A DNA stretch of 62,160 nucleotides from a virus. Below the pieces are notes generated by a model. That model was not told where the DNA came from. It saw nothing but the letters and a program-made list of their open reading frames with translations, and searched no databases. This document shows positions 1-62,160 of this stretch, one piece after another; positions within the stretch are counted from its first letter, which is position 1; every line of letters starts with the position of its first letter. The stretch covers positions 1 to 62,160 of the IMG/VR virus record IMGVR_UViG_3300020129_000334; one strand, 5' to 3'. The translations under genes and the position numbers were made by a program.

Positions 1-18
1 GGTTGTATCGACGACATA
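1..18. repeat. Terminal direct overlap (circular join), left copy
   Basis: The first 18 bases, beginning GGTTGTATCG, are identical to the last 18 (62143-62160). A minus-strand reading frame continues without a stop from base 57 through this join into the gene at 61861-62160. The simplest reading is a circular or circularly permuted genome whose linear representation keeps an 18-base overlap. The overlap may be an assembly remnant rather than a biological terminal repeat. Confidence 0.9.
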
Positions 19-57
19 CCAACGGCCGTACTCTGCGAATAGCCGCATGAAACTCAT
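1..57 (-). CDS. 5' end of gene spanning the circular join
   Basis: An ATG at base 57 starts MSFMRLFAEYGRWYVV and reads leftward through base 1. Across the join it continues in frame into the 89-codon frame at 61861-62130, giving about 112 residues in all. Its ATG overlaps the stop of the upstream gene (54-239) as ATGA, the coupling used throughout this operon. That supports this start over the internal GTG at 62130. Function unknown; see the entry at 61861. Confidence 0.75.
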   Translation of the reverse strand, partial: MSFMRLFAEYGRWYVVDTT

Positions 58-239
58 CGCGCCCACCGAGCGGGCATAGCGCCACCGCGAACGATCCATG
101 TGTCGAGCGCGTCGACCAATTCGGCAAGACGTCCCGCGGCGTGCGTGATCGCATCGTGGTCGATCTTGTCCGCGTCCGTCAGGCGCATGATGCGCGCGGC
201 GAGCATTCGTTGCTGGGCTAGGTTCGCGTCCGGGTCCAT
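54..239 (-). CDS. Small hypothetical protein, 61 aa
   Basis: I do not recognise this protein. It is 61 residues, mostly helical and charged, beginning MDPDANLAQQRML. A good ribosome site (AAAGGAAAGG) sits just upstream of its ATG at 239. It is coupled by ATGA to the gene that crosses the circular join. It belongs to the leftward early arm of small accessory genes. The 80 bases between it and the next gene upstream (240-319) hold only its leader. Confidence 0.6.
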   Translation of the reverse strand: MDPDANLAQQRMLAARIMRLTDADKIDHDAITHAAGRLAELVDALDTWIVRGGAMPARWAR

Positions 240-319
240 GACACACCTTTCCTTTGCGGCTCATCGGCCGATGGCTGACCCGCGGGGCGATCACGCGAGC
301 CAGGGAATCGGAATACGAG

Positions 320-391
320 CTACTCCGCGCGCGGCGAGCTATTGGCCAGCGCACTCACGATGATGCAGACAATGAGGCCAAGCCAAAACAT
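320..391 (-). CDS. Putative 23-aa single-span membrane microprotein
   Basis: The ATG at 391 overlaps the stop of the upstream gene (TGATG) and reads MFWLGLIVCIIVSALANS plus a short polar tail. The sequence is essentially one hydrophobic helix. The start coupling and the clean membrane helix support translation, but at 23 codons this is tentative. Similar tiny membrane peptides occur elsewhere here (51147-51230, 51227-51397). Role unknown. Confidence 0.45.
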   Translation of the reverse strand: MFWLGLIVCIIVSALANSSPRAE

Positions 392-753
392 CAGCGGCCC
401 CCCTTCGCGCGTAGGCAGAGGACGACTGCAGGCCCGCCGTTGCGTCCGGAGTACACGCGCCCGTCGATCGTGGCGGACCATGCCCACATCTCCGCGCGTA
501 CGCAGCCGTAGGACGTCCATCGGCGGACGAGACGGAGCGGGGCGATCGTGGTGCCTTCCCACGTCGTCAGCTCGTACCGGCGATCAGCTCCCGGAGTCGG
601 CCGCGCGCGCTCGCTCACATAGGCCACGATCACGCCGCGAGCATGGTCGATGACGGAACCGAGGGCAGAGAACGATCGCCCCTCATGCTCGATGGTCCCC
701 ACCTCGACACGCGCGCCGGAGTCCAGGGTCCGCGTCTCGGAGTGCCCCTTCAT
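391..753 (-). CDS. Hypothetical protein, 120 aa
   Basis: Starts MKGHSETRTLDSG at ATG 753, which overlaps the stop of the gene upstream as ATGA. That is why I prefer this start to the much longer open frame. The protein looks beta-rich with a Trp-rich C-terminal half (RRWTSYG, MWAWSA) and no membrane segment. No family recognised. It lies in the leftward accessory operon. Confidence 0.65.
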   Translation of the reverse strand: MKGHSETRTLDSGARVEVGTIEHEGRSFSALGSVIDHARGVIVAYVSERARPTPGADRRYELTTWEGTTIAPLRLVRRWTSYGCVRAEMWAWSATIDGRVYSGRNGGPAVVLCLRAKGGR

Positions 754-938
754 GGCTCCCCCCAAGGCGAGACGGCTGCGCGGCGAACGTTGCGAGCCTT
801 GCGCACTCGCCCCTTGCGCGAGCGGACGAGACGCGCGAACGAGCGATGACTCCAGGCCTCGTGTGTGACGGCGCGAACGATGACGATGATCAGCATCGCG
901 GCGAGGAGACGAAAGCAGAAGGCGAGGATCGCGCTCAT
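750..938 (-). CDS. Small membrane protein, 62 aa
   Basis: An N-terminal hydrophobic segment (AILAFCFRLLAAMLIIVIV, about residues 3-21) is followed by a strongly basic tail with many Arg and Lys. This is the layout of a single-pass inner-membrane protein with a cytoplasmic positive tail. It is coupled on both sides by ATGA overlaps. No specific function can be assigned. Confidence 0.6.
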   Translation of the reverse strand: MSAILAFCFRLLAAMLIIVIVRAVTHEAWSHRSFARLVRSRKGRVRKARNVRRAAVSPWGEP

Positions 939-1153
939 GTGTCCTCCGCGCCGAGCATGAAACGCTCGACGGCAACACGGTCGAGGGCGCGAGCGCGGTC
1001 CCGTGCGGCATAGTAGGCAGTGCGCGGATCATCGCTGGCGAACCATTCGCACGGCTCGGCGTCGCCCTTGCGCACGATCGCGATCGTCAGGCCCGACTCC
1101 ACCGCGTAGGGGCGAACGAGACTGTAGCAGCCGACGACATAGAGCGGGTCCAT
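935..1153 (-). CDS. Hypothetical protein, 72 aa
   Basis: A 72-residue soluble protein beginning MDPLYVVGCYSLVRPY. Its N-terminal half looks like short beta strands and its C-terminal half (ARDRARALDRVAVERF) looks helical. Its ATG overlaps the preceding stop as TGATG and its own stop overlaps the next start as ATGA. I do not recognise a family. Confidence 0.6.
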   Translation of the reverse strand: MDPLYVVGCYSLVRPYAVESGLTIAIVRKGDAEPCEWFASDDPRTAYYAARDRARALDRVAVERFMLGAEDT

Positions 1154-1503
1154 CAGAGGCCTCCGATCTGGTCAATGACCCCCGAAGCGACCACCGCGGC
1201 GACGATGAGAGCGGCCTGATGACGGAGCGCGATGGGAAGGAACGGACGGGCCCGATCGTGGGCGCCAGCCTGCGCAAGACGCGCGTTGTGCACTTCGACG
1301 GACATGGCCTCGCGAACGAGCGCGCGCGCCGTCTCCACCGCGATGACAGCGTCCGTACGCGCGACGTCGCGCTCCATGGCAACGGTGTCAACGGTCCAGC
1401 GGGACGCGAGCCAGGAAGCGGCAGCGGCGACGACGGCCGGCCCGACGACCATAAGCGCGAAGCAGGCCGGCAAAAGGTGGGAGATCGTTTCGTGGGAATA
1501 CAT
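1153..1503 (-). CDS. Membrane protein with coiled-coil centre, 116 aa
   Basis: Begins MYSHETISHLLPACF at ATG 1503 with an AAAGGAAAC ribosome site. A hydrophobic stretch (about residues 11-30, rich in Ala and Val) is followed by a long charged helix, then a second hydrophobic stretch near the C-terminus (AALIVAAVVASGVI). Two spans with a helical connector could suit a holin-like or membrane-remodelling role, but that is a guess. A GGGTCCCTGGTAA repeat copy lies just upstream at 1526-1538. Confidence 0.6.
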   Translation of the reverse strand: MYSHETISHLLPACFALMVVGPAVVAAAASWLASRWTVDTVAMERDVARTDAVIAVETARALVREAMSVEVHNARLAQAGAHDRARPFLPIALRHQAALIVAAVVASGVIDQIGGL

Positions 1504-1525
1504 GTGGGTTTCCTTTCGGGTTAGA

Positions 1526-1538
1526 GGGTCCCTGGTAA
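1526..1538. repeat. GGGTCCCTGGTAA repeat, copy 1
   Basis: One of five exact copies of this 13-mer. The others are at 57810-57822, 58571-58583, 59025-59037 and 59141-59153, all in the same leftward arm once the circle is closed. Here it lies between the stop of one gene and the start of the next. Its role (promoter part, protein site or RNA element) is not evident. Confidence 0.7.
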
Positions 1539-1555
1539 CTTCACTCGAGGCCGAA

Positions 1556-1816
1556 TCACCGCGCGCGCGGTTGGAAACGGCAGGCGGAGTGCTTGATGTT
1601 CGCGAGGCGCACGCTGGGAACGCTGCAGGACGCGACAGCGCGGAGGTTGGCGCTGTAGGAGGACGCGACGCGAACGGTCCAGCGCTCGATGTAGAAGCCT
1701 TCCTCGACCGAGCGGCGCGCAAATGCCATCGCCTTCTCTTGGCTCATCGGGCCGAACGTCTCAGTGCGCCCATCGTTGCCGCGTCGCGAGACCATCTGCT
1801 TGGTGAGGTTGCTCAT
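1556..1816 (-). CDS. Hypothetical protein, first gene after control region, 86 aa
   Basis: The start at ATG 1816 (MSNLTKQMVSRRGND) lies two bases from a perfect 14-base palindrome, so this is probably the first gene of a transcript leaving the 1817-3018 control region leftward. The protein is basic with no recognisable domain. The open frame extends further upstream, but those codons run through the two palindromes and are unlikely to be translated. Confidence 0.6.
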   Translation of the reverse strand: MSNLTKQMVSRRGNDGRTETFGPMSQEKAMAFARRSVEEGFYIERWTVRVASSYSANLRAVASCSVPSVRLANIKHSACRFQPRAR

Positions 1817-1817
1817 G

Positions 1818-1831
1818 TGTGACCGGTCACA
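1818..1831. promoter_or_regulatory. Perfect palindrome TGTGACCGGTCACA next to a start codon
   Basis: This 14-base perfect inverted repeat sits directly in front of the start codon at 1816, where a bound protein would block the ribosome site or promoter. Its half-site TGTGA resembles the CRP-family half-site, though CRP itself uses a 6-base spacer and here it is 4. It is probably a dimer operator for a phage or host regulator. Confidence 0.55.
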
Positions 1832-3018
1832 ATGCACCCTGCAGTCCAAGGCAGCGCGACATGGTTGCAAGCGCTTGCAAGTGAGCAAGTGACGAAATGC
1901 GGCCATCGAGCTCCCTACCGCGAGCCCATGCCAACGGAGCGAGGAAGGGCTTTCCCCTGCGATCCGGAGCATTTGCGGCGAGTGACGAAAATTGTCAGCG
2001 CCTGCTAGAGAGAAGGACGTTTTTCGGCACTATCGGCCGGGCTGACAGTCCTGCAGTGCTGACAGCCTGCTAGCGAGGAGAGTGAGACGGCTCGCAAGAG
2101 CCGGCGAGCGGGGCTTGCAAGCGAGGATGAGCTAGCAAGCTGGGCAAGTGAAGAGGAGAGCGAGACGAGAGCCGCACGACATGGCCCGCATGGTTTGGGC
2201 GAGTAGCGGCCTGATAGTCGTGGCTGCAGGCGCTGTAGCAGGACGACGTCACGCGCTTGCTGGCCTCACTCAGCAGGGGAAAAGGCTTGGGAGCACCGCT
2301 GGGGTCGGGTTTGAGGCTACGTTCGTTTCCTCGGCCCCAGTGGTTCGCCCGCTTTGAAGCTCAGAAGAGACGCGGGCTTGCTCTCCTCGCCCGTACACGT
2401 GGCGCACACCGCAATCGTAACGCTGCGTAATCGTTGGCTGCTCAGTGGCCAGGTTGGCAGGCGTCGCGAAAGCCCTGTCAGCGCGCGCAGTGTGAACGTG
2501 TACCTGCGTTTACGTGAACGGTGGGAATTCAAGTGCGGGCGGAACCTCGAGCCCCGCCCCTCCCCAACGTCCCCCCGCATACTTAGCCCAGGGGGGGGGT
2601 AGGCCCGGGGGCTCTCGGGCTCATCGCTGATCGATCGCGACTTCGCGAATTCGCCAGCAAAACGACGTCCGCCCTCAGGTAGCCATCGGAATCGCGAATT
2701 GCCCACTTTCAAGTCGTCCCCCCTCACCTTCCCCGCTTGCAAGTGGCACGCTTTCCGACGTAGCTTGCAAGTGCCGCGGGGGCGTGGTGCCTGGAGATGC
2801 GCCAGGACGGGTCTGCACGTTTCGTCCCCTTGAATCACCCCGCGGTCCTCTTCCGGTTGAGCCGCCAGTGGATGAGGCGCGCCAAGTGCCCCCGGCTCCA
2901 GCTCGCATCGAAGTGAAGCTTGAGGTAGCGCGCCAGCCGCTCGAGATGCGCACGTGGGGCCTGCAGTAGCTCCCTGCGCTTCATAGAAACGGAGCGCCCC
3001 ATCCTGCGACTCGAGCCC
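1832..3018. promoter_or_regulatory. Gene-poor control region with repeated CTTGCAAG motifs
   Basis: About 1.2 kb between the end of the HTH/SLOG regulator and the first leftward accessory gene. No convincing gene on either strand; the open frames here have odd compositions and no ribosome sites. It holds the palindrome TTGCAAGCGCTTGCAA (1865-1880) and CTTGCAAG at 2114-2121, 2736-2743 and 2764-2771. Related half-sites (GCTAGCAAGC, GCAAGTG) lie near 2130-2150, GCTGACAG repeats at about 2040-2070, and a run of nine G near 2591. Promoter/operator or replication-origin roles are plausible. Confidence 0.5.
1865..1880. promoter_or_regulatory. 16-base perfect palindrome TTGCAAGCGCTTGCAA
   Basis: A perfect inverted repeat formed by two overlapping copies of the TTGCAAG element found at many gene starts in this genome. 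It lies about 50 bases upstream of the leftward start at 1816 and is followed by the extra half-site GAGCAAGTG. This is the strongest version of the site, so it may be a principal operator. Confidence 0.6.
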
Positions 3019-4566
3019 TCACGTTGTCCTTCGCTCCTTCGGCCACGTCACGTCCCAGCCATCGGATACGTCAATCTCCCGCACCTCCACGTTGGCCTTG
3101 CGCAGGCGGCGAGCCAGGTCGGTCGTACTGCGGCCTCCGGGGAAGGCGATCACGACGTCCGGCTTCTCCACGCCATCGTAGGTCTCGTAGCTGATGCGGT
3201 TGTCCTTGGCCCAGCTCCGCGCATAGCTTTCGACGCCGCTCCCGCCATTCTGCAGAACCATGTCCACGCCGCGCTCGGCCTGAAGGGCGTCCAGGTGCTT
3301 GCGAACGATGACGCGGCGGTGATTGCCGATCTTGGATCGCGAGCCGATGACGAGGACGCGCACGCCAAAAGCAGCGGTGGGGGTAGTCCCCTTTCCGGAA
3401 ACCTTACCGGAGGACGCCGCCTCGCCCCTGGTTCCATTCGCCTCCGGCAGCATCCCCCGCGCCGCCGCGAAGCGAAGGACATCCGCCGTCGAATGCGCCC
3501 CGACCTTCCTGTTGATCTTGGCGCGGTGTGTCTGAACCGTCTTGATGCTGAGCCCCAGCTTCTTCGCGATGCCGGCATTGGTGGCGCCGTCCACGATCAG
3601 ATCGAACACCTCCCGCTCGCGTGCCGAAAGCTTCTCGAGCCCAGAGTCGGTGCGGACCGGAGCCTTCGGAATCTCAAGCCCATGAGCGAAACGAACGACG
3701 TCCGCCGTCGAATGGGCCGTACCGAGCACACGGTAAATGCTGCCGAGGTGCGTTCGGATCGTGCTGATGCCGAGCCCGAGCTTTGCGGCGATCTCATTTC
3801 CGCTCATTCCCTCTGCAACCAAGTCGAACACCTCGCGCTCCCGTGGGGTCAGCTTCGCGAGCTTCGACACATCCGGTGGCGCGATCCTGGACGGGGGCGC
3901 TTCCCTCAGGTTCAGTCGCTTGGCCAGCCGCGCCATCGCTGACTCGAGCGGGCCCAGTTGCAGCGCCAGGCCGATCGCCGCCAGCTCGCCGACGTCGGAG
4001 CGTGCCGCCTGCTCGAGAAGCTGCACGACCGTCGCGATCGCCTCGAGCCCCTCACGTGCCGGGCTTGTGGCCGAGGCCTCCCCAATGAGCGCGCCGAGCG
4101 GAACACCGAGCCCCTTCGCCAAACCGATCGCTGTCGAAAACTTCGGGTCCACGTTTCCCCATTCCATGCGTGAGATTTGCGTGTGATGCGTTGAGCTTCG
4201 CTTGGCCAACTCCGCCTGCGTCCATCCGCGCGCCTCGCGAAGAGCGGCCAGCTGCTTCCCGAAGTCCGTCATGCTCGGAATCTCCGCGATCGGCTCCAGC
4301 TCCTCGGCCGGTGGCAGATCGGGAATGTCGTTCGGATCGCCGTCGAGCAATTGGCCCATGGTGATGCCGAAGACGTGCGCCAGGTTCGCGAGCGTGGAGA
4401 GATGCAGGTCCATGTTGGCCTCCCCCAGCTCCAGCCGATTCACCTGACGCCGATCCGTCCCCGTCTTCTTGCCCAGCTCCCCCAAGCTCCACCCGCGAGC
4501 CGCCCGAAGCGCCCGCACGCGCGTAGACAGAACGGCGCCCAGTCCCGGCGGAAGTTGACCCCTCAT
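3019..4566 (-). CDS. Multidomain regulator: XRE-XRE-LuxR-LuxR-SLOG (DUF2493)
   Basis: A 515-residue protein with five readable domains. Two XRE/Cro-type HTH domains come first (about residues 8-66 with ARGWSLGELGKKTG; about 98-160 with ARGWTQAELAKRSS). Two LuxR/GerE-type HTH domains follow (about 236-300 with LTPREREVFDLVAEGMS; about 308-375 with LSAREREVFDLIVDGAT). The C-terminus is a Rossmann-like SLOG domain of the DUF2493/YspA type (about 400-510), with VLVIGSR, a central GGSGVES and VVIAFPGGRSTTDLARR. SLOG domains are thought to bind or process nucleotide-derived ligands, so this looks like a ligand-sensing DNA-binding regulator. It is the last gene of the long leftward operon, and its ATG overlaps the preceding 43-codon gene as ATGA. 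DNA targets and ligand are unknown. Confidence 0.85.
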   Translation of the reverse strand: MRGQLPPGLGAVLSTRVRALRAARGWSLGELGKKTGTDRRQVNRLELGEANMDLHLSTLANLAHVFGITMGQLLDGDPNDIPDLPPAEELEPIAEIPSMTDFGKQLAALREARGWTQAELAKRSSTHHTQISRMEWGNVDPKFSTAIGLAKGLGVPLGALIGEASATSPAREGLEAIATVVQLLEQAARSDVGELAAIGLALQLGPLESAMARLAKRLNLREAPPSRIAPPDVSKLAKLTPREREVFDLVAEGMSGNEIAAKLGLGISTIRTHLGSIYRVLGTAHSTADVVRFAHGLEIPKAPVRTDSGLEKLSAREREVFDLIVDGATNAGIAKKLGLSIKTVQTHRAKINRKVGAHSTADVLRFAAARGMLPEANGTRGEAASSGKVSGKGTTPTAAFGVRVLVIGSRSKIGNHRRVIVRKHLDALQAERGVDMVLQNGGSGVESYARSWAKDNRISYETYDGVEKPDVVIAFPGGRSTTDLARRLRKANVEVREIDVSDGWDVTWPKERRTT

Positions 4567-4694
4567 TTCTTCTTCTCCGCAAGCTCTCGCAACCGGGCGG
4601 CATTAGCGTTCTTGGCGCCGTTCGTCTTCCAGCGCTTGTGCGGTTTGCAGACGCCGCAGCGCGGACCGCACCCGTTGTGCTTCGACCGGCTCAT
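4563..4694 (-). CDS. 43-aa zinc-knuckle-like protein
   Basis: Starts MSRSKHNGCGPRCGVCKPHK at ATG 4694 and continues with a basic helix. Three closely spaced Cys and a His suggest a small metal-binding knuckle. Its start overlaps the previous stop and its stop overlaps the start of the XRE/LuxR/SLOG regulator, both as ATGA, so the three genes are translationally coupled. Small proteins of this kind are frequent in phages; function unknown. Confidence 0.65.
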   Translation of the reverse strand: MSRSKHNGCGPRCGVCKPHKRWKTNGAKNANAARLRELAEKKK

Positions 4695-5392
4695 GTCGCC
4701 CGCGCCCCGTCCCAGTCCGCCACGCCATCGACTTCCCCCAGCGTGCGAGCCAGCCCTCGCGCCGCTCCCGGACTCAGTTTGTAGAGCGCCGTAAGCCGCT
4801 GCATGGCCTTGCCCGCCTTGCCGAGCCGCCGAGCTGCCGCGCGCCCCTTCCGTCCGCCGTAGAGCGCCCGCCGAAAGAGCGTCTCCCGGCTCGTGTGCGC
4901 GTGCGTCTTCTTCCAGTGCTGCGCCGACTCGCGAAAGGCCGGTAAGCCTTCGAGCAAGCCCTTGATACCGGCATCAAACACCCACCAATCTCCGCGCTGC
5001 ACCGCGAGCCTCTTCGCCACCGACCGACTGATCTCCGGCATGCCGTGGACCTTCAGGTTATCGACGACGCGCGCATGTCCCAGAGCCGCCTCCGCCCACG
5101 TGCGATAGCGCTCTTGGTAGCCGTCGTGCAGTCCGCCGAAGATCATCGTCTCGAAAAGCGCGTTAGGTCGCCCCACGGCCAGGAACACGGTCGAGACGCG
5201 CGCATCGCCGATCGTTGTCTCCCCAACAAATCGCTCGCCGCTGTCATAGAACGCCGACCACTTCAGCAAATCCGCGCACGGCACCGGCACCTTCTCGGCG
5301 TTGAGGATGTATTTGACGATCCCCGCCTTCGTAAAGTCCACTTCCGGGATCTCCGCGAGCGACTCCGGCGTGGGCTCTTCATGCTTGCTCAT
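4691..5392 (-). CDS. Hypothetical phage protein, 233 aa
   Basis: The start MSKHEEPTPESLAEIP at ATG 5392 overlaps the previous stop as ATGA; the open frame extends further but would overlap that gene heavily. The N-terminal half is mixed alpha/beta and the C-terminal half is basic and helical (GRKGRAAARRLGKAGKAM), suggesting nucleic-acid contact. No family recognised. Confidence 0.7.
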   Translation of the reverse strand: MSKHEEPTPESLAEIPEVDFTKAGIVKYILNAEKVPVPCADLLKWSAFYDSGERFVGETTIGDARVSTVFLAVGRPNALFETMIFGGLHDGYQERYRTWAEAALGHARVVDNLKVHGMPEISRSVAKRLAVQRGDWWVFDAGIKGLLEGLPAFRESAQHWKKTHAHTSRETLFRRALYGGRKGRAAARRLGKAGKAMQRLTALYKLSPGAARGLARTLGEVDGVADWDGARAT

Positions 5393-5640
5393 GAAACCTT
5401 CTTCGCTTCTTCGACCACCATGCGGTTGATCTGATCGACGAGCTGCATATCGACCGGCTCGCGACTGTTTAGGCACGTGAACCGATGGAAGGCTTCGCGC
5501 TGCGTGCGGGTCGTCTTGGCCCATGCGCGTTGTGCCGCCTGCTGAACGGGATCATTGAAGGGGAGCGCCCGCATCGTTTCGGAGTCCACGATCACGATCC
5601 GACAGTCGGGGCAGTCGTCGCTGTAGCGCTCGCGGCTCAC
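5389..5640 (-). CDS. Hypothetical protein, 83 aa
   Basis: Begins MSRERYSDDCPDCRIV with a CPDC pair and one later Cys; the rest is helical (DPVQQAAQRAWAKTTRTQ). Start and stop are both part of 4-base overlaps with neighbours. Function not recognised. Confidence 0.65.
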   Translation of the reverse strand: MSRERYSDDCPDCRIVIVDSETMRALPFNDPVQQAAQRAWAKTTRTQREAFHRFTCLNSREPVDMQLVDQINRMVVEEAKKVS

Positions 5641-5864
5641 TGGCTCCCCCTCGCGTACGGGTCGCAGCGCTTGGACCCCGGCTCAGGGCAGGGCCCGTTG
5701 ACATGCACTTTACACACATTTGCCGGGTGCTCGGTGCAGAGGCCGTGCCCTTCGACGCAGATGAGTGAGTCGTTGTGCTCCGCGACGCAGACCTCCATCA
5801 CGTCCGGCGCTCCGCAATCCAGGCACCACGCCCCCGGCCATCCGCTCCATCGGTGTTCGCTCAC
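5637..5864 (-). CDS. Cys/His-rich small protein, 75 aa
   Basis: GTG start at 5864, overlapping the previous stop as GTGA, reads VSEHRWSGWPGAWCLDCG. It contains a CLDC pair, a further C...C...H pattern (CVEGHGLCTEH) and two C-terminal Cys, so it probably binds zinc. I chose the GTG because the upstream part of the open frame lies inside the neighbouring gene. Role unknown. Confidence 0.65.
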   Translation of the reverse strand: MSEHRWSGWPGAWCLDCGAPDVMEVCVAEHNDSLICVEGHGLCTEHPANVCKVHVNGPCPEPGSKRCDPYARGSQ

Positions 5865-6034
5865 GACGGCTTCCCCAGTTTGCACAAGTCGAGCACCTCT
5901 TTGCGGATCGCGATCTCGCATTGCATCTCGCCACACCAGGGAGCCGTCCACACGTCATCCCGCCCCGGGCCGTACAGGCGAATGCGATAGTCCGTCTTCT
6001 TCGGCTTCTTGCATGCCCGGCATTGCTCGCTCAT
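5861..6034 (-). CDS. 57-aa zinc-binding-type protein
   Basis: ATG 6034 with a strong ribosome site (GGAGAAGAG) gives MSEQCRACKKPKKTDYRI. A CRAC pair and a WCGEMQC pair resemble small phage zinc knuckles. Its stop overlaps the GTG of the next gene. The C-terminal helix (IAIRKEVLDLCKLG) is well formed. It overlaps the 3' part of the 60-codon gene at 5955-6137 in another frame. Confidence 0.65.
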   Translation of the reverse strand: MSEQCRACKKPKKTDYRIRLYGPGRDDVWTAPWCGEMQCEIAIRKEVLDLCKLGKPS

Positions 6035-6137
6035 GGCTCTTCTCCAGCTCCACGACCGCCATCCAGATGCCGAGCGAAGTCCCGTCGATGAGGTGCGATC
6101 GCTTCTTCGCCAGCTCGACCAGGTTGCGGAGGTTCAC
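5955..6137 (-). CDS. Possible 60-aa protein overlapping its neighbour
   Basis: ATG 6137 overlaps the preceding stop as ATGA and reads MNLRNLVELAKKRSHLID. The first 40 residues look like a normal amphipathic small protein. Its last 80 bases overlap the 57-aa zinc-knuckle gene in a different frame and give a low-complexity tail. Both may be real; the start coupling favours it, the tail argues against it. Confidence 0.45.
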   Translation of the reverse strand: MNLRNLVELAKKRSHLIDGTSLGIWMAVVELEKSHERAMPGMQEAEEDGLSHSPVRPGAG

Positions 6138-6658
6138 GAGATCCGGGTCCGATCAAGCAAGTCCCCAAAGCGGCCGCCCATGGGACCGATTCCCTCCGGG
6201 GCGTTGAAAGCCTGCTCGGGCGTCCGCCAATCAAGCGCCAGCGGATCGCGTGAGATGAGGCCAACGCGAACGAAAGGCTTCTCGAACCGGATGTGTTCGA
6301 AGCTGTAGTAAATCGCCTCGCGCCTATCGGGCCGTTTCGATGGGAGGTCGCCCTTCTTGCCGTACGGCGCAAACCAGACTTCACTGCTGAACGCGATGCC
6401 GACCGCCCCGTACTGGCGAATCATCGCGCGCAGTGCGTCGGCGAAGGCGTCCTTTTCCCGACTATTCCGCGGCGCTCGCTCGCTCATGACAGGAACGATG
6501 TGCGGATTTGGCGTTTCCTTTCCGTCGGGATCTCGGGTCGCAATCATGACGGCGAACGGATTCCAATGGCCCTTTTTGAGGAAGTAATCGCCGACCACCT
6601 TGACGTCCTCTTCGGCCCACGCCAGCGCTCCGTCTCGAGTCAACAGGTCCATCCTCAC
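6134..6658 (-). CDS. Hypothetical phage protein, 174 aa
   Basis: Starts MRMDLLTRDGALAWAEEDV at ATG 6658, coupled by ATGA to the gene upstream. It has a central strand-rich core (NPFAVMIATRD, GAVGIAFSSEVWFAPYG) and a C-terminal region with EHIRFEKPFVRVGLI, suggesting a compact alpha/beta enzyme-like fold. No catalytic motif identified. Confidence 0.7.
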   Translation of the reverse strand: MRMDLLTRDGALAWAEEDVKVVGDYFLKKGHWNPFAVMIATRDPDGKETPNPHIVPVMSERAPRNSREKDAFADALRAMIRQYGAVGIAFSSEVWFAPYGKKGDLPSKRPDRREAIYYSFEHIRFEKPFVRVGLISRDPLALDWRTPEQAFNAPEGIGPMGGRFGDLLDRTRIS

Positions 6659-6954
6659 TCCGCCTTCCTGCTCCAGACAACGGCCGCCTTGAAAAGCTTA
6701 TCGGTGGCCTCAGAGACGCCCATCTCGCCGCGCACCTTCGGCTGGTGATAGGCCTTGTTCACGCGGTACGCCGCCTCGAGCACGCGAGCGAGGTCCAGGC
6801 TCTCGACGATCGCGAAGATGCGCTTTCGCTCCGGCGTCTCCTTCAGGCAGACGTAGATGCTCGCCCCACTGGTGACGGTCGTGATCTCGTCCTCGTTCGC
6901 GAAGTCCCCACTGAAGACGAGCCCCACCTGATTGCCCGAGCTGGAGCCGCTCAT
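6655..6954 (-). CDS. Hypothetical protein, 99 aa
   Basis: A soluble 99-residue protein beginning MSGSSSGNQVGLVFSG. It has short predicted strands (SIYVCLKE, RIFAIVES) followed by helices (LARVLEAAYRVNKAY). It is coupled to both neighbours by 4-base overlaps. No family recognised. Confidence 0.65.
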   Translation of the reverse strand: MSGSSSGNQVGLVFSGDFANEDEITTVTSGASIYVCLKETPERKRIFAIVESLDLARVLEAAYRVNKAYHQPKVRGEMGVSEATDKLFKAAVVWSRKAE

Positions 6955-7148
6955 TTCTCGAGCCCCTCACGCATCCACTTCAGCTCGGCCAGCTCCTTCT
7001 TGAGCGCCGCGATCTCGTCCTCGGCTTTCTTCACGAACGTCAACAGCTCGCCAAGCTCCTTCGCCGTGACGACGACGACCGCGAGATCGCCAACGACTTG
7101 GTGCCGCACAAGCCGCCCGGTCAGCTCCTCGAGCCACTTCTTTCGCAC
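6951..7148 (-). CDS. Coiled-coil protein, 65 aa
   Basis: A GTG at 7148 (TAGTG overlap with the previous stop) is preceded by an excellent AAGGAGG ribosome site, so I take it over the longer frame. The protein begins VRKKWLEELTGRLVRHQ. It has a short strand (LAVVVVTA) and a heptad-like C-terminal helix (DEIAALKKELAELKWM), so it may dimerise. Function unknown. Confidence 0.65.
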   Translation of the reverse strand: MRKKWLEELTGRLVRHQVVGDLAVVVVTAKELGELLTFVKKAEDEIAALKKELAELKWMREGLEK

Positions 7149-7654
7149 TAGTCCTCCTTCGAAAGCTTGCGCAGCCAGAACAGCGCCTCGGTGCGCGTGA
7201 GTTTGTGGTTGTTTGGGATATCGAGCACGCGCGACGGATGGGCAATACTCCACCACCCCTCACCTGGATTCGTCAAAGCTGCGCACCAATCGCCGACACT
7301 GAACCGCGAGGCCATCGCGAGCTTGTTCATGTAGTCGGCGATCATCTCTTCTTGCTCGCCGAACACCTCGAGCTGCACTTGAGCTTTCATGCGCGCCAGC
7401 TCCTGCATGCTCTCCAGACGATGCAGGTAATCGAATATCCGCTCGCGCCCGCGGTCCTCCACAAGGATGCTCACGCGCACCGGCTCGTTCCCAGAGGCCT
7501 CCGTCCAGCGAAGCCCGTTCTTTCGCTTGAGCACTGTTTCATCGACCGTGCGTTTGGCGAACATGGCTGCGCGGTCCTGGGCCTTTCCACTATCGAGTTG
7601 TCCGGACAGAAACGCCCTTCGGTACTGGGGACTGAGCCACGCTGCTGCGATCAC
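7148..7654 (-). CDS. Hypothetical protein, 168 aa
   Basis: GTG start at 7654, overlapping the upstream stop as GTGA. It begins VIAAAWLSPQYRRAF and has a long central helical region (RIFDYLHRLESMQELARMK) and a Trp-rich C-terminal part. No recognised domain. It sits in the middle of the long coupled leftward operon. Confidence 0.65.
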   Translation of the reverse strand: MIAAAWLSPQYRRAFLSGQLDSGKAQDRAAMFAKRTVDETVLKRKNGLRWTEASGNEPVRVSILVEDRGRERIFDYLHRLESMQELARMKAQVQLEVFGEQEEMIADYMNKLAMASRFSVGDWCAALTNPGEGWWSIAHPSRVLDIPNNHKLTRTEALFWLRKLSKED

Positions 7655-7905
7655 GACGGCCTCGCCTTCTGGTGCTCTTCCTCGGTCGTGATGGTCGCCG
7701 GCTGCTTCTCGATCAGGTCGAGGTACTTCCCCAGCTCTTCATCCCAGAGCACCGGCATCGTGCGCAGGAAGCCGCCGAGCATCCCGTCGAAGCTCACCAT
7801 CAGCGAGCGAGAGTTGCCGCTGGCCAGGAGCACACGGCCCCCGACGGTTTGGCCCTTGTACGTAATGTAGATCCGGAGCCCCGTGCGCATGTTCGGCGGA
7901 TTCAT
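7651..7905 (-). CDS. Hypothetical protein, 84 aa
   Basis: ATG 7905 (MNPPNMRTGLRIYITYKG) overlaps the upstream stop as ATGA. The N-terminal half looks like a small beta-barrel or SH3-like fold (GGRVLLASGN, SLMVSFDG). The C-terminus is a polar helix. Function unknown. Confidence 0.65.
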   Translation of the reverse strand: MNPPNMRTGLRIYITYKGQTVGGRVLLASGNSRSLMVSFDGMLGGFLRTMPVLWDEELGKYLDLIEKQPATITTEEEHQKARPS

Positions 7906-8294
7906 TTGCTCTCCAATGCGTCGAGTACGCGCTGCAGTCGCTCCGGATCGGCCTGTCCCGGATGCTTCATCAGCCATTCGATCGTGGCCTTCAGGAAAAC
8001 AACCTTCGTGTCGAGCTTCTCGATTCGCTTCTGGTCGTCGGCCATGGCCTCGAGCGCATACGCCACTTCCCCCTCGAGCACGTCGTACGGGTCCAGCTTC
8101 GGATCGTAGTATTGGCCCCGCTCGCCCCGCAGCTTCCGATTCACCATCACCACGCGCTGCATATGCGCCTCGAGCTTCGCCTCTAGCTCTTTGATGCGGA
8201 CCTTTGCGCATAGCCGGCAGAGCATGGGAGCAACGATGCTCTCGGTCGCGTCGTCGAGGATGTGCCGCAAGCAGGTTATGCAGGGGTCGCTCAT
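7902..8294 (-). CDS. Cys-pair plus coiled-coil protein, 130 aa
   Basis: The start MSDPCITCLRHILDD at ATG 8294 overlaps the upstream stop. Two CxxC pairs (CITC, CRLC) within the first 30 residues suggest a zinc ribbon. A long coiled coil follows (RIKELEAKLEAHMQRV, DDQKRIEKLDTKVVFLK). This resembles a DNA- or protein-binding adaptor, but no family is recognised. Confidence 0.65.
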   Translation of the reverse strand: MSDPCITCLRHILDDATESIVAPMLCRLCAKVRIKELEAKLEAHMQRVVMVNRKLRGERGQYYDPKLDPYDVLEGEVAYALEAMADDQKRIEKLDTKVVFLKATIEWLMKHPGQADPERLQRVLDALESK

Positions 8295-8524
8295 TTCGGC
8301 TCGACTTTCGTTGCCAGCTCGACGCCCGCCGCGTGGGCCTTCCATTTCCCCAGGGCCATCTCGTAGGCAATCTTGCGACACATGGCCGCGAACAGCCGCA
8401 GCTCCGCCACGCGCACGGTCTCGTTTCCTGCCATTCTCTTCAATCGATCCGCCTGCGCGTCGTAATCGGCCCCCTCGCTCGCCAGCCAATTGAGGATCGC
8501 CTGGACAGTCTCTTGCTCGTTCAT
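8291..8524 (-). CDS. Hypothetical helical protein, 77 aa
   Basis: Starts MNEQETVQAILNWLASEG at ATG 8524, overlapping the previous stop as ATGA. It is predicted almost entirely helical (RVAELRLFAAMCRKIAYEM). Longer readings of the frame run into the neighbouring gene. Function unknown. Confidence 0.6.
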   Translation of the reverse strand: MNEQETVQAILNWLASEGADYDAQADRLKRMAGNETVRVAELRLFAAMCRKIAYEMALGKWKAHAAGVELATKVEPK

Positions 8525-8739
8525 GACGTGTACTCGTGAGTGCAGCCGTTTGAGCGACTCGATGCCGGATTCTTCGGATGCAGGCCGCAATGGATGCAGA
8601 GCTGCGCGTCCTTCTTCTTCGACTGCATCACGGCGCGAACCTCCGGCAGCTCCGGGTACTCGTGATGCATGCCGTAGGTGCACGTCGGCCCCGGTGGATT
8701 GCGCTCGTGATGCCGCAAGCAGAAGATGCAGACGGTCAT
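8521..8739 (-). CDS. Double Cys/His zinc-finger-like protein, 72 aa
   Basis: Two similar halves each carry CxxC-x-H and a later C-x-H: MTVCIFCLRHH...CTYGMHHEY, then LCIHCGLH...GCTHEYTS. The internal repeat strongly suggests two zinc sites. Coupled by ATGA on both sides. A nucleic-acid or protein adaptor role is likely but not specified by sequence. Confidence 0.65.
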   Translation of the reverse strand: MTVCIFCLRHHERNPPGPTCTYGMHHEYPELPEVRAVMQSKKKDAQLCIHCGLHPKNPASSRSNGCTHEYTS

Positions 8740-8915
8740 CGCGGTTTGCTCAGCAGGTAATCCAGGTGGTCCTTGGCTTCTACGAGCTTCATGAGCACCG
8801 GTCGCGCAAGCCCTCGTCGGGTGCGATCGTCGATGCCCTCAAGGCTCTCGATGGCGGCCCGAATGAAGCCCTCCGCCGACTGCATCCGATAGAACGCTCG
8901 CTCGTCGTCGCTCAT
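8736..8915 (-). CDS. 59-aa helical protein
   Basis: ATG 8915 gives MSDDERAFYRMQSAEGFI and continues as two amphipathic helices ending YLLSKPR. Its stop overlaps the next ATG as ATGA. It follows the outer-membrane barrel gene by 9 bases. Function unknown. Confidence 0.6.
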   Translation of the reverse strand: MSDDERAFYRMQSAEGFIRAAIESLEGIDDRTRRGLARPVLMKLVEAKDHLDYLLSKPR

Positions 8916-8924
8916 GTCTGCCTT

Positions 8925-9482
8925 TCAGAATGCCCAGCCGAACGTGACGGCTACGCGCGGGCGCACGACCGATTGCGTGTGAACATCTGCGGAAGGATCG
9001 CCGTCGGCCGGAATCTCCTTGTCGACGTGGACGTACTGCACTCCGGCGCTCAGGCCGATGAGGACGTGCTCGATCACCGCCTGGTAGCCGACGTCCACCG
9101 CGCCACCCAGGTTGCGAAAATCGACGCCCGGCCCGCGGTAGCTGCCCACGAGCAAGGACGGTCCGAAGTAGAGCCCCCCCGGCCCCTGTTCCGTGACGAA
9201 ATAGCGGTAGCCCAGCTCCCCCCCGAAGCCGTGCCAGTCGTGTGTGGTCGGTGGCGCCTTCGGATCGGCCGCTGGGACCGACGTGCTTGTGCCCATGTAG
9301 AAGCCGGACAGGACGATCCCATGGTGCGCCAACGGAACGATCTCGAGCTGCGCGCCGTAATGGCCGACGAAGAGCCCGAGCGGCGTCACCTCGAGAGCGA
9401 CGGGATGCGCAGCGGGCGGGGGCTCCAGGGCTCCGGAATCGGCAGAGAGAGCGGCGACGGTGGCGAGGGCGAGGATGTTCAT
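8925..9482 (-). CDS. Predicted outer-membrane beta-barrel protein, 185 aa
   Basis: After a short N-terminal export segment (MNILALATVAALSADSG) the protein alternates hydrophobic and polar residues in many short strands (LEVTPLGLFVGHYGAQL, GIVLSGFYMGT, GGELGYRYFV). It ends in FGWAF, the terminal aromatic signature of barrels inserted by the BAM machinery. At about 165 mature residues it would be a small 8-stranded barrel. It lies directly downstream of three lectin lipoproteins, so a surface function in the lysogen is likely: lysogenic conversion, superinfection exclusion or adhesion. Exact role unknown. Confidence 0.7.
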   Translation of the reverse strand: MNILALATVAALSADSGALEPPPAAHPVALEVTPLGLFVGHYGAQLEIVPLAHHGIVLSGFYMGTSTSVPAADPKAPPTTHDWHGFGGELGYRYFVTEQGPGGLYFGPSLLVGSYRGPGVDFRNLGGAVDVGYQAVIEHVLIGLSAGVQYVHVDKEIPADGDPSADVHTQSVVRPRVAVTFGWAF

Positions 9483-9564
9483 GGCGGGCTCCTTAGCACG
9501 GGTGAGGCCAACCTGAGGCGAACCGGAGGGACCCGCAAGCCCCCCCGGACCGATCGTCGCTACA
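9483..9564 (-). promoter_or_regulatory. Leader between lectin 1 and the barrel gene
   Basis: An 82-base gap, the longest within this operon. It carries only the leader of the barrel gene (GTGCTAAGGAGCC, a good ribosome site just before ATG 9482). No clear terminator or operator seen. Confidence 0.3.
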
Positions 9565-10128
9565 TCAGAGGCTCAGTTGCCAGTACCAGTGCTCCCAGGG
9601 CTCCCAGTCGGCATCGTTCGCGCCCCCGAGCTTGACCTCCGCATAGAAACCGCTCGTCCAGCCTCCGATGGGATCGCAGATCGTGGCATTGCTGCACCAC
9701 ATGCGGCGGAGGACCAGGCCGTCATTGTCGTGCGTGATCTTCCCGTTCCAATTCAGCGTCCACCGCTGGCGAGGATTGTTCGGGTCGCAATTGACCGTGC
9801 CGATATTGTAGGCCAGATGGTCCCCAAACTCGTCCAGATTGCTAAGGCACTTCCAATTCCACTTGCTGACGATCTGGTGCGTGTTGAGGTTGTAGGCCCA
9901 TTGCTGATTGATCAGGCCATTGCAGTCCCACATCGCCACGTAGGCGCCATTCGTGTTGTTGAAGGCATACACGTCGAGGCACTGGCCGGCTGCCTTCAAA
10001 GAGCCGATATCGTAGGTGGGCGGCGCGGAGACGGCTTGGGCCTGTGTGCTGGTTTCCTCGCTCGAGGTAACAGGTGCGGCGCAGGCGGCGAGAGCGAGAG
10101 CGAAGATGAAAATGTATTTGCGGATCAC
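9565..10128 (-). CDS. Ricin-B-type lectin lipoprotein 1, 187 aa
   Basis: GTG start at 10128. The N-terminus is a lipoprotein signal with lipobox ALAAC (Cys16), followed by an SSEET-rich linker. The mature part is a ricin-type beta-trefoil-like lectin: CLDVYAFN, WDCNGLINQQWAY and RQRWTLNWNGK show the repeated Q-x-W signature and WDCNG turns. Such domains bind galactose-type or other glycans. It is the most downstream of three tandem paralogues, followed by an outer-membrane barrel. It is probably anchored in the outer membrane of the lysogen; why a phage carries it is unknown. Confidence 0.8.
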   Translation of the reverse strand: MIRKYIFIFALALAACAAPVTSSEETSTQAQAVSAPPTYDIGSLKAAGQCLDVYAFNNTNGAYVAMWDCNGLINQQWAYNLNTHQIVSKWNWKCLSNLDEFGDHLAYNIGTVNCDPNNPRQRWTLNWNGKITHDNDGLVLRRMWCSNATICDPIGGWTSGFYAEVKLGGANDADWEPWEHWYWQLSL

Positions 10129-10159
10129 GATGGTCCTCGTTTTGCGGGTGAGCGATTCG

Positions 10160-10747
10160 TCAATTGACGGTCAGTTGCCAGGTCCAGCGTTCCCAGGTCT
10201 GCCAATCGGCGTCATCGCACTTCCCGAGCATTACGGCCGTCCAATAGCCGTGCGTATAGCCCCCAGCGCCGTCCGGATTCGTGACTGCATGGGTGAACCA
10301 CTGACGACGCATGCACCATTCTGGATGGGTGTCGTAGATGATCTTTCCGTTCCAGTTGAGCGTAAACCGCTGGCGCTCGTCGTTGGGATCGCAGTCATTC
10401 ATGCCGATGGATATAGCCCCCATCCCGTACCAATCGTGATTCCACGTGGTAAGGCATTTCCAACTCCACTGGCTCACGATCTGGTGCGTGGCGAAGTTAT
10501 AGGCCCACTTCTGATTTTGGAGACCGTTGCAGTCCCAATTGGTCAGCGTACCGAGGGCGCTAAGTGTGTTGAAAGCGTAGACGTCGAGGCAATAGCCGTT
10601 CTCCTTCAAAGATCCGATGTCATAGCCGGGGGGCGCAACGACGGCCTGCGATTGGCTGCCGGTTTCTTCGGATGACGACGTGGGAGCCACGCACCCGGGC
10701 GCAGTCAGCGCAACGAAGATGGCCAACGGGAAAGTCTTACGAATCAT
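10160..10747 (-). CDS. Ricin-B-type lectin lipoprotein 2, 195 aa
   Basis: Paralogue of the neighbour. I take the second of two tandem ATGs (10747; the first is at 10750) because AGAGGAC then sits at a normal distance. The signal peptide ends in a lipobox-like APGC (Cys19), then SSSEETGSQSQAV. Lectin repeats are seen as CLDVYAFN, WDCNGLQNQKWAY and RQRFTLNWNGK. Divergence from copy 1 (for example Phe replacing Trp in one Q-x-W) argues for an old duplication under diversifying use. Confidence 0.8.
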   Translation of the reverse strand: MIRKTFPLAIFVALTAPGCVAPTSSSEETGSQSQAVVAPPGYDIGSLKENGYCLDVYAFNTLSALGTLTNWDCNGLQNQKWAYNFATHQIVSQWSWKCLTTWNHDWYGMGAISIGMNDCDPNDERQRFTLNWNGKIIYDTHPEWCMRRQWFTHAVTNPDGAGGYTHGYWTAVMLGKCDDADWQTWERWTWQLTVN

Positions 10748-10770
10748 CATGTCCTCTTTGCGGTTGGATT

Positions 10771-11283
10771 TCAGTCCCAAGCGAAGGTGGAGTAATAAGG
10801 CCATTCGGAATCGTGGCAGCCGGCGAGAAACAAAGCGTCCCCGCTCCCATGGCTGTTGCCGGGGCTATGGTCCCAGTATTGGGCACGCAGGCACTTGCCA
10901 TCGTACTGGTTGATGATCTCGCCGCTGAGGCTGTCGAATGACCAGCGCTGATTTGGCAGTCCGTTGCAGTCCCAAAGGCCAACGGAGGTATGGTCAAAGC
11001 CGATGTTGTCGAGGCACTTGCCGTTGTACTTCGAGACGATCGCATGCGTGTCGGCGTTGTAGACCCAGCCCTGATTGACGAGGCCGTTGCAGTCCCAGAG
11101 ATCGAGCGTGAGATTGCCGTTGCGCGTGTTGAACGAGAAGACGTCGAGGCAAAGACCGCGGGTCCGGATCGTCCCGAGATCGGTGACATACGCCTCGCTC
11201 GTTGTGCCGGTGTCTTCGGATGGCGCTGGGGCCCCACATCCGCAAAGAAGCGCGAGCAGCCCGAGGGGAATTAGCCGGCGCAT
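10771..11283 (-). CDS. Ricin-B-type lectin lipoprotein 3, 170 aa
   Basis: First of the three in transcription order. ATG 11283 overlaps the previous stop (TGATG). The signal peptide MRRLIPLGLLALLCGCG has a lipobox around Cys14/Cys16, then SEDTGTTSEAY. The trefoil repeats are the most regular of the three: CLDVFSFN, LWDCNGLVNQGWVY, CLDNIGF, LWDCNGLPNQRWSF, CLRAQYW. It is a predicted outer-membrane or surface lectin. Confidence 0.8.
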   Translation of the reverse strand: MRRLIPLGLLALLCGCGAPAPSEDTGTTSEAYVTDLGTIRTRGLCLDVFSFNTRNGNLTLDLWDCNGLVNQGWVYNADTHAIVSKYNGKCLDNIGFDHTSVGLWDCNGLPNQRWSFDSLSGEIINQYDGKCLRAQYWDHSPGNSHGSGDALFLAGCHDSEWPYYSTFAWD

Positions 11284-11615
11284 CAATAATACTCGCGGGT
11301 CAGGCCGAGCCGCCGGAGGTCGTCCTCTTTCAGGCGGTACGTTTCGTTCGGCACCACGTGGGCGACCATGAACGTGTAGTAAATGATCTGGTCGGAATGC
11401 TTGCGAATGCCATCACGCATTCCTTGCTTGGGATCTCCGGAAGAGGACATCTTGCCAATGCGTCGCTCCTCTTCTCCGAGCACCGCGTCCATCTCCTCGA
11501 GCTTCGCGAGCTGCCCCTTGTAGTTCGCGAGCTTGTCTTCGTGGTACTTCAGGCGCCCCGCGAGCATGTCTTTCAGTTCGGCACTCTTGAGGTCGATCTG
11601 CAGTCCTTCGATCAT
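11283..11615 (-). CDS. Coiled-coil protein, 110 aa
   Basis: Begins MIEGLQIDLKSAELKDM with a long charged coiled coil (KLANYKGQLAKLEEMDAVLG) followed by a short C-terminal globular part ending REYY. The leader carries GTGAAAGGAGCC before the start, a strong ribosome site. It is coupled to the first lectin gene. Function unknown. Confidence 0.65.
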   Translation of the reverse strand: MIEGLQIDLKSAELKDMLAGRLKYHEDKLANYKGQLAKLEEMDAVLGEEERRIGKMSSSGDPKQGMRDGIRKHSDQIIYYTFMVAHVVPNETYRLKEDDLRRLGLTREYY

Positions 11616-11642
11616 GGTCGGCTCCTTTCACTTGCCGGTCGT

Positions 11643-11888
11643 TCACTTCACTCGTCGCACGCGCTCGTATGGCTCCCAGCCTTCCGGCTCGAGAATGTCT
11701 GCCGTCCGAACGAGCAAAGCGTGCAACATACAGCTCTCATCCCACATCGGGCTGTTTTCCTCGTAGCAGCCGCCGTAGCGCGTGCTCGACGTCTTGCTGC
11801 AGGCTGTGCAGACGAACACCGTCCCCTCCGGCGCGCGCGTGTTGCCCATCTTGGCGTTGAGCTTCTTCAGCTCGGCATCCGTGATCAC
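11643..11888 (-). CDS. Cys-rich small protein, 81 aa
   Basis: GTG start at 11888, overlapping the previous stop as GTGA, reads VITDAELKKLNAKMGN. A CTAC pair and two further Cys (GGCYEE, ESCML) suggest metal binding. I reject the longer frame because it lies inside the preceding gene. Function unknown. Confidence 0.6.
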   Translation of the reverse strand: MITDAELKKLNAKMGNTRAPEGTVFVCTACSKTSSTRYGGCYEENSPMWDESCMLHALLVRTADILEPEGWEPYERVRRVK

Positions 11889-12055
11889 CGCTCCCTCGTC
11901 GCCACCCGCGCCGCGCTCAGGGCCACGTCGGCCGGCCAGCCAAAGCAGCGCTCCAGCAAGACGGCGATCTCTTCGGCGGTACGCTCTTGGTTGCGGGAAA
12001 GCAGGGCACGCGCGTCGAGGATCGCGTCGTTCGTCGTCTTCAGCTCCGGCCCCAT
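11885..12055 (-). CDS. Small UBA-like helical protein, 56 aa
   Basis: From ATG 12055 the protein reads MGPELKTTNDAILDARAL and forms three short helices (EEIAVLLERCFGWPADVAL). This is reminiscent of a small helical bundle. The start is uncertain: the frame is open further upstream, and the G-rich stretch AAGGGGGTGGG could serve as ribosome site. Function unknown. Confidence 0.5.
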   Translation of the reverse strand: MGPELKTTNDAILDARALLSRNQERTAEEIAVLLERCFGWPADVALSAARVATRER

Positions 12056-12116
12056 CCCGCTGCCCACCCCCTTCTTCGCGGCAACCCAGTACCAAACAGT
12101 GCAAGCGAAGGGAAGC

Positions 12117-12482
12117 TTAGTTGACGCTCCGTTGCAGGTCCGCGGAAGTCTGGGACTTTTCCGGCTGGCGAGTGCTTTCACGTTTGCCTTGCCATTCCCA
12201 GGTGCTCGCCCGAAACAGGGCTTCGCCGAGGATACCGACGAGCCGGCTCGCGAGTCGTTCCGACACCATCGACATTCCCAGCACCACGGCCAGCGCCAGG
12301 TCAAAAAACATGTTGAAGTGCTCGCGGAGCCAGGGGACCCAAGGGCAGATGGCCAGGAAGACGGTCGCCGCGCCGGTGAAAAAGACCCGAAGGCGAAGCA
12401 TCCTCGAATGGGCTTCCATCGTGGCGTTCAGGCGTTGGCACTGGCATCCAGAAGAGTGAAGAGCGCACGGCTTCATCGGCAT
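12117..12482 (-). CDS. Membrane protein, 121 aa
   Basis: Two hydrophobic segments (about residues 30-46, VFFTGAATVFLAICPWV, and about 60-80, LALAVVLGMSMVSERL) followed by a polar tail. The first ATG (12482) has a GGGGGA ribosome site; an internal Met22 is possible. It starts the long leftward operon and diverges from the small terminase gene across only 32 bases, so both promoters must overlap there. Confidence 0.55.
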   Translation of the reverse strand: MPMKPCALHSSGCQCQRLNATMEAHSRMLRLRVFFTGAATVFLAICPWVPWLREHFNMFFDLALAVVLGMSMVSERLASRLVGILGEALFRASTWEWQGKRESTRQPEKSQTSADLQRSVN

Positions 12483-12514
12483 AATCGGTATCCCCCGCTG
12501 TCCTGGTGAAATGA

Positions 12515-12961
12515 ATGTCGGATGTGAAGCCGGGAAACGGTCTCGCGCCCCCGACCAAAGAGGAACGTGTCCAGCTCTGCATGAAGTTGATGCGGACGGG
12601 CCGCTGGCGTCGGGGCATTACAGAAAAGAACGTCGCCGCCCATTGGGGCCTAAGCGAGGATAGCGTCCGTGCCTACAGCGCAGAGGCCTGGCGTCGCGTG
12701 CGAACCGAGGTGACAGACCCCGACGCAACAGCAGCCACCATTTGCTCGGCGCTCGAGGCCGTCATCGTAGAAGCCAAGGGTAAGGGGCTCGCCGGCCATC
12801 GGTCGATCATCGAGGCGGGCAAGGCATGGGCGGCTATCTCGGGGGCCGGCGCTCCGACGCGGTTTGAGATGGGCGCTCTCTCGACCATGAGCGATGAGGA
12901 GCTGGAGCGGCGTCGTAAGGAGCTGGCCGCGCGTCTGTCGGAGGGAGACGACGAGAAGTAA
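12515..12961 (+). CDS. terS: Probable terminase small subunit, 148 aa
   Basis: The N-terminal half has a helix-turn-helix (ITEKNVAAHWGLSEDSVRAY) after a basic helix; the C-terminal half is an acidic helix-rich tail (DEELERRRKELAARL). Size, HTH and position at the head of the rightward packaging block fit the DNA-recognition subunit of terminase, which binds the packaging site and hands DNA to the large subunit. It is separated from the large subunit by a leftward gene pair and several small genes, which is unusual. Assignment rests on architecture and position. Confidence 0.6.
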   Translation: MSDVKPGNGLAPPTKEERVQLCMKLMRTGRWRRGITEKNVAAHWGLSEDSVRAYSAEAWRRVRTEVTDPDATAATICSALEAVIVEAKGKGLAGHRSIIEAGKAWAAISGAGAPTRFEMGALSTMSDEELERRRKELAARLSEGDDEK

Positions 12962-12973
12962 CCGCCCATCGAG

Positions 12974-13675
12974 TCATTCCGCGGCCTGGGCGTGGCTCAT
13001 GGCATGGGCGAAGTAGTCGCGGAGCACATTCAGCGCCTCAATCAGCCGTGCGTCCGTCTTCAGCTTCTTATTCTCGTTCTTAAGCTCGATGTTCTCCGTC
13101 GCGAGCTTCAGATTCTCCGACTCGTACAGCTTGAGCAGCTCCTTCTGATCGCCATCGGGAAGCGCCTCCACTGCGGCCGCTGTCGTATCGGGATCGGCCT
13201 TCATCTCGGCCTTCGGTGCTGCGGCAGACGGAGGGGGCGGCGGAACGGGCGGCGGCACTTCGCCTTTCAAGAGATGCTCCGGCGCGCTCATGTCGAAAGC
13301 CGGGTCGTCAATGTTGACGGGGACCGCGTTCCGGATGCCCTTTACAAGCCGCGGACGGGACGGTGCAGGCTTTCGCTCAACGCTGGCGCCCGTCTTTGCC
13401 AGTGGCTTGAAGAGCGTGGGCCACTTCGCCGCTTGCTTCGGAAGCATGACAAGCGGAAGTCGATGGTCCTCGGCAATCTTCTTCACTCGTGCCAGCTCAC
13501 CGTGGCTCGCCATCTCGTGCATGAAGAGCACACCATCGCAGCCGTAGAGATTCGGTGAATTGCGGTTTGCGTCGTAGATCCGGTCGCCAATTTCGATGTC
13601 ATGTAGCTTCAACTTGGCGATGATGCCGACGAGAAACTGCGCCGGAAAGTGACTGAAGAGAGCTGCCTGGATCAT
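12974..13675 (-). CDS. DUF2325-like Rossmannoid plus coiled coil, 233 aa
   Basis: ATG 13675 overlaps the PadR-like gene stop as ATGA; the longer frame upstream is in that gene's shadow. The N-terminal part has GCDGVLFMHEMASH and RVKKIAEDHRLPLVMLP. This pattern resembles DUF2325, where an acidic/His loop and a basic helix follow a strand. A basic and Pro-rich linker (PPPVPPPPPSAAA) leads to a C-terminal coiled coil. It is convergent with the small terminase gene. Function unknown; family call tentative. Confidence 0.55.
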   Translation of the reverse strand: MIQAALFSHFPAQFLVGIIAKLKLHDIEIGDRIYDANRNSPNLYGCDGVLFMHEMASHGELARVKKIAEDHRLPLVMLPKQAAKWPTLFKPLAKTGASVERKPAPSRPRLVKGIRNAVPVNIDDPAFDMSAPEHLLKGEVPPPVPPPPPSAAAPKAEMKADPDTTAAAVEALPDGDQKELLKLYESENLKLATENIELKNENKKLKTDARLIEALNVLRDYFAHAMSHAQAAE

Positions 13676-13986
13676 CGGTCTTCCCCTTTGCTGAATGAGC
13701 CGAGCGCCTTTCGCGTGCGTTCGTATTCGGCCCGGCCCTGTTTGGTGATCTCGTACCAACGTTTCGGTTTGCCGCCACGGCGAACACCGGCCATCTCCTC
13801 GCGCTCGTGCGATCGGATCAGGCCAGCCTCCTCCATTTTGGAAAGCATCACGTAAGCGCCCCCGCGATTCAATTGGACGTGTCCGTCCGAGCGAGCCGCA
13901 ATGCGCTGAATCAGGGCTAGCCCGTAACCGGGCCCCTCCATCAGCTCCTGGAGCAAGGCAAAGCGCGAATTCAGGGGCGGGGACAT
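13672..13986 (-). CDS. PadR-family-like transcription regulator, 104 aa
   Basis: ATG 13986 reads MSPPLNSRFALLQELMEG. The order helix, YGLALIQRI, GGAYVMLSKMEEAGLI, GGKPKRWYEITKQG matches the PadR winged helix: helix-turn-helix, then a wing with RWYEIT and G. PadR proteins are small dimeric repressors. It is coupled to the DUF2325-like gene and diverges from the GNAT gene. A TGCAAGCGCTTGCA palindrome lies 53 bases upstream, so autoregulation is possible. Confidence 0.75.
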   Translation of the reverse strand: MSPPLNSRFALLQELMEGPGYGLALIQRIAARSDGHVQLNRGGAYVMLSKMEEAGLIRSHEREEMAGVRRGGKPKRWYEITKQGRAEYERTRKALGSFSKGEDR

Positions 13987-14038
13987 GTGCGCCCTGGGAT
14001 CTACCCGCGCCTTCGACGCCTGGGCAAGTGTCTCGTGC

Positions 14039-14052
14039 TGCAAGCGCTTGCA
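14039..14052. promoter_or_regulatory. Perfect palindrome TGCAAGCGCTTGCA
   Basis: Lies between the PadR-like gene (leftward) and the GNAT gene (rightward). It is the same double TTGCAAG element as at 1865-1880, lacking only the outermost bases. A further half-site (ACTTGCC on the minus strand) lies about 10 bases away. Probably a dimer operator controlling one or both divergent units. Confidence 0.6.
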
Positions 14053-14125
14053 ACTGCTGCCTTTCCACTTGGTGAAGGGCGCTCCGTAACTCGTCGATAA
14101 CGTCCAAGAATCCGAGGCCTGACCG

Positions 14126-14581
14126 TTGGAAAGTGTCGCTACGGAAAATTCGCAAGCGAGCCCTTCACTGCCTGTTCTTTTGCGCCCGATGCGGGACGAG
14201 GACCGGCCGTTTATCACCGACTCCTGGTTGCTCGCTTTCCGAGGAAGCTCGATCGGGCGAGACGGCGGCCCCGCATACATGCATGACATGAAGTGGCTTA
14301 TCCGCCGCTTTCTGGAGCGTGGTGCGGTGCTAGTCGCTGCGGACGAGGACGAGCCGGGGGCCATCTGGGGCTGGTCAGCAACGACGGCAAACACGGTCCT
14401 TTACACGTACGTCCGCCATGAATTCCGTCAACAGGGCGTCGGGAGTCTTCTGCTCGCTCCATTCCTGAAGCGACGAGACATCACCTATTGCGCGCGCCCG
14501 CAGATTCGCGACGTCCCCATCCCGCCCGGCTGGCGGTACTCGTTTCTCGCCGGGCTTCGTCTTCTCGAGCGAGGTCCGTAG
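14126..14581 (+). CDS. GNAT-type N-acetyltransferase-like protein, 151 aa
   Basis: The pattern LLRPMRDEDRPFI at the N-terminus, ERGAVLVAADED in the middle and YTYVRHEFRQQGVGSLLLA follows the GNAT fold. The R-x-x-G-V-G segment is the acetyl-CoA pyrophosphate-binding loop. Phages often carry such genes beside packaging genes; substrates are rarely known. The frame opens at TTG 14126; ATG 14189 is an alternative start but would remove the first strand. Confidence 0.65.
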   Translation: MESVATENSQASPSLPVLLRPMRDEDRPFITDSWLLAFRGSSIGRDGGPAYMHDMKWLIRRFLERGAVLVAADEDEPGAIWGWSATTANTVLYTYVRHEFRQQGVGSLLLAPFLKRRDITYCARPQIRDVPIPPGWRYSFLAGLRLLERGP

Positions 14582-14920
14582 ATGAGCTACTCGGTCAACG
14601 TCACGCTCTCGATCAGCGTCACGGGGAACGGTCGTAACGATTCGCAAACGTACACGGTCGCGAGCACGACGAGCCCAGGCCTCCGTGAGCCGTTCCTCGT
14701 CGTCAATGGCCGCGGGAGCGTGACGGTTCCTGTTGGCGCCACGATGGCCGTCATTGTCCCGCCGACCTCCTCGAGCGTCGTCAAAACCTGGGATGCGAGC
14801 GGCACCGAGGGCGGGCCTATCGGCATGACGACGCCGACGTGGATCACGCTGCCGGCCGGCACCACCGCGCTCTGGATTGGCGGCGACGGAACGGAAGCGA
14901 TCGAAGTCTTCATCCTGTAG
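14582..14920 (+). CDS. Small beta-rich virion-associated protein, 112 aa
   Basis: Starts at ATG 14582 immediately after the GNAT stop ([17 protein letters not shown]). It is made of short Thr/Val-rich strands and ends EAIEVFIL, with no Cys or membrane segment. The composition is typical of a minor head or decoration protein in the packaging block. No family recognised. Confidence 0.65.
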
Positions 14921-14928
14921 GAGCGCGC

Positions 14929-15069
14929 ATGCCGCTGAAGTCTGGTTCCAGTCAAAAGACCATCTCGTCCAACATCAAAGAGCTAGTCGGCGCCGGCCAC
15001 CCGCAGAAGCAAGCGGTCGCCATTGCCGAGAAGAAGGCCGGCAAGAGCCGGAAGAAGGGAAAGAAGTAA
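14929..15069 (+). CDS. 46-aa basic phage protein (KTISxNI...KQAVAIA type)
   Basis: ATG 14929, preceded by TAGGAG, gives [20 protein letters not shown], then [15 protein letters not shown] and a Lys-rich tail. Tiny proteins with this signature recur in phage structural blocks, usually near terminase or portal genes; their function is not established. Its stop overlaps the next ATG by one base (TAATG). Confidence 0.7.
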
Positions 15070-15335
15070 TGGCCAGTGCCAAGAGCCTTGCGCCGTCTGC
15101 CACGCTCGACCCCACGACGCTGCCGAAGGCCGATTATGTCGCACCGCCAATGCCGGTCTACGTAGACGCCGACGCCGATCCTGCGCCCAAAGCTCCCGAT
15201 CCTGCGGCCCCGCTCGGCGACCGTGAGTCCATCATCGCCTGGCTTCGCGCCCACCGTACGGCGGAGTCGGTCGACCAGGAGCATTTCCGTAAGAAGCTCG
15301 CCACTGATATCGAGGCGCAGAAGGATCGTCAGTAA
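15069..15335 (+). CDS. Hypothetical phage protein, 88 aa
   Basis: ATG 15069 overlaps the previous stop. The first two thirds are Pro/Ala/Asp-rich and probably disordered. The C-terminus is a helix pair (RESIIAWLRAHRTAESVDQ). It is part of a run of small genes between the GNAT and large terminase genes. Confidence 0.65.
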   Translation: MASAKSLAPSATLDPTTLPKADYVAPPMPVYVDADADPAPKAPDPAAPLGDRESIIAWLRAHRTAESVDQEHFRKKLATDIEAQKDRQ

Positions 15336-15571
15336 TGCGGCTGAAGATTGTTCAAACGAATTGCGACATTTTCACCCCCGACGGCCACGGAGCAAAGGCC
15401 TCGTATTTCCGAGACAAGGACTACGAGCTGTCGCTTGAGGGGGCTTTCATTCGCTTCCGCTCGCGGCATGTCAAAGACAGCGAGACGTACGAGATCCCGA
15501 TGGCCAACGTCGCCATGATCGCGCGCCTCCCCGACGAGCCTGCAAACGACAACGCGAAGAGGGGCAAGTGA
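15335..15571 (+). CDS. Small phage protein with C-terminal PANDN motif, 78 aa
   Basis: Begins MRLKIVQTNCDIFTPDGH. It is beta-rich (YELSLEGAFIRFRSR, YEIPMANVAMIARL) and ends in DEPANDNAKRGK. The PANDN motif recurs in at least seven other proteins of this genome. Similar small beta proteins lie beside terminase in podovirus-like genomes. Role unknown. Confidence 0.65.
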   Translation: MRLKIVQTNCDIFTPDGHGAKASYFRDKDYELSLEGAFIRFRSRHVKDSETYEIPMANVAMIARLPDEPANDNAKRGK

Positions 15572-15864
15572 TCGTCGCCCGGTGCCCGAAGTGCGGCTAT
15601 CCAGACACGTTCGACGGCCAGCACTTCAAGGGCATCTATACCCCTGGTGAGCCCTGCAGCCATTGCGATGCGGTCGAGGGAGAGGGAGACGAAGTGAAAG
15701 ACCATGTCCACACGCTCGTGCGTCTCGCCGATGAATACGGGTGCGATTGCGGCGTCATGATCTCGGCTGCGCAGTACGAGGCCATTCGGAGCATCCTCCC
15801 GGAGGGCTGGCGACTGCTCACCGACGCCGAAGCTCAGGCAGAGAGCGAGAAGGCCAAGACGTAG
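15568..15864 (+). CDS. Zinc-ribbon protein, 98 aa
   Basis: GTG start at 15568 overlapping the previous stop. CPKCGYPD and CSHCDA form a classic two-knuckle zinc ribbon in the first 35 residues, with a further CDC later. The C-terminal half is helical (AAQYEAIRSILPEGW). It lies directly upstream of the large terminase; it may assist packaging or DNA handling, but that is inference. Confidence 0.65.
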   Translation: MIVARCPKCGYPDTFDGQHFKGIYTPGEPCSHCDAVEGEGDEVKDHVHTLVRLADEYGCDCGVMISAAQYEAIRSILPEGWRLLTDAEAQAESEKAKT

Positions 15865-17283
15865 TTGGCGGTAGATAAGCGTCTCCTCCTCGAAGCCCAG
15901 GCCCTTCAGAAAGAGATTGAACGGCGAGCTGCGGAGAAGACGCTCCACGACCCGATTAGCTTCGTCAAAAGCTGCGGATTCACCCCGGACCCTTGGCAGG
16001 AGAAGGTTCTTCGGTGCGACGAGCGGCGGATTCTGCTCCTCACCGCGCGCCAGGCGGGCAAGTCGAGCATTTGCGGCTTCCTCGCGCTCCACCGCGCGCT
16101 GACGGTGCTCGAGGCGCTCATTCTCTGCATCTCGCCATCGCAGCGTCAGAGCACCGAGCTTCTCCTCAAGGTCAAGTCGGCGATCGCGAACATGCCGATC
16201 CCGTGCGAGCTGGTCGAAGACAACAAGCTCTCGCTCACCTTCAAGAACGGTTCGCGCATCGTCTCGCTTCCGGCGAATGAAGGCACCATCCGCGGCTTCT
16301 CCGCCGTCAACCTGCTGATCGAGGACGAGGCCGGCGACGTTCCCGACGAGCTTTACGTGGCCATTCGCCCGATGCTCGCGACCAGCAACGGTCAGCACTT
16401 GCTGATGGGGACGCCGAAGGGGCGACGTGGGCACTTCTTCGAGCAGTGGGAGCGCGGCGGGGACAAGTGGGAGCGCATCCGCGTCAAGGGGACCGCGATC
16501 AGCCGCTACACCCCCGGCTTCCTCAAGCAAGAGAAGGAAGACATGTTCGCGCGCGGTCTGGCCGACATGTTCCGCCAGGAGTACGAGTGCGAATTCATCA
16601 ATGCTGCGGCCGGGCGCGTCTACTCCGGCTTTGATGAGCAGCGCAACATGGTCGAGGAGCTGCCGACGGGGCACTTCGACGAATGGACGTACCTCTGCGG
16701 GCTCGACTTCGGCATCAAGGACGACAATGCCGTCACGGTCCTTGGCTGGCGCGCGCATGACCCGTGCGTCTACGTGATCGAGAGCTACCGCATTCACGGA
16801 ATCCCGTACGAGATGGCCGAAGAGGTGAAGCGTCTCGACGAGCGTTATCACTTTGCGCGCATCGTGGGCGACGTCGGCGGCATGGGGAAGGCCTTCGCGG
16901 AGGAAGCTCGCCGCCGGTTCTTCGTTCCGATCGAGGCCGCCGACAAGCACAACAAGCTGGGCTACATCGCGCTGCTCAACGGCGACCTTCACACGGGCCG
17001 GCTGAAGCTTCTGCGCCACGCCACCAAGGATCTTCAGGCCGAATGGATGGAGCTGGCCTGGGCGGAAGGCGGCAAAAAGGAGCTCGACGGCATTCCCAAT
17101 CACGCCGCGGATAGCTGCCTGTACTCCTGGCGCGCCGCCAATGCGTTTCTCGAGCAGCACCAGCGAGTGATCCTGCCAGGGAGTCCGGAATGGGCGAAAC
17201 GGGAACAGGAAGAGATCCTCGCGAAGGACCTCGAGAAGCAAATGAAGATGCGATCGGCGGAGTGGTGGGAGACAAGCAATTGA
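15865..17283 (+). CDS. terL: Terminase large subunit (ATPase/nuclease), 472 aa
   Basis: Packaging motor of the phage. Walker A is TARQAGKSS (residues 60-68), Walker B LLIEDEA (about 150-156) and the coupling motif LLMGTPKG (179-186), together the N-terminal ATPase. The C-terminal RNase H-like nuclease begins at CGLDFGIKDDNAV (Asp281), with further acidic residues in IVGDVGG and NHAADS. Length is normal for the family. The start is TTG 15865, directly after the preceding stop. It is followed by a coupled small gene and the portal. Confidence 0.92.
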   Translation: MAVDKRLLLEAQALQKEIERRAAEKTLHDPISFVKSCGFTPDPWQEKVLRCDERRILLLTARQAGKSSICGFLALHRALTVLEALILCISPSQRQSTELLLKVKSAIANMPIPCELVEDNKLSLTFKNGSRIVSLPANEGTIRGFSAVNLLIEDEAGDVPDELYVAIRPMLATSNGQHLLMGTPKGRRGHFFEQWERGGDKWERIRVKGTAISRYTPGFLKQEKEDMFARGLADMFRQEYECEFINAAAGRVYSGFDEQRNMVEELPTGHFDEWTYLCGLDFGIKDDNAVTVLGWRAHDPCVYVIESYRIHGIPYEMAEEVKRLDERYHFARIVGDVGGMGKAFAEEARRRFFVPIEAADKHNKLGYIALLNGDLHTGRLKLLRHATKDLQAEWMELAWAEGGKKELDGIPNHAADSCLYSWRAANAFLEQHQRVILPGSPEWAKREQEEILAKDLEKQMKMRSAEWWETSN

Positions 17284-17525
17284 TCTCGAATACGCCGCTC
17301 GAGGTGCTCAGCGAATTGGCCAAGTGGATGCGTGAGAATGGGGCCCGCCGCGCGCGCTGCGGAGACGTGGAGCTGGAGCTGGGGCCGATGCCGCATCCGA
17401 CTCCTGGGCCCGAAGAAGAGATCACCGATGCCGAGGCCGCCGCACGCATCTATCGCCAGGGGAAGAACCGCGACGCCTTCCTCTTTGCCAGCTCCGAAGG
17501 CTTTCCTGAGGGCTTCGATGAGTGA
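17280..17525 (+). CDS. Small protein between terminase and portal, 81 aa
   Basis: TTG start at 17280 overlaps the terminase stop (TTGA), giving a frame that begins LISNTPLEVLSELAKWM. It has a first amphipathic helix and an acidic Pro-rich middle (GPMPHPTPGPEEEITD). The portal GTG overlaps its stop. Coupling on both sides suggests it acts with the packaging motor, but nothing in the sequence shows how. Confidence 0.6.
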   Translation: MISNTPLEVLSELAKWMRENGARRARCGDVELELGPMPHPTPGPEEEITDAEAAARIYRQGKNRDAFLFASSEGFPEGFDE

Positions 17526-19426
17526 GTAACTTCAATACTGCCATGGGCGGCGGGAGCCGGATTGACGCCCGGTGGTGGCTCGATCGCTTCGAAGACAAGC
17601 GCTACCTGAATCTGGGGGCCGTGGTCGAGCGCGTGATGCGCCAGCAGGACTACCGCCGCGATCAGGATCTTCGTCATGCGCGCCTGTACGGCAATCTCCC
17701 GGTGCTTGGCCTGGGCCCCCGCAATTACGCTCGCCGTGCGCTCGTCGGCAACAGCTCCAAGCTCGCCTTCAACGTCGTCAAGAGCTGCGTCGACGCCTAT
17801 ACGGCCAAGATCACGAAGGAGCGCCCCAAGGTCAGCTTCATCACCTCCGGCGGAGACTGGGATCTCGAGGAGAAGGCGAAGGGGCTCGACCGGTTCATGG
17901 AGGGCCAGTTTTACGAGACCGGCCTGCACGATCTGGCCCCCTCCGTCGTGCTCGACTCCGCGGTCTATGGGCTCGGCATCGTTCACCCCTACATCACCGA
18001 GGACAACCGCATCGCCGTCGAGCGCGTCTTCAACTGGGAGCTGCTCGTCGATGACGAAGAGGCGGTGTACGGGAAGCCGCACAACATCTACCGCCGCAAG
18101 TACATCGACCGCGTCGTGCTCGAGGAGATGTTCCCCGAGAAGCGAAACGAGATCGCCACGGCCCGGCGCGAAGAGGACGGCATCAGCGAATGGGGCAACG
18201 ACTCCACCTCGGATCAAGTGCTCGTCACGGAAGCCTGGCATCTGAAGAGCGGCCCCAAAGCTACCGACGGGCGCCACTGCATCATCATCAGCAACGCCAC
18301 GCTGTTCGATGAGGGCTACGACAAGGATTACTTCCCCTTCGCTATTCTTCGCAAACAACCCGCATTGATCGGATGGTATTCGGAGGGTTTGGCGGAGGAG
18401 CTAGAAGGCATTCAACTCGAATTGAACGTGCTTCTTCGCAAGATTCAGCGGAGCCACCATCTCCTCGCCGCCGGGCATTGGCTCGTTCGGAAGGGGAGTA
18501 TGAACAAGCAGAAGATCGACAACGACATCGGCTCGATCCTCGAATACACGTCGGAGCCCCCGCAGCTCGTCACGGGCATGGCCGTCAGCCCCGAGGTCTA
18601 CGCGCATCTCGATCGCCTGTACCAGAAGGCCTACGAGATTACCGGCATCAGCCAGCTTCAAGCGCAGGGGCTCAAGCCGGTGGGGCTCGATTCGGGCGAG
18701 GCGCAGCGGGTCTACCTCGACATTCAGACCGAGCGCTTCCAGGTCGCCCTGCGCTTCTATCAGCATTGGTACCTGGACATCGCGAATCAGTACATCGATC
18801 TCGCTCGGGACATCAGCAAGACAAATCCTGACTTCGGCGTGAAGGCCGTGGGCAACCGCAGCATGACGCGCGAGGTATTCAAAGACAATTTCCTGGATGA
18901 GGAGGAGTACGTTCTAAAGCTGTATCCGACGAACGCTCTTTCGCGCGAGCCCGCGTCTCGTATCGCCGAGGTTCAGACGTTCGCCAATGCCGGCTGGGTC
19001 CAGAAGCGCGAGGCCAAGCGCCTGCTCGACTTCCCTGACCTCGAGACGGCCCAGGACCAGGATGACGCTTCTTACAATCTGGTGATGGACATCTGCGCCG
19101 ACATGAAGCGCGGAGTCTTCGCCCCTCCCGAGCCCTTCATGGACCTGGCGGAGGCGATCCAGCTCGTGCAGCGCGAGTACCTGATCGCTCGCCGCAAGAA
19201 CCTCCCCGACGACCGGCTCGAGATGATGATCACGTGGATGGAGCAAGCCAAGGACATGCTCGACCAGGGCCAAGGTCCGCCGCCCGGTGCTCCCCAGCAA
19301 ATGCCCGCCAACGACAACGGCATGCAGGCTCCTCCCGGCGGAATGCCTGGAATGCCTCCTATGCCCCCCGGCGTCCCTCCCGGAGCCAATGGTGCGCCTC
19401 CGATGATGCCGCCGCCTGCCGCCTGA
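17522..19426 (+). CDS. Portal protein, 634 aa
   Basis: The dodecameric head vertex through which DNA enters and leaves. Length and position directly after terminase fit. The N-terminal half has the long helical stretch and HARLYGNLPVLGL and SKLAFNVVKSCVDAYTAKI motifs of podovirus portals, with a following strand-rich region (RVFNWELLVDDEEAVYG). The C-terminus is Met/Pro/Gly-rich and disordered, with a PANDN motif. GTG start at 17522, overlapping the previous stop. Confidence 0.85.
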   Translation: MSNFNTAMGGGSRIDARWWLDRFEDKRYLNLGAVVERVMRQQDYRRDQDLRHARLYGNLPVLGLGPRNYARRALVGNSSKLAFNVVKSCVDAYTAKITKERPKVSFITSGGDWDLEEKAKGLDRFMEGQFYETGLHDLAPSVVLDSAVYGLGIVHPYITEDNRIAVERVFNWELLVDDEEAVYGKPHNIYRRKYIDRVVLEEMFPEKRNEIATARREEDGISEWGNDSTSDQVLVTEAWHLKSGPKATDGRHCIIISNATLFDEGYDKDYFPFAILRKQPALIGWYSEGLAEELEGIQLELNVLLRKIQRSHHLLAAGHWLVRKGSMNKQKIDNDIGSILEYTSEPPQLVTGMAVSPEVYAHLDRLYQKAYEITGISQLQAQGLKPVGLDSGEAQRVYLDIQTERFQVALRFYQHWYLDIANQYIDLARDISKTNPDFGVKAVGNRSMTREVFKDNFLDEEEYVLKLYPTNALSREPASRIAEVQTFANAGWVQKREAKRLLDFPDLETAQDQDDASYNLVMDICADMKRGVFAPPEPFMDLAEAIQLVQREYLIARRKNLPDDRLEMMITWMEQAKDMLDQGQGPPPGAPQQMPANDNGMQAPPGGMPGMPPMPPGVPPGANGAPPMMPPPAA

Positions 19427-19433
19427 GGAATGA

Positions 19434-20468
19434 ATGACTGCAACGGCCACGAATAGCACGGAGATCAACGCGAGCGCCGGTGTCCCGCCCGAAAAGACGG
19501 TGGACATGGCAACAGGGGAAGGCGTAGGCGTCGAGAAGCCGGCGAATGACAACGGCTCTAACGGCACTACCGGCACCGGCGCGAGTCCGGAAAAGGACAA
19601 GGCAGCCGCAGACGCAGCCGCCCCGCCGCCCGTACCTGCCGAGCCCAGCAAGCTCGATAAAGCCCGAGCGGTCGCACGCGCAAAGCACGAGGAGAATCAG
19701 CGCCGCATCTTCCAGCAGGGAGAGCAGGCCCGCGTTCGCGCCCAGCAGCAAGCGGTCAACCAGGCATATCAGGCAGAGCGCGCTCGTCGTGAGGCGGCAG
19801 AGAAGGCGCTTGCAGACATCAATACGCCGGAAGGGGCTCTCGCTTACCTCGAGAAGGTAGGGATGAACCCCAAGGTGCTGGCCGAGCGCGCCGTCGCGAT
19901 GAACACCCCCGAGGGGCGGCTCCGCGCGGAGATCGAAGCCAAGATCCAGGCGGCCACCGAGCAGGTTCGCAAGGAATACGACACTCGGATCGCCAAGTAC
20001 GAAGAGCAGGTCCAAAGCTCCAGCCGGCAGGCCGCCATCGCCCAGGCTGAGCAGCGCTTCATTCAAGAGGGCACCGACACCGAAACCTTCCCCGCCGTCG
20101 CTCATCTCCTGAGCCAGGGGGACGAATGGCGCGCGTCGATCCTTGAAGAGGGGAAGCGGATCATCACCGAGGCTGCTCGCCGCACCGGCCAGGATTACAC
20201 CAACGCCGAAGTGCTGGCGTACCTCGATCGCAAGTACAGCAAGATTCTGTCTCTCCCCCAGAAAAGCGGAGAGTCCTCGAGCAACGCTAACGGGAATGCC
20301 CAAAACGGGACCGGCGCCAATGCAACGGGTACAGCCGGCAGTCCGCGAACGCTGACGAATACGAACACGCAAGGTAAGGCGAGCCTCCCCCCTGACTTCG
20401 ACTCTCTGTCGCCGTCGGAACAGCAGGCCGCACTTGCTGCTCTCTATCGAGCGTTGCGCCGGACGTAA
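19434..20468 (+). CDS. Scaffolding-like protein, 344 aa
   Basis: Highly charged and largely helical. It has a disordered, Ala/Pro-rich N-terminus carrying PANDN, a long coiled coil (ENQRRIFQQGEQARVRAQQQ, about residues 80-130; TEQVRKEYDTRIAKYEEQV), and a Gly/Asn/Thr-rich linker before a short C-terminal helix (SEQQAALAALYRALRRT). This is the layout of internal scaffolds that bind coat protein through a C-terminal helix. Position between portal and major capsid supports it. Confidence 0.75.
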   Translation: MTATATNSTEINASAGVPPEKTVDMATGEGVGVEKPANDNGSNGTTGTGASPEKDKAAADAAAPPPVPAEPSKLDKARAVARAKHEENQRRIFQQGEQARVRAQQQAVNQAYQAERARREAAEKALADINTPEGALAYLEKVGMNPKVLAERAVAMNTPEGRLRAEIEAKIQAATEQVRKEYDTRIAKYEEQVQSSSRQAAIAQAEQRFIQEGTDTETFPAVAHLLSQGDEWRASILEEGKRIITEAARRTGQDYTNAEVLAYLDRKYSKILSLPQKSGESSSNANGNAQNGTGANATGTAGSPRTLTNTNTQGKASLPPDFDSLSPSEQQAALAALYRALRRT

Positions 20469-20501
20469 CCGCGCGCCCCGAAACTAGCGACTACCGCTAA
20501 C

Positions 20502-20527
20502 GCCTTCGTGGTGAAGGCACACGTGTG
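20502..20527. other. Hairpin plus CACACGTGTG palindrome before the capsid gene
   Basis: In the 91-base gap between scaffold and capsid genes, GCCTTC (20502-20507) pairs with GAAGGC (20513-20518) around a 5-base loop. The perfect palindrome CACACGTGTG (20518-20527) follows at once. There is no T-run, so this is not a clear terminator. It may set capsid mRNA processing or stability. Confidence 0.4.
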
Positions 20528-20559
20528 CGCGCGGTGACCTCCGACTTTTGGGGTTACCG

Positions 20560-21828
20560 ATGTCTCTTGCCACGTTTGACATGACCGCCGCTGCTCAGGT
20601 CCTCAAGCAGCGTTATACCCGCAAGAAGCTCAATACTCTCTCGTACAACAACAACACGCTCCTGGCACTCATGCCCAAGGACGAGGCGCTGGGCTCCAAT
20701 GCGTTCGTCTTCGGCGTGCGGAATGCCGTTGCGCAGACCCGTAGCTGGAACGGCTTCTCGCAGTCGCAGGCTTCGACAGCCAATCCCGGTGGCGCCAGCA
20801 CTTATAACCGGTTCGTTGTTCCCCACTACAACGACTACACGACGGCCAACATCACCGGCGACGCGATCGATTCCGCGAAGGGTGATGAGAACACGCTGAT
20901 CAACGTGCTGACGGGTGAGATCGATGGCGCCCTCTACACGGCGTCGCGGTCGCTGGCGATCAGCATGTATAAGAACGGCGGCGGCGCTCGAGGCCAGATC
21001 AGCGCTACGTCGAACACCGCGACGACGACGATCACGCTCGCGAACCCGACGGACATCGTCAACTTCGAGGTTGGTATGCCGGTCGTCCTTTCGACGGCAG
21101 ACGGCACGACGGGCTCGGTCAAGAACGGTGTGGCGTACATCGGCGCGATTGACCGCGACCTCGGCACCCTCACGGCGGCGGCGTCGCTTGTGGCGATTAC
21201 TACGCCCGTCAACTGGACGGCCCAGATCGGAACGGCAGCGGCGAATGACTACATCTTCCAGCTCGGCGACTTCGGCAATGCGATGGTCGGCCTGGCGGGA
21301 TGGATTCCGCAGACGGCGCCGGGCAACACGGACAACTTCTATGGCGTCAACCGCAGCTCCGATGCGACGCGCCTTGCGGGTGTTCGCTACAGCGGTGGTG
21401 GCGGCCCCATCGAGGAAACGCTGATCGAGTCGGCGGCGCGGCTGGTTCGTGAAGGCAGCGAGCCCGATTACGCGACGCTGAACCCGCTCAACTATTCGCA
21501 GCTCGTGAAGGCCCTTGGCGCGAAGGTCTTTTACGATCGGGCGAAGGCGGTCGATGACCCCGATATCGGCTTTGAGGCCGTGAAGCTCATGGGCCCCAAG
21601 GGTCCGATCAAGGTCGTGGCTGACGTCAACTGCCCCTTTGGCGTGTCCTACATGCTGAAGATGGACACGTGGAAGATGCGGTCCATTGGCAAGGCGCCGC
21701 GCATCATCGACCTGGACGAGGTATCGATGCTCCGTATCAACAACGCTGATGCGTACGAGGTTCGTATCGTCTCGCGTGTCTGCATCACGTGCGACGCCCC
21801 GGGCTGGAACGCCGTTATCACCCTCTAA
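20560..21828 (+). CDS. Major capsid protein, 422 aa
   Basis: Starts at ATG 20560 (MSLATFDMTAAAQVLKQRY); the TTG 12 bases upstream is not needed. The size, a start with KKLNTLSYNNNTLLALMPKD, Gly/Thr-rich middle strands and a long helix region (IEETLIESAARLVREGS) fit an HK97-fold coat protein as in podoviruses with similar gene order. The gene follows the scaffold and has its own leader with a hairpin. Fold assignment is by order and composition, not by a diagnostic motif. Confidence 0.8.
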   Translation: MSLATFDMTAAAQVLKQRYTRKKLNTLSYNNNTLLALMPKDEALGSNAFVFGVRNAVAQTRSWNGFSQSQASTANPGGASTYNRFVVPHYNDYTTANITGDAIDSAKGDENTLINVLTGEIDGALYTASRSLAISMYKNGGGARGQISATSNTATTTITLANPTDIVNFEVGMPVVLSTADGTTGSVKNGVAYIGAIDRDLGTLTAAASLVAITTPVNWTAQIGTAAANDYIFQLGDFGNAMVGLAGWIPQTAPGNTDNFYGVNRSSDATRLAGVRYSGGGGPIEETLIESAARLVREGSEPDYATLNPLNYSQLVKALGAKVFYDRAKAVDDPDIGFEAVKLMGPKGPIKVVADVNCPFGVSYMLKMDTWKMRSIGKAPRIIDLDEVSMLRINNADAYEVRIVSRVCITCDAPGWNAVITL

Positions 21829-21855
21829 TCCGGAGGCAAGGAAAGGAGGGAAACC

Positions 21856-22500
21856 ATGGCAGATCGTACTTTCAACGCACTCCCGAATACGCCGGGCGTG
21901 AAGCATGTCTATATGCCGCTCACGCTCGTTGGGGCGGACACCGGCGGCGGCACGGCTCCAACGCTCAGCGAGGGCGACCCGAACGGCAGCTATTTCACGG
22001 TCTCCCGCACGGCGGCCGGGAACTATGCGCTGACGACCAAGGATGGCTTTCTCGCGAATGTCATCGTCAAGGCGGAGGGGAGCCCCGGCATCACGGCGCG
22101 CGCCTCCATCCCGGTGCAGAACAGCAATGGCACCTGGACGACCAGCATCTATACGGCTCTTACGCCGCAGACGGTGACGGTTGGCGCAGCGACGGTGACC
22201 GGGGCTGGCACTGGCTACACCTCGGCGCCGACGATCACGTACAACAACGCGCACGGCAACGTTGGGCTCAAGGGGACTGTCACGGTTTCCGCGGGCGGCG
22301 TTACGGCAGTGCGGATCACCGAGGGCGGGCTCGGTACGGACGGCACGGCGCCCACCATCACGCTCACGGGCGGGGGCGGAACGGGTGCCACGGCCACGGT
22401 CGCGCTCAATGCAGCCACCAACATCTCGGCGTCGGATCTTCCGCTCGGCGCCAAGGTGCGGCTCTGGTTCGTCCAGCGCAATTCCTCGGTGACTCCGTAA
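21856..22500 (+). CDS. Head decoration-like beta protein, 214 aa
   Basis: A very strong ribosome site (GGAAAGGAGGG) precedes ATG 21856, consistent with an abundant virion protein. Thr/Gly/Ala-rich, all-beta. It contains the module TGAGTGYTSAPTITY and later GGLGTDGTAPTITLTG, which recurs in the tail protein at 24297. Position after the coat protein suggests a decoration or head-stabilising protein. Confidence 0.65.
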   Translation: MADRTFNALPNTPGVKHVYMPLTLVGADTGGGTAPTLSEGDPNGSYFTVSRTAAGNYALTTKDGFLANVIVKAEGSPGITARASIPVQNSNGTWTTSIYTALTPQTVTVGAATVTGAGTGYTSAPTITYNNAHGNVGLKGTVTVSAGGVTAVRITEGGLGTDGTAPTITLTGGGGTGATATVALNAATNISASDLPLGAKVRLWFVQRNSSVTP

Positions 22501-22760
22501 TGGCGGCCGAGAAGAAGAAGCCGGACCTCTCCGTTGTCATTGGCTCGATCGCTAAGCCGAAGGGCGAGCCTGACGGGGACGAGGAGATGCCGGCGGAGGG
22601 CGACGCCTACCAGGACGCGATGAGCGAAATGGGCGATGCGATCGCCAGCAAGGACTGGGCGAAAGCCTCGGAGGCCTTCAAGGCGCTGCATTCGCTCTGC
22701 TCGGCGGATGAGAAGTCGAGCGAGGCGGGCGAGGAAGCGGCCGAAGGCGGGGAGTATTAG
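22500..22760 (+). CDS. Acidic small protein, 86 aa
   Basis: ATG 22500 overlaps the previous stop (TAATG). The N-terminus is basic (MAAEKKKPDLSVVIGS). Then comes a very acidic linker and a helical C-terminus (WAKASEAFKALHSLCSADE). It resembles small head-completion or assembly proteins by position only. Confidence 0.6.
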   Translation: MAAEKKKPDLSVVIGSIAKPKGEPDGDEEMPAEGDAYQDAMSEMGDAIASKDWAKASEAFKALHSLCSADEKSSEAGEEAAEGGEY

Positions 22761-22763
22761 GCC

Positions 22764-23477
22764 ATGGCGCGCGGTGTACCCCTGAGCACTCTGCGGACGA
22801 GAGTCCAACGGGCTGCGGACATTGAAGGGTCCACCGCGCGCTTCCCCAGCTCCGAGCTGAACGACTACATCAACGAATCGCTGGCGGAGCTGTACGGGCT
22901 GATCATCGGCGCTTACGGCCAGGATTACTACCGCCGCACGTTCACGTTCACGACGAATGGCGCGTCGGCCTCGTATCCGCTGCCCAACGACTTCCTGTCC
23001 GTGATCAGCGTGGACGTCCCGCTCGGCGGCAATCTCGTTATCACCGCGAAGACGTATTCAGAAAACGAGCGCAACCTCTACAAGTTCTTTCCGTTCGGCG
23101 CCTGGACACTGCATCAACCGCTCTTCTACCGGCTCACGGGGGCCTTCGACTCGAGCGGGAGCACGCCGCAGACGATCACCTTCACGCCCCAGCCGAGCGG
23201 CCCGTACACGGTGAACGTCAACTATGTTCCTGTCCCGACGAAGCTGGTCGACGATCTCAATACGTTTGACGGCGTGGCGGGCTGGGAAGAGTACGTCGTG
23301 CTCGACGCCGCAATGAAGTGCGCCACGAAGAATCAGGAATGGGAGCTTCTGCAGGCCCTAGCGGCCCGGAAGCAGGGGATGCGCGAGCGCGTCGAAGCCA
23401 TGGCGGCGGAGCACAACGCAGGCACTCCTGAGCGCGTGCAGGACATCTACCGCGACATCGATAACTTCGAATGGTAG
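22764..23477 (+). CDS. Head-tail connector (adaptor-like) protein, 237 aa
   Basis: The N-terminal helical bundle (LSTLRTRVQRAADIEG, SELNDYINESLAELYGL), then strands (YPLPNDFLSVISVDV, YTVNVNYVPVP) and a C-terminal helical tail match the adaptor proteins that dock under the portal in podoviruses. It is followed, after a reversed lipoprotein gene, by tail genes. Confident as a connector class; exact family not fixed. Confidence 0.7.
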   Translation: MARGVPLSTLRTRVQRAADIEGSTARFPSSELNDYINESLAELYGLIIGAYGQDYYRRTFTFTTNGASASYPLPNDFLSVISVDVPLGGNLVITAKTYSENERNLYKFFPFGAWTLHQPLFYRLTGAFDSSGSTPQTITFTPQPSGPYTVNVNYVPVPTKLVDDLNTFDGVAGWEEYVVLDAAMKCATKNQEWELLQALAARKQGMRERVEAMAAEHNAGTPERVQDIYRDIDNFEW

Positions 23478-23478
23478 C

Positions 23479-23907
23479 TCAGCGCGGGATCGGCACGCAG
23501 ACGAGCAGCTTCGGGTCCGCGGTGCAGTCGGCGTAATTGCCGCTGGGGAGCTTCGGGCACGCGCACGTCCCATCCGCCGCCGTGCAGTCAAACGAGCGCT
23601 GCATGAAGCAGGCATCCTGGCCAAAGATCGAACAGTGGCCGTACACGTCGCCGCCGTCGTAGAGGCTCCAGCTCGGCGCGGTGTGCTCGAGGTAGCAGGA
23701 CCACCCAGGCTCGCAGTCGCTGGTGCTCGCACACGTCTGGAAGAGCGGTAGCGGCTTCGCGTCGGGCGCCTCGTAGACCACGCCTCCATCCGCCGGGGGC
23801 TGCACCGTGTCGCCGGGCGCTCCTCCTTCCGTATGCGGCTCGCTGGGGCCGGAAGCGGGAGAAGAGCAACCGAGGACGAACACGGCGAGGATGGCAAAAC
23901 GGCGCAT
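23479..23907 (-). CDS. Cys-rich lipoprotein encoded against the virion operon (moron), 142 aa
   Basis: A lipoprotein signal with lipobox VLGC (Cys14) is followed by a Ser/Pro/Gly linker (GGAPGDTVQPPADGGV). A disulphide-rich domain with about ten Cys then includes TCASTSDCEPGWSCYLE and ACFMQRSFDC. The CxxxSDCxxGxxC pattern is common in secreted proteins of Myxococcota. It runs opposite to all neighbouring virion genes, ending one base from the connector gene, and its promoter gap contains CTTGCAAG. It is therefore likely expressed from the prophage as lysogenic-conversion cargo. Confidence 0.75.
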   Translation of the reverse strand: MRRFAILAVFVLGCSSPASGPSEPHTEGGAPGDTVQPPADGGVVYEAPDAKPLPLFQTCASTSDCEPGWSCYLEHTAPSWSLYDGGDVYGHCSIFGQDACFMQRSFDCTAADGTCACPKLPSGNYADCTADPKLLVCVPIPR

Positions 23908-23935
23908 AACCCGAGGGTAAGCATGCTCAGCACTG

Positions 23936-23943
23936 CTTGCAAG
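23936..23943. promoter_or_regulatory. CTTGCAAG operator-like site at the reversed lipoprotein gene
   Basis: Lies in the 41-base gap between the divergent lipoprotein gene (start 23907) and the virion gene starting at 23949. It is identical to the core repeated at other gene starts in this genome, so the same regulator may control this cargo gene. Confidence 0.5.
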
Positions 23944-23948
23944 TGACG

Positions 23949-24296
23949 ATGGCCGGAACGAAGCCCCAAGTACCGACGACCCCCGGAGCCCGCCGGGAAC
24001 ACTTCGCAGATCCGGGAGTTGGGCGAATGCAGACGGCCCTGGTGACGGCGACTTCCAAGCAAGGCCTCGGCGCGACGTCCCCCATCTTCGACGGCGTGCT
24101 CATTGAGGATGTCTCGCTGCCGTCGTCAAAGGACACGCAGGTTCCGCATGGACTCGGGCGGCGCTGGCGCGGTTTCATCATCACGTCACTTACGCTTCAA
24201 TCCATCATCATCCTTGCCGCGAAACAGCAGGACCCGACGAAATTCCTTTCGCTCTACACCAACAGCAGCACCACCGCGAGCTTCTGGATCTTCTGA
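23949..24296 (+). CDS. Small virion protein, 115 aa
   Basis: ATG 23949 reads MAGTKPQVPTTPGARREH. The C-terminal two thirds look like a beta-sandwich (FDGVLIEDVSLPS, RWRGFIITSLTLQSIIILAA, STTASFWIF). It lies between connector and large tail genes, which suggests a minor tail or connector component. The frame opens further upstream only through the CTTGCAAG site. Not recognised by family. Confidence 0.6.
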   Translation: MAGTKPQVPTTPGARREHFADPGVGRMQTALVTATSKQGLGATSPIFDGVLIEDVSLPSSKDTQVPHGLGRRWRGFIITSLTLQSIIILAAKQQDPTKFLSLYTNSSTTASFWIF

Positions 24297-27200
24297 GTGC
24301 CGTACGAGCTGATCGAATTCCCCTTCGCTGCCGGCCTCGACGAAGCCACTGATCCGCGCCGTACGCCGAAGTTTCTCACGGTCGAGAATTACCTTTGGAC
24401 GAAGACGGGCCGGCTCGAGAAGCGCCCTGGCTATACGACCGTCTCGAGCGTCATCGCCGGGACCGATCAGGGGCTGCACGTTGCGAGCATCACTCTGACG
24501 AACGGCGGCACCGGCTATCCCGCCACAGGCATCTGGCTTACGACGGGTGGCGGCGGCCATGGTGCGGCGGGGCTGTTCGCGGCTACGGCTGGGGTAATCA
24601 CCACGATTGGCGTGAACCAGCCTGGCTTTGGCTACACGTCGACGCCGACCATCGACTTCAACCCGATCGGCGCGGGCGGTACGGGGGCTACCGGCACACT
24701 CACGATGGCGCCGTCGACGCCCACGAACATCGCGGACTCGGTGAGCATCCGCCAATCGCCGCAAGGCCAGCTCCAGGTCAGTGACGGCACCAACATCTAC
24801 ACGCGGACCAATAAGGGCTGGCAGTCGCTGGGCTCGATCCAGAATCTGAACGTAACAACCTCGCCTTTCCCGCTTCAGATCCAGGCCGTAGACAACATCA
24901 GCAGCACATATCCATCGGCGCTCCCGCTGGACCCGTACCTCGTGCAGTGTGCGGGATATTACGTCTGGACGTTTGGAACGGCAGGAGTCGCTGCACGTGG
25001 GTGGATGGTTCAGGACCCGACGACTGGCGCCCTCGTCCCCACCAATAACGGCGTCATTCTCGGTGGAGGCGCGTCCGACGTTACGGGAGACAATAGCCCT
25101 TCGCAGGTGGTCTCTACCGGCAGCTACGTATTCCGCTTTGAAGGCGGCGGGCCGATGTTCTTCGCCTTCCTCGATTGCGGCACGGCAGCAGTACCGCAAG
25201 AAATTTTGAGCGGCTCCGGCTTCTTCCCCGATCCCATCACGCCGACACAGATCAGTGCTCAGGTCTTTGATTGCGCCTGGGATAGTGCGAATAACATCCT
25301 CTTTATCGCCTACGTGGATCCCGGAAATCTCGAGGTCGTCCAACTCAAAACCTACCGCTTCGACGAGGAGCTTGTTCGTTTCGTTGCGACCCTCGACGTT
25401 CATGCGACGATCGATCTTGGGACTGGGTCCGCAGCCACCGCGATCGGCGTATTCATCGGCAGTGGACGCTATTTGGTCGCCGTCGCGTATACCAACGGCA
25501 GCAACACGTGCGTTGGCTCGTACGTGGTTGTGGCGAACACCATCCTTGCCCCGGCCACGCCCATCTACCAGCAGGATAGCGCGAACTACGTAGCGTCCGT
25601 CATCAACATCGCGATTACGGAGTCGAGCCTTCAGCCCAGTCAAGAATACCACGTCATCTTTACCGGCACTGACTGGGGGCGAGATCAATTCAACGTGGTA
25701 GCGGCCGGCCCGGTCAACACCGTCCACGTCATCTCTGTTAGTGGATTCTTCAGCCCTCAGACGCTGCAGAAGACGCTCAAGAGCACCTCGACCACGCTCA
25801 TGACGAAGCCGTGGCTGGTGAATGGCGCTCCGCATGCGCTCTGCCTGGCCAACGCGGGGCTCGCCTACGTCGTCCTCAACCTCGATGCGGCGAACGGCGA
25901 TGCGGTGACGACGATCGGAAATCCGGATCTTACTCGAGCTACGCCAACACCGATCGCGCTGATCAACCCGCGCGTGGCGATGCAGGGGCTGGGGACGAAC
26001 AAGGATCTCATCGCATCGGTTCGTGGCGCTGGGACCCTCGCCTCGCCGATCAGTCTTGGGAACAACCGATTCCTCGTCCCCACGACGCAGGCGCCAGAGC
26101 CCGGCGAGTCGGCGCTACTGACGATGCAGAGCTGCACGCTGCAATACGGAACGCCGCTAACCCCGCCGGCTGCCGAATGGACCAGCATGTTCTATCCGGC
26201 GTCCATTCCCTCGGTCGTGGGTTCCGGAACCGTTCGCGCCGCGCAGTTTCTCACGCCGCCTGTCATTGTCGCGCATACGACGCAAAGTACCGGAGTAAAC
26301 CCCGGGCTAGATACTGGGAATTACATCTACGTAGCCACGTATATGCGCGTGAACGACGACGGCTCCATTACGGAATCGGCCCCGTCCGCCCCGCTCACGC
26401 TCAACATTGGAGCCGCGCACCTCGCTGCGAAAATCTACGTGTCGTCGTACCCGTTCGCGGGTCGTGGGCAGGCCAATTCAGCGCTCTCGAATACCACGTA
26501 CGTCGTGCTTTACCATAGCCTCGTAGACCAGACGACGCTGCACCGTCTCGCTCAAGACCCGTTTACGATCTTCGAAGTCAGCGGTGCCGCTGAGAACGAT
26601 ACCAGCGCGCCAACCCTTCTGATCATCGATTCGGCTCCGAATACTGGCACCGGTGGCATTGACGCCAATCCCGTCCTGTACATCGAGGGAGGTGTATTCA
26701 GCAATGTCTCGCCCCCGGCATGCACGCTGGCTGCTCGAGTGCGCGATCGCGTATGGCTCGCTGGCACGCCCGACGGCTACACGGTCTTTTACTCCGACAC
26801 GGTTGCGAACGCAGGCACGGCCAACTTTCATGACGAGCAGACGCTGACGACCGACGACGACGGCCCCATCACCGCGATCGCCCAGCTCGAGGCCAACGTC
26901 GTGCTCTTCAAGGAAGACGCCCTTTACGCTGTCTTCGGCACCGAGGGGGGCAATACCGGCAATGGCAACACGCTATCGGCGCCGACGAGCATCCCCACGG
27001 GCGGGATCGGGTGCATCTCGAGCGCCTCGGTCGTCGAAACGCCGCAGGGCCTCATGTTCCAGTCGCGCCGCGGGATCGAGCTGATCGACCGCGCTTTTCA
27101 ACTGACGTTCATTGGCGCCAGCGTGAAGGATGAGACGGCGGGTCAAACGGTAACGGCGGCCGTACTGGTGCCCGCACAATACCAGATCCGTTTCTTTCTT

Positions 27201-27764
27201 CAGTCTGGCAAGGTGCTCGTGTTCTCCACGCTCAATAGCGAATGGACGACGTACTCTTACGCTAATCTTCCGCTAACGAACGTGCGGGACGCCACCAACG
27301 TCAACGGCATCGTGTACTGGTGCGGCGACGGGCACATCCTTCAAGAGACCCCCGGCGCGTACTCCGACAACGGCAGCGTGATCACGGCGCGCTTCAAGTC
27401 GGGATGGATCGGCCTGGGGCAGCTCGCCGGCTACCATCGCATTCACTCGGCGCAATTGCTGGGAACGTACTTCGGCAAGACGCAGATCAGCATCTCGATC
27501 GCCAACGACTTCAGTACGGCGCCATACCAGACCGAAGTCTTCACCGACGCGCAGATCCTGGCGATCCCCGGCTTCGATGCCAACCGGCTGCTCTTGGACA
27601 TCATGGCCGCGAGCCAGCGATCGGAAGCGGTGCAGATCAGCGTCGTCGATTCTGGCCCCATTGATCTGTCTTTCAACCAGGGGATCGGTTGGGACGCTTA
27701 TGCGTTTGAGTACCGCACGCTCCCCGGCGCCTACCGCAATCTTCCGCCGGCTGCCACGAGGTAA
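24297..27764 (+). CDS. Large tail tube/nozzle-like protein, 1155 aa
   Basis: GTG start at 24297. The N-terminus FPFAAGLDEATDPRRTPKF, then NYLWTKTGRLEKRPGYTTV, resembles the opening of podovirus nozzle (tail tube B) proteins, where a G-x-x-x-x-x-P-R segment and LxKRPG precede a beta-propeller. About residues 62-140 carry a GTGYPATGIWL / GFGYTSTPTIDF module shared with the protein at 21856. The remainder is all-beta, with repeated Thr/Val-rich strands. Probably the central tail structure or hub. Confidence 0.7.
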   Translation: MPYELIEFPFAAGLDEATDPRRTPKFLTVENYLWTKTGRLEKRPGYTTVSSVIAGTDQGLHVASITLTNGGTGYPATGIWLTTGGGGHGAAGLFAATAGVITTIGVNQPGFGYTSTPTIDFNPIGAGGTGATGTLTMAPSTPTNIADSVSIRQSPQGQLQVSDGTNIYTRTNKGWQSLGSIQNLNVTTSPFPLQIQAVDNISSTYPSALPLDPYLVQCAGYYVWTFGTAGVAARGWMVQDPTTGALVPTNNGVILGGGASDVTGDNSPSQVVSTGSYVFRFEGGGPMFFAFLDCGTAAVPQEILSGSGFFPDPITPTQISAQVFDCAWDSANNILFIAYVDPGNLEVVQLKTYRFDEELVRFVATLDVHATIDLGTGSAATAIGVFIGSGRYLVAVAYTNGSNTCVGSYVVVANTILAPATPIYQQDSANYVASVINIAITESSLQPSQEYHVIFTGTDWGRDQFNVVAAGPVNTVHVISVSGFFSPQTLQKTLKSTSTTLMTKPWLVNGAPHALCLANAGLAYVVLNLDAANGDAVTTIGNPDLTRATPTPIALINPRVAMQGLGTNKDLIASVRGAGTLASPISLGNNRFLVPTTQAPEPGESALLTMQSCTLQYGTPLTPPAAEWTSMFYPASIPSVVGSGTVRAAQFLTPPVIVAHTTQSTGVNPGLDTGNYIYVATYMRVNDDGSITESAPSAPLTLNIGAAHLAAKIYVSSYPFAGRGQANSALSNTTYVVLYHSLVDQTTLHRLAQDPFTIFEVSGAAENDTSAPTLLIIDSAPNTGTGGIDANPVLYIEGGVFSNVSPPACTLAARVRDRVWLAGTPDGYTVFYSDTVANAGTANFHDEQTLTTDDDGPITAIAQLEANVVLFKEDALYAVFGTEGGNTGNGNTLSAPTSIPTGGIGCISSASVVETPQGLMFQSRRGIELIDRAFQLTFIGASVKDETAGQTVTAAVLVPAQYQIRFFLQSGKVLVFSTLNSEWTTYSYANLPLTNVRDATNVNGIVYWCGDGHILQETPGAYSDNGSVITARFKSGWIGLGQLAGYHRIHSAQLLGTYFGKTQISISIANDFSTAPYQTEVFTDAQILAIPGFDANRLLLDIMAASQRSEAVQISVVDSGPIDLSFNQGIGWDAYAFEYRTLPGAYRNLPPAATR

Positions 27765-27766
27765 CT

Positions 27767-30091
27767 ATGCCGAATATGCCCACGGGTAACATGAACGGTC
27801 CGGGCGGTGGCTCGGGGCTCATGGGGGGGCTCTCCGACTTCTTCGGAACGAGCAACAAGTACCAGGCCACGCCCTACCAGACGAATCAAAGCAACTTCAA
27901 CCTGTCGGGCGGCGTGTCCAACTCGGACATGAATGCGTCGCGCCTGGGGTATGCGGGCAATGCCGCTGCCGACCGCGCGAACCAGCTCGGAGCTCGAGGC
28001 CAACAGCAGGACTATCTGAGCCAGCTTCAGAACGCCTACGCCGGCAATGGTCCTTCGCAGGCCGCGGGCATCATGCAGCAAGCCGGCAATCAGGCCGCCG
28101 CGCAGTCGATGAGCCTCGCTCGCTCCATGAACGCTGCGAATCCCGCCCAGCAGGCCGCCGCAATGCGAGCCGCGCAGATGCAGGGGGCGCAGGCGATCAC
28201 GGCAGGGGGCGCGCAGGCGGCGCAGATCAAGGCCCAAGAGCAGCAGAACGCGCTCGCTCAGATGGGCGGCACGCTCCAGGGAATGCGCGGGGCGGACCTT
28301 CAGAGCCAGGGGATGGGCCAGGGCATGGAGGGGACGTACCTCGGTGCGCAACAGCAGGCGGCCGCTACGCAGCTCGGGGCGAACATCCAACACGAGCAGA
28401 TCAACAGCGGCAACTACAACGCGGCGCAGGGGATCAATGCGGGCGTCGCCGGCCAGAACGCGCAGTCGAACGCGGCGATGCTCTCTGGCGTGGCGGAAGG
28501 CGCCGGCAAGGGTCTAGCGGCGATGAGCGACAAGCGCGCAAAGACCGATGTGGCCCCGGCGGGCGGCAGGGAGAACGAGGACGCCAAGCAGTCGCAGATG
28601 GACGAGGACCCCTCCGAGAAGGGCGTGGCAGGCATCTTCACGGGCTTTGGCCGGGCTCTTCGTGGCGGCAAGGCTCCTCAATCGACCAAGCAGCCGGAGC
28701 CGAAGCAGTCGGGCGGATTCAACCCTACGCTGGCGAAGGCGCTTGGCGAAGAGCGCTTCCGTGACACGCGGCCGATGATGCACCCTCCGCAGCCTACGGC
28801 GGACCAGGCCATTGCCGCGAGCGCTGGCGCCCCTGTCGCTTCCCAAGGCGGGCCTATGCCGATTAGCGCCGTCATGGGTGGCCCAGGTGGTAACGCCAAC
28901 TTCTTCGGAGTGCAGCAGGGCGAGCCCGCGATGCAGCGGCCCGTGAGCAACCCCAACTTTGCTGTTGCTACGCCCGGCGCCCCCTCGCCCGATCAGCTTG
29001 CGGCATCGCAGGCCTATTTGAGCCAAGCCTATGCAGCGGCCCCCCGCCCGGCTCCGTTTGCTGCTGGCGCCTATGGTCCTTATTCCGATCTCAACGTGCC
29101 GAGCGGCATCAATCTCAAGACGGACATCACGAGCGATGCGCAGGCCAAGCAAGACGCTTTCGAGGCGGGCGTGGTGCATGGGCAGAACGGGCGGGTCCTG
29201 TTCGACGCCACGAAGCCCTACCACCCCCTGCTGAATGCTTACGTCCCGACGAACGAGTACATCGGCCCGGGTGGTGCGGGTCTCGCGGCCTTCCAGGATC
29301 GCAATGGGAAGCTCGTCAAAGAGAAGGCGCTGGATCTCTCCGGCAAGGCACCGGTTCATTCGATCGTCCCCATCGAGCACCCCCGCGACCGCCTCATGCC
29401 GCCCGGTTATCAGCCTTCAGTCGGGGCCGAGCGCCAGGCCATTGAGGACTCCATGCGAGCCCAGGGAGGGACGCCGGAGCAGCCGATGATTGAGCTGGAC
29501 GACTACCCGACCATGACGCCGGAATACATGCTTCCCGGCCGGCCTGGAAAGATCGTCAAGTTCAAGGAGCAGCCGAAGACGTACGACTCCGATACTCATG
29601 CTGTCGAGCCGATGCCGATGCCGGATGAAGAGTCTTATTACCAGCGTCCGGTCGGTGCGAGTCTTCCGCGGCCGTATCCCCCAATGCAGGCCGAGGGAAC
29701 ATTGAGCGCAATGGCCGATGGTGCACTGCGTGGCGCGACGGGAGGCATGGTGCCGTCCGATGAGCGGATGAAGGGCGGGATCGCGTCGCATGCGGTGAGT
29801 GAGGGAACGAAGAGCGGCCAGCGGACCGAGGCCGACATGTTCCTCGAGCATCTCCGCCCGTACACCTACCGCTACAAGGACCCGAGCAATGAGCCCTCGA
29901 GTCAGCCCACGGGCGGCCGCTACCTCGGAGTGATGGCGCAGGACGTAGAGCAGTCGCCGACGGGCCCGCAGATCGTCAAGGACACGCCGCGCGGGAAGAT
30001 CCTTGAAGGCGGCGCGCTCATGTCGGCACTCGCGGGCGGCGTCGGTCGGCTTCACCAGCGACTGAGCGCTCTCGAATCGCGGAGGGGCTAA
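27767..30091 (+). CDS. Tail or internal virion protein with S74-like C-terminal chaperone domain, 774 aa
   Basis: The N-terminal third is Ala/Gln/Met-rich and helical (GIMQQAGNQAAAQSMSLARS, QAAAMRAAQMQGAQAI), like proteins ejected with phage DNA. The C-terminus from about residue 660 looks like a peptidase S74 intramolecular chaperone domain. It has SDERMK (Ser664, Lys669, the Ser/Lys spacing of the self-cleaving dyad), then LEHLRPYTYRYKDP, LGVMAQDVEQSP and LHQRLSALESRR. A second SDKRAK (Ser254, Lys259) lies upstream. The S74 part normally trimerises tail spikes and is then cleaved off. Its presence on such a helical protein is unusual. Confidence 0.65.
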   Translation: MPNMPTGNMNGPGGGSGLMGGLSDFFGTSNKYQATPYQTNQSNFNLSGGVSNSDMNASRLGYAGNAAADRANQLGARGQQQDYLSQLQNAYAGNGPSQAAGIMQQAGNQAAAQSMSLARSMNAANPAQQAAAMRAAQMQGAQAITAGGAQAAQIKAQEQQNALAQMGGTLQGMRGADLQSQGMGQGMEGTYLGAQQQAAATQLGANIQHEQINSGNYNAAQGINAGVAGQNAQSNAAMLSGVAEGAGKGLAAMSDKRAKTDVAPAGGRENEDAKQSQMDEDPSEKGVAGIFTGFGRALRGGKAPQSTKQPEPKQSGGFNPTLAKALGEERFRDTRPMMHPPQPTADQAIAASAGAPVASQGGPMPISAVMGGPGGNANFFGVQQGEPAMQRPVSNPNFAVATPGAPSPDQLAASQAYLSQAYAAAPRPAPFAAGAYGPYSDLNVPSGINLKTDITSDAQAKQDAFEAGVVHGQNGRVLFDATKPYHPLLNAYVPTNEYIGPGGAGLAAFQDRNGKLVKEKALDLSGKAPVHSIVPIEHPRDRLMPPGYQPSVGAERQAIEDSMRAQGGTPEQPMIELDDYPTMTPEYMLPGRPGKIVKFKEQPKTYDSDTHAVEPMPMPDEESYYQRPVGASLPRPYPPMQAEGTLSAMADGALRGATGGMVPSDERMKGGIASHAVSEGTKSGQRTEADMFLEHLRPYTYRYKDPSNEPSSQPTGGRYLGVMAQDVEQSPTGPQIVKDTPRGKILEGGALMSALAGGVGRLHQRLSALESRRG

Positions 30092-32184
30092 TGCCGCTTG
30101 TCGGGCGCAAAGAGGAAGACGACTTCACCGCTCAACTGGCCCGCCTCTATGGGCCGCTGGCGACTGAAGTAACGATGACTGCCACGCCGCCGATGCCTGA
30201 GCCGCCGGGAATGCCGCGGACCATGCGCGATAACGTGATGGCGATCGATCCGCTGCTCACGGGCCCGCGACCGGTAGAAATGCGCGAAGTCGTCCCTTAT
30301 GCCGGCTCGGCGCTCGGTGGGGGCTCGGGCACTGGGCAGCTTGGGCGGAGTGCGGGGGCTCGCCTAGTGCAGAATGCCGATGTTGCGCCCCCGATGCCTG
30401 CTCCGCCGGAGATGCCGCATTCGGTTCAAGAGAACGTCGTAGCGATCGACCCCCTGCTTGAGGGACCGAAGCCAGTTGCGATGCAGAACGACGTCTATCC
30501 GACAACGACAGGCGTGATCTCGACGGGCCATGTCCCTAATTCCGGTTTTCAGCGGCCGTCGTCCGAAGCAACGCCAGGTCACTGGGAAGTCGTGCATCGC
30601 GGCGGTGGGCTCGCTGGCAAGGCCCACGATGAGAACGTTTGGGTGCCCGGTACTGAGGCCAACGACGTGGGGGCCTTCCCGGACACTCATCTGGCCGGTT
30701 ACAAGGCGCCGGAGGGTAATCACGAGCCTAGCTTTATGCAGAAGCTCATCGGGGCCATTACCGGCGACCCCACGATTCACCCGATCGGCGAGCCGAAGAA
30801 GAAGGAAGAGCCCTTCGGTCCCCCTCCTCCGCCCAAGTTCACGGCCCATCCGGAAGCCAAGAAGCCCGCTGTTGCGGCGACCGGTGGCGGTGGCTCGGCC
30901 AGTGCAAAGCTCGCGGTCTCCGGAAATGCTGGTCCGGGTGGGCCCGACTGGGATTCGCCTTACTACACGGGGCTCGCTGGGCTGAATGCCAAGGCCATGG
31001 CGGAAGAGGCCGAGCAGCAGGCCATCAACGAAGGTCAAGGCAACAAGGCGGCTCTCCTCGCCCTGCAGCAAGCGGAAATGGAGCGTGTAGCCAAGGACCG
31101 CGATGACATTCTCGCTCGCCATGAAGCCGAGATCGATCGCATGGCGAAGGAGGCTGCCGCGGGGAAGATCGACACGGATCGGTGGTGGAAGAATCAGTCC
31201 ACGCCTCAGCGGATCATGTACGGCCTTGCGGCGGCGCTCTCTGGCTTTGGTGCTGGGCTGAAGGGTCAAGTCGATAACTCGATCCTCGACATGATCCAGC
31301 ACAGCATCGATCAGGACATCAACGCCCAGAAGGAAGACATCCTCAACCAGCATAAGGGGGTCGAGCACGCGCAGGGGCTTCTCGCGGATCTGTATCACCG
31401 CTTCGGTCGACTCGACATGGCTGAGAATGCCGCGCGTCAGGTCGCGATCGAGGAAATCGAAGCGAAGATGAAGCAGCTTGTCACCGGCGCAAAGAGCGAT
31501 CAGGCCAAGGCAAACGCGCTGATTGTCTCCGGCGATCTGGACGAGAAGCGCCAGGAGCACATCTATGCGCAATGGGCTCTCGCTACGAAGCTCGCGGCTC
31601 AGATGGCCATGCGTCGGATGAAAGGGGCGGGCGGAGTCAACTCGAAGGCCGTCGAGAAATTCGGCGCAGCAGTGCAGCGGCTCAAGCTCGGCGCCCGCGG
31701 GGAAGCGATTGGGAACGTCGATCGCGACCTGAAGCAAGGCGGCGCTCCGGGCGCTACGGGTCTCTCTGGCTGGGCGGCTGGCCAGAAGTGGATTCCTGAC
31801 TTCCTCCTCAAGGATGAATGGATTCGCAACCGCGCCGATGCCGACGTCGCTAAGAATCAGGCGGTCTCTGGGCTCGGTGGCCGCGTCAGCAAGTCGACGG
31901 TGGAGCTGGCAGCCAAGCAGTACGGCCGAGGGAGCGAGGAGGGGCTCCGTCATGGCAATGAGTTGGCGCGCAGGGCCCTCGAGAAGGATTGGAACAGCCT
32001 CGTCGCGCAATTCGGCCCGCAGGTCGCCATGGCCTATCTGCAGAATGACCCAGAGAATCTGGCCGAGCTTCTGGGGATGGACCTGGGCGTAGGCGGCACT
32101 TCGGGTGGCGGCGGGACCGGAGGCGGTGGTGGGGGAACCGAAGAGGACGATCTGGTCCACGGCTATGACGAAGAGGAGAAGTAG
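30091..32184 (+). CDS. Internal virion / ejection-type protein, 697 aa
   Basis: The N-terminal 130 residues hold a tandem repeat, PPMPEPPGMP...NVMAIDPLLTGPRPVEM then PPMPAPPEMP...NVVAIDPLLEGPKPVAM. A Pro/Lys-rich linker leads to a long helical body (KAALLALQQAEMERVAKDRD). An amphipathic segment follows (MYGLAALSGFGAGLKG-like, about residues 370-390). Position between tail and fibre genes and the helical, Ala-rich make-up suit a protein ejected into the host envelope. The exact function is not known. Confidence 0.6.
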   Translation: MPLVGRKEEDDFTAQLARLYGPLATEVTMTATPPMPEPPGMPRTMRDNVMAIDPLLTGPRPVEMREVVPYAGSALGGGSGTGQLGRSAGARLVQNADVAPPMPAPPEMPHSVQENVVAIDPLLEGPKPVAMQNDVYPTTTGVISTGHVPNSGFQRPSSEATPGHWEVVHRGGGLAGKAHDENVWVPGTEANDVGAFPDTHLAGYKAPEGNHEPSFMQKLIGAITGDPTIHPIGEPKKKEEPFGPPPPPKFTAHPEAKKPAVAATGGGGSASAKLAVSGNAGPGGPDWDSPYYTGLAGLNAKAMAEEAEQQAINEGQGNKAALLALQQAEMERVAKDRDDILARHEAEIDRMAKEAAAGKIDTDRWWKNQSTPQRIMYGLAAALSGFGAGLKGQVDNSILDMIQHSIDQDINAQKEDILNQHKGVEHAQGLLADLYHRFGRLDMAENAARQVAIEEIEAKMKQLVTGAKSDQAKANALIVSGDLDEKRQEHIYAQWALATKLAAQMAMRRMKGAGGVNSKAVEKFGAAVQRLKLGARGEAIGNVDRDLKQGGAPGATGLSGWAAGQKWIPDFLLKDEWIRNRADADVAKNQAVSGLGGRVSKSTVELAAKQYGRGSEEGLRHGNELARRALEKDWNSLVAQFGPQVAMAYLQNDPENLAELLGMDLGVGGTSGGGGTGGGGGGTEEDDLVHGYDEEEK

Positions 32185-32190
32185 CGCCCC

Positions 32191-34989
32191 GTGAAGATGT
32201 TTGACCGCCAAGGTGCGGTTCACGACGTTCCGGACGATCAGGCGCAGGAGGCATTTCAAAGCGGAGATTTCGGATTCGCCCCTGACGCGAAGATCCCTGT
32301 CATCACCCGCTCGGGCAAAACGGGGACGATCGACGCCACCAATGCCGATGCCGTCTTCGGTCGTGGCGGCCGCATGCTCTTGCCGGAGGAGGCGCACGAA
32401 GCCGAGATTCAGGCCAAGTACGGCACCGGCGGAGGGATGGCAGCGGCGGCGGGTGAAAGCTTCGCTCGAGGCCTTACCGGCGATCTTTCCGACCCCCTCG
32501 CCATCGGCACCGCGCGGCTACTCATGGGGGACGAGGCCGCAGAAGCCACCCGCGAGCATCTTGCTGGGGAGAAGGAAGCCAATCCCTGGACCTCGACGCT
32601 CGGGGAGATGGCGGGCATGGCGGCCCCGCTGCTCGTTCCCGGCGGTGCGGCAGTCGAGGGGGCGGGCGCGGTCGCTCGAGGCGCTGAGGGCGCAGGGGCT
32701 CTCGCCGCAGGAGCGGAAGGTCTCGAGGCGGCGAACGCGCTAGCGAAGGGTGCAGAAGGCGCGCAGGCCCTGACGTCGCCATCGGCCTTCGGCGCTGCAG
32801 CTCAACGACTCGGCCAGGGTGTTCGTGCGGCTGGCATCGTCCCGCGCGCAAACGTGGCCATGGGCGAGCTGGCCGGCAGGGCGATCTCCAAGATCGTTGG
32901 CAAGGAAGCGTCGAGCGCGGCGGGGCGCATTACTCAGAAGATCGCCATCAAGGCCGGCGAGGCGGGCGTGGAGACCGCGCTCTTCAGTGCCGAGCAAGAG
33001 ATGGACGAGGAGGTGCTGGGGAATCACGACCTCAACGCCGAAAAGATCCTTCAGGCGGCAGGCCATGGCGCGCTCCTCGGTGGCGGTACGCTCGGTGTGC
33101 TCACGGCGGCAGGTGGGCTCGCGCGCGAGGTGGCCGGCAAAACAGCCCCGATGCTCGAGAAGCTCGCTGGCTATCAGATGTGGAAAGCCGCTGCTCCAAA
33201 GCTCAAGTACAGCAAGGAAGCGATCAAGCGAGCGGGCGGCGTCGCGGAGGTGGGCAAGGCCGCGCTCGAGGAAGGCATCCGCGGCTCGACGATCGCCGAC
33301 CTTGCGGAGCAGACCGAGGCCGCCGTCGCCAAGCGCGCCAGTGAGCTGAAGGCGCAATACGCGAACGCTCCCGGCTCCGTGACGGTGAAGGAAGTTGAAG
33401 ATGAGCTCAACGCCATCATCGACCCGCTTCGCAAGCAACCGCTCTACGAAAAGATCGTCAAGGGGCTCGACCAGGCGAAGGAGCAAATCATCGGCGGGCT
33501 CAGTCCCGAAATCTCCGATGCTGTAGCCGCAGTACATACGCCCAAGGTCGGCCCCGTCACGCGCGAAGAGCTGGAGGCCCTCGCCAAGGAGCACGGCGGA
33601 GGGGGACGGGGAAGCCGATTCGAGAAGCTCTATGACCCCGGTGAGGCGGGCCAGGCGCTGCGGGAGAAGCTCGGAATCAAGCTCAATCTCCACACGCTGC
33701 AAATGGAATGGGCGCAGGGGGTCAAGCCCTCGCTCGAGACCATCACGAAGGCGGCCGAAGAAGCGCGCATCCCCGTTTCGAAGCTGATCGACGTCCGCCA
33801 GGCCCTCGGAGACATCGCCTACAAGGAAGCGCGCGCCCTCGACCCCAACATGCGCGTGGAGCAGCTCCGCAAGATGTACGGCCGGCTGTCTGAGCTGGAA
33901 TACAAGGCCATGGACCGGGCGGAGATCGCGATGGGACGGGGGCCGATGAAGGCGGAGCTGCAGGCCCTCCGCAAGCGCTACCAGCGGCTCGCCATCTTCA
34001 AGGACGCGCTCACCGACTCCATGGCGAAGGTGGGGACCAACCGGATCGTCTCGGCCAGTGATTACGTGATGGCGGCAGGGGCTCTCGCGACGGGCCATCC
34101 CATCGGCGCGGCACTAACGGCACTCGGGCACAAGGTCCTTCGTGAGCGCGGGAGTGCATGGTCCGCCCAGGTGCTTCACCGCATCGCTGCCTATGGAGCC
34201 ATTGAGCGCGCGACGGCCTCGGTGGACCGGCAGATTGAGCGTGGCATCGCGGGCTTCTTCTCTCCCGGCGAGCGTGCGGCGGTTCGCGTGCGTCGTGCGG
34301 CGCGAGCTGCTGGAAGTCTCGAGGCGGCCAAATCGCTGAAGGAGCGAGACAAGGATTACCAGGAGCGCGTCGATCGCGTGGCTCGCGCAACGGCCTATGC
34401 CGACGCTCATGCGGATCAGGCGTCGCGGGTCGCCGACAGCATTCGCCAGCACACCCCCCGCACCGCCCAGTCGCTGGAATCGAGCATTCTCCGCGTGACG
34501 TCCCAGCTCGCGAAGACGATCCCCAACGGCCACGTGCCTATGGACTCACTCACGCCCCACCTCGAGAAGCCGCGGGTGAGCGAGGCGGACAAGGCCAAGT
34601 TTCGCCGCGCGGATGACATGGCGAACGACCCTATCGGAACGACCTTCTCGCGAATGACCAAGGGACAGCTCACGCGCACCGATGTCGAAAACCTGCGCAA
34701 CTTCTACCCGCAGACCTATGCGCAGATTACGGATATGGCGCTTCAGGCTCTTGGTAGCCAAACGAAGAAGCTCGATTTCAACCAGCGTATGCAGCTCGGG
34801 ATTCTGCTCGACCTCCCCGCAGATAAGGCTCTCGGGCCGCTGTTGCTGCCGACGCTTCAGCAGACCTTTGGTCCCCCCGCACCGGAGGACGAGCCGAAGG
34901 ACCGCGGCACTCCCCCGCGACGCGAACTGAAGGACATGGCGAAGGCCGTCAACCTGAATTCGGGATTGAACGACCTCAGCGCCGACTAG
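32191..34989 (+). CDS. Internal virion / ejection-type protein, 932 aa
   Basis: GTG start at 32191 (reads as MKMFDRQGAVHDVPDDQ). The N-terminal 150 residues include a membrane-prone Gly/Ala region (GEMAGMAAPLLVPGGAAVEG). Further Gly/Ala-rich patches (AAGHGALLGGGTLGVLTAAG) interrupt a very long charged helical body. These features are typical of large podovirus ejection proteins that form a trans-envelope channel. No lytic transglycosylase motif was seen. Confidence 0.6.
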   Translation: MKMFDRQGAVHDVPDDQAQEAFQSGDFGFAPDAKIPVITRSGKTGTIDATNADAVFGRGGRMLLPEEAHEAEIQAKYGTGGGMAAAAGESFARGLTGDLSDPLAIGTARLLMGDEAAEATREHLAGEKEANPWTSTLGEMAGMAAPLLVPGGAAVEGAGAVARGAEGAGALAAGAEGLEAANALAKGAEGAQALTSPSAFGAAAQRLGQGVRAAGIVPRANVAMGELAGRAISKIVGKEASSAAGRITQKIAIKAGEAGVETALFSAEQEMDEEVLGNHDLNAEKILQAAGHGALLGGGTLGVLTAAGGLAREVAGKTAPMLEKLAGYQMWKAAAPKLKYSKEAIKRAGGVAEVGKAALEEGIRGSTIADLAEQTEAAVAKRASELKAQYANAPGSVTVKEVEDELNAIIDPLRKQPLYEKIVKGLDQAKEQIIGGLSPEISDAVAAVHTPKVGPVTREELEALAKEHGGGGRGSRFEKLYDPGEAGQALREKLGIKLNLHTLQMEWAQGVKPSLETITKAAEEARIPVSKLIDVRQALGDIAYKEARALDPNMRVEQLRKMYGRLSELEYKAMDRAEIAMGRGPMKAELQALRKRYQRLAIFKDALTDSMAKVGTNRIVSASDYVMAAGALATGHPIGAALTALGHKVLRERGSAWSAQVLHRIAAYGAIERATASVDRQIERGIAGFFSPGERAAVRVRRAARAAGSLEAAKSLKERDKDYQERVDRVARATAYADAHADQASRVADSIRQHTPRTAQSLESSILRVTSQLAKTIPNGHVPMDSLTPHLEKPRVSEADKAKFRRADDMANDPIGTTFSRMTKGQLTRTDVENLRNFYPQTYAQITDMALQALGSQTKKLDFNQRMQLGILLDLPADKALGPLLLPTLQQTFGPPAPEDEPKDRGTPPRRELKDMAKAVNLNSGLNDLSAD

Positions 34990-35063
34990 CGACCGTTTCT
35001 CATCACTCACCGTGAATACCTCGGCTCCCTCGTTGGAGGACCGGGGCGGAGGTGCTTTGTCTC
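34990..35063 (+). promoter_or_regulatory. Leader before the tail-fibre genes
   Basis: A 74-base gap with two Shine-Dalgarno-like stretches (TTGGAGG at about 35032 and GCGGAGG at about 35047) upstream of ATG 35064. The in-frame GTG at 35052 is an alternative start. A separate promoter for the fibre genes is possible, but no convincing promoter boxes were seen. Confidence 0.3.
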
Positions 35064-35564
35064 ATGGGTCAGTCTGAAGCTACACGCCAAAGCGATTGGC
35101 TGCTCCCCGCAGTCGTCGACGGAACCGGCAACCCCAACTGCATCGCTGTCGCCGTTTCGACGGGGGCCGCTGCACTCGACCTGACGTCTCTTCCCGTTCC
35201 CGCGGGCGTCTACGACTCGCACGTTGCGGCGGCGACTCCGAACCCGATCGGCCGTTACGTCAACTTCCAGGCGCAGGGTGGCGACGTCTTCCTGATCTTC
35301 GGGCCCACCTTTGCGAGCGTCACGGGCGGTTCGAACGCTCCCGCTGCCGGCACCGTCAACACGGTCAATGGCACGACGGGCGTGGTCACGATGGCCAAGA
35401 AGGTTTGCATCTGGGTCCCGCAAGGCCAGACGCTCGGATGCAAGCTCCCCGTCGGTAACGAGTCGACGCCGAACCAGTACGGGACCGCATCGCCCTGCCG
35501 CTTCGTCGCCTATGTGACGTCCACTGGGAGCGCGACCCTGCGCATTTGGCAGAGCAGCCCGTGA
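35064..35564 (+). CDS. Beta-rich virion protein, 166 aa
   Basis: ATG 35064 reads MGQSEATRQSDWLLPAVV. Strands such as GDVFLIFGPTF and KKVCIWVPQGQTLG and a Thr/Gly-rich loop suggest a compact beta-barrel, perhaps a fibre-attachment or decoration protein. The next gene overlaps its stop as GTGA. Family not recognised. Confidence 0.6.
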   Translation: MGQSEATRQSDWLLPAVVDGTGNPNCIAVAVSTGAAALDLTSLPVPAGVYDSHVAAATPNPIGRYVNFQAQGGDVFLIFGPTFASVTGGSNAPAAGTVNTVNGTTGVVTMAKKVCIWVPQGQTLGCKLPVGNESTPNQYGTASPCRFVAYVTSTGSATLRIWQSSP

Positions 35565-36238
35565 GCCGGCGTCAAATCCTCACTGGCGGCAGCTCCGGGG
35601 GCGTGACTCCTCCGTTCTCGCCGACGATCTCGCTGTCATCTGGCGGCACGGGTCCGTTCCATGTCGGCGATAGCTGGACTCCGAAATTCACGACCAATCC
35701 GTTGCAGAACGCGAGCGGCGTAACGGTCTTTCAGCTCGTCGACAACCTCAGCAACACGTCCAATCCGACCGGGGCCGGCCCTTACGATGCTCCCATCCTC
35801 GGTGGCACGTACACGATCGCTGCGCCCAGTACGGTCTCCGTTCACGCGCACATCACGCAGAACGCCCAGACGGCCAACACGGGCAACATCAGCGCGACCT
35901 TCGGCAATGACATCTGGGTCGGCGTCGGAACGGCGGGTGCTACCGGGCTCAATGGCACCACGGGGGCACTCGTTGGCGCTACAGGCACGCTCACCGGAAC
36001 GCTCAGCACGACGGGCATTCAGAGCTTCAGCCCGACCCCGACGAATCAAAAGGTCTACTACGCGAGCGATCAATTCTACGGCACGCGGTCGTTCAAGGAC
36101 GCCAGCGGCTTCACGTTCTCCATGAACGCGCCGACGTCGATCACCGTGACCAATGCCTCGGGACAGGCTCGCTCTTATTACCTCTACGAATCTGCCCAGC
36201 TCCTCGATTCGGTAGCCAATCCGATCACCGTGACGTGA
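35561..36238 (+). CDS. Tail fibre-like beta protein, 225 aa
   Basis: GTG 35561 overlaps the previous stop and reads VSRRQILTGGSSGGVTPPF. Ser/Thr/Gly-rich, all-beta, with many short repeats (GATGLNGTTGALVGATGTL), as in fibre shafts. It is followed by the fibre protein at 36246. No enzymatic motif. Confidence 0.6.
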   Translation: MSRRQILTGGSSGGVTPPFSPTISLSSGGTGPFHVGDSWTPKFTTNPLQNASGVTVFQLVDNLSNTSNPTGAGPYDAPILGGTYTIAAPSTVSVHAHITQNAQTANTGNISATFGNDIWVGVGTAGATGLNGTTGALVGATGTLTGTLSTTGIQSFSPTPTNQKVYYASDQFYGTRSFKDASGFTFSMNAPTSITVTNASGQARSYYLYESAQLLDSVANPITVT

Positions 36239-36245
36239 GGTTGCA

Positions 36246-37340
36246 ATGACAATTCCCGTTTCCGACACCCTGATTCCGGGCGGGTCGGCCTTCGGAGTCA
36301 TTCGCGACTTCGATCAGGTCGGCGGCTACGCAGCGATGACGAACGAGGCGGCCATTGGCGCGCTGGCCAGCGGAAAGCTCGTTATCAATGGCACGTGGCG
36401 CAAGTCCCTCTCGAGCGGCGTTACGTACCTCTACACGTCCTCCACACCGGCGGGCGGTTTTGCGAACGGCACGTGGACTCCCGTCGCGACTTCGACGTCG
36501 AGCGGAAGCTGGAGCCCTGGTGCCAAGACGGTCACGACGGCGAACGACACGCTGTCTGGGCTCGCGGCGCGCAACGGCTACACCCCCGTAGCAGGCGATC
36601 GCATTCTGGTCGTGGCGCAGACGACGGACAACCAGAACGGGATCTACGCCGCAGCTTCGGGCGGATGGTCGCGAACGAGCGATGCAACGAACACCAGCGA
36701 CTTCGTGCTCGGCAAGACGATCGACGTCACGGCGGGCACCAGCGCAGGAGCCATCTATCTGCTCACGCAGGCGCCTGCGACCGTCGGCACAGACCCGATC
36801 AACTTCGTCGTCAACAATCAGGGCGCAGTCGTCAACTGGGGCGTGCCTGGGGCGCTCGGGGCGACGACTCCGAACACGGTCAAGACGACGGCGCTCACGA
36901 ACACGACCGGCACCGTCAGCAGCACAACGTCGGATGCGGTCAACAGCTTCGATGAGCAGCGCGGGGCCTGGGTCGCACTCTCGAGCGATTCGTCCACCAC
37001 CGTCTTCACGCTCCCCAATTCGATCGCGAGCGGTGCAACGGCCACCATCACGGCCGAAATCTGGATCACCAAGGATGCCGCAAGCGACTTCGGGATCTGG
37101 CGGCGGACCGTCTTCATTCGCAACAACGGCGGCACGCTCCAGAACTACAGCCTCGGCAGCAATACGAACGACGTAGACATCAGCCCCACGAACAATCTTT
37201 CGTCTGCGGTGAGCACGGCTACGTCGAAGATCGATTACTCGACCAATCCGCCCACCATCAAAGTGACCCGGCCGGCGGGCGTCGCCTGCCATGCGCGGTG
37301 CGAAGTCGTCGATGTGCCGCGGGGTACCTCGGGCGTCTGA
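36246..37340 (+). CDS. Tail fibre protein, 364 aa
   Basis: Contains a domain common in phage fibres: NDTLSGLAARNGYTPVAGDR, then LVVAQTTDNQNGIYAAASGG and a W-S-R-T-S-D turn (about residues 97-150). It is followed by Thr/Val/Ala-rich strands and a C-terminal knob-like region. Likely a receptor-contact or shaft component. It lies immediately upstream of the giant spike with the hydrolase domain. Confidence 0.7.
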   Translation: MTIPVSDTLIPGGSAFGVIRDFDQVGGYAAMTNEAAIGALASGKLVINGTWRKSLSSGVTYLYTSSTPAGGFANGTWTPVATSTSSGSWSPGAKTVTTANDTLSGLAARNGYTPVAGDRILVVAQTTDNQNGIYAAASGGWSRTSDATNTSDFVLGKTIDVTAGTSAGAIYLLTQAPATVGTDPINFVVNNQGAVVNWGVPGALGATTPNTVKTTALTNTTGTVSSTTSDAVNSFDEQRGAWVALSSDSSTTVFTLPNSIASGATATITAEIWITKDAASDFGIWRRTVFIRNNGGTLQNYSLGSNTNDVDISPTNNLSSAVSTATSKIDYSTNPPTIKVTRPAGVACHARCEVVDVPRGTSGV

Positions 37341-37354
37341 GGGGAGTCACAACA

Positions 37355-40300
37355 ATGCGTTTCCTTCTCCTCTCCCCGCGAGGGGCGGCGCCGACGTTTA
37401 TTTCGAGCCAGTACGTTACCAAGGTTGGCGGCTCGACGTTCTTCGTTGGCACCAACTTTCGTATCGGCATGACGGCCACCGTCAACATTGGGGGCACCGT
37501 CACGTTCACCAGTGTCACGGTCCCCACGGACGGCGGCTCGTTTGCCACAGCGACGCTCCCCGCAGGCTCGTATACGCCGGGCAATTACGACCTGACGCTG
37601 ACGAATCCCGACGGGCAAAGCGTGACGTCCGTGGGCGGGTTTACCGTCTTTGGCCCCTCGACGATTTCGGGCTTGATGTGGGACTTCGACGCGAGCGCGG
37701 GCGTCTCCACAAGCGGCTCTCTCGTGACGACGTGGGTCGATCAGTCGGCGAACGCTTACACGCTCAGCGCCAGCGGCTCCAATCGTCCCACGCTCACGAC
37801 GAATGCGCTCGGCACCAATTCGAGCATCGACGGCGATGGGATCGCGGCATGGATGCTTTCGACGGGGAACATCACGCAGTCCACCAAGAGCGTGACGGTG
37901 TTCGCCGTAATGAAGGTGCCATCGACCAGTGCCAACAGCTCCGTCATCTTCGAACAAACGAACAACAGCAAGGCCGGCTCGTCGGTCAACGGCTATCGCG
38001 TCGAATACAACACCTCGGGGCCGCAGCTTGACGTCTCGAGCGGCACGTCCTCCGGCGCCAGCCTGAACGAGGTCTACGCGATCGTCGGGCCTTCGCTCAA
38101 TAGCGGCTATGCGGTCTATGCCTTCGTCTTCAATCGTGCGGCCACCTATCCGGTCACGATCATCGGTGGCAATCCGGCTTTCGAACTAACGAACGTCGCC
38201 GGTGCATTCTCGGGGCAAGGCCTCATTACGGATGGAACGAGCGCAAGCAACTACGACACGGCGCCGCTATCGATCTTTGCACGGAACGTTTCGGCTGCAG
38301 CGAGCGCCCCGAGCAAGGCGAGCATCGTTCGGCTCTTTGCGTACAACACCGCGCTCACGCAAACGACCATTCAGAACGTCGTCTATGCGCTCGAGTCGCA
38401 ATACGCCACGGACCCCACGCCTGCAACGGCGCAGCTCCTGGTCGTCGGCGACTCGATCAGCTCCGTTTTCGACACCGCCGGGTCGCTGAGTTGGAGCACG
38501 TACATCTACGCGGCGCCCAACTTCTACGACAATCTCCACCTCGACATTAGCGCGATCAGTGGATGGACCGCGGGGAATGCCTATACGAATCGCGTTTCCA
38601 TTTTCACCCCGCGGCGCTCCGACGTTCCGTGCGATGCCGTCATCTGGCTAGGGACCAACGACTTCGCAACGAACGACACGCAATCGCCGGGCGACCTCTA
38701 CGCAAACACCCTCGCCCTGCTGATTGATTATGTTCACGGGCTTAGCTCGCCGGCCATTCGCACGATCCTCGTCTGCACGATGCTTCCCCGCAACGTCGTC
38801 TCGGCGGGTACGGCGGCCACGTTCGAAGCGAAGCGCGTCGGCAAGGATACGAGCGGCAATGCACTCGCCGGGCGCCAGCAAAACCACGCCTATGTCTCGA
38901 CGACGCCCGATTGGATTCTGATCAACGACGGGAGCGGCAACCCCACGCTGTTCCGCTGCACCACGAGCGGCACCACGGCCAACAACGCGGGCCCCGCCTA
39001 CTCGTTCACGCTCGCCGCGACGACGACCGACGGCACTGCAGTCTTCACTTGCTACGGGCGCCCGTACAACGACCTGATCAACGACGCGGCCAATCAATCG
39101 TCGCACCACTATACGGCCGTCAATCTGGGCGATCCGACCACGCCGCTGGGAACGTTCGCGAACACGAACAACACGACCTATTACCTCAGCGACAAGATTC
39201 ACCCTCAGGCGACCTACCAAACCGGCCAAACGACCCCCTCGAGCCCCAGCGGGCCGCCCTTCGCCAACAGCATTCTGGCCGCGTTCGTCCCGTACCTGAA
39301 GCAGGGCGGCACGCTCTCGCGAACGTACTTCCCCCCGACGATCACGGGCTGCACGGGAATCGAGAGCGGCAACAGCAACGTTGCGAAGGGCTCGCCGTTT
39401 ACCGCGCAAGGGACTGACTTCGGCGAGCTGGACGCCACGCACCCGCTTCAGGTGAGCGACGGAACAACTTCGTTCGACTGCACCAGCGTTACGCGCATCT
39501 CCGACGTGAAGCTCAGCGCCATTGCCCCCGCATCCATCGCGGTCGGTGGCCCCTACGCCGTCACGTACAAGCGCGTCGATGGGCAGACGGCCACGGGCGG
39601 CTCCATTATCATTATTCCCCAGCCGTCGATTACGGGCGTCGCGGTGGGCTCTCTTTCGTCCGCTTCCTCGGAGACGATCGACCGTCACGTCCTGAACCCG
39701 CTCACGATCAAAATCTACGTCAACAATGGCGGGGGTTACGGCGCGACTGCGGCCACGTTCGGCGGCGTTTCGCTCACGAGTGTCACGTATTCGGCCGATG
39801 GCAGCGTTGTTACCGGCACGCTTCCCGTGGGCACGTACACGGCAGGCACCACGAACGTCTCTGTCACGAGCCCCTCGACTCCGACAGCGCTGGCCAATGG
39901 CTCCGTGCTCGTCAACCTGCTTGATCCTTCGACGATCTGGTCCTCGACGGTGCTTCGAGGCTGGTTCCGCGGCGACTCGGTGCAGGGGAGCGGCACGGCC
40001 ACGAGCTGGACAGACAAAAGCACAATCGGCAACAACCTGACCTCCATCGGTGGAGCGCCAACAATCAATACGGCCTCGAGTATCTTCTTGCAGAATGGCG
40101 TCGGCCTTCAGACCGTCACGCTCAACGGCACGTCCGATCGATTCTTGCGCCCTAATCCGACTTTCTCCATGGGTGGCAGTACGCCGGTTCCGTGTTCCGT
40201 CGGCGCCATCATGCAGTTTGGGGCTACGTCTTCGAACAACGGGCGCATTGCTCGCTACTCGACGACCGGCGGCGCGCTGGGCATTGGCACCGTCTCGTCG

Positions 40301-40630
40301 GGCACGAAGAAGCCTGTCCTCGATGTCACCTGGACCTCGACCTGGCCCACGGCATTCACGACGCCGTTTTCGTTCTACGGGCACTGCAATGGCGCGACCG
40401 TCTCGACCGGCGGAATTGCTGTCAACGGCGCCACCGAGCAGACAGGTTCAGGCTCCATGACGGGCGGCGGCATCACGACCGGTGGCCTTTTTGCGATTGG
40501 CTATGACGCCGGATCTGCATTCTGCGGCGGTGAGGTGAGCGAGGTCATCACCATCAACAAAGAGATGGCCGCAAGCGAAGCCCGGCAGTGGGCGATTTAC
40601 GCTGCGAACTACCATGGCGTCGTTATCTGA
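37355..40630 (+). CDS. Tail spike with SGNH/GDSL hydrolase flanked by IPT and LamG-like domains, 1091 aa
   Basis: Start ATG 37355 after GAGGGGAG. An N-terminal IPT/TIG-like domain (about 10-105) and a concanavalin/LamG-like domain (about 105-355) lead to an SGNH hydrolase. The hydrolase has LVVGDSIS with nucleophile Ser367, WLGTNDF (G-x-N-D block, Asn435) and DKIHP with Asp613/His616. Two more IPT-like domains (about 660-860) and a second LamG-like domain (about 862-1091) follow. SGNH enzymes on phage tails usually remove O-acetyl groups from surface polysaccharides. The likely role is binding and modifying host capsule or slime during adsorption. Confidence 0.8.
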   Translation: MRFLLLSPRGAAPTFISSQYVTKVGGSTFFVGTNFRIGMTATVNIGGTVTFTSVTVPTDGGSFATATLPAGSYTPGNYDLTLTNPDGQSVTSVGGFTVFGPSTISGLMWDFDASAGVSTSGSLVTTWVDQSANAYTLSASGSNRPTLTTNALGTNSSIDGDGIAAWMLSTGNITQSTKSVTVFAVMKVPSTSANSSVIFEQTNNSKAGSSVNGYRVEYNTSGPQLDVSSGTSSGASLNEVYAIVGPSLNSGYAVYAFVFNRAATYPVTIIGGNPAFELTNVAGAFSGQGLITDGTSASNYDTAPLSIFARNVSAAASAPSKASIVRLFAYNTALTQTTIQNVVYALESQYATDPTPATAQLLVVGDSISSVFDTAGSLSWSTYIYAAPNFYDNLHLDISAISGWTAGNAYTNRVSIFTPRRSDVPCDAVIWLGTNDFATNDTQSPGDLYANTLALLIDYVHGLSSPAIRTILVCTMLPRNVVSAGTAATFEAKRVGKDTSGNALAGRQQNHAYVSTTPDWILINDGSGNPTLFRCTTSGTTANNAGPAYSFTLAATTTDGTAVFTCYGRPYNDLINDAANQSSHHYTAVNLGDPTTPLGTFANTNNTTYYLSDKIHPQATYQTGQTTPSSPSGPPFANSILAAFVPYLKQGGTLSRTYFPPTITGCTGIESGNSNVAKGSPFTAQGTDFGELDATHPLQVSDGTTSFDCTSVTRISDVKLSAIAPASIAVGGPYAVTYKRVDGQTATGGSIIIIPQPSITGVAVGSLSSASSETIDRHVLNPLTIKIYVNNGGGYGATAATFGGVSLTSVTYSADGSVVTGTLPVGTYTAGTTNVSVTSPSTPTALANGSVLVNLLDPSTIWSSTVLRGWFRGDSVQGSGTATSWTDKSTIGNNLTSIGGAPTINTASSIFLQNGVGLQTVTLNGTSDRFLRPNPTFSMGGSTPVPCSVGAIMQFGATSSNNGRIARYSTTGGALGIGTVSSGTKKPVLDVTWTSTWPTAFTTPFSFYGHCNGATVSTGGIAVNGATEQTGSGSMTGGGITTGGLFAIGYDAGSAFCGGEVSEVITINKEMAASEARQWAIYAANYHGVVI

Positions 40631-41005
40631 ATGAGGTTCAGCTTGTCGGTCGAAACCTGGGTCGCGCTCGGAACCTTTATCGTCGTACTTGCCACCATTC
40701 TCTGGCAGTTGTCGGCGACACTCACGGGACTACGATCCGAACGTACGCAGATGTCTGCAGAGATTACGGATATGAAGCGGGCCATTGCAGAGCTGCGTGC
40801 GGCTCTCGAGCGGCTCGACAAGATCCCGCTTCACGAGCTGAAGATCGCCCAGCTTGAGAAGGTGGTGGACTCGCAGCAAAAGCAAATTGCCACGCTCTGG
40901 CACAAGGTCTTTTCGCTCGACAAGCACACGGCGGTTCTGCGCGCGACGAGTGAGCACGACCTCTCGAGCTTCCATGACACCGACCGGCCGCCGGAGGACG
41001 ACTAA
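40631..41005 (+). CDS. Membrane-anchored coiled-coil protein (inner-spanin-like), 124 aa
   Basis: One N-terminal membrane helix (WVALGTFIVVLATILWQL, about residues 10-27) is followed by a long coiled coil (SAEITDMKRAIAELRAALER; HELKIAQLEKVVDSQQKQI) that would lie outside the membrane. With a lipoprotein encoded two genes on, this resembles an i-spanin, the inner-membrane half of the complex that disrupts the outer membrane at lysis. It could also be a holin accessory. Confidence 0.55.
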   Translation: MRFSLSVETWVALGTFIVVLATILWQLSATLTGLRSERTQMSAEITDMKRAIAELRAALERLDKIPLHELKIAQLEKVVDSQQKQIATLWHKVFSLDKHTAVLRATSEHDLSSFHDTDRPPEDD

Positions 41006-41175
41006 TGGACAAGCTCCGCATCGAAACGTTGGCCGCGTTTGCCATCACGGTGGCGTCGGTAACATTGCTGACCATCTTCGACCGACCTATCCCGGTGGCG
41101 ATCGCAAGCATCCTCGGGGCGCTTTGCACGGCCATCCTGCCGGCTCTGTTCCGCTCGACCGGAGGCCCTCAATGA
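41005..41175 (+). CDS. Probable holin, 56 aa
   Basis: ATG 41005 overlaps the previous stop (TAATG). The protein MDKLRIETLAAFAITVASVT continues to a short loop (FDRPIP) and a second hydrophobic helix (VAIASILGALCTAILPAL) with a short polar tail. Two membrane spans at this size, inside a lysis cassette, fit a small class II-type holin, which permeabilises the inner membrane to release or activate the endolysin. Confidence 0.65.
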   Translation: MDKLRIETLAAFAITVASVTLLTIFDRPIPVAIASILGALCTAILPALFRSTGGPQ

Positions 41176-41444
41176 ATCGTCAGGTGCTCATCGTTGCCGT
41201 GGGAGCCTTGTTCTTTGGCTTCCTCGGAGCCTGCGTGCTTGCACTCACCGGTTGCGGCGCCAGTCTGCCGTCCCCTTCGGATCAGGCGGCCGTCGCGGCG
41301 TACGAAGCGGAGCAGCTCGCATGCGTGATCGAGGCGGGCGCTCGGATCGATGCCGATCGTTGCCGCTGCGCCGTTCACCAGAAGTGGGGCCGCGGGTGCA
41401 CGACACTTTCGCTGGGCGGTCCGCGTGACGGAGGCGTCGAATGA
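41172..41444 (+). CDS. Small lipoprotein (outer-spanin-like), 90 aa
   Basis: ATG 41172 overlaps the holin-like stop. A long signal segment ends in ALTGC (Cys28), a good lipobox, followed by GASLPSPSDQAAVAAYEAEQ and five more Cys. An outer-membrane lipoprotein beside a membrane coiled-coil protein, holin and endolysin suggests the o-spanin (Rz1-like) role. The extra Cys are atypical. Confidence 0.6.
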   Translation: MNRQVLIVAVGALFFGFLGACVLALTGCGASLPSPSDQAAVAAYEAEQLACVIEAGARIDADRCRCAVHQKWGRGCTTLSLGGPRDGGVE

Positions 41445-41716
41445 CCACGGCATCGGTTGAAGCTCAGGCCCTCGCTCTGCTCTCGTGGCTGATCCAAAAC
41501 TTCGGCGCCAACCTCGTGATGAGCATCTTTGGCGTCATGACCGGGACCGCCGAGGGGATGCTGATCGAGGACGTGTCGATCTTCGTCTCGAGCGTGCTCA
41601 GTGCCATTCGTAGCCAGGTCGACGATGATCGTCTGCGCGCGCTGCTCGAGGCCGAATATGTGGCTGCCGATGCCGCCGTGGACGCCGTTGAAGCGAAGAA
41701 GTTTCCCGCCCCTTGA
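41441..41716 (+). CDS. Lysis-cassette protein, 91 aa
   Basis: Begins MTTASVEAQALALLSWLIQN at ATG 41441, coupled by ATGA. A moderately hydrophobic region (FGANLVMSIFGVMTGTAEG) is followed by an amphipathic helical tail. It may be a second holin-like or antiholin-like protein, but hydrophobicity is marginal. It precedes the lytic enzyme. Confidence 0.5.
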   Translation: MTTASVEAQALALLSWLIQNFGANLVMSIFGVMTGTAEGMLIEDVSIFVSSVLSAIRSQVDDDRLRALLEAEYVAADAAVDAVEAKKFPAP

Positions 41717-41775
41717 TCTTCGCGGCCCCAGCGGCACAGCCCCCGCCGCTCCAGCTCTTTGCCGAGGTGCGACCG

Positions 41776-42420
41776 ATGAGCAATTCCCACTGGCCGGACT
41801 CCAACCTGATGGCGCTGAAGGGCGTCGCCGCGCGCCTGGGCATCGAATGGCGGGATCTTCTCGCCGTCATGGCCAACGAGAGCGCGTGCCTGCCGGACCC
41901 CCCGCACAACGGCCCTGCGCGCGGCCTGATTCAGTTTGAGCCGGAGACGCTGCACCGGTTGGGCTGGAACGGGAGCCCCAACGACTTCGCGCGGGCCAAC
42001 GGGGTAGCGGAGCAGCTCGATTACGTGGAGCGGTACTACCTGCCGTACGCGCGCTCAGGCTTGCTCGCTCCGGGGCTTGGGGCGCTCTATACGGCGACGT
42101 TCCTCCCGGCCCTTCTTCGCCATGCGGGGGACACCGATTACGTGCTCTGCGGGCTGACAGGGCCCCTGGCGTGGGCGTACCGCTCTAACCGCGGATTCGA
42201 TCGCGAAGGGAAGGGGACGATCACCGTCGGGGACCTCATGACCGCGGCCCAGCATGCCCTTGAGCGCGTAGGGCTGGCCCAGGAGATCATCGCCCGGCTG
42301 GAAGCGATCGAAGGGGATGCCGAGCCCGCCGCCGTGGCCATTGACGTGACCGATGGGGGCCAGGATAAGCCGGCCTTCCTCGTTCCGCCGGCCAATGACA
42401 CGGACGAAGAGGCGGGATAA
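41776..42420 (+). CDS. Lytic transglycosylase-type endolysin, 214 aa
   Basis: I start at ATG 41776 (MSNSHWPDSNLMALKGVAAR), which has a GAGG site. A TTG at 41713 overlapping the preceding stop would add 21 residues. The motif VMANESACLP carries the catalytic Glu of the SLT/goose-lysozyme-like fold (Glu35 from this start), and PARGLIQFEP supplies the G-L-x-Q block. It cuts peptidoglycan glycan strands at lysis. The C-terminal tail has another PAND-type motif. Last gene of the rightward virion/lysis block. Confidence 0.8.
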   Translation: MSNSHWPDSNLMALKGVAARLGIEWRDLLAVMANESACLPDPPHNGPARGLIQFEPETLHRLGWNGSPNDFARANGVAEQLDYVERYYLPYARSGLLAPGLGALYTATFLPALLRHAGDTDYVLCGLTGPLAWAYRSNRGFDREGKGTITVGDLMTAAQHALERVGLAQEIIARLEAIEGDAEPAAVAIDVTDGGQDKPAFLVPPANDTDEEAG

Positions 42421-42497
42421 AGCGCGGGCGACAAAATCGCAGTGTCTGGGGGTCAGGCTTGCGCCCGGCCAAGAAATTCGCCTTTCGGCGCCAGCTC
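42421..42497. other. Gap after the endolysin with a small hairpin
   Basis: Contains CGCC-TTT-CGGCG (42478-42489 region), a short strong hairpin, without a following T-run. It lies between the end of the rightward lysis genes and the leftward array of structured elements, so it could serve as a weak terminator for either direction. Confidence 0.3.
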
Positions 42498-42566
42498 CTG
42501 CTGGTACGAGGTGGAGTCGAACCACTTCCTGGATGTAGACCCTACGGCATTCGCCCGCGCCAGCAG
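42498..42566 (-). ncRNA. Structured tRNA-like element B
   Basis: Read on the minus strand, CTGCTGG (42566-42560) pairs perfectly with CCAGCAG (42504-42498), closing a 69-base element. Inside are a GGC-GAAT-GCC mini-hairpin and a T-arm-like hairpin GTGG-TTCGACT-CCAC (42525-42511). It shares AATGC...TAGGGTCTACATC with element C and part of element A. It lacks a proper anticodon arm, and the T-arm does not abut the closing stem, so it is not an ordinary tRNA. Confidence 0.45.
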
Positions 42567-42572
42567 CGTAGC

Positions 42573-42755
42573 CTACGTCTTCGGGCAGCGACAGCCGTTA
42601 TTGAGGATCACGTCCAGCTCAAGACGGACCGCCTCGTAGGCCGCCCCACGAAGCTTGTGCTCCTCGCCCGCTAGAGGCTGAAGACGAATCCGCACGTCCG
42701 ACTCCGCCTCGCAGACGTCGCAGATCACGTTGAGGTAGATTCGCGGGTGCTTCAT
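42573..42755 (-). CDS. Small Cys-pair protein inside the RNA array, 60 aa
   Basis: ATG 42755 gives MKHPRIYLNVICDVCEAESD, a strand plus CDVC knuckle, then a charged helix and a C-terminal CRC. Amino-acid composition is normal, unlike the upstream part of the frame, so I call only this part. It lies between elements C (its immediate leader) and B. Function unknown; a gene whose leader is a structured RNA might be regulated by it. Confidence 0.55.
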   Translation of the reverse strand: MKHPRIYLNVICDVCEAESDVRIRLQPLAGEEHKLRGAAYEAVRLELDVILNNGCRCPKT

Positions 42756-42767
42756 GGGCTGAAAAGT

Positions 42768-42835
42768 GCCGACGACAAGGGTACTGCTGGCCGGACTCGA
42801 CGTTTGCGATGTAGAGCCCGATTGCATTCGTCGGC
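42768..42835 (-). ncRNA. Structured element C (leader of the 42573-42755 gene)
   Basis: The closing helix GCCGACGA (42835-42828) / TCGTCGGC (42775-42768) is a perfect 8-base inverted repeat. Inside, CGGGCTC (42820-42814) pairs with GAGTCCG (42798-42792) with one G-U, leaving a loop that starts TACATC. The internal-loop sequence AATGC is shared with elements A and B. It ends 12 bases before a start codon. Confidence 0.45.
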
Positions 42836-42843
42836 TGAATAGC

Positions 42844-42978
42844 GCTGGTGACAAAGGGCGTAGAGATGTTTTTCGCGCTCTACCAATTGAGCTACCGCAG
42901 ACTCGCGCCTGCGACCTGGACTCGAACCAGGAGCCTCGACTGTTACAAGCAGTGTAATCCCTACAAGCATTCACCAGC
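42844..42978 (-). tRNA. Element A: possible circularly permuted tRNA-Thr (TGT)
   Basis: On the minus strand the order is: outer helix GCTGGTG, second helix GTAGGGAT, anticodon arm ACTG-CTTGTAA-CAGT (anticodon TGT at 42947-42945), T-arm CCTGG-TTCGAGT-CCAGG (42931-42915), acceptor 3' strand TCGCAGG. A 6-base link follows, then acceptor 5' strand TCTGCGG, TA, D-arm GCTC-AATTGGTA-GAGC (42892-42877), then ATCTCTAC and CACCAGC closing the two outer helices. The acceptor strands pair 7 of 7 with two G-U. All tRNA parts are present, but the 3' half precedes the 5' half. The alternative is two adjacent degenerate tRNAs. Confidence 0.45.
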
Positions 42979-42981
42979 AGT

Positions 42982-43074
42982 CCACGCCAGCGGAATCGAA
43001 CCGCCGCCCCCCGGACCTCTCCCGGCTTTCCCTTTCAGAGCCACGGAAGCAATTCGGGCACACCGAGCGCGTGG
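42982..43074 (-). ncRNA. Element D: tRNA-like sequence with long variable region
   Basis: On the minus strand CCACGC (43074-43069) pairs with GCGTGG (42987-42982). The T-arm-like GGCGG-TTCGATT-CCGCT directly abuts the 3' acceptor strand GGCGTGG, followed by A, as in a real tRNA. The middle (about 60 bases) gives no convincing anticodon stem. It could be a decayed long-variable-arm tRNA or a tRNA-derived structured RNA. Confidence 0.4.
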
Positions 43075-43166
43075 AAACGGGAAGGGCATCAACGAGTCGC
43101 CAAGCTTTGAAGCAGCTCGCCACCCCCTTCCCCTAGAGGCCTAACAGACGAATCCCGGGTCGTCCA

Positions 43167-43646
43167 TCACCGTTTGCCCGCAGCGCCCACGTAGGCATTG
43201 AAGGTGCTGGTAAAGGCGGCCTTCCAGCTCCAATCGTCCATGACCCAGGCCGCGAATTGCTGGTCCGTGAGGTTGATTTCGGTGAGCGTCGTCATCTCCA
43301 GCGCCTTGATCGCGCGGTCGTAGTCCTTCGTATGCTCGCTGGGCTCCATGACGGCAAAGTGCGTCGTGACCGGCTTTCCCGTCTTCGCGTCCCGCAGCGC
43401 ATTCTCCAGCATGGCGATCACTTCATTGCGGAAGCCCTCGGCGGCTACCTTGTACTGCGCTTCATGGTCCTTTCGGTTCTTCAGCACGACGGCCAGCAGC
43501 TCGGCCTTGTTGACCGGAATCAGGTTTCGTCCGTCAGGATTCTGGAACACGGCTCCTCCCTTCGTTTCAGTGGGTGAGATCAAGCGTGCTTCGTAAACGT
43601 CATAGCCAGCGAATTCGAGCGGCATCCAATCAGAAGGGGATGTCAT
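43167..43646 (-). CDS. Phage protein of unknown function downstream of recombination genes, 159 aa
   Basis: Start MTSPSDWMPLEFAGYDVYEA at ATG 43646 overlaps the previous gene by 17 bases; ATG 43625 is an alternative. Conserved-looking segments HFAVMEPSEHTKDYDRAIKA and FAAWVMDDWSWKAAFTSTF recur in phage proteins encoded near single-strand-annealing genes. No catalytic motif identified. Last gene of the leftward recombination module. Confidence 0.65.
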   Translation of the reverse strand: MTSPSDWMPLEFAGYDVYEARLISPTETKGGAVFQNPDGRNLIPVNKAELLAVVLKNRKDHEAQYKVAAEGFRNEVIAMLENALRDAKTGKPVTTHFAVMEPSEHTKDYDRAIKALEMTTLTEINLTDQQFAAWVMDDWSWKAAFTSTFNAYVGAAGKR

Positions 43647-44154
43647 CGTCGTCGGTCCCCGTGCCGCCAAAGTCCACGACGTCATTCGCCGGGTCGTTGC
43701 TGAGGTCGAGCGGCGGTGCGGTGTAGTCCTGCGCGCGCGGTACCGGCACAAGCGACGTGTCCTGGCTCCCGCCCTGCTGCCATCCGCTCTTGATTCGCAA
43801 GGCCCAGCCTCGAGCGCGACGTGCATCCAGGCGCTTGAATGTCGAGGTCAGCCGCTGCTTTGAATCGACGCGGTTCTGCTCATCGTCCTTCTTGGCCTGC
43901 CATTCCAGGAAGCCGGCGAGCGATTCGAGGAAGTCGGGCGGACAATGGCTGTAGGGCTTCCCGCGCTGGCTGGGACCCGTCCACTTCGGCGGATCGTTGC
44001 GCACGAGGGGATTGCCGTACTTGCCATCGAGCTCATTCGGTAGGCTCGTCGGCTGCGCAGTCGGATTGCGAGCCAGGATGGCCTCGAGCACCGATACGCG
44101 CTTCTTCAGGTCGTCCAGCTCGGCGCCGACGTTTCGATAATCTCGCTCGGCCAT
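43630..44154 (-). CDS. Recombination-module protein with an SSB-like acidic tip, 174 aa
   Basis: ATG 44154, with AAGGGG before it, gives MAERDYRNVGAELDDLKKRV, an N-terminal coiled coil. A basic middle follows (RLTSTFKRLDARRARGWALR), then a linker ending GTDDDDIPF. D-D-D-I-P-F is the C-terminal tip by which bacterial SSB recruits partner proteins. The body does not look like an OB-fold SSB. It may mimic or bridge SSB interactions next to the nuclease and Bet annealase. Confidence 0.6.
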   Translation of the reverse strand: MAERDYRNVGAELDDLKKRVSVLEAILARNPTAQPTSLPNELDGKYGNPLVRNDPPKWTGPSQRGKPYSHCPPDFLESLAGFLEWQAKKDDEQNRVDSKQRLTSTFKRLDARRARGWALRIKSGWQQGGSQDTSLVPVPRAQDYTAPPLDLSNDPANDVVDFGGTGTDDDDIPF

Positions 44155-44156
44155 GA

Positions 44157-45230
44157 TTACCCCTTCAGGATGCGGATTCCCGCGCTTTCTCGGTTCGAAT
44201 ACGAGCAGCTCGCGATCTCCTCGTCGGTAGCCCCCTTGGCGCGAGCAAGAGCGATGAGATCGGACACGCTGGTGCGATTGACGTTGCGGTAGGTCTCCTT
44301 GAGGATGCCGCCCTCCACCCGCCATTCCTTCCCATCGACGAAGTGGGCGACCCCCGCCTTGAGCTGCTTGGCCAGAGCCTCGTACGTCTTCAGGCGGTGA
44401 AGGACATAGGCGGCCTCTTCGGCATCGTTCGGCGTGAAGGTAAGCGAGCGGCCGTTTTCGTTCGCCGGCAGGAGCGAGTCCATCTTCGTCAGCACACCCT
44501 GCGTCTCGGGGCAGCGGCCGAACGCTCCGCAACGAAGCTCCGTGCAGTGGGGCCCAGGATTCGGCGCGGCGTTGCCCACCTCGTCCAGAAGATCGTACGT
44601 GTCGCTGGCGATGGCCTCGATCTCAAGCGGCTTGAAGGTGCGGACGTGATGCGAAACGCCGTCCTCCGTCGCATGAAGGAGCCCGCCGCGCACCTGAGAC
44701 ACGCCGAAGCACCACGCGACTGCCAAGGCGTTGAGCCCGATCTGGCCCCAATAGCCCTCGCTCGTGTGGCCCGTCTTCCAGTCGAGGATGAGCGGCATAT
44801 CGGCACCAACGAGCGCGCTCCCGCCCGGCATCAAGAGGTCGAGCGTCATGCCGAATTGAAAGGGGGCCTTGAGGTCGCCGTAGTCCCGCACGCCCGCCGT
44901 CGTCACGGCCCAGGCGCGGCGCTTCTCGAGGTCCACCGCCATCTTCAGCTCGGCGAAAGCTGCGTCGTTGCCCACGAACGTCTCGAGCCACGCGAGCATG
45001 TGCTTCCAGACGCGGAGCATGCGCGGAAGCTGGTCCTCCACGTCGTACTCACGCGCGATCAGCACGACGTCCGGGTACGTATGCGTCTTGACCCAAACCT
45101 CCCCGCACTTGTGGAGCGCTCGGCCGAAGCGAGAATCCTCACTGTCCCCCCAACGGTCCATCTCTTCGGCCTCCCGGAACGGATAGCGGCACTTGGCGAG
45201 GAGGGCGGCCTTGCTGGCGCTAAACTTCAC
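44157..45230 (-). CDS. RecB/Cas4-like PD-(D/E)xK exonuclease, 357 aa
   Basis: GTG 45230 overlaps the previous stop (GTGA) and reads VKFSASKAALLAKCRYPF. The nuclease motif is GADMPLILDWKTGHTSEG (about residues 140-160), the I-x-D-x-K-T-G signature of RecB/Cas4 nucleases, followed by QIGLNALAVAW. Cys14 and the cluster CTELRCGAFGRC (about 226-239) could hold a 4Fe-4S cluster as in Cas4 and AddB. It likely resects DNA ends for the Bet annealase encoded upstream. Confidence 0.8.
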   Translation of the reverse strand: MKFSASKAALLAKCRYPFREAEEMDRWGDSEDSRFGRALHKCGEVWVKTHTYPDVVLIAREYDVEDQLPRMLRVWKHMLAWLETFVGNDAAFAELKMAVDLEKRRAWAVTTAGVRDYGDLKAPFQFGMTLDLLMPGGSALVGADMPLILDWKTGHTSEGYWGQIGLNALAVAWCFGVSQVRGGLLHATEDGVSHHVRTFKPLEIEAIASDTYDLLDEVGNAAPNPGPHCTELRCGAFGRCPETQGVLTKMDSLLPANENGRSLTFTPNDAEEAAYVLHRLKTYEALAKQLKAGVAHFVDGKEWRVEGGILKETYRNVNRTSVSDLIALARAKGATDEEIASCSYSNRESAGIRILKG

Positions 45231-45412
45231 GGCAACCCCTCCACGAATCGGTAGTAGAAGTCGCGCCCGACGTAGGCATCGCACCGGCGGCAGAGAAAGC
45301 GGCGCTTCGGTCGTTGGGCTCGGAGACGAAAGCGGGGGTCCAGCGTCACGTGGCCTTCGGGGCAGACGATGATCCAGACGCCTTCAGGTGGAGAGACCTT
45401 CTCGTCGCTCAC
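45227..45412 (-). CDS. Small zinc-knuckle protein, 61 aa
   Basis: GTG 45412 overlaps the previous stop (GTGA): [21 protein letters not shown] Cys in IIVCPEGH and the pair CRRC suggest metal binding. It is coupled to the nuclease gene downstream. Function unknown. Confidence 0.6.
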   Translation of the reverse strand: MSDEKVSPPEGVWIIVCPEGHVTLDPRFRLRAQRPKRRFLCRRCDAYVGRDFYYRFVEGLP

Positions 45413-45564
45413 CGCAGCACCTTCGGGTCGTAGCAAGTGCCTCCCGACGGCTCGCCACCGCGATCCCGGCACTCACGCCGCTCGCAAGCGCGTTCCGTCA
45501 ACAAGCACAGGATGATGCCGGCCCACACCCCGAGATAGAGCCCGAGCTTCGTCCCGCTGCTCAC
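45409..45564 (-). CDS. 51-aa membrane microprotein with Cys tail
   Basis: GTG 45564 overlaps the Bet stop (GTGA): [20 protein letters not shown]. One membrane helix (about residues 7-22) is followed by a tail with four Cys (ACERREC, GGTCYD). Its stop overlaps the next GTG. Both couplings support translation. Role unknown; an unexpected membrane protein inside a recombination operon. Confidence 0.55.
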
Positions 45565-46373
45565 GGCACCGGCCCCCGCAGGCGCTCCGCATGGATGCCG
45601 TACTCGACGTCGAGCGCATTGCGGAGGTTGTCGCGGAACGGCAGCGAGTGCGCGTGGGCGATGATGGCGTCGAGAGCTGCGAGCGTCGGCGCATTGGCCA
45701 TCGCTTCCGCCATCTCGCGCGCCACCTCCGACTGCTTGCGCCCCTGGGGCTTCGTCTCGGCCTGGGGAGGAGCCCCGTTGTCGTTGGCCGGCTCGCGGCG
45801 CCCGTTGTCGTTGGCCGGCGGGTCGGCCTGGGCCATCTCGTCGTCGGTGTAGAGGTTGGCCAAATCCTCCGGGAACGCGCGACGCAGGGCCAGAGCCTCA
45901 GCGCACTTCGCGATCATGACCTCGGGCATCTTCAGCCAAAGGTTGGCGCTGGAGTACGAGGTGAATCGAGCGACGCCCCACATGACTTCGCGGAAGCCCT
46001 TGCGGTAGACCCCGATCTTCGCCGCAGCAGGCGCTCCCTTGTCGAGCCAGACGTCTTTCCAGACGCCATCCGGGCCGCACCAGAAGGGACCAACCTGGCC
46101 CTCGTACTCGCGCGTGCGGGCGGCGATGACCCGAAAACCATCGATTGACGTTTGGAAGGTGACGCGGTACTCACCGCCCGCCTGCCGCTTGATGGCGTAG
46201 ATTTGCTTGCGGAAAGGGTCGAGCTTCGAACGTTTACAGACCTCAACGAACAGAGCGAATTCGGCATCCGTGAGATCGCGCGCGACCGTCCGCTTCAGCA
46301 CGTCGAGCTGATCGGTCGTGTACTGCACCAGCGCCGAATGATCAGGCGTCATGGCGGCCAAAGCCGTAGACAT
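45561..46373 (-). CDS. bet: Bet/RecT-type single-strand annealing protein, 270 aa
   Basis: The motifs [26 protein letters not shown] and [18 protein letters not shown] are characteristic of lambda Bet/RecT family annealases. [14 protein letters not shown]-like acidic ends precede a linker with two PANDN motifs and a helical C-terminus. It coats and anneals single strands made by the partner exonuclease. First gene of the leftward recombination unit. A CTTGCAAC/CTTGCAAG pair and a GTGAAAGGGGGAG ribosome site lie upstream. Confidence 0.9.
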
Positions 46374-46527
46374 CGGCTCCCCCTTTCACTTGGGAAATGG
46401 GCAAGGGGCGCCAAACGCTTACGCGTCCAACACCCCAAGCGAGCCGCAACCTACGCTTTCACTTGCAACACTTGCAAGCGTTATTTTCTACACAGGTTTC
46501 CCACCCGTGACCCGCTTTGAAAGCGCC
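46374..46527 (-). promoter_or_regulatory. Promoter/operator region of the Bet operon
   Basis: A 154-base gap. CTTGCAAC (46462-46469) and CTTGCAAG (46471-46478) lie in tandem, followed by an A/T-rich GTTATTTTCTACAC stretch that is unusual in this GC-rich DNA and could hold a promoter. The ribosome site for bet (AAAGGGGGAG) lies at the left end. Probably the regulated promoter for recombination genes. Confidence 0.5.
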
Positions 46528-47220
46528 TTACTCCGGGCCTGCGTTTCGCGGCGTTTCCTCGGGAGCGTTGCGCGGGTCGGCGATCTTCAAGGCCGCTTCC
46601 AGGCGATCCAGAACTTGCTGCCAGTGGCTGGGCGTCGGCAGGTCGCGATCCCCATGCGTGCCGTAGCCGCTGCGTGCCGTTTCGACGGCCTGCTCGGGCC
46701 AATTCCGCCCATTCTCGCCATGGTAGAGCAGGCAAAGCTCCAGGTTGGGGAAGCGCGCGTCCTTCAGGTGCACGAGTCGCGTCAATGCCGCCAAACGATG
46801 GCCCTCCCCGGTCGCCCACTTGGACGAATCGCGGGAAGGTACAGGGTGCGTCCCGTTCTGGGCAACTGCTTTGGGCTTGGGCGGCGCGAGCTTGGGCGGA
46901 TTCGCCGCGAGGTGCTGACGTCGCTCTTTCCACTTCGGCAGATCGGCCTCTTTCGCGATGGCCTTTGCTGCTGCGGCCGGCGTGATCTCCAGGCTCGCGA
47001 GCTTGTCGATGATCTCGGTCGAGACCTGAAAGGCCACCGCCAGCGCTTGCCGCTTCCGGGCAGACAGGAGCGCGCTATGGCCGCTTTCAAGCTTCGAAAT
47101 GTCCGAGTACGAGAGCCCCTCGTCGTGCCCGCGGAGCACCAAGTCCTTCGGCGCGAGGCCAACTTTCTCACGAAGAGCCTTGAAAGCGGCTCCGATGTCG
47201 CGTTTATCTGCCACGATCAC
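46528..47220 (-). CDS. XRE-family HTH regulator (CI-like candidate), 230 aa
   Basis: GTG start at 47220. The N-terminal 75 residues form an HTH (IGAAFKALREKVGLAPKDLV, LSYSDISKLESGHSALLSAR). The remainder is a basic Pro/Lys-rich linker and a C-terminal helical region with HLKDARFPNLELCLLYHG. It diverges from a small gene at 47355 across 134 bases containing inverted repeats. That is the layout of a lysogeny switch, so it is a candidate repressor. There is no S24 protease motif. Confidence 0.65.
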   Translation of the reverse strand: MIVADKRDIGAAFKALREKVGLAPKDLVLRGHDEGLSYSDISKLESGHSALLSARKRQALAVAFQVSTEIIDKLASLEITPAAAAKAIAKEADLPKWKERRQHLAANPPKLAPPKPKAVAQNGTHPVPSRDSSKWATGEGHRLAALTRLVHLKDARFPNLELCLLYHGENGRNWPEQAVETARSGYGTHGDRDLPTPSHWQQVLDRLEAALKIADPRNAPEETPRNAGPE

Positions 47221-47354
47221 AGTACCGAGCGGAACTAGTGCCCGGCCTCCCGGTTGTCTAGAGCGTCGAAAGTTTTGTCACTTCTGCAATCTTACTTTTC
47301 GACCTTGAAAGTAGCGCTTGCGCTGTACCAACTGGATCTGTACGGTCCCGGCTC
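47221..47354. promoter_or_regulatory. Divergent control region with inverted repeats
   Basis: Between the leftward XRE gene and the rightward gene at 47355. GTCGAAAGT (47265-47273) is mirrored by ACTTTTCGAC (47294-47303) with one extra base, and CTTGAAAGT (47304-47312) follows directly. AGCGCTTGCGCT is a further inverted repeat just after. The region is clearly more A/T-rich than its surroundings. These are probable operators of the XRE regulator or its antagonist. Confidence 0.55.
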
Positions 47355-47621
47355 GTGAAGAGTGAAAGGCGCGTTACGGCCGCGGGTCGAAAGCTGCGCG
47401 CGCTACTGAACCAGACGGGTGAGAGCCTCACGAGCTTCTGCCGACGTCATGCGTCGCTGCGGAAGCATCGGATTGCTGTTCTTCGGATCATCAACGGCGA
47501 CCGGTACCGGCTGATCCCGGCGGACACCGTGATTCGGCTGCGCAAGGCGATGCGAGAGGAAGGGATGGACCTGCCGGTCGAGGCGTTCGGGAGCGACACC
47601 GCTCGAAAACTCGCCGGGTGA
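47355..47621 (+). CDS. Small DNA-binding-like protein (Cro-position), 88 aa
   Basis: GTG start at 47355. A basic protein beginning VKSERRVTAAGRKLRALL, with LTSFCRRHASLRKHRIAVL and RYRLIPADTVIRLRKAM, compatible with a helix-turn-helix. It is the first gene of the rightward unit opposite the XRE gene, the position of Cro in lambdoid switches. Identity as a Cro-type protein is inference from position. Confidence 0.55.
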   Translation: MKSERRVTAAGRKLRALLNQTGESLTSFCRRHASLRKHRIAVLRIINGDRYRLIPADTVIRLRKAMREEGMDLPVEAFGSDTARKLAG

Positions 47622-47654
47622 ACCATTCTTCGAATCTAAGATTGCTCGACTCAG

Positions 47655-47662
47655 GTTGCAAG
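47655..47662. promoter_or_regulatory. GTTGCAAG site before the 47680 gene
   Basis: A single-mismatch version of the CTTGCAAG element, 18 bases before the ATG at 47680. It lies in the 58-base gap after the Cro-position gene. Consistent with a shared operator family at gene starts. Confidence 0.4.
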
Positions 47663-47679
47663 CACGAAGAGGGGGCGTG

Positions 47680-47868
47680 ATGGACGAGGATGAGTATCGA
47701 TCGCTCCTCCGACGCGCAGCTGGGGCACTTCGGGACGTAGATCGGGCAGCGGCAGGAGCGAGAGAGTTAGCCGCAGAAATCGACGAAAAGCTGGACGATG
47801 AGGAGCGACGCCATGAGCAACGGGGCGATCGGAACAACGGGGAAGGGATACCGAATGGTAACGGGTGA
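47680..47868 (+). CDS. Small helical protein, 62 aa
   Basis: ATG 47680 follows a GAGGGGG site and reads MDEDEYRSLLRRAAGALRD. It is a charged helical protein (GARELAAEIDEKLDDEERR) with a Gly/Asn-rich tail. Its 3' end overlaps the start of the ParB-like gene in another frame. Function unknown. Confidence 0.55.
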   Translation: MDEDEYRSLLRRAAGALRDVDRAAAGARELAAEIDEKLDDEERRHEQRGDRNNGEGIPNGNG

Positions 47869-48808
47869 TAAGCCTCCGGTGCCTGCGACCGTGACGGAAG
47901 AGGAGATCGAGAAGGCGTATCAGGCGGCAACCTCGGGACCGGCAGCAACGCCGACGCGCAAGCGGGGAGAGCCTTGGGCCGCGCTCGAGGAAATCACGCC
48001 GGAGCGGGCGATGGAGCTGCTCGCGAAGAACGGGGCCAACCGCCGCATCAGCGAGCCCTGGGTCAAGAGCCTCGCGCGGGATATCGTTCAACGGCGCTGG
48101 CAGATCGATGGCAATGCGATCCGGATCGCCGACTCTGGCCGCTTGCTCGATGGGCAGCACCGCCTCAGCGCCATCATCCAGGCCAAGAAGCCGGTCCGGA
48201 CCTTCGTGATCTACGGGCTGAAAGAGGAGGTGATGCACAACATCGACCGCGGCCGCCCCCGCACGCTCGGTGACCTCCTCAAGATCAATCGCGGCATCAA
48301 GGCCTCGGGGCTCGTCTCCGGCATCATTGGCCAGCTCGCCGTCTTCGACTTCGGGGTCGAGGCCATTCACGGCAAGCTCAAGATCACCTACTCCGACGCC
48401 GAAGCGATCTTGAATGAGTACCAGGAGCACATCGACTGGGCGGTGAAGGCGATCGGGATGAAGATCGAGCCTGGGATTCCGAGCGGTGGCGGGGCCATGC
48501 TGGCGGCCTTCATCTTCGTGCGCTCGATCCCTCGTTGCAAAGAGCGAGTGACGGACTTCGCGGATCGCTTCAAGACGGGCCGGCGCCTTCGGTCCAGCGG
48601 TGACCCCGCCGAAGCTTTGCGGACCATGTGCGCTCGCATGATGAACGATGGCGGCACCGACCGACGCAACAACGCCGTCAAGACTCTTCGGGCACTCGAG
48701 GCGGAGCTGAATAAGGAGCCCCTCTCTCTACTGAAGGTCGATTCCAACGTCGTCGCGCGAATGGTGAAGGTGAAAGAGGAGGCGATCGCCCGCCATGGCC
48801 GCTCTTGA
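47813..48808 (+). CDS. ParB N-terminal-like domain protein, 331 aa
   Basis: The start at ATG 47813 has a clean GAGGAG site; ATG 47855 would reduce overlap with the previous gene. The region LAKNGANRRISEPWVKSLAR, then WQIDGNAIRIAD and LLDGQHRLSAII resembles the ParB/Srx nuclease-like fold (D-G-x-H-R block), which in ParB binds CTP. Phages carry such proteins as transcription or DNA-modification accessories. The C-terminal half is helical. It is followed, with overlap, by the excisionase-like gene. Confidence 0.7.
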   Translation: MSNGAIGTTGKGYRMVTGDKPPVPATVTEEEIEKAYQAATSGPAATPTRKRGEPWAALEEITPERAMELLAKNGANRRISEPWVKSLARDIVQRRWQIDGNAIRIADSGRLLDGQHRLSAIIQAKKPVRTFVIYGLKEEVMHNIDRGRPRTLGDLLKINRGIKASGLVSGIIGQLAVFDFGVEAIHGKLKITYSDAEAILNEYQEHIDWAVKAIGMKIEPGIPSGGGAMLAAFIFVRSIPRCKERVTDFADRFKTGRRLRSSGDPAEALRTMCARMMNDGGTDRRNNAVKTLRALEAELNKEPLSLLKVDSNVVARMVKVKEEAIARHGRS

Positions 48809-49328
48809 AAAGCTGCTCAAGCCGGAGGAAGTGGCCGAGATCCTAGGGGTCCCCCTTTCATCGGCCTACAAGTACATGCGGCGGATGAAGCACTTTCTGG
48901 TTGGAAAGCACATCCGGGTCACTCGACAAGCGGTAGAGCGCTGGCTACGTGAGGGGAAGGAGAGGAGTGCTCAGGCGCCATGGACGACAACCGAAACGAG
49001 TCAATCCCCGCTCACGGCAACGAAATCGCTAACTTCCAGCCCGCTGGTGGAAAGCACAACGCCCGCAAACGAAACAACCGCCGCTCCGGCACGGGACGAC
49101 GGCCTGTCTACGTCAACGGACGAATCGACACCCGACTGTACTGGCGCGACGGATCCACGAAAATCCAGTACCAGGGTCCGGACCCCGAAGGCACTGGCGA
49201 GTACGTCCGTCGCACGACCGATTGCCAAGATCCGGTTGCAGCCAAGGCCGTTGCAGACGACTGGGAACGCCGCGCTGCTAACCCACATCTGCGAACCGCG
49301 AGCCTGGCGACCTTCCAAGAAGGCGTGA
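48795..49328 (+). CDS. Excisionase-like HTH protein overlapping the integrase, 177 aa
   Basis: The N-terminal 55 residues (LKPEEVAEILGVPLSSAYKY, GKHIRVTRQAVERWLREGK) match the MerR/AlpA-type winged helix of phage excisionases and helper regulators. The rest is a Ser/Thr/Pro-rich tail read from the same DNA as the first 349 bases of integrase in another frame. Either translation continues through this dual-coding stretch or the annotated length is an open frame without biological meaning beyond about residue 60. The ATG overlaps the ParB-like gene by 14 bases. Confidence 0.65.
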   Translation: MAALEKLLKPEEVAEILGVPLSSAYKYMRRMKHFLVGKHIRVTRQAVERWLREGKERSAQAPWTTTETSQSPLTATKSLTSSPLVESTTPANETTAAPARDDGLSTSTDESTPDCTGATDPRKSSTRVRTPKALASTSVARPIAKIRLQPRPLQTTGNAALLTHICEPRAWRPSKKA

Positions 49329-50689
49329 GCGATTACGTCGACAACCAGCGCCTCAAGGGGGTCAAAGAGTCCACCATCAAGCGCGTGGTGCGGGACACCT
49401 TCGGCTGGTTCGCTCGGCAGTGGGGATGGGATTTCCCGCTCAATAACCTGACCGCGGGCCACGTTCAGCAATTCCGGAAAGACCGGGCCAAGATGTGGGC
49501 TCGTCGGAGTGACGGCGCGACGGTCGGCGAATACACGATCAAGCGCAACGTCCAGTATCTCTATTACATGCTGGAGCACGCGGCCTATACCGGGAAGCTC
49601 ACGACGCCCGTGCACCAGATCATTCACCTGCAGAACGGGTGCGTCGATCTTCCGGGTGCAGCGAAGAAGCGGAAGCGTCATCCGTCGCTCGAGGCGGCTT
49701 GGCAGATCGTGATGGCGCTCCCCAAGCACCGCCAAGCTCATATCGCTGCGCTCGCGGCCGGCCTGATGCGTCTGGGTGAGAGCCCGCACATGCGCCGTGA
49801 GGACGTCAACATGACCGACCAGCCGCGCGTGCTGAAGACGGCCGGCCTCGATGAGGAGACGGGCAAGCCGATCGTTCTCAGCGCCAACGCGGTCCTGATC
49901 CGGGGCACGAAGACGGACGGGAGCTGGGGCCAGATCTCCATCACGCCCATCACGCGCCCGATCTGGACCTTCGTGCTCGCGAACGCGCCGGGGAAGTCCG
50001 AGACTAAGCCGCTCTTCCTCCCGTGGACGAATCCGTCGAAGCAGATCGCGCGCGTCTGCAAGCGCCTCGGGCTGCCGCACGTGAGCTGCCACGACTTCCG
50101 CCGCGCCTGCGCCAAGTGGCACCGCAAGCAGGGCATGACCCCCACCGGCGTCTCGCTCCTCCTCCGCCACACCAACGACAAGCTCGCCCAGGAAGTCTAC
50201 GCGGACATCGACACCGCGGACGAGATCCAGGCGGTCTACGTGAAGGAGCTGCGCGCCGATCTCGCGGTCCCGAACCCCTTTGCGGCACACAACGAAGCGG
50301 CCGTCAATCCCCAATCGGCAACCGGGGAGGATTCGGAGGCTGTGCGTTCTGCGTGCGCAGCGAGCGATAACAACGGCAGCAACGAAGCCCAGGGAGACGA
50401 GGATTCCCCGGGAAAAGCAGGGGATCGCGGTAACGGCGCCGCCGTGATCACCCCCGTACATGGCGAGAGGACAGGTTCTTACGGCGCACCGGTAATTCAG
50501 CCGGATTTCGCGTCGAACGGCGAGAGCGGTGTGCGTCCTATGTGCGCGCCGTGCGAGCCTGTTTCCCCGGCCGTTTCGCTGGCCGATGCGCTGGGGGTTC
50601 TCCTCCGCCACGTCGGCAACAACGTCGAAGCCCAGCAGGCCCTGACCCAAGCCCTGGCCCTCATGGCCGCCCCGAAGGTGACTCCGTAG
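48980..50689 (+). CDS. int: Tyrosine recombinase integrase, 569 aa
   Basis: Catalytic residues are readable: Arg264 in GLMRLGES, His371 and Arg374 in CHDFRR, His397 in LLLRHTN, and nucleophile Tyr407 in VYADID. A basic N-terminal arm with RKRNNRRSGTGRRP and a core-binding SAM-like domain (about residues 105-190) precede the catalytic domain. The C-terminal 150 residues beyond the tyrosine are a disordered, Gly/Asn/Glu-rich extension plus a short helix, which is unusual. It inserts the phage into the host chromosome, with the excisionase-like protein directing excision. Confidence 0.9.
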   Translation: MDDNRNESIPAHGNEIANFQPAGGKHNARKRNNRRSGTGRRPVYVNGRIDTRLYWRDGSTKIQYQGPDPEGTGEYVRRTTDCQDPVAAKAVADDWERRAANPHLRTASLATFQEGVSDYVDNQRLKGVKESTIKRVVRDTFGWFARQWGWDFPLNNLTAGHVQQFRKDRAKMWARRSDGATVGEYTIKRNVQYLYYMLEHAAYTGKLTTPVHQIIHLQNGCVDLPGAAKKRKRHPSLEAAWQIVMALPKHRQAHIAALAAGLMRLGESPHMRREDVNMTDQPRVLKTAGLDEETGKPIVLSANAVLIRGTKTDGSWGQISITPITRPIWTFVLANAPGKSETKPLFLPWTNPSKQIARVCKRLGLPHVSCHDFRRACAKWHRKQGMTPTGVSLLLRHTNDKLAQEVYADIDTADEIQAVYVKELRADLAVPNPFAAHNEAAVNPQSATGEDSEAVRSACAASDNNGSNEAQGDEDSPGKAGDRGNGAAVITPVHGERTGSYGAPVIQPDFASNGESGVRPMCAPCEPVSPAVSLADALGVLLRHVGNNVEAQQALTQALALMAAPKVTP

Positions 50690-50763
50690 CCATCGCCCGC
50701 GCTGGGGGGTCGGCTGCGGTCCGGCTGGCCCCCTTGTGCGGCAACCCCCGAAAGGACCCGCAC
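50690..50763 (+). other. Gap after integrase (possible attP flank)
   Basis: 74 bases with GC-rich inverted segments (GGGGGG...CCCCC and a second CCCCC). It holds the AAGGA ribosome site of the next gene. attP often lies beside integrase, but without a host junction the core cannot be identified here. Confidence 0.25.
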
Positions 50764-51147
50764 GTGAACCACGACAAGCCCCGTACCGATGCGTCCCTCC
50801 TCAACGCCGCCATCCTGAACGAGGACCCGAAGACGAAGGGCCTCCGCGAGCACATGCTGCGGGCGCTCTACTCCGCCACGAAGCGCAACGAGATGATCGC
50901 CTGGCTCGCCGAGGACGGTCAGCGGTGGGCGCAGCGGTTCAAGAACGCCATGTCTCGCCTAAAGCAAGAGCGCGCGCTTCGTCTGCAGCTCAAGGCCGAT
51001 CTCGAGATCGCCGATCGCCGCATCGACCGCCTTCGTCAGCAGGTCGTGGACCTCGAGCGGGTGGCCAAGATGCGGGAGACCCGCGAGGCCCTGAACCGCG
51101 AGGCCCTTCTGCAGCAGCAGGCCCTGCAGCACAACAAGGTCGGCTGA
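50764..51147 (+). CDS. Coiled-coil protein, 127 aa
   Basis: GTG 50764 with AAGGA upstream reads VNHDKPRTDASLLNAAI. A helical N-terminal part with EMIAWLAEDGQRWAQRF is followed by a long coiled coil (RLKQERALRLQLKADLEIAD, RIDRLRQQVVDLERVA). Likely dimeric; function unknown. Confidence 0.6.
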   Translation: MNHDKPRTDASLLNAAILNEDPKTKGLREHMLRALYSATKRNEMIAWLAEDGQRWAQRFKNAMSRLKQERALRLQLKADLEIADRRIDRLRQQVVDLERVAKMRETREALNREALLQQQALQHNKVG

Positions 51148-51230
51148 TGGACGCTCTCTACGCGCTCGCGGCAGCCTCCGTCATCTTCGCCGCTCTGCTC
51201 TATGCGGTGGGGCTCGCGGTGGGGCCGTGA
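51147..51230 (+). CDS. 27-aa single-span membrane peptide
   Basis: ATG 51147 overlaps the previous stop (TGATG) and encodes MDALYALAAASVIFAALLYA plus a short end; its stop overlaps the next GTG. It is purely a membrane helix. Coupling on both sides is the main evidence that it is translated. Confidence 0.45.
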   Translation: MDALYALAAASVIFAALLYAVGLAVGP

Positions 51231-51397
51231 TCGACTTCGTCCTGGGCGCCGTGTTCGCCTACGCCTCGGTGTTCGTCACGCTCTACGTCCGCGTGCAGCT
51301 CGCCCTCCGCAGCGCGAAGCCGATCGTGGACCTGGACGACGCGCGCGCCGCTGTTCCTTCGTTTCGAGTCGTGCATCTATTCCGCAAAGAGCAATAG
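51227..51397 (+). CDS. 56-aa membrane protein
   Basis: GTG 51227 overlaps the preceding stop. An N-terminal hydrophobic helix (VIDFVLGAVFAYASVFVTLY) is followed by a basic cytoplasmic-type tail. With its 27-aa neighbour it forms a tiny membrane pair of unknown role, perhaps affecting host membrane processes in the lysogen or early infection. Confidence 0.5.
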   Translation: MIDFVLGAVFAYASVFVTLYVRVQLALRSAKPIVDLDDARAAVPSFRVVHLFRKEQ

Positions 51398-51407
51398 GAG
51401 ACCGTCA

Positions 51408-51854
51408 ATGACCTGGCAGAACAACATTGGAGTCATGGGTGGCGTCAGCGTTGGCAATGGCATCTACGCCTACAACGTGATCGACACCGGCCCAGCCAAC
51501 AAGCCGCCGCAGACGTCGGTGCAAATGATCAAGCTGCCGCTGGCGGCCTCGCGCACGATCGTCGAGATGGGGGAAGCGGCGAGCGTCTATCACGAGCTGA
51601 AGGCGAAGCGTGCGCGGCTGAATGAGCAGATCGATGCGCTTTGCGCCGCCCGTCAGGAGGAGCTGGAGAAGCTGCGCGCCGAGGCTGATATCGGGAAGAT
51701 CGGCGAGTGGAGCTACGAGATCGAGCGCCTCATGAACGACGCGAACGAGACGTACGACAAGATCGGTGCGTCCCATCGTCGCTATTGGGCGGCGCGTCGC
51801 CATTTCGCCGATCTGCTGGTCGAGGCCGGCACCCTTCCGAAGATCGACGAGTAG
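51408..51854 (+). CDS. Hypothetical protein, 148 aa
   Basis: Begins MTWQNNIGVMGGVSVGNG, with a short N-terminal strand region. Long charged helices follow (VYHELKAKRARLNEQIDAL, WSYEIERLMNDANETYDKI). Coiled-coil likely. It lies directly before the DNA methyltransferase. No family recognised. Confidence 0.6.
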   Translation: MTWQNNIGVMGGVSVGNGIYAYNVIDTGPANKPPQTSVQMIKLPLAASRTIVEMGEAASVYHELKAKRARLNEQIDALCAARQEELEKLRAEADIGKIGEWSYEIERLMNDANETYDKIGASHRRYWAARRHFADLLVEAGTLPKIDE

Positions 51855-51856
51855 CG

Positions 51857-52663
51857 ATGGACCCGTTCCTTCTGCACCATGGGGATTGCCTCGCCTGGCT
51901 CCGCACGCTGCCGGACAACGACGTCGACCATGTAATCGTCGATCCGCCGTATTCGCCGACGGTGCACGGCAAGAGCCGGAGCGGGCGCAATCTCCCCGAT
52001 GCCGAAGGGGGGGAAGATTTCAACTGCAAGGCGCGGCGGGCGATCGACTTCGGCTTTGAGGCCATCACTCCGGACCAGATCCAGGAGCTTTCGAAGGAAT
52101 ACGCCCGTCTCGCCAAGCGGTGGATTCTGATCTTTAGCGACGTCGAGTCCAGTCATCTTTGGCGCGCGGCGCTAGCGGAAAATGGCTCGGAATACGTTCG
52201 CACCGGCGCCTGGGTCAAGCTCCGAGGAACGCCGCAATTCACGGGAGACCGCCCCGGTACCGGCTTCGAAGCCATCACGATCGCGCACCGCAAGGGTCGC
52301 AAGCGCTGGAACGGCGGCGGCAAGGTGGGCGTGTGGACGCACGCGGTGGTCGCCAATTGCAACGGCCATCGTCAGGATCGCGTGCACACGACGCAGAAGC
52401 CGATCAGCCTGATGGTGGAGTTGGTGACTGACTTCACTGACCCGGGAGATCGCATCTTGGACTCGCACATGGGATCGGGAACCACGGGAGTTGCGGCCGT
52501 TCGCCTGGGCCGTCGCTTCGTCGGGTGCGAGATTCAGCCGCGGAACGACACGGAGCCGGATTACTTCGGCATCGCGCGCGACCGCCTTCAGGCCGAGCTG
52601 ACCGATTCGGATCTGACCGCGATGCGCAACGGCCAGGTTCCCTTGTTTACGAAGGCAGGTTGA
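51857..52663 (+). CDS. DNA N4/N6 methyltransferase, 268 aa
   Basis: The catalytic motif DPPY is at residues 29-32 (VIVDPPYSP) and the AdoMet-binding motif is DSHMGSGTTG (about 202-211), after THTTQKPISLMVELV-type motif X. This order (DPPY before the G-loop) is the beta-type arrangement, methylating adenine N6 or cytosine N4. There is no partner restriction gene, so it probably protects phage DNA from host restriction or alters regulation. Start ATG 51857, just after the preceding stop. Confidence 0.85.
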   Translation: MDPFLLHHGDCLAWLRTLPDNDVDHVIVDPPYSPTVHGKSRSGRNLPDAEGGEDFNCKARRAIDFGFEAITPDQIQELSKEYARLAKRWILIFSDVESSHLWRAALAENGSEYVRTGAWVKLRGTPQFTGDRPGTGFEAITIAHRKGRKRWNGGGKVGVWTHAVVANCNGHRQDRVHTTQKPISLMVELVTDFTDPGDRILDSHMGSGTTGVAAVRLGRRFVGCEIQPRNDTEPDYFGIARDRLQAELTDSDLTAMRNGQVPLFTKAG

Positions 52664-52665
52664 TC

Positions 52666-52938
52666 GTGGCTAAGCGGAAGATCTCCATGGTCGAGCGGCT
52701 GACGCTCATGGGCGTGCAGGACGAAGTGAACGCGATTTGCGCCCGCTACGGCGTGACGTTCGAGGAGGCCCGATCGCGCACGCGCACGCCCCACGTCGCC
52801 GCCGCTCGGCATCACGTCTGGCTGTTTCTGTCCGGCAAGGGCTTCAGCAACTCGAGCATCGCGGCGGAATGGGGCGTCCATCACACGACCGTGGGCGAAG
52901 CCGTTCGCAAGCTGCAGGGGGCGGACGCAGCGCAATAA
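52666..52938 (+). CDS. DnaA domain IV-like DNA-binding protein, 90 aa
   Basis: The C-terminal 50 residues read HVAAARHHVWLFLSGKGFSN, then SIAAEWGVHHTTVGEAVRK. This corresponds to the helix-turn-helix and the D/H-H-T-T-V signature of the DnaA box-binding domain. No ATPase domain is present. It may bind DnaA-box-like sites at a phage origin or compete with host DnaA. Start GTG 52666, or TTG 52660 overlapping the methyltransferase stop. Confidence 0.7.
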   Translation: MAKRKISMVERLTLMGVQDEVNAICARYGVTFEEARSRTRTPHVAAARHHVWLFLSGKGFSNSSIAAEWGVHHTTVGEAVRKLQGADAAQ

Positions 52939-53008
52939 AAAGCCCGAGAAACGTTCGGCCGGGGGGGGGAGGGAGCCGCAACGCTGACCGGGCGAGGAGC
53001 TTGTAACC

Positions 53009-53923
53009 GTGGCCACTGAGAGCGTCAACGAGGAAGTGATGATCTGGGTCAAAGTGGACGTGGACTTTCCCGACCACCCGCGCCTGCTTGAGTTTGCGGA
53101 CCCCGACGCGATGATCGGCTTTTGGCTTCGCGGCCTGGCCTATTCGCGGCGTCATGAGCTGGACGGGCTTGTGCCGAAGGCAGCGCTCAAACTCTGGCCG
53201 GGGGAGCACAACGAAGCCTGCGCCGAGATGTTGGTGCGGGCCGGGCTCTGGTCGGATGAAGGCAAGCACTACCGCATCGAGCGCTACGAAGAGAAAGGGA
53301 ACCAAACGAAGGCGCAGATTGCCTCAGTGCGCGCGAAGGACCGGGAGCGAAAGGCAGTCGACCGATCGTCTGTCCAGACGGAATCCAAACGGAGTCCCGA
53401 CGGAATCCCTGTTCTGTTCTCTGATCGTCAGGATAGTCAGGCTAGCGGGGGAGAGTGTGAGAGGGGGGAGGCTTCGCCGCGGGAGCAGGACTATCAGCGG
53501 GCCTACGAAGCGGGGATCGCCGCCGGCAAGGGCTCGCCGTACGCCATGCCGGAGAACCAGCGGGGGGCGCTGCACCAGGGCATGCTCGCGCACGGCTACG
53601 TCGGCGGAAAGCGCGTCCGCGGCCCGGAGCTGCTCGCCTGGATTGAACGGCAGGCCCGCCAATTCGCCGCATGGTTGGTCAAGCAGGACGCGAAGACGGT
53701 GGCGTTTCACTCGAGCTACGGCCCCCGCGGCTGGCTCCAGTGGATGAATGTCACGCCGGCAAAACCGATCGTAGAAACGAAGATTGCCCGTGCGCCGCTC
53801 AGGACGGACCTAGACCGCGCGATGCACGTCTTGGCCTCCGAGGGTGCGCCGGCCAATGAAAACGCTTCTCCGCGCAACGTCGCTCAACTGGTGGACGGTT
53901 TGGCCAAGGGGTGGAAGCCGTGA
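53009..53923 (+). CDS. Replication initiator/helicase-loader-like protein, 304 aa
   Basis: The N-terminal 100 residues (WVKVDVDFPDHPRLLEFADP, IGFWLRGLAYSRRHELDG, ALKLWPGEHNEACAEMLVRA) resemble the winged-helix N-terminus of phage replisome organisers. A charged linker and a helical C-terminal domain with a W-L-Q-W segment follow. It sits between the DnaA-like gene and RusA, as initiator genes often do. GTG start at 53009. Family placement is by pattern and context. Confidence 0.6.
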   Translation: MATESVNEEVMIWVKVDVDFPDHPRLLEFADPDAMIGFWLRGLAYSRRHELDGLVPKAALKLWPGEHNEACAEMLVRAGLWSDEGKHYRIERYEEKGNQTKAQIASVRAKDRERKAVDRSSVQTESKRSPDGIPVLFSDRQDSQASGGECERGEASPREQDYQRAYEAGIAAGKGSPYAMPENQRGALHQGMLAHGYVGGKRVRGPELLAWIERQARQFAAWLVKQDAKTVAFHSSYGPRGWLQWMNVTPAKPIVETKIARAPLRTDLDRAMHVLASEGAPANENASPRNVAQLVDGLAKGWKP

Positions 53924-54135
53924 TCGCAAACTGCCGATGTGGGGCTCGCCCGATGACGGCGCGTCTCCCGGATGGGACTGTCATTTCCTCGGGGCGTTGT
54001 GCCCAATGCATGGAAGCCGTGGGGAAGACGTGGGCAACCGAGATGGAGAACATTCAGCGCGAGGCCGAGCAATTCCGCCGGCAGCTCGAGACCGTAACCG
54101 GCCAGGGGGCAATTGATGGCAGCCGTGGCGAGTGA
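53920..54135 (+). CDS. Zinc-knuckle/coiled-coil protein, 71 aa
   Basis: GTG 53920 overlaps the previous stop (GTGA): VIANCRCGARPMTARLPDGT. CRC and CAQC pairs form a probable zinc site, followed by a helix (EMENIQREAEQFRRQLETV). Its stop overlaps the RusA start. Function unknown. Confidence 0.6.
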   Translation: MIANCRCGARPMTARLPDGTVISSGRCAQCMEAVGKTWATEMENIQREAEQFRRQLETVTGQGAIDGSRGE

Positions 54136-54539
54136 AGCTTTTTGAAACGACGCTCCCCGTTGAAACGCGGAATTGGAGCAATCAGAGCCAGGGATTCAGC
54201 CGAGCGGCGACGTTTGCCAAGGCGAGAGCGAAGGCCCAACAGCGGGACCTGACGCAGCTCGTTTTGATGCCGAAGCATCGCCAGCTCCAGCTCGCTCTTG
54301 CGAAGTACGGGGGGCTCGTGATCCTGTTGCGGCGGCTCGCTCCGTCCAATGGCCTCGACCCCGACGACAACCTGAGACTGGCGCTCAAGTGGGTCAAAGA
54401 TGGTGTGGCAAAGGTACTTCAAGTGGACGATCGGGACTCTCGCATCCAGTGGCTGTACGACCAACGAAGGGAAAAGGACTATGGCGTCGAAATCGAAATC
54501 GCAGCTCCACCAGCGGACAGCCCACTGGCTCGGCGATGA
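54132..54539 (+). CDS. rusA: RusA-like Holliday junction resolvase, 135 aa
   Basis: GTG start overlapping the previous stop. The acidic cluster LDPDDNLRLALKWVKDGVAK (Asp76, Asp78, Asp79, Asp90) followed by QVDDRDSRIQW (Asp99, Asp100) and a late strand GVEIEI matches the RusA fold. Its conserved Asp residues bind metal to cut four-way junctions. Length is close to normal. It resolves recombination and packaging intermediates. Confidence 0.75.
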   Translation: MKLFETTLPVETRNWSNQSQGFSRAATFAKARAKAQQRDLTQLVLMPKHRQLQLALAKYGGLVILLRRLAPSNGLDPDDNLRLALKWVKDGVAKVLQVDDRDSRIQWLYDQRREKDYGVEIEIAAPPADSPLARR

Positions 54540-54810
54540 GACCGCGGACATTGCTCGCTGGGCGCTTCGGGGGATGATCGCCGAGGCCATTCGCCAGACG
54601 CGCGCCTCCATCCTGAAGTCCAAGGCGGGGATCGAGAAGGTGCCGCCGGAAATCTGGCCGCTCTTGCTTGAGGACTTCGTGGTCACCCTGGACGAGGAGC
54701 TGCGGAAGGGGCTCTCGCCGATGGAGCTGACGGCGACGTCCAAGGTGGTGATGCAGCTCGCCCTCCGTCTCGAGGGGGTCCCGGCGAACGACAACGACAC
54801 CGAGGACTGA
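54481..54810 (+). CDS. Hypothetical protein with C-terminal PANDN, 109 aa
   Basis: ATG 54481 after AAAAGGA gives MASKSKSQLHQRTAHWLGD and overlaps RusA by 59 bases. It is helical throughout (DIARWALRGMIAEAIRQTRA, LLLEDFVVTLDEELRKGL) and ends VPANDNDTED. No family recognised. Confidence 0.6.
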   Translation: MASKSKSQLHQRTAHWLGDETADIARWALRGMIAEAIRQTRASILKSKAGIEKVPPEIWPLLLEDFVVTLDEELRKGLSPMELTATSKVVMQLALRLEGVPANDNDTED

Positions 54811-55020
54811 GTGATGATGAGTGTCCGCTTCAAGGCGCCGAAAGCCGAACGATGCACGCAAGTCGGCTGCAACAATCGGCGTGCTCCAGGGCGGAAATCG
54901 TGCGTGAAATGCCTCGAGCTGGGGCGCTGGCACTACCAGAGGAAGAAGCGAGAGAAGACCGCCGGGCTCGCTCCGTTCCTCCGAGACCCGCAACTGCTTC
55001 CGAAGGCGCCGCCGAAGTAG
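54811..55020 (+). CDS. Zinc-knuckle basic protein, 69 aa
   Basis: GTG/ATG start cluster at 54811-54819 reads MSVRFKAPKAERCTQVGCNN. The pairs CTQVGC and CVKC suggest a zinc-stabilised knuckle. The C-terminus is basic and Pro-rich (KKREKTAGLAPFLRDPQLLP). Function unknown; likely nucleic-acid binding. Confidence 0.55.
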   Translation: MMMSVRFKAPKAERCTQVGCNNRRAPGRKSCVKCLELGRWHYQRKKREKTAGLAPFLRDPQLLPKAPPK

Positions 55021-55034
55021 CGGGGATGGCAGGG

Positions 55035-55044
55035 GCTTGCAAGC
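55035..55044. promoter_or_regulatory. GCTTGCAAGC palindrome before the 55105 gene
   Basis: A perfect 10-base palindrome with the CTTGCAAG core in the 84-base gap 55021-55104. It is followed by further half-sites (GCTAGCAAGC, CTCTTGCCAAC) about 15-30 bases on. Probable operator of the rightward unit starting at 55105. Confidence 0.5.
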
Positions 55045-55104
55045 TGAGGAGAAGCCGCTAGCAAGCTCTTGCCAACTGCGCAAGGTTGACGGTAGATCGG
55101 GCCC

Positions 55105-55779
55105 ATGAACGAGCCCACCTCACCCCTGTTTTCGTCCTTCGGCCGCGAGCTGGAGAACCGCATCAATGACATGGTCAAGCAGGCGATCCGCGAGCTTTTC
55201 GCGCCGCTCGTCGAGATGGCCGCCACGCAAGTCGGTCTTGGCCGTCCCCGCCACGGTGGCCTCCCCGCCAGCTCCGAAGATCCGAAGGCGAAGGACGAAG
55301 AAGCTCGGCTCGAGAAGGAACGGGAACGGAAGCGCGCCTCGCGGAAGCGGGGGAAGGCCGGCAAGGCGGAGCAGCTCGCGCTCACCACCACCGAGCGGCC
55401 GAAGTGGCGAGACAACGAGAAGAAGAAGCGGAACGAGATCCCGGAGCCCGAAACAGAGCTGGCCAAGCGTGGCATCGAACTTATGGCTATGGCGAAAGGG
55501 CCGGCCAGGAAGATGCTGTCCATGGAGCACGTCATCAAGGTATTGCGGGAGCACCCGGACGGGCTGAATTGCATGGAGGCGACGAAGGTGACGGGACTCG
55601 CCCGCGGCTACTTCCAGAACGTGCAAGCCCAATTGCGGCAGGCCGGCCTTACTCGCGTGACGGGCGCGAAGATGCATACGACCTACTTCCTGAACAAGCA
55701 GAAGGCCGACAAGTGGGAGAAGGACAACGTCTACGAGGGAATGCGCGGCGGTGACGTCGTATCCGTCGAAGTGGATTGA
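55105..55779 (+). CDS. DNA-binding-like protein with C-terminal winged helix, 224 aa
   Basis: The N-terminal helix (ELENRINDMVKQAIRELFAP) is followed by a strongly basic disordered centre (EKERERKRASRKRGKAG). The C-terminal domain is winged-helix-like (MEHVIKVLREHPDGLNCMEA, TGLARGYFQNVQAQLRQAGL, KMHTTYFLNK). This layout suits a regulator or nucleoid-type protein. Upstream lie CTTGCAAG elements. Confidence 0.6.
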   Translation: MNEPTSPLFSSFGRELENRINDMVKQAIRELFAPLVEMAATQVGLGRPRHGGLPASSEDPKAKDEEARLEKERERKRASRKRGKAGKAEQLALTTTERPKWRDNEKKKRNEIPEPETELAKRGIELMAMAKGPARKMLSMEHVIKVLREHPDGLNCMEATKVTGLARGYFQNVQAQLRQAGLTRVTGAKMHTTYFLNKQKADKWEKDNVYEGMRGGDVVSVEVD

Positions 55780-55783
55780 TCGG

Positions 55784-55791
55784 CTTGCAAT
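55784..55791. promoter_or_regulatory. CTTGCAAT site before the 55849 gene
   Basis: One mismatch from CTTGCAAG, in the 69-base gap between two rightward genes. It lies about 60 bases upstream of the GTG at 55849, whose ribosome site is GGAAGGAG. Confidence 0.35.
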
Positions 55792-55848
55792 CGTGGCGGC
55801 TCCCGGCATGCTGAGGCTGTAATCGGCCACACGTGGAAGGAGTCGCCT

Positions 55849-56421
55849 GTGATTACCTACGAAGAGGTCCGTCACTTCCTCGCCGCGGAGACCACGATCT
55901 CAAGCAACCTGGGCATGCTCCTCGACCGCTGCAGGGAGGGCCGCACAACCGGTTCCGGCGACGTTCGGTATGCCCAGGCCAAAGACGAGCGCCAACGTCT
56001 CCGCGAAGCTCGAGTGATCCGCTGCATTGATGGACTCCGCGCCGTGTCCAAGATTCGCTACGGGCGCACCAACTTCCCCATCAAAGATATTCGCCGGCTC
56101 GCCGAGGCTTGTCATTGGCCCGACGGTGAAGCGGTCTTTCGTGTGCTCCGCGCCTATGAGCCGTGGTCCTGTCAATGGCCAGAGAAGGGGCTCGCCGCGG
56201 TCTACATTTACGTGGTCAGTCAGAACAACCAGCTCAAGGCCTTGGCGAAGGTGACCGCGGGGCTGAAGGGGGACGACCTGGCGCAGGCCTTCCGCACCGG
56301 CAAGTGCGCGGGAGCCCGGCAGTACGCTTCCGCCCTCGTTGCCGATGCCCACGTCGTGCTGGGGGAGTGGGTGCGCATCTTCGACAAGCGGGAGCAGGGC
56401 AATGTCCGGCAAGCTTCCTGA
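55849..56421 (+). CDS. Hypothetical protein, 190 aa
   Basis: GTG 55849 after GGAAGGAG reads VITYEEVRHFLAAETTISS. Mixed alpha/beta with a Trp-rich centre (EPWSCQWPEKGLAAVYIYVV) and helical C-terminus. The segment IRYGRTNFPIKDIRRLAEAC could be an HTH. No family recognised. It overlaps the next gene by 20 bases. Confidence 0.6.
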   Translation: MITYEEVRHFLAAETTISSNLGMLLDRCREGRTTGSGDVRYAQAKDERQRLREARVIRCIDGLRAVSKIRYGRTNFPIKDIRRLAEACHWPDGEAVFRVLRAYEPWSCQWPEKGLAAVYIYVVSQNNQLKALAKVTAGLKGDDLAQAFRTGKCAGARQYASALVADAHVVLGEWVRIFDKREQGNVRQAS

Positions 56422-56659
56422 GCTGAAGCGCTACATGCGCCTGGGCGAGGTCCGGAAGCTCCTGGGGGAAGAGCGAGCTTGGGACATCTCGACGCTGGAG
56501 CGCTGGTGCCGTACGGGGCGCTGGCCGGCGAAGCGGGGGAAGGGACGCGGCCGTCCGTGGCTCGTCGACCTGCGCCGGCTGAAGATGGATGCCGTGACGG
56601 ACGGCCGCGATCTCTACGAGGAGATGGTGGAGAACGTCAACACGGCGCTGGACTTCTGA
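56402..56659 (+). CDS. Excisionase/MerR-like HTH protein, 85 aa
   Basis: ATG 56402 reads MSGKLPELKRYMRLGEVRKL. Then WDISTLERWCRTGRWPAKRG and RPWLVDLRRLKMD give the HTH-plus-wing layout of AlpA/excisionase-type DNA-binding proteins. Last gene of the rightward unit; its stop codon lies in the first arm of the terminator hairpin. Confidence 0.65.
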   Translation: MSGKLPELKRYMRLGEVRKLLGEERAWDISTLERWCRTGRWPAKRGKGRGRPWLVDLRRLKMDAVTDGRDLYEEMVENVNTALDF

Positions 56660-56736
56660 GGCTGAGCCCAGTCGTTCCGCATTCGCTTCCCATCGGACCA
56701 TAGCGGCCCAGAATAGGGGAACGAGGGCTCAGCCTC
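56658..56736. terminator. Large bidirectional hairpin terminator
   Basis: The arms GAGGCTGAGCCC (56658-56669) and GGGCTCAGCCTC (56725-56736) are perfectly complementary over 12 bases. An inner stem CGTTCC (56673-56678)/GGAACG (56718-56723) extends the structure. A short TCTTTC follows. It lies exactly between convergent genes, starting within the stop codon of the rightward gene, so it probably ends both transcripts. Confidence 0.65.
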
Positions 56737-56746
56737 TTTCGTCCGC

Positions 56747-56944
56747 TTACGCCCAGCCAAGCGCGTACTTCGGCGTCGGAGCGATGGGGAGCGTAAAGAG
56801 CAGGGCTTGCTCCGGCTTTCCCTTCGCATTGTCGTCGAAGGCGAGGCCGCACCCCGCGCAAGCGTAAGGCTCGCGGAAGTGGACCAGCTCGTCATGATCT
56901 CGGGTGCGGAGGATTACCCCGCCGTTGCATCGGGGGCAGAACAT
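56747..56944 (-). CDS. Zinc-ribbon protein, 65 aa
   Basis: Begins MFCPRCNGGVILRTRDHDE and contains a second CAGC pair after about 25 residues, a classical zinc ribbon. The C-terminus is a hydrophobic-polar tail (ALLFTLPIAPTPKYALGW). Two CTTGCAAG sites lie just upstream, within the 3' end of the preceding gene. Last gene of the leftward arm before the terminator. Confidence 0.65.
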   Translation of the reverse strand: MFCPRCNGGVILRTRDHDELVHFREPYACAGCGLAFDDNAKGKPEQALLFTLPIAPTPKYALGWA

Positions 56945-56959
56945 GCCCGGAATATGGCC

Positions 56960-57460
56960 TCAGCTTACCCTACTTGCAAGTGCCGCCTTGCAAGCGTCGC
57001 AATTGGCTAAGTCAGGTTCGTCAATTCCGGTCCACCTGTGACCCATCGGCCATTGCCCCGGAACGCGGCTGTCAAAGCGGCAGAGGGCAAAGCCGTGCTC
57101 GAGGATATGCACGCGGACAGCGCTGTAGAAGTAATAGGCCCGTAGTGCGTTCTGCCGCTTCGTGCGGTGCTCCGACTCGTAACAAGCAGGACCGCATTCA
57201 TGGTCTAGGCCCTTGAGTCGTACCGATTGCTGATGCTCGGCTGAGCCTATGATCGACAGGAAATTGCACTCCATATGCAACGGACGGAACGAATCGCCGC
57301 TGTCTGTGACCACCATGAAGGTTCCGCGATGGTGAGCTTCAATCGGCTCGTCGCACCAGAAGCAAAGAAACCCCACTGGCACCGGCACGCGCTCGAGGCC
57401 AGGGAGGTCGTAGCCAAAGGTCTTTATCGCTCCGTAGGTGTCGGATTCGTCTTCGGTCAT
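56960..57460 (-). CDS. Cys/His-rich phage protein, 166 aa
   Basis: ATG 57460 overlaps the upstream stop (ATGA): MTEDESDTYGAIKTFGYDLP. FLCFWCDEPIEAHHRG and PLHMECNFLSIIGS form a likely zinc site. A C...C pair follows (HECGPACYESEH), and the end LANCDACKAAL forms another. Proteins with this W-C...H-x-E-C...GS layout occur in phages but have no known function. Confidence 0.65.
   Translation of the reverse strand: MTEDESDTYGAIKTFGYDLPGLERVPVPVGFLCFWCDEPIEAHHRGTFMVVTDSGDSFRPLHMECNFLSIIGSAEHQQSVRLKGLDHECGPACYESEHRTKRQNALRAYYFYSAVRVHILEHGFALCRFDSRVPGQWPMGHRWTGIDEPDLANCDACKAALASRVS
56973..56994. promoter_or_regulatory. Tandem CTTGCAAG sites
   Basis: CTTGCAAG at 56973-56980 (inside the palindrome ACTTGCAAGT) and 56987-56994. 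They lie in the last codons of the gene at 56960-57460, upstream of the zinc-ribbon gene starting at 56944. This is the only copy found inside a coding end, and it is still at a gene boundary. Confidence 0.5.
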
Positions 57461-57804
57461 CTTTGCCGCGCAAGCTCGCGCTTCCCCTCTTCCGTCAAGG
57501 TCCAATACGTCGGTGCATTCCCGCCACGTCGAGCCCGAATCTCCGGCGTGCTCTTATCGACGATGGACCGCTGGATTAGCCCCTCCGCCTCGAGCCGGTA
57601 GAGCGTTGTCAAGGGACTGAGCCAGATCGGCCAAGCGCGTCCGGTGATCTCGCGGCTCTTCTCGGCGATCTCCAGGCTGTAGAGAGTCTCCCGTTCGAGG
57701 ATGCGCAGGACAGCCATGCGTCGCTCGCGGGAAGGAGGCCACCGCTTCAAGCCCCAATGCATTGCGAGCCAGCCGAATGCGAAGGCGAGGAGAGCCCGGA
57801 TCAT
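57457..57804 (-). CDS. Membrane-anchored PadR-like winged-helix protein, 115 aa
   Basis: ATG 57804 overlaps the upstream stop. An N-terminal membrane helix (MIRALLAFAFGWLAMHWGL) is followed by a winged helix: MAVLRILERETLYSLEIAEK, then LSPLTTLYRLEAEGLIQRS, then APTYWTLTEEGKRELA. The last block is the PadR wing. A transcription regulator tethered to the membrane is unusual. It could sense membrane state, or the helix could serve another purpose. Confidence 0.65.
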   Translation of the reverse strand: MIRALLAFAFGWLAMHWGLKRWPPSRERRMAVLRILERETLYSLEIAEKSREITGRAWPIWLSPLTTLYRLEAEGLIQRSIVDKSTPEIRARRGGNAPTYWTLTEEGKRELARQR

Positions 57805-58160
57805 TCTCGGGGTCCCTGGTAATCGAATGGCTGAACGAATCCGCGGGCCCAAGGGCAATCGTCCTCGTTGGTGCGGCCCCAGTCTCGAGCGTTACCAGTA
57901 AAGCCGAAGTCCCAGGCAATGCATTGGCAGAGAATGAACGGAGGCTCGCTATGGTCGCGCGTGCTGAACGTGAGGATGCGATAGGGCACGCCGTCGATCA
58001 GAGAGATGGAGAACACCGTGGCGAGGTCGGCAATCAACGCGCGATGCTCGGGCCGATAGCCAGCAGGTGGATTGGCAGGAACGGGAAGCCAGTGGTCGCG
58101 CTGCTCGGCCCAGGCACGTATGCGCCCGATCTCCTCCGTGCTGTAGACCATGAGCATCAT
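57801..58160 (-). CDS. Hypothetical protein, 119 aa
   Basis: ATG 58160 overlaps the upstream stop: MMLMVYSTEEIGRIRAWAEQ. It is a soluble alpha/beta protein with a Trp-rich second half (CIAWDFGF, ARDWGRTNEDDCPWARG). The GGGTCCCTGGTAA repeat falls inside its last codons (57810-57822), encoding YQGP. Function unknown. Confidence 0.6.
   Translation of the reverse strand: MMLMVYSTEEIGRIRAWAEQRDHWLPVPANPPAGYRPEHRALIADLATVFSISLIDGVPYRILTFSTRDHSEPPFILCQCIAWDFGFTGNARDWGRTNEDDCPWARGFVQPFDYQGPRE
57810..57822. repeat. GGGTCCCTGGTAA repeat, copy 2
   Basis: Exact 13-base copy placed in the end of one gene, 6 bases upstream of the start codon of the membrane-anchored PadR-like gene. The same relation to a following leftward gene is seen for the other copies. 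Confidence 0.65.
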
Positions 58161-58498
58161 TGCGGCCTCAGAACCTCGGGGATGGCCAGGCGCGGGATGC
58201 AGCGTTCGCAACACACACGCGGCTTCCTATCCAGCATCCTGTAGCGAGCGTATGCCTCATTCGACAAGGCCACGATGTGCCGGCAGAACGAGCACACGAC
58301 GTCCTTGCGCACCTGCGATTTGTTCGCCTCTAGCTCCCAGAGGACATTGCTCGACGGATCGAAGTCCTCGGCGCGTGTGCAAAGAACGACTGTATCGGGG
58401 CCGATCGCGCCGACTTCAACGCCCAGCTTGGCGATCTCCGCCGCGACGTCACGCCGGAATTGCGGCCGGTCGGCAGCGCTAAACTTTTTCTTTTTCAC
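58157..58498 (-). CDS. Zinc-knuckle protein, 113 aa
   Basis: GTG 58498 overlaps the preceding mini-gene stop (GTGA): VKKKKFSAADRPQFRRDVAA. The N-terminal half is alpha/beta, ending DTVVLCTRAEDF. CSFCRHIVALSNE and CCERCIPRLA form a likely zinc site in the C-terminal half. Function unknown. Confidence 0.6.
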   Translation of the reverse strand: MKKKKFSAADRPQFRRDVAAEIAKLGVEVGAIGPDTVVLCTRAEDFDPSSNVLWELEANKSQVRKDVVCSFCRHIVALSNEAYARYRMLDRKPRVCCERCIPRLAIPEVLRPQ

Positions 58499-58566
58499 TT
58501 TGGTAGCTCCAGCGACCAAGCGATCAGCCTGCCGTCGGGCCATTGCAGCTCATGAACGATGACCAT
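58495..58566 (-). CDS. Possible 23-aa peptide
   Basis: ATG 58566 directly follows the stop of the upstream gene and reads MVIVHELQWPDGRLIAWSLE plus LPK. Its stop overlaps the next GTG. Composition is protein-like but it is very short. It may exist only to carry ribosomes into the next gene. Confidence 0.4.
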   Translation of the reverse strand: MVIVHELQWPDGRLIAWSLELPK

Positions 58567-58794
58567 CTAGGGGTCCCTGGTAAGTGGTTCGGCCTGGGAT
58601 TCGCCGGCTCTCCAATAACCGAGCGCTTCACGAAGGCCATCCTTCAGCTCGGGGAAGGACCGGAATTCCTCGATCAGGGCCGCAACATCACCTCCCCGCC
58701 TCTTTGCCTCATCGTCGAGCCGGCGTGCGATCAGGAGGCCCGAATAGTGACGGTTCCAGCTTCGAAACTCGTTCGGGTCGATTCTCCGGCTCAT
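58567..58794 (-). CDS. Small helical protein, 75 aa
   Basis: ATG 58794 overlaps the RHH protein stop (ATGA): MSRRIDPNEFRSWNRHYSGL. Helical (ALIEEFRSFPELKDGLREAL). Its last codons and stop fall in the repeat copy at 58571-58583 (encoding LTRDP). The adjacent ribbon-helix-helix gene suggests a regulator/partner pair such as antitoxin/toxin, but no toxin motif is seen. Confidence 0.55.
   Translation of the reverse strand: MSRRIDPNEFRSWNRHYSGLLIARRLDDEAKRRGGDVAALIEEFRSFPELKDGLREALGYWRAGESQAEPLTRDP
58571..58583. repeat. GGGTCCCTGGTAA repeat, copy 3
   Basis: Exact copy spanning the stop region of the 75-aa gene and ending five bases before the next start codon (ATG at 58566 on the minus strand). 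On the minus strand it reads TTACCAGGGACCC followed by CTAG. Confidence 0.65.
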
Positions 58795-58994
58795 TGCTGC
58801 GACAGGCCCGAATAATGGCGGATGCAGTCCACGATCACCTCGCTTCGGTTGGTGGGGCGGCCCCCCTTGGTGCGACGCAGGGCCTCCTCCTCCGCCCACG
58901 TGATCAGCTCCTGGGGCAAATACAGCTCGATGCCCCTGCGATCCCGCTGCGCGCGGCTGGCCCTCGAGCGGCACTCGTATCGCTTTCCCGCCAT
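58791..58994 (-). CDS. Ribbon-helix-helix (CopG-like) DNA-binding protein, 67 aa
   Basis: ATG 58994 (GAAAGGTG ribosome site) reads MAGKRYECRSRASRAQRDRR. The strand RGIELYLPQ is followed by ELITWAEEEALRRTK and GRPTNRSEVIVDCIRHY, the ribbon-helix-helix pattern of CopG/Arc dimers. A GTG six codons upstream is an alternative start. It likely binds operator DNA in the 58995-59353 control region in front of it. Confidence 0.7.
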   Translation of the reverse strand: MAGKRYECRSRASRAQRDRRGIELYLPQELITWAEEEALRRTKGGRPTNRSEVIVDCIRHYSGLSQQ

Positions 58995-59024
58995 GTTTGC
59001 CACACCTTTCACTCGTGGTTCTAG

Positions 59025-59037
59025 GGGTCCCTGGTAA
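59025..59037. repeat. GGGTCCCTGGTAA repeat, copy 4
   Basis: Exact copy in non-coding DNA 31 bases upstream of the ribbon-helix-helix start codon. It keeps the flanking CTAG seen at copy 3, so the conserved unit is at least CTAGGGGTCCCTGGTAAG in these two. Confidence 0.65.
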
Positions 59038-59140
59038 GCGGTCGGGACCTAAATCGCCAGACTCCCCCCAAGGGTGCCCGGTCACATGCGCCGTTGCAAG
59101 CGGCCTCGAGCCGGCCGGCCAGGAGTCCCTAGCGGCTTAG

Positions 59141-59153
59141 GGGTCCCTGGTAA
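59141..59153. repeat. GGGTCCCTGGTAA repeat, copy 5
   Basis: Exact copy about 104 bases from copy 4. A one-mismatch partial copy (GAGTCCCTAGC) lies between them, and the flank CTTAGG resembles the CTAGG of copies 3 and 4. Confidence 0.65.
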
Positions 59154-59353
59154 CTTGCTCCGGCCCGGATTTTCTACGCGCAAAATGGCTGGTCCTGGGC
59201 GATCGCCTGGGGGCAAAAGGCCGCTACCGAACGGTTGTCCCGCGCGGATTACGTAATGATTAGGCCACACTGCGCGGTTACGCTGAACGTGAAGGCTCGT
59301 CCGCACTGCGCGCGTTCACTTGCAAGCGCCCTCTGTCAATGGACGTGCCGTGT

Positions 59354-59602
59354 CTAGTCGTCGCCGTCCCCTTCGCCCCCAGGAAGTGCCGACGCATCGG
59401 ACGACCCTGACCCTGGACTCGGCTCCGCTCGTTCGTTCTGAGGCAACGTCGCGCGATGCTGGCCGGCCCGCTCGTCCGCCTTGCGTTCGGCCTCAGCTCG
59501 CAAGACCGCACCCGCCGCGCAGTAACAAAACGCGAAAGGCCTACCGATGATCCGGTAAGCCCCGCGTCCCCCGCATTGCTTGCACGCCACTAGCGCCGCC
59601 AT
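59354..59602 (-). CDS. Zinc-knuckle protein with disordered tail, 82 aa
   Basis: Begins MAALVACKQCGGRGAYRIIG. CKQCGGRG is the DnaJ-type zinc knuckle and CYC follows, completing a likely site. The last 45 residues are Glu/Ser/Gly-rich and disordered. It overlaps the preceding gene by 13 bases. Function unknown. Confidence 0.6.
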   Translation of the reverse strand: MAALVACKQCGGRGAYRIIGRPFAFCYCAAGAVLRAEAERKADERAGQHRATLPQNERAEPSPGSGSSDASALPGGEGDGDD

Positions 59603-59814
59603 TCCCAGGCATCGACCGCGGGTGGCGGGCCAATCAGGATCGTTGCGACCGACGGGAACCTACGCGCAACGTCGCGCGCCGCATCCAAGCAACGCGCATC
59701 GATGAGCCAGCCGCGGGCGAGAATGCGTCCATGCAGATCGCATGCGTGGACGTGTACCATGCGTTCCGCACGCGCTTGTGCGTAGACGCGAAGGGGATCA
59801 AGGGGAGTAGCCAT
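59590..59814 (-). CDS. Hypothetical protein, 74 aa
   Basis: ATG 59814 overlaps the previous stop (TAATG): MATPLDPLRVYAQARAERMV. Alpha/beta (VHVHACDLHGRILARGWLI; DARCLDAARDVARRFPSVA). Not recognised. Upstream codons in the same frame belong to the neighbouring gene's region. Confidence 0.6.
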   Translation of the reverse strand: MATPLDPLRVYAQARAERMVHVHACDLHGRILARGWLIDARCLDAARDVARRFPSVATILIGPPPAVDAWEWRR

Positions 59815-60155
59815 TAGCGACACTTCCGGCAGATCGGCCGCTTGTCGCGCGGGCCCGCATCGAAGTGCGAGCCGCATTCGGCGCACTCGTCGCCCCCGTT
59901 GATCTCGCGGCGGAGTCGGAAGGGGCGATCGCTGGCGATGAGATCGGCTTTCGCGAGCGCTGCGTCCACGGCGTCACGCCTGCGTCCATCCCACGGCGCG
60001 CCCTCATTCGGCCCCGCGAACCAATAGCGCCAACCTTCGCCGGGGAGATTCGCGTGCACAAACGTCGCACCATGCTCGCGCGCGATCGCATCGCAGGCCT
60101 CGATCGTCGCTTGGCTCAACTCTCCCCGGCCGACCAGGAAACACGACTCGCTCAT
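59814..60155 (-). CDS. Protein with C-terminal zinc ribbon, 113 aa
   Basis: ATG 60155 with GTGAAAGGAGCC before it gives MSESCFLVGRGELSQATIEA. An N-terminal alpha/beta domain has ACDAIAREHGATFVHANLPG and WRYWFAGPNEGAPWDG. A helix and a C-terminal ribbon (DECAECGSHFDAG, PICRKC) follow. It resembles small phage enzymes or adaptors, but no catalytic motif is clear. Confidence 0.65.
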   Translation of the reverse strand: MSESCFLVGRGELSQATIEACDAIAREHGATFVHANLPGEGWRYWFAGPNEGAPWDGRRRDAVDAALAKADLIASDRPFRLRREINGGDECAECGSHFDAGPRDKRPICRKCR

Positions 60156-60233
60156 TGTGACTGGCTCCTTTCACTTGCTCGTCCATGCATGCGCCCCGAG
60201 GAGAGTAACCCGCGAGACGCATGCGACAGAGGA

Positions 60234-60455
60234 TCAAGTTTCGACGGGTAGACCGGTGCTCGCGTGGTAGCGCTCGTTCCCCATGCGGACGATGACTCGC
60301 CCCTGAGCGTGGTACGGATCGACGACGAGCGAGCCATCGGGCAAGACAGCGATCGCCAGCGTGATGCGCGCCCCTGAGGCCTCGACCATGACGATCCGTT
60401 CGTTCGGCGCGCACGCACTTGCACGCAGCAACGTAGCCTGTATGCGCCGGCTCAT
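60234..60455 (-). CDS. Hypothetical beta-rich protein, 73 aa
   Basis: ATG 60455 overlaps the upstream stop (ATGA): MSRRIQATLLRASACAPNER. Several strands (IVMVEASGARITLAIAVL, SLVVDPYHAQGRVIVRMG). Small barrel likely; function unknown. The 78-base gap after it (60156-60233) holds only the leader of the next gene and a CACTTGC half-site. Confidence 0.6.
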   Translation of the reverse strand: MSRRIQATLLRASACAPNERIVMVEASGARITLAIAVLPDGSLVVDPYHAQGRVIVRMGNERYHASTGLPVET

Positions 60456-60787
60456 CGGCCGATCTCCGTGTTGATCTGCTCCACCGCACGCATGGCCATG
60501 TAAAACTCGCGCGCCGTCAGGAACGTGTCCGTCACATCCCGTTGCGCCGACCCCTCGAGATACCGGCAGAGACGCCAGCCGTGTTTCCCTTCGCCGTAGA
60601 ACGGGCGCTCGACAACGAAGGCGCATGCGGCCCATGCCGCGCTCGCGTCCACGATCAGTGCCTTGACGATCCCGCGCGAATACCCCGATAGCTCCTTAGC
60701 GAGCTTTTCGCTGACGTGAATCTTGCGACCCATCGCGGCAATGGCGAACACCGCGGCGCACATCGCTTGCTTCTCGCTGACCCTCAT
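60452..60787 (-). CDS. Hypothetical protein, 111 aa
   Basis: ATG 60787 after AGGGAAAGGGA reads MRVSEKQAMCAAVFAIAAMG. It is mostly helical with a Trp-rich centre (GKHGWRLCRYLEGS). The region 60788-60861 upstream is a 74-base leader with no clear motif. Not recognised. Confidence 0.6.
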   Translation of the reverse strand: MRVSEKQAMCAAVFAIAAMGRKIHVSEKLAKELSGYSRGIVKALIVDASAAWAACAFVVERPFYGEGKHGWRLCRYLEGSAQRDVTDTFLTAREFYMAMRAVEQINTEIGR

Positions 60788-60861
60788 TGTCGGTCCCTTT
60801 CCCTTGTTTCGTGCGTCTACTGCGCGCCCCTGATGGCAAGAGCGCGGGCGAGAGGCGCGAA

Positions 60862-61530
60862 TCACGCAGCGTCGTCGGCTGCCTTGCTGTAGCGGCGGGA
60901 CTCGGCCAATGCGGCGCGGATGTCCCCTTCCTGCAATCGCTCCATCAGATCGTCGATCGCGAATCCGGATTCTTCCGACCATGCGCGTTCGTTGTGTCGG
61001 TCACTGAGGCGCGACCAAAGGTAGTCAAGCGCCGCGTCGGGGTAGCGCTCGCATTCGGTGCCGAAGTAGTCAGTCAGCGCCTTCCGAAAGTCGCGCCGTC
61101 CCCACTGGTCCCAGTCTCGATCCTCGTCTTCGCACTCGCGGCGGGATAGGTCGCTCTCATCGAGCACGGGATAGCTCGCGATGGCCATCGCACACTCATG
61201 CAGCGCACGAAAGGCCTTCGTAGGTTTCCCCCGGCGAAGGGGACGGATCAGGATGCCATCGACGTGGCCCACGGCCCAATGGCTGGCGCCGTACTCCGAC
61301 CAGTCGCGCTTGTGCGGATCGGCCTTCCGCAATTCGGCGAGGATCGTCGCTTCGTTGCTCTTCTCCACCAGGCCTGAGTCGCGACTGCTGAGGTAGACGA
61401 TCGCGCGCTTGTGAATGTCCGGACGACGCCGCGCTGACCCGAGAGCGAACGAATCGAAGCGGCGCCAATTGCCGCGAAGGGCCTCGGCTGCTTCCTGGAC
61501 ATCGTTGCTCCAATTATTGAAGTCGCTCAT
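60862..61530 (-). CDS. Hypothetical protein, 222 aa
   Basis: ATG 61530 overlaps the upstream stop: MSDFNNWSNDVQEAAEALRG. The first half has AIVYLSSRDSGLVEKSNEAT and HWAVGHVDGILIRPL. The second half is acidic and helical (ECEDEDRDWDQWGRRDFRKA). Similar-looking proteins occur in phage and plasmid accessory regions; I cannot name the family. Confidence 0.6.
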   Translation of the reverse strand: MSDFNNWSNDVQEAAEALRGNWRRFDSFALGSARRRPDIHKRAIVYLSSRDSGLVEKSNEATILAELRKADPHKRDWSEYGASHWAVGHVDGILIRPLRRGKPTKAFRALHECAMAIASYPVLDESDLSRRECEDEDRDWDQWGRRDFRKALTDYFGTECERYPDAALDYLWSRLSDRHNERAWSEESGFAIDDLMERLQEGDIRAALAESRRYSKAADDAA

Positions 61531-61868
61531 TCGTCGCTCCATCGTTGTGAGTCATCGTTCGGCGGCACGTAACCAGAGAAGTGCGGCTCGACGTGCCAGA
61601 TCGAATTGCCAAGGTGCGTGAAGAAGGCGCCCGCTTGCTTCGCATGGTGGCTGCAGATCGCCAGCGGCGCACCGACGTAGCGCTTACCGTCCGGATCGCG
61701 CCGATGGCAGACCGCGACTCCGATCGCATCCTCGTTATCGGGGGTCGGATTCCCCTGACGATCGATCCATTGAATGTCGCACTTCGGGGTCAGGCCGAAC
61801 GCCAGGCGCAACGTGCGACCCCAAGCAACGAGCGCGCGCGCAAGGACCATAGGGTGGACGTCACTCAT
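61527..61868 (-). CDS. Hypothetical protein with Cys/His residues, 113 aa
   Basis: ATG 61868 (MSDVHPMVLARALVAWGRTL) overlaps the upstream stop by 8 bases. The middle is strand-rich (PKCDIQWIDRQGNPTPDNED, GVAVCHRRDPDGKRYVG) and ICSHHAKQAGAFFTHLG could bind metal. Function unknown. Confidence 0.6.
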   Translation of the reverse strand: MSDVHPMVLARALVAWGRTLRLAFGLTPKCDIQWIDRQGNPTPDNEDAIGVAVCHRRDPDGKRYVGAPLAICSHHAKQAGAFFTHLGNSIWHVEPHFSGYVPPNDDSQRWSDE

Positions 61869-62160
61869 CGGTACTCTCCTCGCTCTCATCGTCGCCGTAG
61901 GTGTTGCGGCAGGCGTCGCGCGCTTGCTCTTCCGTCTCGAAGGGGCCGCACCATTCCGTGCAGTCCATGTAACCGGGCGCGGAGTAGCGGGCACACCATC
62001 CGGTCACGCATTCGTACGAACCGCCGTGCTTGACCGCGTTGATCCCCCCCTCGACATAGGGCGCGAACGTTGCTGCGTTGACGGCCCATTCGTCCGCCGG
62101 GATCGCGCCGATGAGATCGAACGGGATCACGGTGGTCCCGCTGGTTGTATCGACGACATA
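61861..62160 (-). CDS. Gene spanning the circular join (3' part), about 112 aa in total
   Basis: The frame visible here continues without a stop across the window end into bases 57-1, so the full protein starts MSFMRLFAEYGRWYVV and joins to IPFDLIGAIPADEWAVN. Four Cys (YECVTGWC, DCTEWCGPF) in the centre suggest disulphides or metal binding, and the tail is acidic. If read as linear DNA, a GTG at 62130 would start an 89-residue version. Function unknown. Confidence 0.7.
   Translation of the reverse strand, partial: YVVDTTSGTTVIPFDLIGAIPADEWAVNAATFAPYVEGGINAVKHGGSYECVTGWCARYSAPGYMDCTEWCGPFETEEQARDACRNTYGDDESEESTDE
62143..62160. repeat. Terminal direct overlap (circular join), right copy
   Basis: Identical to bases 1-18. 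See the left copy; together they show that the sequence closes on itself. Confidence 0.9.

Follow-up and report, generated by a model that had tools for sequence, protein, structure and literature searches.

Sporadic fusions of SLOG domains with HTH domains have been described in phages by Iyer, Burroughs, Anantharaman and Aravind (2022; PMC9503650), and the text of that paper proposes that they control transcription by NAD+/ADP-ribose-sensing. The literature found held no experimental test of this signalling link, which stands there as a proposal only. As the fusions and their logic are already in print, at least in the text of PMC9503650, the concept is known, and what is new at the locus described here is its exact architecture. 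We analyzed a window (the whole stretch of DNA under study, 62,160 nucleotides) that comprises a complete IMG/VR record, a 62-kb contig, and that carries on its minus strand a gene (3019-4566) for a regulator with two XRE HTHs, two GerE HTHs and one SLOG domain.

The contig encodes terminase, portal, RecT and a tyrosine integrase; its source is a temperate tailed phage, and the phage setting assumed in the original prediction is thereby supported. With an integrase in its gene set, the phage can be expected to encode a lysogeny regulator. Searches with the portal and the terminase found no close phage relatives. A capsid-type protein, named so by its position (20560-21828), had no match in Pfam, PHROG or 50,697 phage records, yet it has 64 relatives (loci) in IMG/VR, indicating an undescribed phage group. 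The regulator gene was absent from the 30 records searched of these 64 capsid-sharing viral loci, many of which are fragments, suggesting that it probably has no core function. Enrichment of the motif CTTGCAAG (see below) was not found at the capsid-sharing loci, the loci themselves being all that this search covered, and Rfam gave no matches on the window. Inside the leftward operon, 9565-11283 holds three neighbouring genes for lipoprotein-like products that carry ricin-type beta-trefoil lectin domains and are possibly surface or lysogenic-conversion proteins, and a phage DNA N6/N4 methylase is encoded at 51857-52663.

The domain order of the regulator is XRE-XRE-helical linker-GerE-GerE-SLOG. 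Pfam matched HTH_3 (7e-23, two stretches), GerE (4e-30, two stretches) and YAcAr (1.5e-7), each exceeding its own gathering score, with HTH_3/HTH_31 likewise resolved into two stretches, and in the AlphaFold model of the full chain each XRE domain has five helices, each GerE domain has four and the C-terminal domain is Rossmannoid, the XRE and GerE folds mostly at high pLDDT. The five domains that had been called from the sequence alone are thus all above the Pfam cut-off and all fold in the model. All are encoded on the minus strand. The first XRE HTH covers residues 9-80 (4327-4542; Pfam HTH_3/HTH_26, five helices within 9-74) and the second residues 99-165 (4072-4272; Pfam HTH_3 at 106-158, helices within 99-161); the two are 38% identical, and the second was modelled at lower confidence because its alignment was one sequence deep. 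Residues 166-230 (3877-4071) form a helical linker, with AlphaFold helices at 169-217 mostly below a pLDDT of 50, which is a possible dimerisation segment. The GerE/LuxR-type HTHs span residues 231-300 (3667-3876; Pfam GerE, pLDDT ~94) and 306-375 (3442-3651; Pfam GerE at 312-367), and their identity of 58% at the amino acid level (66% at the nucleotide level) makes internal duplication the most likely origin. The YAcAr (YspA/cpYpsA) SLOG, assigned by Pfam PF10686, AlphaFold and Foldseek, occupies residues 401-500 (3067-3366). The two five-helix XRE HTHs, seen by both Pfam and AlphaFold, place the protein with XRE (HTH_3) regulators. It does not fit the LuxR quorum-sensing type: GerE occurs twice, neither copy is C-terminal, and the 25 Pfam families listed included no autoinducer domain. 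Those families also included no receiver domain, the N-terminus being XRE and not of the NarL/FixJ type, and no S24 peptidase domain of the kind that marks CI/LexA-type repressors.

Weighing these data, we see about an even chance that the regulator is a transcription factor of the phage in which a SLOG serves as sensor module, a reading supported by the five Pfam domains, the predicted folds and the exclusively intergenic position of the CTTGCAA sites (16 intergenic versus 0 coding). The four HTHs on one chain, all of which look intact, would bind DNA, and the C-terminal SLOG would act as a built-in input module that binds and does not catalyze, given the loss of its RNxxM segment. A nucleotide-derived ligand at the SLOG, perhaps an NAD+/ADP-ribose derivative from the infected host, would then alter DNA binding. 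That the targets include the dispersed intergenic CTTGCAAG sites is the weakest step and a doubtful one. Against the whole scheme, the SLOG, with its segment gone, may be unable to bind any ligand, and other DNA-binding proteins of the phage (46528-47220, 13672, 57457 and 58791) could own the CTTGCAAG sites. If the SLOG does gate DNA binding, a single protein would tie a developmental decision of the phage to nucleotide signalling in its host, and the CTTGCAAG set provides a ready DNA target for testing such gating.

CTTGCAAG is present in 10 perfect copies in the window versus 0.88 expected, and all 10 lie in DNA outside called genes, which makes up 13.9% of the window and in which a Markov model of intergenic DNA predicts 0.15. 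CTTGCAA, counted on either strand, occurs at 16 sites (10 of them perfect palindromes), all intergenic and none in ~53 kb of coding DNA, where 'intergenic' depends on a simple gene caller and low-scoring open frames exist in 1817-3018, e.g. at 2317-2838. Such codons are little used in a GC-rich genome, which helps explain the zero in genes, not the intergenic excess. The sites are single or paired 9-28 bp apart, and several precede a gene start, among them that of recT, by 33-135 bp. The densest group, with four perfect CTTGCAAG sites and one GTTGCAAG, occupies the 1.2 kb directly downstream of the regulator gene (1817-3018), a stretch without a convincing gene. It consists of a GTTGCAAG-CG-CTTGCAAG double site (1864-1881) ~60 bp upstream of the leftward gene at 1816 and of CTTGCAAG sites at 2114-2121, 2736-2743 and, 28 bp from the latter, 2764-2771. 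Elsewhere, CTTGCAAG was located at 23936-23943 between divergent genes, at 55036-55043, 65 bp upstream of gene 55105, twice within 56973-56994 (14 bp apart, 33-47 bp upstream of leftward gene 56944) and in intergenic DNA at 59319-59326. The related sites are an intergenic CTTGCAAC (14047-14054) within TGCAAGCGCTTGCA, a CTTGCAACACTTGCAAG double site (46462-46478) ~100 bp upstream of recT, an intergenic CTTGCAAT (55784-55791) and two further copies of GTTGCAAG, one (47655-47662) flanked by the leftward XRE-like gene 46528-47220 and the rightward gene at 47813 and one intergenic (59093-59100). The perfect palindrome TGCAAGCGCTTGCA, made of two joined CTTGCAA-type units, is identical at 1866-1879 and 14039-14052. 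A reading of TTGCA as a sigma-54 -12 element was rejected, as inspection by eye found no TGGCAC at the right distance.

Both CTTGCAAG and TGTGACCGGTCACA had been put forward as operators. The former is strongly enriched (10 versus 0.88), whereas TGTGACCGGTCACA occurs once, as one of 11 perfect 14-bp palindromes in the window versus 8.5 expected; it is within chance and was rejected. We conclude that CTTGCAAG is a strong operator-like motif, and that its binding by the regulator is plausible, if rather unlikely. A serious possibility, short of an even chance, is that the CTTGCAAG sites belong to the XRE-like protein (so called by eye) of 46528-47220 or to the protein of 58791-58994, and that the regulator acts on other phage or host promoters. 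The latter candidate is a small protein that is ribbon-helix-helix-like by eye, with no Pfam match; PadR-like proteins are encoded at 13672 and 57457. Sites around recT and at 57-59 kb are close to these candidate genes, and tandem short 8-bp palindromes would suit small dimeric repressors equally; however, the densest cluster (four perfect sites in 1.2 kb) adjoins the regulator gene on its downstream side and not the other candidates. This alternative is about the targets, and a SLOG sensor would fit with it too. Two additional repeats were detected. TAGGGGTCCCTGGTAA, possibly a phage promoter element, occurs in five copies with up to 3 mismatches (1523-1538, 57807-57822, 58568-58583, 59022-59037 and 59138-59153) versus 0.19 expected, and two of them, at 1523 and 59022, precede the starts of leftward genes by ~20-30 bp. 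AAGTGAAAGGAG, a ribosome-site leader with 11 matches at up to 2 mismatches versus 2.6 expected, precedes several leftward genes (copies at 11622-11633, 46380-46391, 59003-59014 and 60165-60176).

YAcAr is the YspA/cpYpsA-type SLOG family PF10686, formerly DUF2493, and the regulator SLOG matches it with 31.5 bits versus a cut-off of 28.2. Modelling of the isolated domain with 64 viral relatives gave a pLDDT of 84.9 and a pTM of 0.78 (AlphaFold). In Foldseek searches the top rank in BFVD went to viral YspA SLOG proteins (5e-8), and in the PDB MoCo carrier, LOG and YpsA proteins were among the top matches, all weak. The GxR, GG and FPGG..T loops are retained (VIGSR, FPGGRSTT), and G, R, FPG and T are invariant across 65 aligned SLOG domains. 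The R-N-x-x-M segment, kept in 76 of 77 viral relatives (those with a recognisable PGG motif), is missing from the regulator SLOG. The spacing from GG to PGG is 34 residues versus 54-59 in nearly all viral relatives, and together with the alignments it places the loss of ~20 residues (AGPxRNxxM) at 3157-3180 on the minus strand. The loss indicates a shortened, derived SLOG that is probably a non-enzymatic sensor or else a degenerate remnant; from its motifs the domain more probably binds than catalyzes, unless it is a remnant. Thus, the SLOG assignment of the original prediction is supported by Pfam and AlphaFold, while the ligand-sensing role attached to it became less certain with the loss of a near-invariant segment. 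It is possible, though on the unlikely side, that the SLOG is degenerate and merely a folding or dimerisation module, the regulator being a constitutive multi-HTH protein without ligand control. In addition to the lost segment, GAD is changed to GVE in the alignment with viral relatives, and the helix between strands 3 and 4 is missing in the AlphaFold model; the retained GxR and FPGGxxT loops argue against degeneration. In SLOG and LOG proteins these loops line the nucleotide site.

For a more ambitious form of the SLOG-gated factor, a ligand-gated four-HTH master repressor that would itself read a nucleotide-derived immune or stress signal and in which host NAD+/ADP-ribose signalling would release a stoperator-like CTTGCAAG network, we see a slim chance. 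Repeats are scattered between genes as in stoperators, whereas the asymmetry of stoperator sites is not found. Slimmer still is the chance that the regulator is an anti-defence protein whose SLOG sequesters or detects an immune signal derived from NAD while its HTHs activate counter-defence genes. Such a role is proposed for viral SLOG domains in the text of PMC9503650, but the ~40 window proteins scanned showed no domain that handles ADP-ribose, be it Macro, NADAR, Nudix or another, and the absence of the RNxxM segment counts against it as well.

Neither the best 80 of 422 nor the best 80 of 349 viral SLOG loci in IMG/VR contained a chain joining SLOG and HTH, and no similar fusion was found in the 50,697 phage records, in 72,556 plasmids, in a pattern scan of GTDB or in 399 Pseudomonadota and 397 Actinomycetota genomes (~800 bacterial genomes, which may not be of the host's group); these scans began from short patterns or a sample, so that absence is no proof. 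The Pseudomonadota genomes gave mostly SLOG proteins with open frames of ~310-440 aa, and in the five of these that were read no HTH segment was visible. One tblastn match to GerE and SLOG (L132) was rejected, because its GerE part comes from translating a different gene out of frame. Within the searches made, the five-domain architecture is a singleton. The claim that it is unfamiliar therefore holds in that no second copy was found, and is weakened in that SLOG plus HTH in phages is already published, as the text of PMC9503650 has it. It is highly improbable that the fusion, a singleton in an IMG/VR record, arose as a chimera in the assembly of a metagenomic contig or is a pseudogene on it, given its open frame of 515 codons (ATG to TGA, no internal stop or frameshift), a third-position GC of 0.73-0.86 across all five domains, which speaks against a chimera, and its ATGA coupling to the preceding gene. 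The frame is one gene, as predicted, and not two joined by a frameshift. Its ATG overlaps the TGA of a small upstream gene (4563-4694, minus strand), which makes translational coupling plausible, and it is the final gene of a leftward run from ~12.4 to 3.0 kb, in agreement with the predicted place at the end of an operon.

The regulator shares the GerE HTH with LuxR/NarL-type regulators, and its GerEs are closest to those of response regulators; here, however, they are in tandem, XRE domains stand in front, and autoinducer and receiver domains are lacking. With stand-alone viral YspA/YAcAr SLOGs (PF10686) it shares 32-46% identity in the SLOG domain, a common fold and the GxR and FPGG motifs, whereas those proteins are ~120 aa long, carry no HTH and contain the RNxxM segment. 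Cluster A mycobacteriophage immunity repressors (PMC9283540) would, if our inference holds, be similar in having two DNA-binding domains per chain and many scattered sites; their stoperators are asymmetric and they have no SLOG, unlike the palindromic sites and the SLOG found here. Set against the phage SLOG-HTH fusions of PMC9503650, the regulator has two XRE and two GerE domains, an arrangement not described in the text of that paper, and a SLOG without the RNxxM segment; as in those fusions, to the extent that the text describes them, a SLOG and DNA-binding HTHs are joined on a single phage chain.

Follow-up and report, generated by a model that had tools for sequence, protein, structure and literature searches.

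A bacterial Y RNA of the YrlA type (Rfam RF02553) has two parts, a long stem to which the ring protein Rsr (Ro60) binds and a domain similar to the acceptor, D and T arms of tRNA, and the YrlA/Rsr/PNPase machinery is known (PMC8394870). Ro60 proteins of phages are already known as well (PMC7824862, PMC7765460), and YrlA has been listed in one Mycolicibacterium prophage (PMC8190616). Phage loci with Rsr and Y RNA (Ro-like genes of actinobacteriophages, jumbo phages, Myxococcus phage Mx1) resemble the locus described here in that a Y RNA system is carried by a phage, whereas the present contig has the RNAs only. Another comparison is offered by the circularly permuted tRNA genes of algae and archaea, which mature by cutting at the BHB motif, circularisation and opening of the acceptor (PMC3978253). 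In these genes, found in red and green algae and in one archaeon, the 3' half precedes the 5' half and the ends are held together by helices, and both features recur in the RNA described here. To our knowledge, BHB maturation of permuted tRNA genes has not been described for bacteria.

The window is the whole of IMG/VR record IMGVR_UViG_3300020129_000334, a viral DNA of 62,160 nucleotides. A first-pass annotation had read one of its minus-strand segments as a candidate circularly permuted tRNA-Thr gene, and the coordinates it gave were correct within one base. The RNA, here called Y-A, is 137 nt long and runs on the minus strand from 42979 down to 42843; it is a YrlA-type Y RNA with a complete permuted tRNA-like module (Rfam RF02553, model R1, alignment A3). 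It begins with the 5' strand of the putative Rsr-binding stem, TGCTGGTG (42972..42979), which continues into GAATGC (42967-42972), a motif that is invariant in 31 aligned YrlAs. The 3' strand, CACCAGCG (42843..42850), is preceded by the likewise invariant TTGTC (42850-42854), and a helix scan gave 8 pairs between the two strands, with T-G as the outermost. Inside this stem lies the inner Y stem, formed by GTAGGGAT (42957..42964) and ATCTCTAC (42860..42867), also with 8 pairs, of which one is G-U. Both enclosing helices of the first-pass annotation are thus present. The tRNA-like parts stand between them in the order that had been claimed. An anticodon-like arm, ACTG-CTTGTAA-CAGT (42939..42953), has a stem of 4 bp, a loop of 7 nt and the anticodon TGT at 42945-42947. 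It is followed by a T-arm of 5 bp, CCTGG-TTCGAGT-CCAGG (42915..42931), and by an acceptor-like stem, TCGCAGG(C GCGA G)TCTGCGG (42895..42914), in which the 3' strand comes first and all 7 pairs form, G-U in two of them. The link of 6 nt between its strands, CGCGAG, makes an extra C-G pair and a GCGA tetraloop of GNRA type that seals the stem; CCA is absent. TA and the D-arm GCTC-AATTGGTA-GAGC (42877..42892) come next. The T-arm and D-arm were placed by the Rfam match and the alignment, and the T-arm also by the pairing test described below.

Judged by its sequence, Y-A is a bacterial Y RNA of the YrlA type and the first of three tandem Y RNA genes, and the order that had been called permuted is the ordinary order of a YrlA. 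The Rfam YrlA model covers Y-A from end to end (41.9 bits, E 7.5e-8, at a permissive threshold with 701 bases searched), with one insertion of 15 nt, which is the anticodon arm of the first-pass annotation; this arm is absent from the Rfam YrlA consensus. At its own cut-offs Rfam gave no match in the window. The score of Y-A lies under the gathering score of RF02553 (41.9 vs 69 bits), which is a curation threshold and not a structural feature. The gathering score is reached by 6 of the 21 bacterial YrlA matches listed at E 1e-9 or better; these came from 498 genomes of two phyla, on which the Rfam model was run solely to gain further examples. A covariance model, R1, was built from 30 other YrlAs with the window left out. 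It matched Y-A with 88.4 bits (E 3.1e-19, 62 kb searched) and had exactly three matches in the whole window, the other two being Y-C (38.3 bits, E 3.1e-7) and Y-B (33.0 bits, E 5.7e-6), with no others up to E 10. Y-A has the expected base at every invariant column of the alignment of the 30 YrlAs and the window. It has a closing stem with GAAUGC on the 5' side and UUGUC on the 3' side, in a helix of 8 pairs, and it has the T-arm, acceptor-like stem and D-arm in permuted order, both of which characterise YrlA. The inner Y stem, the sealing of the acceptor-like stem and the tandem arrangement are further likenesses to RF02553. Y-A differs from that family in its anticodon-like arm of 4 bp, in its place in a virus record without rsr and in its score under the Rfam cut-off. 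The folding energy of Y-A (z -1.7) was not decisive against shuffles.

In the first-pass reading the transcript would be circularised at the 26/27 junction and the acceptor then opened to give a working tRNA. The order of the parts and the ends held by helices agree with such a gene. ARAGORN found no tRNA in the normal order, and when the parts were put in tRNA order it called tRNA-Thr(TGT). However, 39 of 70 YrlA instances, some of them overlapping, also received a tRNA call after reordering. The acceptor of Y-A is closed by the C-G pair and GCGA with no CCA, and TTCG or GAAA is found at that place in other viral YrlAs; the anticodon stem has 4 pairs only, and the ends carry the motifs of an Rsr site. 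The contig had no match to RtcB, and two more Y RNAs, without a cloverleaf, adjoin. Known permuted tRNA genes differ from Y-A in the same respects of the sealed acceptor and the Rsr-site motifs, and Y-A belongs to a bacterial virus in which no splicing enzyme was found. Since YrlA explains the locus better, both by model and by motifs, we regard a working permuted tRNA gene as very improbable. What stands of the claim is the order of the parts and the two conserved enclosing helices; what does not is the gene type, given the GAAUGC/UUGUC motifs, the tetraloop without CCA and the Y RNA neighbours. A tRNA hung from a Y stem at position 26/27 would have the permuted order, and this implies neither circularisation nor an aminoacylated tRNA. 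An apparent permuted tRNA in a phage is in this way resolved as a known RNA family, and it serves as a warning that YrlAs will turn up when permuted tRNAs are searched for.

Relatives were sought with DNA patterns. Strict patterns copied from Y-A gave nothing in viral contigs, and the patterns were therefore relaxed. The relaxed scan gave 20 loci in genomes, mostly with two to four tandem Y RNAs that have GAATGC, a TACAT motif and TTGTC in common, and 104 loci in viral contigs, about twenty of them with YrlAs. One pattern match, L051, was left out because it has no T-arm. Many of the arrays adjoin a gene for a protein of some 530 aa, which has a Ro60 vWA domain and mostly also a TROVE match, and is Rsr (alignment A1). 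Bacterial and viral relatives build the same tandem arrays, many of them adjoining Rsr. The first-pass annotation had held that loss of the outer helices in relatives would speak against it; the helices are kept, but the RNAs that keep them are YrlAs, many of them next to rsr. In the 30 YrlAs and the window, the inner Y stem had on average 6.9 of 7 pairs within sequences and 5.3 across them, and the acceptor 6.6 of 7 within and 3.8 across. None of 2000 partner shuffles equalled the observed pairing of these two stems. Pairing of the outermost stem had been used in picking the relatives and was hence left out of the covariation evidence. The pairing also bears on the idea that the segment holds two partial tRNAs in normal order, the end of one and the start of the next, for example from recombination at an attachment site. 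The succession of T-arm and acceptor 3' strand, then acceptor 5' strand and D-arm, is what such a remnant would have, but the acceptor strands pair with each other at 7 of 7 positions and co-vary in relatives, the enclosing motifs would be left unexplained and ARAGORN finds no tRNA, so that we give this idea practically no weight. Searches with a neighbouring gene and with the terminase found no close relatives of the phage, and a search with RecT found distant relatives only, none with Y RNAs near RecT.

The YrlA assignment is joined by two further Y RNAs directly downstream of Y-A, which the first-pass annotation had missed. Y-B (42768..42835, minus strand) is a minimal Y RNA of 68 nt with an Rsr-binding stem, whose helix has 7 pairs, an inner stem CGGGCTC/GAGTCCG and no tRNA-like module. 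It is like the minimal bacterial Y RNAs of such arrays (YrlB type) in size, stems and motifs, being of the same length as the bacterial Y RNA at L042:1432-1499, and unlike them it is borne by a phage and does not stand beside rsr. Y-C (42421..42561, minus strand) is 141 nt long and has a Rsr-site helix of 10 pairs, a T-arm GTGG-TTCGACT-CCAC with the T-loop core at 42513-42523, and two more hairpins, but no D-arm. Both were found by helix scan as well as by R1, and both fold better than shuffles (z -3.4 for Y-B and -3.6 for Y-C). When both strands of the 62 kb were searched for a helix of at least 7 pairs enclosing GAATGC and TTGTC, three sites were found, all on the minus strand and adjoining, whereas 400 dinucleotide-shuffled copies of the window had 3 between them. 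Likewise, the three matches to GGTTCRANNCC in the window all lie within the cluster of Y RNAs and T-arms. The array is flanked by two gene blocks, one on the plus strand that ends at 42420 and one on the minus strand that ends at 43167, and it lies, on the minus strand, downstream of the block with the phage recT gene. No promoter or terminator was recognised near it. An ORF of 60 aa between Y-B and Y-C (42573..42755, minus strand), which had no match in Pfam, is possibly a gene on one transcript with the Y RNAs. Just upstream of Y-A there is a third T-arm-like hairpin, GCGGTTCGATTCCGC (42989-43005, minus strand), with a possible acceptor TCCACGC/GCGTGGA around it. It was rejected as a tRNA or a fourth Y RNA, as it has no Rsr site, no ARAGORN call and only 9.7 bits with the YrlA model.

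The contig had no Rsr match by TROVE, by the vWA_Ro60 model or by the Rsr alignment; the last two served to retest the absence, because Pfam TROVE detects bacterial Rsr only weakly. An exact direct repeat of 18 bases, GGTTGTATCGACGACATA, occurs at the contig ends (1-18 and 62143-62160) and at no other place in the contig. The genome may therefore be complete and terminally redundant or circular, whereas its record gives it as linear. Rsr was lacking from 13 of the 21 other viral records in which a YrlA-type match was seen; several of the 13 are 47-183 kb long and others are short fragments. Linkage to rsr is therefore usual for YrlA but not defining, and phages whose Rsr/Y RNA system consists of the RNA half alone are added to those that have both, such as viral contigs L055, L060, L088, L089 and L106, where Rsr and arrays are both present. 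A viral Rsr is matched by 292 phage records, Myxococcus phage Mx1 among them. Y RNAs near Ro60 were reportedly described in bacteria and phages by Chen et al. in 2014, so that phage Y RNAs as such are not new. One record, OR845705.1 (Escherichia phage ECO95 1-6-1, 1,748 bases), codes for a fragment of Rsr that shares 41% identity with a viral Rsr and is apparently fragmentary or odd as a record. The best phage match to the RNA of the window is an annotated tRNA-Arg(tct) of Microbacterium phage Magritte (L157, 2344-2420), about 450 bases upstream of a Ro-like gene, and tRNA-like pieces are seen near Ro-like genes in Magritte and other phages.

It could be asked whether the array is a non-functional remnant, acquired from a bacterial rsr-yrl locus and under no selection in the phage. 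There is no rsr, and the searches gave no close phage relative that has this array, as such an origin would have it. Decay, however, would break helices and motifs, and their intactness speaks against it: all three RNAs have intact Rsr-site helices (7 to 10 pairs) with the conserved motifs, and Y-A has every invariant column. Y RNAs without Rsr also occur in other viral records. We find a remnant improbable. It is likely, in our view, that the locus is a YrlA-type array of three Y RNAs whose stems are bound by the Rsr of the host, with the module of Y-A acting as tether and gate. The Rsr ring would bind the stem that carries GAAUGC and UUGUC. As the phage has no rsr, it is the host's Rsr that would be loaded, and the phage Y RNAs would compete for it with the Y RNAs of the host. 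As in studied YrlAs, the module of Y-A would fold like a tRNA and be modified by tRNA enzymes. By analogy with other species it could dock on PNPase or another tRNA-binding protein, and as tether and gate it might change RNA decay or repair during infection.

The anticodon-like arm adds another dimension to the comparison with other YrlAs. A hairpin of at least 3 pairs with a loop of 7 nt, U33 and a purine at 37 was present in 14 of the 30 YrlAs in which the segment before the T-arm has at least 18 nt, against a mean of 1.4 and a maximum of 6 in shuffles. The loops included CTTGTAA, shared by the window and viral contig L060, and CTTCTAA, CTTCCAA, CTGTTAA, CTACGAA, CTCATAA and CTGTAAA. Of the 41 unique modules whose link has at least 5 bases, 8 have CCA in the position immediately behind the discriminator base, where 0.7 would be expected; neighbouring offsets gave 2 and 1. 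The binomial tail (6e-7) is a guide only and these frequencies are not those of all YrlAs, because the patterns favoured longer modules and exact D-arm letters and kinship among the sequences was uncorrected. The recurrence of anticodon arms with many anticodons, together with CCA after the discriminator, suggests that whole tRNAs, of more than one isoacceptor, were the ancestors of YrlA modules. On these sequence features, the YrlAs that have the arm or CCA look like complete permuted tRNA mimics. A YrlA in a Spirochaetales MAG (L048:4219-4356) has a complete anticodon arm (CTTCTAA), and its discriminator base is followed at once by CCA. It is a look-alike of a whole permuted tRNA-Arg(TCT) on a Y stem, and opening of its acceptor could in principle yield a CCA end.

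The same arms bear on what Y-A might do. It could be a tRNA decoy, a complete mimic with an anticodon arm that soaks up anticodon nucleases or other host defences directed at tRNA. Such a role is compatible with the identity as a Y RNA and differs from host Rsr loading in function. In Y-A the proper anticodon loop CTTGTAA is kept and the reordered module is called as tRNA-Thr(TGT); anticodon arms are far commoner in YrlAs than in shuffles, and the many viral records with YrlA but no Rsr mean that the RNA may act alone. A role of the tRNA-like domain of YrlA as competitive inhibitor has been proposed, but in Salmonella the nuclease did not cut YrlA itself (PMC7790460). Against a decoy are also the perfect Rsr-binding motifs in all three RNAs, Y-B without any tRNA-like part, and the fact that no defence nuclease is known for the host of the phage. 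We take the decoy to be a serious alternative, although an unlikely one. Loading of host Rsr by the YrlA array is still the preferred working. A broader proposal takes in both functions, namely that Y-A belongs to a subclass of YrlAs in which whole tRNAs were permuted onto the Rsr-binding stem, captured repeatedly from different isoacceptors, and that phages without rsr employ them to seize the Rsr of the host or as decoys, for instance for anticodon nucleases. We put this forward tentatively, as a possibility that is less likely than not. Given the anticodon-arm mimicry and the CCA scar in some YrlAs, both a descent of YrlA from whole tRNAs and a part in countering defences that cut tRNA can be tested directly. 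Y-A as a single RNA is of less interest than the orphan arrays of viruses and the mimicry of complete tRNAs.

Other genes of this phage were observed in the course of the analysis. Two adjoining minus-strand genes (9565-10128 and 10160-10804) code for small proteins that resemble secreted proteins or lipoproteins and have ricin-type beta-trefoil lectin domains, which is unusual cargo for a phage. Another minus-strand gene (3019-4566) codes for a protein of 515 aa that has several helix-turn-helix domains, a LuxR-type domain and a SLOG-family (YAcAr) domain in a single chain.
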